A DNA stretch of 12,325 bases from positions 1-12,325 of the forward strand of contig DAOVMD010000044.1 of assembly GCA_030630935.1 (NCBI GenBank). The letters are read 5' to 3'. The position numbers and the translations under genes are program-made. The notes under the pieces were generated by a model that saw only the letters and a list, made by a program, of their open reading frames with translations, did not search any database and was not told the origin of the DNA. The stretch comes from Candidatus Mcinerneyibacteriota bacterium. Lineage in GTDB: Bacteria; AUK180; JAQVHJ01. This document shows positions 1-12,325 of this stretch, piece by piece (within the stretch, counting starts at the first letter, position 1; each line of letters opens with the position of its first letter).

Positions 1-84
1 AGCCATAAATGGCTCATTAAGAATATTTGCTCTAAGTTAAAAATTAAGTTTATATTTTGTTTCTTATAAGTCTCTTTGTCGTCT

Positions 85-100
85 CCCGATGTTCATCGGG
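85..100. repeat. Short palindrome CCCGATGttCATCGGG
   Basis: A perfect 7-bp inverted repeat around two bases. It has the same design (6-8 bp arms, 2-bp centre) as the palindromes clustered at 12026-12270. A related hairpin, CCCCGATtttacATCGGGG, sits at 9414-9432 inside the right mosaic. No U-tract follows on either side, so it is not a standard terminator. Confidence 0.7.
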
Positions 101-165
101 ATCACTTCCCTTCGGTCAGCGACCTGCTGAAGAATTATTTTTTTCTTTTTTTTTCTTTTGTTTTT

Positions 166-185
166 TTAAGTTCTCGTCAGTTCTC
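166..185 (-). repeat. 10-bp tandem repeat, left copy (2 units)
   Basis: On the minus strand this reads GAGAACTGAC then GAGAACTTAA. The same decamer occurs on the plus strand at 9168-9187 (two degenerate units), 9461-9490 (three units) and 9701-9730 (three units). Most copies are preceded by a TTGACA- or TTTACA-like word and followed by an A-rich tract. Function unknown. Confidence 0.75.
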
Positions 186-244
186 TGTCAATATAAAAAA
201 GTATGAGCGAAGCGAGTTTGTTTATTTCTTTTGTTTTTGCGGCG

Positions 245-262
245 TGTTCAGTGTGTTCAGTG
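245..262 (-). repeat. 9-bp tandem repeat CACTGAACA x2
   Basis: Two exact 9-bp units follow a TTAAC. On the minus strand they translate to a TEHTEH-like string. Such nonamer strings occur between genes in many bacterial genomes and are often mistranslated into spurious N-termini. At the matching place in the right mosaic (9323-9349) there is also a 9-bp tandem, but with a different word (ACCATGAAG). Confidence 0.65.
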
Positions 263-347
263 GTTAATTTTTTTTTGCATTCAATTGTTTTTCTAATGTT
301 ATTATTTTCAATCATGCGCCAGGCCAAACTGGACTGGTGTGAAGTGT

Positions 348-400
348 AATACTTTGGATAAGTATTATAATTAGGCAAGAACAGTGGGGTTTTATCCCCA
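348..400. repeat. Two adjacent hairpins in the left intergenic region
   Basis: A perfect 7-bp stem, AATACTT-tggat-AAGTATT, lies at 348-366. It is followed by TGGGG-ttttat-CCCCA at 385-400. Both lie between shared blocks of the mosaic repeat. Neither has a U-tract that would make it a clear terminator. Confidence 0.5.
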
Positions 401-526
401 ACATTAGTTTTAAACAATTATAAACAATATTAGTAAGCTATTTATAAGTTTCGTTAAAGTCACTGTCAAGTTTTTTTGTTTTCTTATTTTTATTTGTTTA
501 TTTTATTTTAATTATTCTGTTCGGGC

Positions 527-569
527 TCGGGTTTCCCGATTTAATTTCATGTTGCTGAAATTGATCGGG
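527..569. repeat. Overlapping hairpins sharing CCCGAT
   Basis: TCGGG-ttt-CCCGA (527-539) overlaps a longer hairpin in which CCCGAT plus AATTTCA (535-549) pairs with TGAAATT plus ATCGGG (556-569) around a 6-base loop. The CCCGA arm can pair with either partner, so the two structures exclude each other. No gene is close enough on this strand to make this an evident attenuator. It looks like part of the hairpin-rich repeat region. Confidence 0.45.
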
Positions 570-670
570 ATCACTGCACTTCGTTTGTGATGCGCTTAAT
601 AATTAGGGAAAAAGTATTGTTAGCATTTAATACTGTCTCGATATAACATTTCGGTTTGTTTACTTTTGTT

Positions 671-717
671 TCCGAGAGGAAAAAAGAAAGGGTATTCGAC
701 ATTTCGACGGATACCCT
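671..717 (-). terminator. Rho-independent terminator of the histone-like gene
   Basis: On the minus strand a 10-bp stem (AGGGTATCCG with CGAATACCCT, one G-U pair; 689-717) encloses a 9-base loop. It is followed by TTTCTTTTTT (681-688 and beyond). It lies about 50 bp past the stop codon of the leftward gene ending at 770. A second, GC-poor hairpin (AAAAAGAGAT/ATCTCTTTTT, 757-781) overlaps that stop codon and may help. Confidence 0.75.
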
Positions 718-769
718 GAATTGAAATATAATAAATCTAAATAAAAAATATGTTATAAAAAGAGATTAA

Positions 770-1213
770 TTATCTCTTTTTCTTTTTAGCAACTTTTTTC
801 TTAGCTGGTTTTTTCTTAGCTACTTTCTTAACCACTTTTTTCTTAGCTGGTTTTTTCTTAGCAACTTTCTTAACCACTTTTTTCTTAGCTGGTTTTTTCT
901 TAGCTACTTTCTTCTTAACCACTTTTTTCTTCGCAGGTTTTTTCTTAGCAACTTTCTTCTTGACAACTTTTTTCTTAGCTGGTTTTTTCTTAGCTACTTT
1001 TTTCTTGACAACTTTCTTCTTCGCAGGTTTTTTCTTAGCAACTTTCTTCTTGACAACTTTCTTCTTTGCTACGGGTTTTTTCTTAGCTACTTTCTTCTTA
1101 GTAACTTTTTTCTTTGCTACTGGTTTCTTCTTAACCACTTTCTTCTTAGCAGCTGGTTTCTTCTTGACAACTTTCTTCTTGGCTGGTCTCTTTTTAGCCA
1201 CTTTTTTCGCCAT
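770..1213 (-). CDS. Histone H1-like, lysine-rich DNA-binding protein
   Basis: The 147-residue product is built almost only from Lys, Ala, Val and Pro. Lys makes up 84 residues (57%), with two Arg, one Thr and no acidic or aromatic residue. After MAKKVAKKR the chain is a tandem array: 16-residue units at 31-62, three exact copies of [15 protein letters not shown] (63-107), two 14-residue variants (108-135) and a KKKKR end. This resembles the AKKxAAKKxxxKK tails of eukaryotic H1 and bacterial H1-like proteins (chlamydial HC2, Alp/HctB types), which bind DNA non-specifically and compact the nucleoid. That role is inferred from composition. The start is fixed by AAGGAGGA five bases upstream. A consensus promoter lies at 1264-1292 and a terminator at 671-717, so it is transcribed alone. 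The strong promoter and ribosome site suggest high expression. Ribosome or RNA binding is an alternative. Confidence 0.85.
809..1123 (-). repeat. In-frame tandem repeat inside the histone-like gene
   Basis: Seven units of 42-48 bp encode residues 31-135. Three successive 45-bp units (893-1027) give identical peptides but differ at synonymous positions (for example TTT against TTC in the Lys codons read on the plus strand). They are therefore not very recent duplications. Unit lengths of 14, 15 and 16 codons suggest gain and loss by slippage, so length probably varies between strains. Confidence 0.85.
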
Positions 1214-1228
1214 GCGAATCCTCCTTGT

Positions 1229-1244
1229 GAGTTCAATTGAACTC
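1229..1244. promoter_or_regulatory. 16-bp perfect palindrome in the histone-gene leader
   Basis: GAGTTCAATTGAACTC is a perfect palindrome between the promoter (-10 at 1264-1269) and the ribosome site (1219-1226) of the leftward gene. It could be an operator for a dimeric repressor or a leader stem just upstream of the ribosome site. No regulator gene is adjacent, and the choice between these is open. Confidence 0.45.
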
Positions 1245-1263
1245 TTTTAAATTAACTATGTTT

Positions 1264-1292
1264 ATTATACAACATTTTAAGAATAATGTCAA
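1264..1292 (-). promoter_or_regulatory. Sigma-70 promoter of the histone-like gene
   Basis: On the minus strand TTGACA (1287-1292), a 17-bp spacer and TATAAT (1264-1269) match the consensus at all 12 positions. It gives a leader of roughly 45 bases carrying the 1229-1244 palindrome and an AAGGAGGA ribosome site. Confidence 0.85.
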
Positions 1293-1438
1293 TAAAAAAA
1301 ATGAAAAAGAAAAAAAGGTATCATAAAAAACAAGTAATAAAAATCATCTTACCACAAAAACTATTGAAATAAAAAAAGATATTAGAAAAGGAAAAAGTAT
1401 CGTAAAAAAATAATTAAAAAAATAAAAATAAAAAGGTA

Positions 1439-1467
1439 TTGACATTTTTAAAAATATCTGTTAGAAT
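1439..1467 (+). promoter_or_regulatory. Sigma-70 promoter of the threonine aldolase operon
   Basis: TTGACA (1439-1444), a 17-bp spacer and TAGAAT (1462-1467) lie 24 bp before the ATG at 1492, with AGGAG at 1481-1485. The leader is short. The stretch between this and the leftward promoter (about 1300-1435) is very A-rich, with tracts of 6-7 A, and may be intrinsically bent. I see nothing else in it. Confidence 0.8.
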
Positions 1468-1491
1468 TTATCATTATAAAAGGAGCTGCAA

Positions 1492-2517
1492 ATGTATGAA
1501 GGAATAATTGACTTCAGAAGTGATACAGTTACACGACCTACAAAAGAAATGTTGGAAGCCATGCTTAATGCCTCAGTAGGAGATGATGTATTAGGTGATG
1601 ACCCGACAGTGAATGAGTTAGAGTTGTTAGCATCACGTATCACAGGGCATCCGTCAGCATTGTTCCTATGTTCTGGAACGATGGGAAACCAGATTGCGAT
1701 TCGGGTACACACCTCTCCAGGTGATGAGATAATTGTAGAAGACGACTCGCATATATTTCAATATGAAGCCGGAGGTGCAGCTTGGAATTCTTCAGTTCAA
1801 CTAAAGACAATTGAAGGAAATTTTGGAATTATCAATATTGATGAGATTAGTAATAGTATTCGTGAAGATGATATTCATTTACCGAGGACTAGTTTAATAT
1901 GTTTAGAAAATACTCATAACAATTCCGGCGGAGTAATAATTCCAATTGATTATATTAAGTCAGTTTCTGAATTAGCAAAGTCAAAAAAAATAAAAACACA
2001 TTTAGACGGTGCAAGAATTTTTAATGCATCAATCGCTTCAGGAATTTCTGTTTCTGATTATGCAGAAAATTTTGATAGCATGATGTTTTGTTTATCAAAA
2101 GGTTTAGCTTCCCCAATTGGTTCTATTTTGGTAGGGGATGAAGAGTTCATAAAAAAAGCGAGAAGAGTTAGGAAAGTTTTTGGTGGTGGTTGGAGACAAG
2201 CCGGATATTTAGCAGCTTGTGGAATTATTTCACTGACTAAAATGGTAGACCGGTTAAAAGAAGATCATGAAAAAGCAAGATTATTTGCAGATCAGCTTTC
2301 TGAGCTTGAAGAGATTAGTTTTTCAATAGAGACGGTTCAAACCAATATGATTTATTTTAAAATTAATTCGATTTCAATTGTTGATTTTTTTAAACGGATT
2401 ACAGAGCGGAACTTACTTGCATTAGGTCATGGTGATAAGATTCGTTTTGTTTTTCATAAAGATGTTTCATTTGAAGATGTAGAAAAGGCAATTGAAATAA
2501 TTAAAGATATAGTTTAA
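1492..2517 (+). CDS. ltaE: Low-specificity L-threonine aldolase
   Basis: A PLP-dependent fold-type I enzyme that splits L-threonine and L-allo-threonine into glycine and acetaldehyde in the cytosol. The whole family pattern is present in 341 residues (usual length about 330-350). It includes DFRSDTVTRPT (7-17), GDDVLGDDPTVNELE (30-44), SGTMGNQ (61-67), the PLP-stacking His87 in DSHIFQYEAGG, LENTHN (138-143), HLDGAR (170-175) with the PLP-binding Asp172 and Arg175, and SKGL (202-205) with Lys203 as the Schiff-base lysine. GGGWRQAG follows at 231-238. The start has AGGAG six bases upstream and a consensus promoter in front. It is first in a tight set with the HPP protein (8-base gap) and the racemase-like gene. 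I am sure of the family. Preference for threo over allo substrates cannot be read from sequence. Confidence 0.95.
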   Translation: MYEGIIDFRSDTVTRPTKEMLEAMLNASVGDDVLGDDPTVNELELLASRITGHPSALFLCSGTMGNQIAIRVHTSPGDEIIVEDDSHIFQYEAGGAAWNSSVQLKTIEGNFGIINIDEISNSIREDDIHLPRTSLICLENTHNNSGGVIIPIDYIKSVSELAKSKKIKTHLDGARIFNASIASGISVSDYAENFDSMMFCLSKGLASPIGSILVGDEEFIKKARRVRKVFGGGWRQAGYLAACGIISLTKMVDRLKEDHEKARLFADQLSELEEISFSIETVQTNMIYFKINSISIVDFFKRITERNLLALGHGDKIRFVFHKDVSFEDVEKAIEIIKDIV

Positions 2518-2525
2518 GGAGACTC

Positions 2526-3029
2526 ATGGAATTAATTGATAAGAATTTTAAGAAGAACAAGAAATATTATATATTACAAAGTCTTTTTGCAGCACTATGT
2601 TCATTTGTGATTTTATTTGGTTTAGGAACCATTGCTCCTGCGGTTATAGTTGCATCAGTTGGTTCTTCGATTTTTATTTTATTTGCGATACCCCATGCTA
2701 AAACCATTCGAAAGAGGAATTTAATGGGGGGCTATATTATAGGAATAGTTTGTGGGGTTTTAATGGCATTATTTATACAGAGAATAAATTTTCTATCTGG
2801 TTTAGTGGGTGAATTTCCTGCTAAGGTTATATTCACTTCTATAGGTGTAGGACTATCAATTTTCTTAATGGTCCTTTTTAATTGTGAACATCCTCCGGCA
2901 ACAGGTATTGCACTTGGTCTGGCTATTCAACCTTTCAATGAATGGACTATTCTATTCATACTTGTTAGTGGTTTAATACTTTCAGGTGTAAAAAAAGTTT
3001 TTGGAAAAAAAATGATAAACCTTATTTAA
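2526..3029 (+). CDS. HPP-family integral membrane protein
   Basis: This 167-residue protein matches the HPP family, small inner-membrane proteins named after a His-Pro-Pro motif. Plant and cyanobacterial members have been linked to nitrite transport, but bacterial roles are mostly unknown. Five hydrophobic segments are visible at about 15-33, 36-55, 68-85, 101-119 and 140-155. Family signatures are APAVIVASVGSS (37-48), the loop with RKRNLMGG (62-69), and EHPPAT (121-126) at the start of a glycine-rich helix. The N-terminus is lysine-rich, consistent with a cytoplasmic start. The ribosome site AAGGAG overlaps the stop codon of the aldolase gene, so translation is probably coupled. It may move a small metabolite related to its enzyme neighbours, but this rests on position alone. 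Confidence 0.85.
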   Translation: MELIDKNFKKNKKYYILQSLFAALCSFVILFGLGTIAPAVIVASVGSSIFILFAIPHAKTIRKRNLMGGYIIGIVCGVLMALFIQRINFLSGLVGEFPAKVIFTSIGVGLSIFLMVLFNCEHPPATGIALGLAIQPFNEWTILFILVSGLILSGVKKVFGKKMINLI

Positions 3030-3031
3030 AA

Positions 3032-3712
3032 ATGAAGATTGGAATATTAGGCGGCTTGAGCTATCAATCTACAATTTACTATTATAAAGAGATTAATGAA
3101 ATGTATTATAAAATATTTAAATCCTTCCCTGAAATAATTATTAATAGTATTGACATGGAAAAATTTAATAAGTTGGTTTTTTCCGGAGATATTGAAGGAG
3201 TTAAAGTTTTATTATTAAATTCAATTAATCTGTTCAAGAAGGTTGAAGTTGAAATTGTTTTGATTTCTTCAAATACACCGCATTTCATTTTTGAAGAGAT
3301 TAAAGATAAATTTAAAGTACCTGTAATTTCAATCGTTGAGGTTATATATAATAATGTAAGTAGTTTAGGTTTAAAGAAGGTTTTATTACTTGGAACCCGC
3401 CTAACAATGGAAGATGGATTTTACCAGAGATATTTCTCGGAACGCGGGATTGAGATTATCATTCCTGAACCGCTTGATAGAGAGTACATTCAAGCGAAAT
3501 TATTCAATGAGTTAGTTAAGGGAGTTATTTCTGAGGAGACACGTGGAGAATTTTATAAAATAATTAAGGATAATTTAAATACGAAGATAGAAGGTGTAAT
3601 CTTAGGGTGCACAGAAATCCCTTTACTTATTTCAGAACCCCGATTTAAATTGGAATTTTTTGATTCAGGGTCATTGCATTGTAAGGAATTAATTAAACGA
3701 ATAAATTCGTAG
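3032..3712 (+). CDS. Aspartate/glutamate racemase family protein, one catalytic Cys missing
   Basis: The 226-residue protein has the two-domain Asp/Glu racemase fold. It shows GILGGLSYQST (3-13, usual form GxxGGMxxxST), SSNTPH (79-84) and LGCTEIPLL (191-199). Racemases of this type normally use two cysteines as opposing acid/base residues, one in a CNTxH-like motif and one in GCTE. Cys193 is present, but the first position is Ser in SSNTPH and no nearby cysteine can replace it. Activity could be altered, one-sided, or supported by Ser/Thr as reported for some relatives. An isomerase or non-catalytic role is possible. The start codon lies two bases after the HPP stop and has no clear Shine-Dalgarno site, suggesting translational coupling. 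The family is certain; the substrate is not. Confidence 0.85.
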   Translation: MKIGILGGLSYQSTIYYYKEINEMYYKIFKSFPEIIINSIDMEKFNKLVFSGDIEGVKVLLLNSINLFKKVEVEIVLISSNTPHFIFEEIKDKFKVPVISIVEVIYNNVSSLGLKKVLLLGTRLTMEDGFYQRYFSERGIEIIIPEPLDREYIQAKLFNELVKGVISEETRGEFYKIIKDNLNTKIEGVILGCTEIPLLISEPRFKLEFFDSGSLHCKELIKRINS

Positions 3713-3732
3713 AGACTTGCTAAGCATGTCTC
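3712..3732 (+). repeat. Imperfect hairpin after the racemase-like gene
   Basis: GAGACTTGC-taa-GCATGTCTC pairs except for one T-T mismatch and begins in the stop codon. Only AATAAAATTT follows, not a U-tract, so it is at most a weak or processing hairpin. Read-through into the kinase gene 52 bases downstream is likely, and I see no usable promoter in the gap. Confidence 0.4.
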
Positions 3733-3764
3733 AATAAAATTTCATATAATAACAGAGGTTAATT

Positions 3765-6700
3765 ATGGTAAGAAAAAAACAGAATCCAGAGTCCGGTGAA
3801 TCCCTGATATGTTTTGCTATATACAGAACAGATACGTGGAGAATAAAAGAATTCAATTCCGGATTTAAAAAAATCACCGGCTTTACAATTAAAGACTTAC
3901 GTGGAAAGAAACTTAATCAGCTGATCCCTAAAAATTCTTTTAAGAAACTAAAAGCGAATTTAAAGTCCAGCCGTGAGTTTAATTTTGAGATAAGGGTTGG
4001 GAAGAACCCGGATTATTCTTTTTATATAAGAAAATTGAAGATTGAGAAAATTGAATGCATTATATTAATATTAAATATCAGTGCTGAATCCTTAGATCAC
4101 GCTCAAGCAACAAAAAGATTAATTGAAAATGTAGTAGAAGATTCAACACTTTGGATCACTATTATTAGTAATGAGTTCAAGGTTCTTGAATGGAATACGG
4201 AAGCAGAACGAATAAGCGGATATAAAAAATCTGAAGTAACCGGCAATAAGAATTATTTGAATTTTTTATTCCCTGATAAGAAATATAGAAAAGAGATATT
4301 GGAAAATTTAAAGGATATTTTTCAAAGAAGAACTTATCAACCTGATGTAGTTACAAGTATCCGCTGTAAGAATGGTCAATCTAAAAAGATTTCCTGGTTT
4401 ACAACACCACTTTATGATAAAAACGGAAAAATAGCTAAGCGAATATTATTTGGCAGAGATATTTCTGAGCGTGTAAGTATAGAAGAAGAGTTGAAATTAA
4501 GTGAGGAGAAATACAGGACTCTTTTCGATGCTTCGCCATTTTCAGTTATGTTACTTGATTTAAAGAGAAACGTTTTAGATTGTAATAATGCGACTTTAAA
4601 AATATTAGGTTTGCCGAAGAAGATAATATTAGGTCATAAAATTTGGGAATTAGATATTGAATATATAAGTGATTCCCGAAAGCGCAGATTTATTCCGAAG
4701 AAAACTGATAAGCCGAATGATATTAATCCTTATGAATTATGTATAAAGAATAAGAAAAAAGAGATAATCTGGTTAGAGATACATGAGAAACTTTTAATGA
4801 AGGGGAAAGTTGCAGCTGCAATTCAATCAGTTGCGATAAATATTACTCCAAGGAAATTAGCGGAGCAGGAGTTATTAAAATTATCAAGTGCTGTTCAATT
4901 TTCAAATGATAGTATAGTAATAACCGATTTGAATTCAAGGATTGTTGATGTTAACAATGCAGCATTAAAATTATATGGCACAAAAAACAAAAACGATTTA
5001 ATTGGAAAGTCATCATTTAAATTTTTTGTTCCGTCTGATATTGCACCGGGGAAGAAAAATACAGACCAAACATTTACTGTTAGTGAAGTTAAAAACATTA
5101 AGCATAATTATATTCGCAAAAATGGAGATGTCATACTAATAGAATTAGATGCAACACTGATTAAGGATACCTCTGGCAAACCAGTGGGTTATATTGGCAT
5201 ACTGCGAGATATTTCTGAAAGGGAGAAAGTCTTTCAGGAACTTCATAAGATTGAAGAACAGTTTAATGCAATTTCAAAATCAACAATCGATATGATTTTC
5301 ATAAAGGATAAGAAAGGTAAATATACTTATGCTAATCCAGCAATGGAGAAGTTATTTGGTTTGACTGCATCCGAGATTTGTAAAATGGATGATATTGAAT
5401 TGTTTGGAAAAGAAGAGGGTTTACATATTCAAAAATCAGACAGGCAAGTTTATAAAGAAAATATTTTTTCAGAAATCCGAACTCGACTAGTCAAAGGGAA
5501 GAAAATAACATTCAATGTAATAAAAGTTCCTTTACGAGATAATAAAGGGAAAACAATTGGATTATGCGGAATATCCCGGGATGTCACAAAAGAAAGGGAA
5601 GCCGAACAGAAATTATTCGAAAGTGAATTGAAGTATAAAACTCTTTATAATTCATCAATCGATGCAATAATGATTCTTACACCTGAAAAAGGTTTTATTA
5701 ATGGTAATAACTCAACTCTTAGATTATTTGGCTGCAAGACCGAAGAAGAGTTTACTAAAAAAAGTCCCTGGCAATTATCACCAAAGTATCAACCAGACGG
5801 ATTATTATCATCTAAGAAAGCAAAAGAGATGATCGGGATTGCTTTAAAGAAAGGTTCCAATTTTTTTGAATGGAGACACAAGAGGGTAGATGGGATTGAA
5901 TTTGATGCAACAGTTTTATTAACTAAGATGAAGATAGGTGATGATATTTTTTTGCAAGCGACAGTTCGTGATGTAACTGAGCGGAAACTTTCAGAGATTG
6001 CTTTACGGGAATCAGAAGAGAAATTCCGGATGGCTTTTGAAAGTTCAACTGATGCAATTTTTTGGGCTGACCCCAAGACAGGTGAAATTATAAAATGTAA
6101 TCAAGCTGCAAAAGAATTAGTTGAAAGAACCAGTGCTGAGATTTTAGGTCAGAATCAGATATTTTTACATCCCCCTGAGAAGATTGATTTCTATAAAGAA
6201 ATGTTTATGCGCCATATCAAACAGGGAAAAGCTATTGACGAAGAAGCAGAAGTATTAACAAAATCAGGTAAGCTTAAATTCGTTCATATAACAGCATCAT
6301 TAATTAATATAGGTGGAACTTGGATTAACCAAGGTATTTTTCGAGATATTACAGGGAAAAAATTAGCTGAAAAAGCATTACTGCAATCCAAAGAGCGTTA
6401 TAAAGCTTTATCAAATAGCATTAACGAAGGTATTTATTCTATTGAAGATGGTATATTTACAAATGTGAATAAAGCGATGACAACAATCTTCGGGTATTCA
6501 GAAGAGGAACTAATTGGTATGCCGTCCTGGAATCTTGCAATTCCGGAAGAACGTGATAAAGCGAAGTTTACAATGTTTAGAAAAGCACGTGAGCGTGATT
6601 TCTCACCTATAGAAGTAAAATGTTTAACAAAGGACGGGAGTAATTGTTCTGTTTCAATTCGATTGAGTGCAATTAAAAATGATAGTGTGGTTTTTGGTTT

Positions 6701-8240
6701 AGTCTCGGATATTTCAGAAGAAACCCAGGCAAAAGAATCTTTACGAGAATCCGAATCACAATATTTCACATTAGTTGAAAAGGCGAATGATGGTATCTTT
6801 ATTCTTCAGGATGAAGAATTTAAATTTGTAAATCATTCCTTTAAGGAGATGATTGGTTATCATTCTGATGAAATTTTAAAACTTGATTTTAAAAATTTAT
6901 TCTCTGAACATTTCGTCTTAACCTCAGACATTATATCAAGTTCAGTTATTGATGACTTCAAAAGCTCATCGGTTTATGAGACGCATCTGGTAACTAAAAA
7001 CGGTGAAATGAGGGATGTCGAAATCTCTATTGGTTTGGTTCATTTCAAAGGTCGGGCTGCAATCATGGGTATAGTTCGTGATGTAACGGAGAAAAGGAAG
7101 TTAATTAAGGCATTAAACCGTGCACAAAAATTAGAAGCTGCAGGTAAAGTTGCAGGTCAGATTGCTCATGATTTTAATAATCTACTTGCTCCGGTTATTG
7201 CGTATCCCGAGATTATAAAAGATATGATCGATGAAGGAGACCCAATCTATGAATTCATTGAGATAATCCAAAAATCCGGAAAAAGGATTGTTGATATAAA
7301 TGAACAACTTTTGACTCTTGGCAGACGTGGGTATTACAAAGAAGAAGTGATTGATTTAAATGAACTGATTAAAAGAATTTTGGTTCTTCAAAGTTTCCCA
7401 AAAACTGTAAATGTGAAAACTCAATTTGATAAGCATTTAATGATGATCAAAGGCGGTAGTTCACAACTTATTAGGCTATTAACAAATCTTCTTATTAATG
7501 CAAAAGATGCAATTGAAAATATAGGAACCATATCTATAATTACTTCTAATGTTGAATTTAAATCCGGGGAAAAAGTTGCAAGGATAAAAAGTCCGGGAGA
7601 TTATGTTTTATTAACTATTTCGGATAATGGAATCGGGATACCACCCGATATTCAAAGTAAAATATTTGAACCTTTTTTCACGACAAAAGAAGGAAGGATT
7701 CAAGGTACTGGATTGGGACTAAGCATTGCTTATTCGGTTGTTGAGGACCATGACGGATATATTGACTTTACAAGTGAGTTAGGTCAGGGTACTGAATTCC
7801 GGATTTATTTCCCTGTAACTTATGAAATTCCTAAACTAAAACCGGTAACGGAAAATATTAGCGATTTACCGGGTGGGAAAGAAGCAATCTTGCTTGTCGA
7901 TGATGACGAAATTCAACTGAAGGTTGTTTCTGATCTGATAATAAAGCTTGGATATAAAGTTAGTAAAGTCGATTCCGGTGAAAAGGCTCTTGATTTCTTA
8001 AAGAAACAACCAAAGGATTTGTTAATCCTGGATATGCGGATGCAAGGTATTGATGGTGTTGAAACATTTAAACGGATTAAAGAAATCAATCCAAAACAGA
8101 AAGCTATAATCCTGACAGGATATTCTTTAGCAGATAGAATTAAAGATGCAATCTCTGAGGGTATTAAACAAGTTTTGAAAAAACCTACAACGATTAGAAA
8201 ACTTGCAATTGCAATTAGAAAAGAATTGGATGAAACGTGA
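3765..8240 (+). CDS. Soluble multi-PAS hybrid histidine kinase with C-terminal receiver
   Basis: This 1491-residue sensor has no transmembrane segment or signal peptide, so it should sense cytoplasmic or diffusible cues. About nine PAS/PAC units follow one another: a degenerate one near 13-105, then roughly 126-238, 258-366, 382-486, 508-610, 632-741, 762-865, 887-986 and 1008-1110. Most end in a RDxTE/RDISE motif and a short coiled linker. The kinase core has the H-box GQIAHDFNNLLAP with His1135, N-box NLLINAKD (1241-1248), G1 DNGIGIP (1287-1293), F-box FEPFFTTK (1301-1308) and G2 GTGLGLS (1314-1320). The receiver (about 1373-1487) has the acidic DDD at 1379-1381, phospho-acceptor Asp1423, Thr1451 and Lys1473, so both phosphorylation sites look intact. 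There is no DNA-binding or enzymatic output domain. Ligands such as heme or flavin cannot be assigned. AGAGG lies six bases before the ATG. Confidence 0.95.
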   Translation: MVRKKQNPESGESLICFAIYRTDTWRIKEFNSGFKKITGFTIKDLRGKKLNQLIPKNSFKKLKANLKSSREFNFEIRVGKNPDYSFYIRKLKIEKIECIILILNISAESLDHAQATKRLIENVVEDSTLWITIISNEFKVLEWNTEAERISGYKKSEVTGNKNYLNFLFPDKKYRKEILENLKDIFQRRTYQPDVVTSIRCKNGQSKKISWFTTPLYDKNGKIAKRILFGRDISERVSIEEELKLSEEKYRTLFDASPFSVMLLDLKRNVLDCNNATLKILGLPKKIILGHKIWELDIEYISDSRKRRFIPKKTDKPNDINPYELCIKNKKKEIIWLEIHEKLLMKGKVAAAIQSVAINITPRKLAEQELLKLSSAVQFSNDSIVITDLNSRIVDVNNAALKLYGTKNKNDLIGKSSFKFFVPSDIAPGKKNTDQTFTVSEVKNIKHNYIRKNGDVILIELDATLIKDTSGKPVGYIGILRDISEREKVFQELHKIEEQFNAISKSTIDMIFIKDKKGKYTYANPAMEKLFGLTASEICKMDDIELFGKEEGLHIQKSDRQVYKENIFSEIRTRLVKGKKITFNVIKVPLRDNKGKTIGLCGISRDVTKEREAEQKLFESELKYKTLYNSSIDAIMILTPEKGFINGNNSTLRLFGCKTEEEFTKKSPWQLSPKYQPDGLLSSKKAKEMIGIALKKGSNFFEWRHKRVDGIEFDATVLLTKMKIGDDIFLQATVRDVTERKLSEIALRESEEKFRMAFESSTDAIFWADPKTGEIIKCNQAAKELVERTSAEILGQNQIFLHPPEKIDFYKEMFMRHIKQGKAIDEEAEVLTKSGKLKFVHITASLINIGGTWINQGIFRDITGKKLAEKALLQSKERYKALSNSINEGIYSIEDGIFTNVNKAMTTIFGYSEEELIGMPSWNLAIPEERDKAKFTMFRKARERDFSPIEVKCLTKDGSNCSVSIRLSAIKNDSVVFGLVSDISEETQAKESLRESESQYFTLVEKANDGIFILQDEEFKFVNHSFKEMIGYHSDEILKLDFKNLFSEHFVLTSDIISSSVIDDFKSSSVYETHLVTKNGEMRDVEISIGLVHFKGRAAIMGIVRDVTEKRKLIKALNRAQKLEAAGKVAGQIAHDFNNLLAPVIAYPEIIKDMIDEGDPIYEFIEIIQKSGKRIVDINEQLLTLGRRGYYKEEVIDLNELIKRILVLQSFPKTVNVKTQFDKHLMMIKGGSSQLIRLLTNLLINAKDAIENIGTISIITSNVEFKSGEKVARIKSPGDYVLLTISDNGIGIPPDIQSKIFEPFFTTKEGRIQGTGLGLSIAYSVVEDHDGYIDFTSELGQGTEFRIYFPVTYEIPKLKPVTENISDLPGGKEAILLVDDDEIQLKVVSDLIIKLGYKVSKVDSGEKALDFLKKQPKDLLILDMRMQGIDGVETFKRIKEINPKQKAIILTGYSLADRIKDAISEGIKQVLKKPTTIRKLAIAIRKELDET

Positions 8241-9070
8241 GAATTTCCGGGAAGAAGATTTCATTAATTTTAATATTTCTGATGTTTTGCATTTCAACCA
8301 AATCATTTTCCTATAATAAAAATAATATGAAGCTGCATCTCAAATCAATTTCATTAAATAATGAAACTCCATTTGAATTTCAGGATAATGATCGTAAGAT
8401 TGATGAGGAACAAGAACTCTTATCTCTTGTACTCCTTGTTGGGAATACGATATATGTTGATAGGGAATTTGAAGCATATAAAGGCTTGGTAAAAAATGAT
8501 GAAGGACAACTCATCCCAATTTATCAAGGTGATCTTGATCATTTAATAAAAGCGTCTTTTGACCCGAAAGTAATAACAAGTAAGGATTTCATTGTCAGCT
8601 TGTTTTTCTGTTTATTATTTGATTATTACAATTCGGTATTTTACTCTGGTTTAGTAAAGGGAAATGATGATGAAGATGTATTTGCATCCCCGTCATTTTT
8701 ATTTCATCAACCTTTCGTTGGTGCTTATGAAGAAACTTTATTCCGTGGAATACTTCAACATAGCTTAACCACCAGATATGGTTCTCTTGAGAAGGGAAAA
8801 CTATATTCATCTTTAATATTCGGATCAATGCATTTTTTGAATTATTTCATATTAAAAGATTCAGGATATACGGTTCAGGACGGAATATTTCAGAGCTATA
8901 ATGCTTTTATAGTTTCATATTTTATACTCGGGGAATTATATATTAAAAGGAATGGTGACCTGGAAGTTAATGCCGCTGTGCACGCATGGAACAACATTAT
9001 ACTGATTCTTTACAGTATCCATGAATCAAAGGAAATTCCGAAGATTAATTTGGTTACAGTGAACTTCTAA
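8237..9070 (+). CDS. CPBP (CAAX-like) intramembrane metalloprotease
   Basis: All three motifs of the CPBP/Abi family of glutamate-dependent membrane proteases are present in 277 residues. They are EETLFR (165-170), FGSMH (195-199) and HAWNN (249-253). Relatives include Rce1 and bacterial Abi proteins that process peptides or tether proteins. The GTG start overlaps the kinase stop as GTGA, giving translational coupling. This start yields a basic stretch and hydrophobic run (residues 6-20) like a signal peptide or anchor. An in-frame ATG at residue 16 would remove it. The cysteine in FLMFC is a poor lipobox. Unusually, a polar region of about 90 residues (24-115) precedes the core, and only about four further hydrophobic segments are clear, fewer than in many members. 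The coupling suggests a link with the kinase, but this is inference. Confidence 0.88.
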   Translation: MRISGKKISLILIFLMFCISTKSFSYNKNNMKLHLKSISLNNETPFEFQDNDRKIDEEQELLSLVLLVGNTIYVDREFEAYKGLVKNDEGQLIPIYQGDLDHLIKASFDPKVITSKDFIVSLFFCLLFDYYNSVFYSGLVKGNDDEDVFASPSFLFHQPFVGAYEETLFRGILQHSLTTRYGSLEKGKLYSSLIFGSMHFLNYFILKDSGYTVQDGIFQSYNAFIVSYFILGELYIKRNGDLEVNAAVHAWNNIILILYSIHESKEIPKINLVTVNF

Positions 9071-9099
9071 ATAAAAAATGAACACCGGAGGTATCTTAG

Positions 9100-9156
9100 A
9101 TGAAAGTATTGTATATCCGGGCTTATCTCTTGGTTGGGTTTTTTAACAAAAGATAA
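9100..9156 (+). CDS. Possible 18-residue small ORF
   Basis: The frame MKVLYIRAYLLVGFFNKR begins nine bases after a GGAGG (9087-9091), 30 bp past the protease stop. It has a hydrophobic centre with basic ends, as in small membrane peptides. An overlapping 22-codon frame from 9079 has no ribosome site. With only 18 codons at the edge of a repeat region, chance is a real alternative. Confidence 0.18.
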   Translation: MKVLYIRAYLLVGFFNKR

Positions 9157-9322
9157 AAATATTTACAGGGAACTGACTAGAACTTAACACATCGCATCGC
9201 TTCGCTCTGCAATGAAAAAGGAAGAATGAATAATGAAGAATTAAGAATGTTTTTGCATTAGAGAATACAATGCTTTCAATTAGAGCATTTGATGCTTAAT
9301 AAAACAATTGAATGCTTTTTTT

Positions 9323-9349
9323 ACCATGAAGGACATGAAGACCATGAAG
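9323..9349 (+). repeat. 9-bp tandem repeat ACCATGAAG x3
   Basis: The units are ACCATGAAG, GACATGAAG and ACCATGAAG. The tandem follows the word CAATTGAATGC and a T-run, as the CACTGAACA tandem of the left mosaic follows CAATTGAATGC and an A-run. Similar nonamer strings are widely scattered in uncultured-bacterial genomes. Confidence 0.7.
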
Positions 9350-9405
9350 AAAAAAAATAAAAATATCTTAACTCTTTAGCAGGTTGACGACCGAAGGGAG
9401 GAAAT

Positions 9406-9432
9406 TGAGTTTACCCCGATTTTACATCGGGG
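9406..9432 (+). repeat. Hairpin element, copy 1
   Basis: GAGTTTA followed by CCCCGAT-tttac-ATCGGGG. The same element, with a different stem tip (CCCCG-ttttttt-CGGGG), recurs on the minus strand at 9537-9560. The pair is inverted about 105 bp apart and encloses one decamer tandem and an A-rich tract. Confidence 0.65.
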
Positions 9433-9536
9433 ATAGTGAAGCAATAGAGAAGCGTATCGGGAGAACTGAAGAGAACTAACGAGAACTTAAAAAACAAAAG
9501 AAAAAAAATAACAATAAATAAAAATAATTCTAACCG

Positions 9537-9560
9537 CCCCGAAAAAAACGGGGTAAACTC
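9537..9560 (-). repeat. Hairpin element, inverted copy 2
   Basis: On the minus strand it reads GAGTTTA followed by CCCCG-ttttttt-CGGGG. It shares its left flank exactly with the copy at 9406-9432, while the stem tip and loop differ. On the plus strand the loop is A7, so it is not a terminator for rightward transcripts. Confidence 0.65.
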
Positions 9561-9862
9561 CGAGCGCAGAGAAAAAACAAAAAAAGAAAAACTTTTAACA
9601 GTGACTATAAAGAGACTTATAATTAGCTTACTAATTTTGTTTATAATTGTTTAGAGCGATAGATGCTTAATAAAACAGATGAATGCAAAAAATATTGACA
9701 GAGAACTAACGAGAACTTAAGAGAACTAAAGCAAAATAACAAAAATAAATAATGAATCAGGTAATACGTTGGGTGGTTTGTCATCAAAATGCTTTTACTC
9801 ATCTCTTTTTGAGATAATTTGAAAATTTTATTATAAGAAATAAAAGGCTGGTAACCGACTTT

Positions 9863-10924
9863 TCACTTTACTAACTCCCATTTTATAACTTTTGCTTCTT
9901 TTTCCTTTATCCATAAATGATATATATTCCCTTCTTCATCTACATAAATTATTGGATGATTTTCTGATAAAAAAAGATATAAATCAGAATCATCCTTATC
10001 AATCTCAATATTAGTAATCCAATTGCCATCCTTATCATATTTTTGAAATATGTCTTTATATGGACCAGGTTGATTAATATAATAAATACGAAGGAACAGA
10101 TAAATATTACCATATTTATCTTCACCTTTTAGAACTAATTCAATCTTTCCTCTTCCTTTACAATGCAAATTTAGTTTTATTTCCCTTAAACTTGGGGTTG
10201 TTATCGAAGCTTCCTTTTCATTTGGATAACGATAATATTTTGTTTTAATATAAGAAATATTTTTATCTTTTGTTACTTTCAAATGACAATATTTTAATTC
10301 TTGTAATATTTCACCTTTATTATTTTTATATTTTTTTAGAATCCAATTATTAATAATTCCTGGTTCAATTAAATACACAGGATCACCTAATAAAATTATG
10401 TTATTATTCTTATCAACTTTTATTTCATAATTATATAAATCTCTTATATTCATATTAATCATGGTCATTTTATTTTGCTTTAGCTTATTTTTATAGCTTA
10501 AAATTTCAATTCTACCCGTATCTGCTAATATATATAAATTATTATCTTTGTCAAAGGTAAAATCAACAGTACCTCTTGAAATATTTTCAATAAATTGACT
10601 ATTAAATTTATTACTGATATTTTCCCCTTTATCTGTTAATATCAATATTCTATCTTTACAAAAATCATAAATAAATATTTCACCAAGATTATTTACCATT
10701 ATTTTTTCAGGTCCACAGCTACACTCTGAATGAAATCCCCCTCCTAATTCATTTTCTCCTTCTCCCCATGTTAAAGTGTACAATTCTTTTCTAACATATT
10801 TTTCAATATTTCTGTTTTCCTTTTTAACACTTGAATTATTTGAAGTCTCTGCAGAAATATCATTATTCAAGAAAAAATTAAATAAGATGGAAAATGTAAA
10901 CAGAATTAAAAATATCTTTTTCAT
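9863..10924 (-). CDS. Secreted beta-propeller-like (NHL-type repeat) protein
   Basis: The 353-residue product starts with MKKIFLILFTFSILFNFFL and probably has a Sec signal peptide cleaved near residue 25 (ISA-E), so it acts in the periplasm or outside. Repeated strands of the form VDxxGNIYxxx appear at about 75-100 (MVNNLGEIFIYDFCKDRIL), 122-145, 168-185, 268-282 and 326-345. This is the pattern of NHL or six-bladed propeller domains, and a WGEGENELGGG stretch (53-63) precedes the first blade, as in such proteins. No catalytic residues can be named. A close cysteine pair (Cys68, Cys70) is unexplained. The gene starts six bases after the lipoprotein stop, with GGAG 11 bases upstream, so it is the second gene of a two-gene operon. 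No good terminator follows. Its role is unknown; a binding or scaffold function with the lipoprotein is a guess. Confidence 0.75.
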   Translation of the reverse strand: MKKIFLILFTFSILFNFFLNNDISAETSNNSSVKKENRNIEKYVRKELYTLTWGEGENELGGGFHSECSCGPEKIMVNNLGEIFIYDFCKDRILILTDKGENISNKFNSQFIENISRGTVDFTFDKDNNLYILADTGRIEILSYKNKLKQNKMTMINMNIRDLYNYEIKVDKNNNIILLGDPVYLIEPGIINNWILKKYKNNKGEILQELKYCHLKVTKDKNISYIKTKYYRYPNEKEASITTPSLREIKLNLHCKGRGKIELVLKGEDKYGNIYLFLRIYYINQPGPYKDIFQKYDKDGNWITNIEIDKDDSDLYLFLSENHPIIYVDEEGNIYHLWIKEKEAKVIKWELVK

Positions 10925-10930
10925 TTAGTT

Positions 10931-11890
10931 TTAATCTCCATGTTCCCTATTTTCTATTAACTCTAATATTTTTTCTGCATGTTCACGAATTACTTTGTTC
11001 TTTTCAGTTTCAATAATATCTTTTAAAACTTTCTTTAATCTTTCGATTTTATCATCTCTATTATATCCTTCGTCTTTTTCAAAAAAGTTCAACGAACATA
11101 TTAGTACTTTTTCTGAATACAGTGATCGATTTTCTAGAATTTCAAGCATCATATCATATAATTTAGGTGCTTTATAACATAAATGCACAATTAAAAATTG
11201 AACTGATTCAAAAAGTTCAGGATCATTGTTTGACAATATATCAAATACATAGTATATCTTTTCTTCTCTTTCTTCACAATATGTCCATGCGTCAAATGCT
11301 GACCATTTTATTTCAATATAGTTTTCTTTATTTAAAAAGATATTTATTAATGTATCCAACGTTTTTATCCGATTTTTATTTGAAAATGGTAATCTCTTAT
11401 TTTTTATATCCATTAATCGATTACTTATTTCAAACAACCATAGAAGTTTTAATTTGTCATTTGAATTTTCAAGAATTGGTAATATTTTATCTGAAACAAT
11501 CTCTTCATTCGTATAATCCTCTTCCCATTTAATAAGTAATTGAGATTTAGCAACAGAAACAATATGAAATTTAATTAAATCATCTTTATCATGAATATTT
11601 GATTTTGGTCTTTTAAAAAAATATCTTTCATCTAACTGCTCTGATAAATAGTTTTGAACATAAATATATTCTTCCTCATTTAAATTAGAAGATTTAATAA
11701 CTTTCTTTATTTTATTAAACTGTTCTTCAGTGAACGTATTACTGTATAGTTTACCTATCTTTTTTATAAATTTATTAACTTTTCTCTTGTTAACATTTGG
11801 ATTATAAAACTTATCTTGTTTAGCACAACCGGTAAGGAGAAGTATTATTAAAATTAAAATCGTTAAAATGTTTAATGTGGTTCTTCTCAT
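10931..11890 (-). CDS. Predicted lipoprotein with helical-repeat-like domain, function unknown
   Basis: The 319-residue precursor has a clear type II signal peptide. MRRTT is followed by a hydrophobic run and the lipobox LTGC, with Cys22 as the lipidated residue. Ala at +2 would, by the enteric rule, favour sorting to the outer membrane. The mature part is rich in Lys, Glu, Asn and Ile and looks almost wholly alpha-helical. Helix pairs toward the C-terminus (for example VIREHAEKILELIEN) recall HEAT or similar solenoids, but I cannot name a family. Translation starts at an ATG with AAGGA seven bases upstream, about 75 bases below a consensus promoter (11971-11999). It is the first gene of an operon with the secreted propeller-like protein, suggesting that the two meet at the cell envelope. 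The pair is more AT-rich by eye than the central genes, which may mark separate origin. Confidence 0.8.
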   Translation of the reverse strand: MRRTTLNILTILILIILLLTGCAKQDKFYNPNVNKRKVNKFIKKIGKLYSNTFTEEQFNKIKKVIKSSNLNEEEYIYVQNYLSEQLDERYFFKRPKSNIHDKDDLIKFHIVSVAKSQLLIKWEEDYTNEEIVSDKILPILENSNDKLKLLWLFEISNRLMDIKNKRLPFSNKNRIKTLDTLINIFLNKENYIEIKWSAFDAWTYCEEREEKIYYVFDILSNNDPELFESVQFLIVHLCYKAPKLYDMMLEILENRSLYSEKVLICSLNFFEKDEGYNRDDKIERLKKVLKDIIETEKNKVIREHAEKILELIENREHGD

Positions 11891-11916
11891 TTTTCTATCC
11901 TTAATTCATTTTCCAT
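11887..11916 (-). CDS. Possible 9-codon leader ORF
   Basis: MENELRIEK ends in TGA that overlaps the lipoprotein ATG as ATGA. A strong GGGAGG (11944-11949) lies upstream, but it is too far from this ATG. A TTG in the same frame, nine bases beyond GGAGG, would fit better and lengthen the peptide to 14 residues. It may couple translation to the lipoprotein gene. Chance occurrence is plausible. Confidence 0.15.
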   Translation of the reverse strand: MENELRIEK

Positions 11917-11970
11917 TTGAGATTCTTTCAATTTTTGGTAATTCCTCCCAAAGTCTAATTGATTTAATTA

Positions 11971-11999
11971 ATTATATAATATAATGTTTAAAATGTCAA
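11971..11999 (-). promoter_or_regulatory. Sigma-70 promoter of the lipoprotein operon
   Basis: On the minus strand TTGACA (11994-11999), a 17-bp spacer and TATAAT (11971-11976) match the consensus exactly. The predicted leader is about 75 bases and contains a strong GGGAGG motif (11944-11949) that is not next to an ATG. Confidence 0.85.
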
Positions 12000-12020
12000 T
12001 TAAAATCTTTGATTCCTACT

Positions 12021-12272
12021 GAAGCAAGGGAATTTATTCCCTTTATATTTCGTAGGCCATGGTTTTAACCATGGTATTATTTATCGCACCCACACCCGGG
12101 ACTTCAGTCCCATTCTCAAGCAACTCCGTTGCTTGAACTGAGAATAGATATCAGAGAACAGAGAGCAGAATTTCCCATAATGGGACTGAAGTCCCGCTTA
12201 TGTTGGGGGGATTTAACACCCGGGTTGAAACCCGGGCCTACGAGATATATAAAGAAGCAATAAATTGCTTTG
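12021..12272. repeat. Palindrome array: two inverted copies of a three-palindrome element
   Basis: At least seven short palindromes with 2-3 bp centres follow one another. They are AAGGGAATttATTCCCTT (12026-12043), CCATGGTTttAACCATGG (12057-12074), GGGACTtcAGTCCC (12098-12111), CAAGCAACtccGTTGCTTG (12117-12135), GGGACTgaAGTCCC (12182-12195), CCCGGGTTgaAACCCGGG (12219-12236) and AAGCAATaaATTGCTT (12255-12270). The left three and, on the other strand, the right three align as one element: an AATTTATT-centred stem, TTTATAT, CGTAGGCC, a second stem, a spacer, then GGGACTTCAGTCCCATT. Between copies the stems differ by paired changes that keep the palindrome. No gene lies in 12001-12325. REP/BIME-like mobile or structural repeats are the nearest known analogy. 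Confidence 0.8.
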
Positions 12273-12325
12273 TTTTCGGGGACGGACCTTGCATTTTGTT
12301 GCAGTATTATGTTTACTTCATATGG

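Follow-up and report, generated by a model that had tools for sequence, protein, structure and literature searches.

Near one end of the window, by which we mean the whole of the 12,325-bp contig C29, two inverted elements (12026-12111 and 12182-12270) have linkers and loops in common and differ in their palindrome stems. The question raised by this locus is how both arms of a stem could change with the palindrome being preserved. A preliminary description proposed compensating changes, to be explained by selection on structure, by a hairpin-recognising transposase of the REP/RAYT kind or by template switching. According to the analysis reported here, the window very likely contains a head-to-head heterodimer of two GTAG-tagged REPs, that is, a composite of the BIME/REPIN type.

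Anatomy of the inverted element

The element is located between a minus-strand ORF starting at 11890 and the end of the contig, in an assembly of 3.16 Mb and 471 contigs. The arms of the inverted repeat (12032-12114 and 12179-12261) show 72% complementarity across 83 nt, and in a search against the genome the window matches its own reverse strand with an E value of 2e-10, confirming the two colinear inverted copies with common linkers initially described. Each half presents, in order, hp1 (GGAATTTATTCC or GCAATTTATTGC), a short AT linker, GTAG, hp2 and hp3 (GGGACTTCAGTCCC), the loop being TTTA in the outer hairpin hp1 and of two bases, TT or TC, in the palindrome hp2 (Table 1). The stems are also as first described, AAGGGAATTTATTCCCTT versus AAGCAATTTATTGCTT and GCCATGGTTTTAACCATGGT versus GCCCGGGTTTCAACCCGGGT, with palindromy kept in all of them. 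The tag GTAG stands unpaired directly before both hp2 palindromes of the window, and the stretch CGTAGGCC, reported as kept between the copies, is composed of this unpaired tag and the first bases of the stem. Using DNA energies, the 252 bp fold as single-stranded DNA with -62.2 kcal/mol versus -23.9 +/- 3.6 in dinucleotide shuffles (z = -10.7). No listed ORF of at least 80 aa is present in these 252 bp, which would be expected to hold a TnpA of their own in an IS200/IS605 insertion sequence.

Table 1. Features of the inverted element and its immediate surroundings (window coordinates).
Feature	Position	Strand	Basis or remark
Neighbouring sigma-70-like promoter, perfect TTGACA-17-TATAAT	11971..11999	-	~20 bp from the REP element, upstream of a lipoprotein-like ORF (10931-11890)
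hp1, left (Z-type) half, palindrome AAGGGAATTTATTCCCTT	12026..12043	+	sequence, hairpin in fold, terminator-like scan match
GTAG tag, left REP	12052..12055	+	the same in all 54 copies of the pattern-selected alignment
hp2, left REP palindrome GCCATGGTTTTAACCATGGT, loop TT	12056..12075	+	sequence and fold
hp3 GGGACTTCAGTCCC, left half	12098..12111	+	sequence; present in other copies too
Centre, copy of a different high-copy repeat, CTCAAGCAAC-TCC-GTTGCTTG hairpin and AGAGAACAG-type tract	12108..12168	.	genome matches
hp3 GGGACTTCAGTCCC, right half	12182..12195	-	sequence
hp2, right REP palindrome GCCCGGGTTTCAACCCGGGT, loop TC	12218..12237	-	sequence and fold
GTAG tag, right REP	12238..12241	-	sequence
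hp1, right (Y-type) half, AAGCAATTTATTGCTT	12255..12270	-	sequence and fold
Fragment resembling the RAYT gene of contig C338 (same genome) at its 3' end and flank; outside the REP proper	12279..12321	-	93% over 42 nt, 100% over 33 nt to L044

Copies of the repeat and paired stem changes

An exact pattern comprising the tag and the inner stem finds 16-17 GTAG-palindrome copies in the window genome and 57 in one genome of the same family, with no match in the 58 other genomes compared and none for a reversed-pattern control. A first pattern modelled on the window gave no match among genome contigs; a looser one matched 32 stretches of MAG STE_202 (JAQVHJ01; taken as the same-family genome) and one in Flavobacterium, and viral contigs searched with the pattern gave none. 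With a covariance model, 54 matches in the window genome and 104 in the same-family relative are obtained at E <= 1, and 99 copies at E <= 1e-5 in the sampled DNA of both genomes, their assemblies being fragmented and incomplete (80% for the window genome and 72% for the relative). The palindromes have stems of 8-9 bp in six Watson-Crick types and a TT, TC or TA loop. Also, GTAG is the commonest 4-mer beside GC-rich palindromes in the window-genome DNA sampled around elements (19 cases for 113 palindromes). ORFs of 120 aa or more make up 77% of the DNA on the contigs of the relative, yet 67 of 70 copies there fall outside them.

The named structure is paired in 92.6% of the cells among 54 pattern-selected copies, which were picked by a pattern fixing the inner stem and gave rise to the model that collected the 99. 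The covariation score is 0.291 for the 54 copies (0.093 when shuffled, at most 0.041 for slid structures) and 0.280 for the 99 (0.097 and at most 0.045, respectively), a score computed without R-scape, with shuffles that leave in the relatedness among copies and a model that leans to its own structure. The covariation check proposed for the collected copies was thus passed. For example, pair 45/76 is GC in 39 copies, CG in 24 and AU in 7, and pair 46/75 is UA in 47, AU in 12 and GC in 12. Among 88 complete hp2 stems, 69 are Watson-Crick (6 types), 7 have wobbles (6 types) and 12 have a mismatch (12 types); every one of the mismatched types is single-copy, and five of the six Watson-Crick types are multi-copy. 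The unpaired tag and the loops stay constant across copies while the stems change. The preliminary description had named, as outcomes contrary to its reading, a lack of further copies or unpaired changes as frequent as paired ones; 99 copies exist, and unpaired changes occur, none of them in multiple copies.

By definition, a REP combines a GT(A/G)G tag with a palindrome, placed after it, whose composition varies (PMC3686654). The 24 families of the GTAG-tagged REP super-family (Di Nocera et al. 2013, PMC3733652) are described with TY loops, alternative complementary stems, G-T pairs and heterodimers having different stems. The present repeats have all these features, together with an unpaired GTAG at the end, a perfect stem adjacent to it, an intergenic location and the head-to-head arrangement of the heterodimers; they differ in the TTTA-loop outer hairpin beside each tag and in being almost absent from convergent-gene locations. 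In Stenotrophomonas (S. maltophilia), cleavage by TnpA_REP depends on GTAG, on a loop base and on a stem without breaks; exchanging stem bases for their complements has a modest effect, whereas mismatches and changes in GTAG or the loop are tolerated less (Corneloup et al. 2021, PMC8266576). There, too, a perfect palindrome follows GTAG directly, and the rule that tag, loop and pairing outweigh stem bases predicts the pattern seen here; the loop of the present family has two bases and not three. Moreover, Bertels and Rainey (2011, PMC3116915) report that REPINs often carry compensatory changes. Together, the published REP definition, the stem variants, the TnpA_REP rules and the REPIN compensation predict the pattern observed. 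The repeats probably form a new family within a known class, the GTAG REPs, and their paired stem changes, though genuine, are of the kind expected in that class. Points against this explanation include the extra hairpins of these halves, which simple REPs are without, a gene context unlike that reported for other REPs, and the lack of a RAYT gene flanked by this family in either genome.

These repeats are most likely non-autonomous mobile DNA, in which GTAG and the hairpin, when single-stranded on the lagging strand, would be recognised by a RAYT-type HUH transposase (TnpA_REP). Recognition would proceed via the tag, the loop and an intact stem and not via the base sequence of the stem, so stems may drift while both arms stay paired. 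The RAYT would act in trans, and selection on the stems would work through it. In this regard, the copies amount to a naturally occurring collection of stem variants in which tag and loop stay constant, in agreement with the published rule for REP transposases that the paired stem and not its sequence matters, and they extend the GTAG-tagged REPs to an uncultured bacterial family.

The gene context of the elements, a small sample (n = 27), is divergent in 11 cases, same-direction in 15 and convergent in 1; the first two counts are near those that spacer length in these loci would predict, and convergent sites are lacking. An enrichment in divergent spacers (11/27) was considered and dropped because of this closeness to expectation. 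For other REPs, a bias to convergent and same-direction contexts is reported. The same counts argue against a structured cis-acting RNA, in which the composite would be transcribed, with its hairpins in leaders, attenuators or terminators of the neighbours, and RNA function would generate the covariation. The strong single-strand fold and the G-U type wobbles would suit such an RNA, as would the predominance of 5' ends among the gene ends facing elements (49/72, binomial p 0.003) and the four terminator-like matches, versus 0.7 in shuffles. However, half-elements lie in either orientation and form both inverted dimers and tandem repeats of 56-58 bp, no Rfam family reached its cut-off, and the promoter of the window neighbour is placed between element and gene and reads away from the element, making this alternative improbable.

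Between the main stem types, stepwise intermediates are found. One series leads from CCCAGG/CCTGGG through CCCGGG/CCTGGG, with a G-T wobble, to CCCGGG/CCCGGG, and another from CCGTGG/CCACGG through CCATGG/CCACGG to CCATGG/CCATGG. Because these wobble and one-arm intermediates link the main types, template switching, in which a polymerase would use one arm as the template for the other so that both change at once without selection, is not needed as a cause, contrary to what the preliminary description had contemplated. It would explain some stem types two or three pairs apart for which no intermediate is seen (CCATGTCT/AGACATGG), but arm copying alone leaves the constant loops and the unpaired tag without explanation, and we regard it as very improbable.

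Y and Z halves in inverted pairs

In the BIMEs of E. coli, REPs fall into Y and Z classes. Here, the copies are Y or Z according to hp1, which is CAATTTATTG in the former and GAATTTATTC in the latter; both classes are present in both genera. In the relative, hp2 is mostly CCCAGG or CCCGGG in Y copies and mostly CCGTGG in Z copies. This tie is looser in the window genome, in which CCCGGG or CTCGGG stems adjoin left parts of the Z type, suggesting an exchange of modules.

There are 27 inverted pairs, and all 26 that could be classified combine one Y with one Z, the other being unclassed. Most gaps measure 107-110 bp, and a second, longer group spans 162-209 bp. Tandem arrays of Z units, one every 56-58 bp, are present as well, and half-units also occur alone. 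The window pair obeys the Y/Z rule, with Z on the left, Y on the right and a gap of 143. Since it follows the heterodimer rule of both genera, the way in which the two window stems differ reflects their membership of two old partner classes and is not the outcome of recent local compensating mutations. The paired changes claimed at the outset hold across the 99 copies, where the covariation supports them, and the pair of local mutations in the window does not.

Compared with REPINs and BIMEs (PMC3116915; E. coli), the family is alike in its inverted REP doublets, mostly fixed spacing, tandem amplification and pairing of two classes, and different in a spacer that holds several further hairpins and in that no flanking RAYT was found. 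A miniature element of a DDE transposon, with the inverted halves as its terminal inverted repeats, is scarcely credible: the mirrored halves, the many copies and the intergenic insertion agree with it, but the halves differ systematically as Y and Z where identical ends would be expected, half-units are also found singly or in tandem, and the GTAG-tagged hairpins match REPs.

For the REP heterodimer, a functional Y/Z rule is a rather doubtful proposal, in which the mobilising enzyme would act as a dimer on two hairpins that have to differ, or the halves would be kept different by selection for separate folding, with the outer hairpin (CAATTTATTG / GAATTTATTC) as the class label. In the case of selection, folding of each half on its own would avoid a single long inverted repeat, which would be unstable. 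Of the results, the strict pairing of Y with Z is the one that most deserves biochemical testing.

A separate observation concerns a Y-type variant, recurrent in the long-gap dimers, with AATAGCACCAC after GTAGGC in place of the usual palindrome (L128 1461-1511, L114 3289-3339, L164 362-412 and others).

RAYT genes, other GTAG repeats and surroundings

RAYT-type transposase genes are present in both genomes, as sought from the preliminary description. None of those found in these incomplete assemblies is flanked by the Y/Z family, as the RAYT of a REPtron would be by its cognate REP, the RAYT loci giving weak model matches only (E 0.0025 and 0.014), so its mobilising enzyme is one that we infer: by analogy with known REPs, mobilisation by a RAYT is fairly probable. 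The earlier REP/RAYT-like reading is thus borne out as to the kind of element (GTAG tag, palindrome with a two-base loop, intergenic copies and inverted dimers), and no RAYT flanked by the family accompanies it.

Several RAYT genes are flanked by long inverted repeats, e.g. GGGGACGG, and resemble the published TIRtrons; these genes were considered as partners and rejected, there being no Y/Z REP at those places. Two GTAGGGGCGAACGG... hairpins are situated downstream of a RAYT gene of the relative (C179; L221 1471 and 1708), and one of the window genome (C326; L220 1-1200) is near GTAGGGGC hairpins. Both sets of hairpins are another GTAG REP family (GTAGGGGCG...CGCCC), whose stems vary too with pairing kept. 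Additionally, an IS200/RAYT-like gene of the window genome (C247; L045 480-1200) runs in its 3' part into a CTCCGTAGGAGCGATATCTTTGTAG-type repeat array, so repeats are read there as protein. A further GTAG repeat, GTAG-CCTGGGGTTTTAACCCTAGG with an internal G-T pair (L049, L050, L054, L060), is mostly found beside AGCCATTTATGGCT / AATCGTTTACGATT palindromes whose loops are always TTTA and whose stems vary.

With respect to the surroundings of the window element, the centre is the sole part covered by most of the 30 best genome matches. This centre repeat, in which the hairpin is followed by a AGAGAACAGATATCAGAGAACAGAGAGCAG tract usually ending in GTTTTATAG, stands alone at most of the best-matching places (L005, L007, L009, L011-L018 and others). 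Contig C462 of the window genome (L037 2526-2845) holds a 95-96% near-copy of window positions 11905-12325 minus the left REP and most of the centre, and this near-copy is a deletion or strain variant. Finally, a lysine-rich repeat protein that looks histone-H1-like is encoded on the minus strand of the window at 770-1213.
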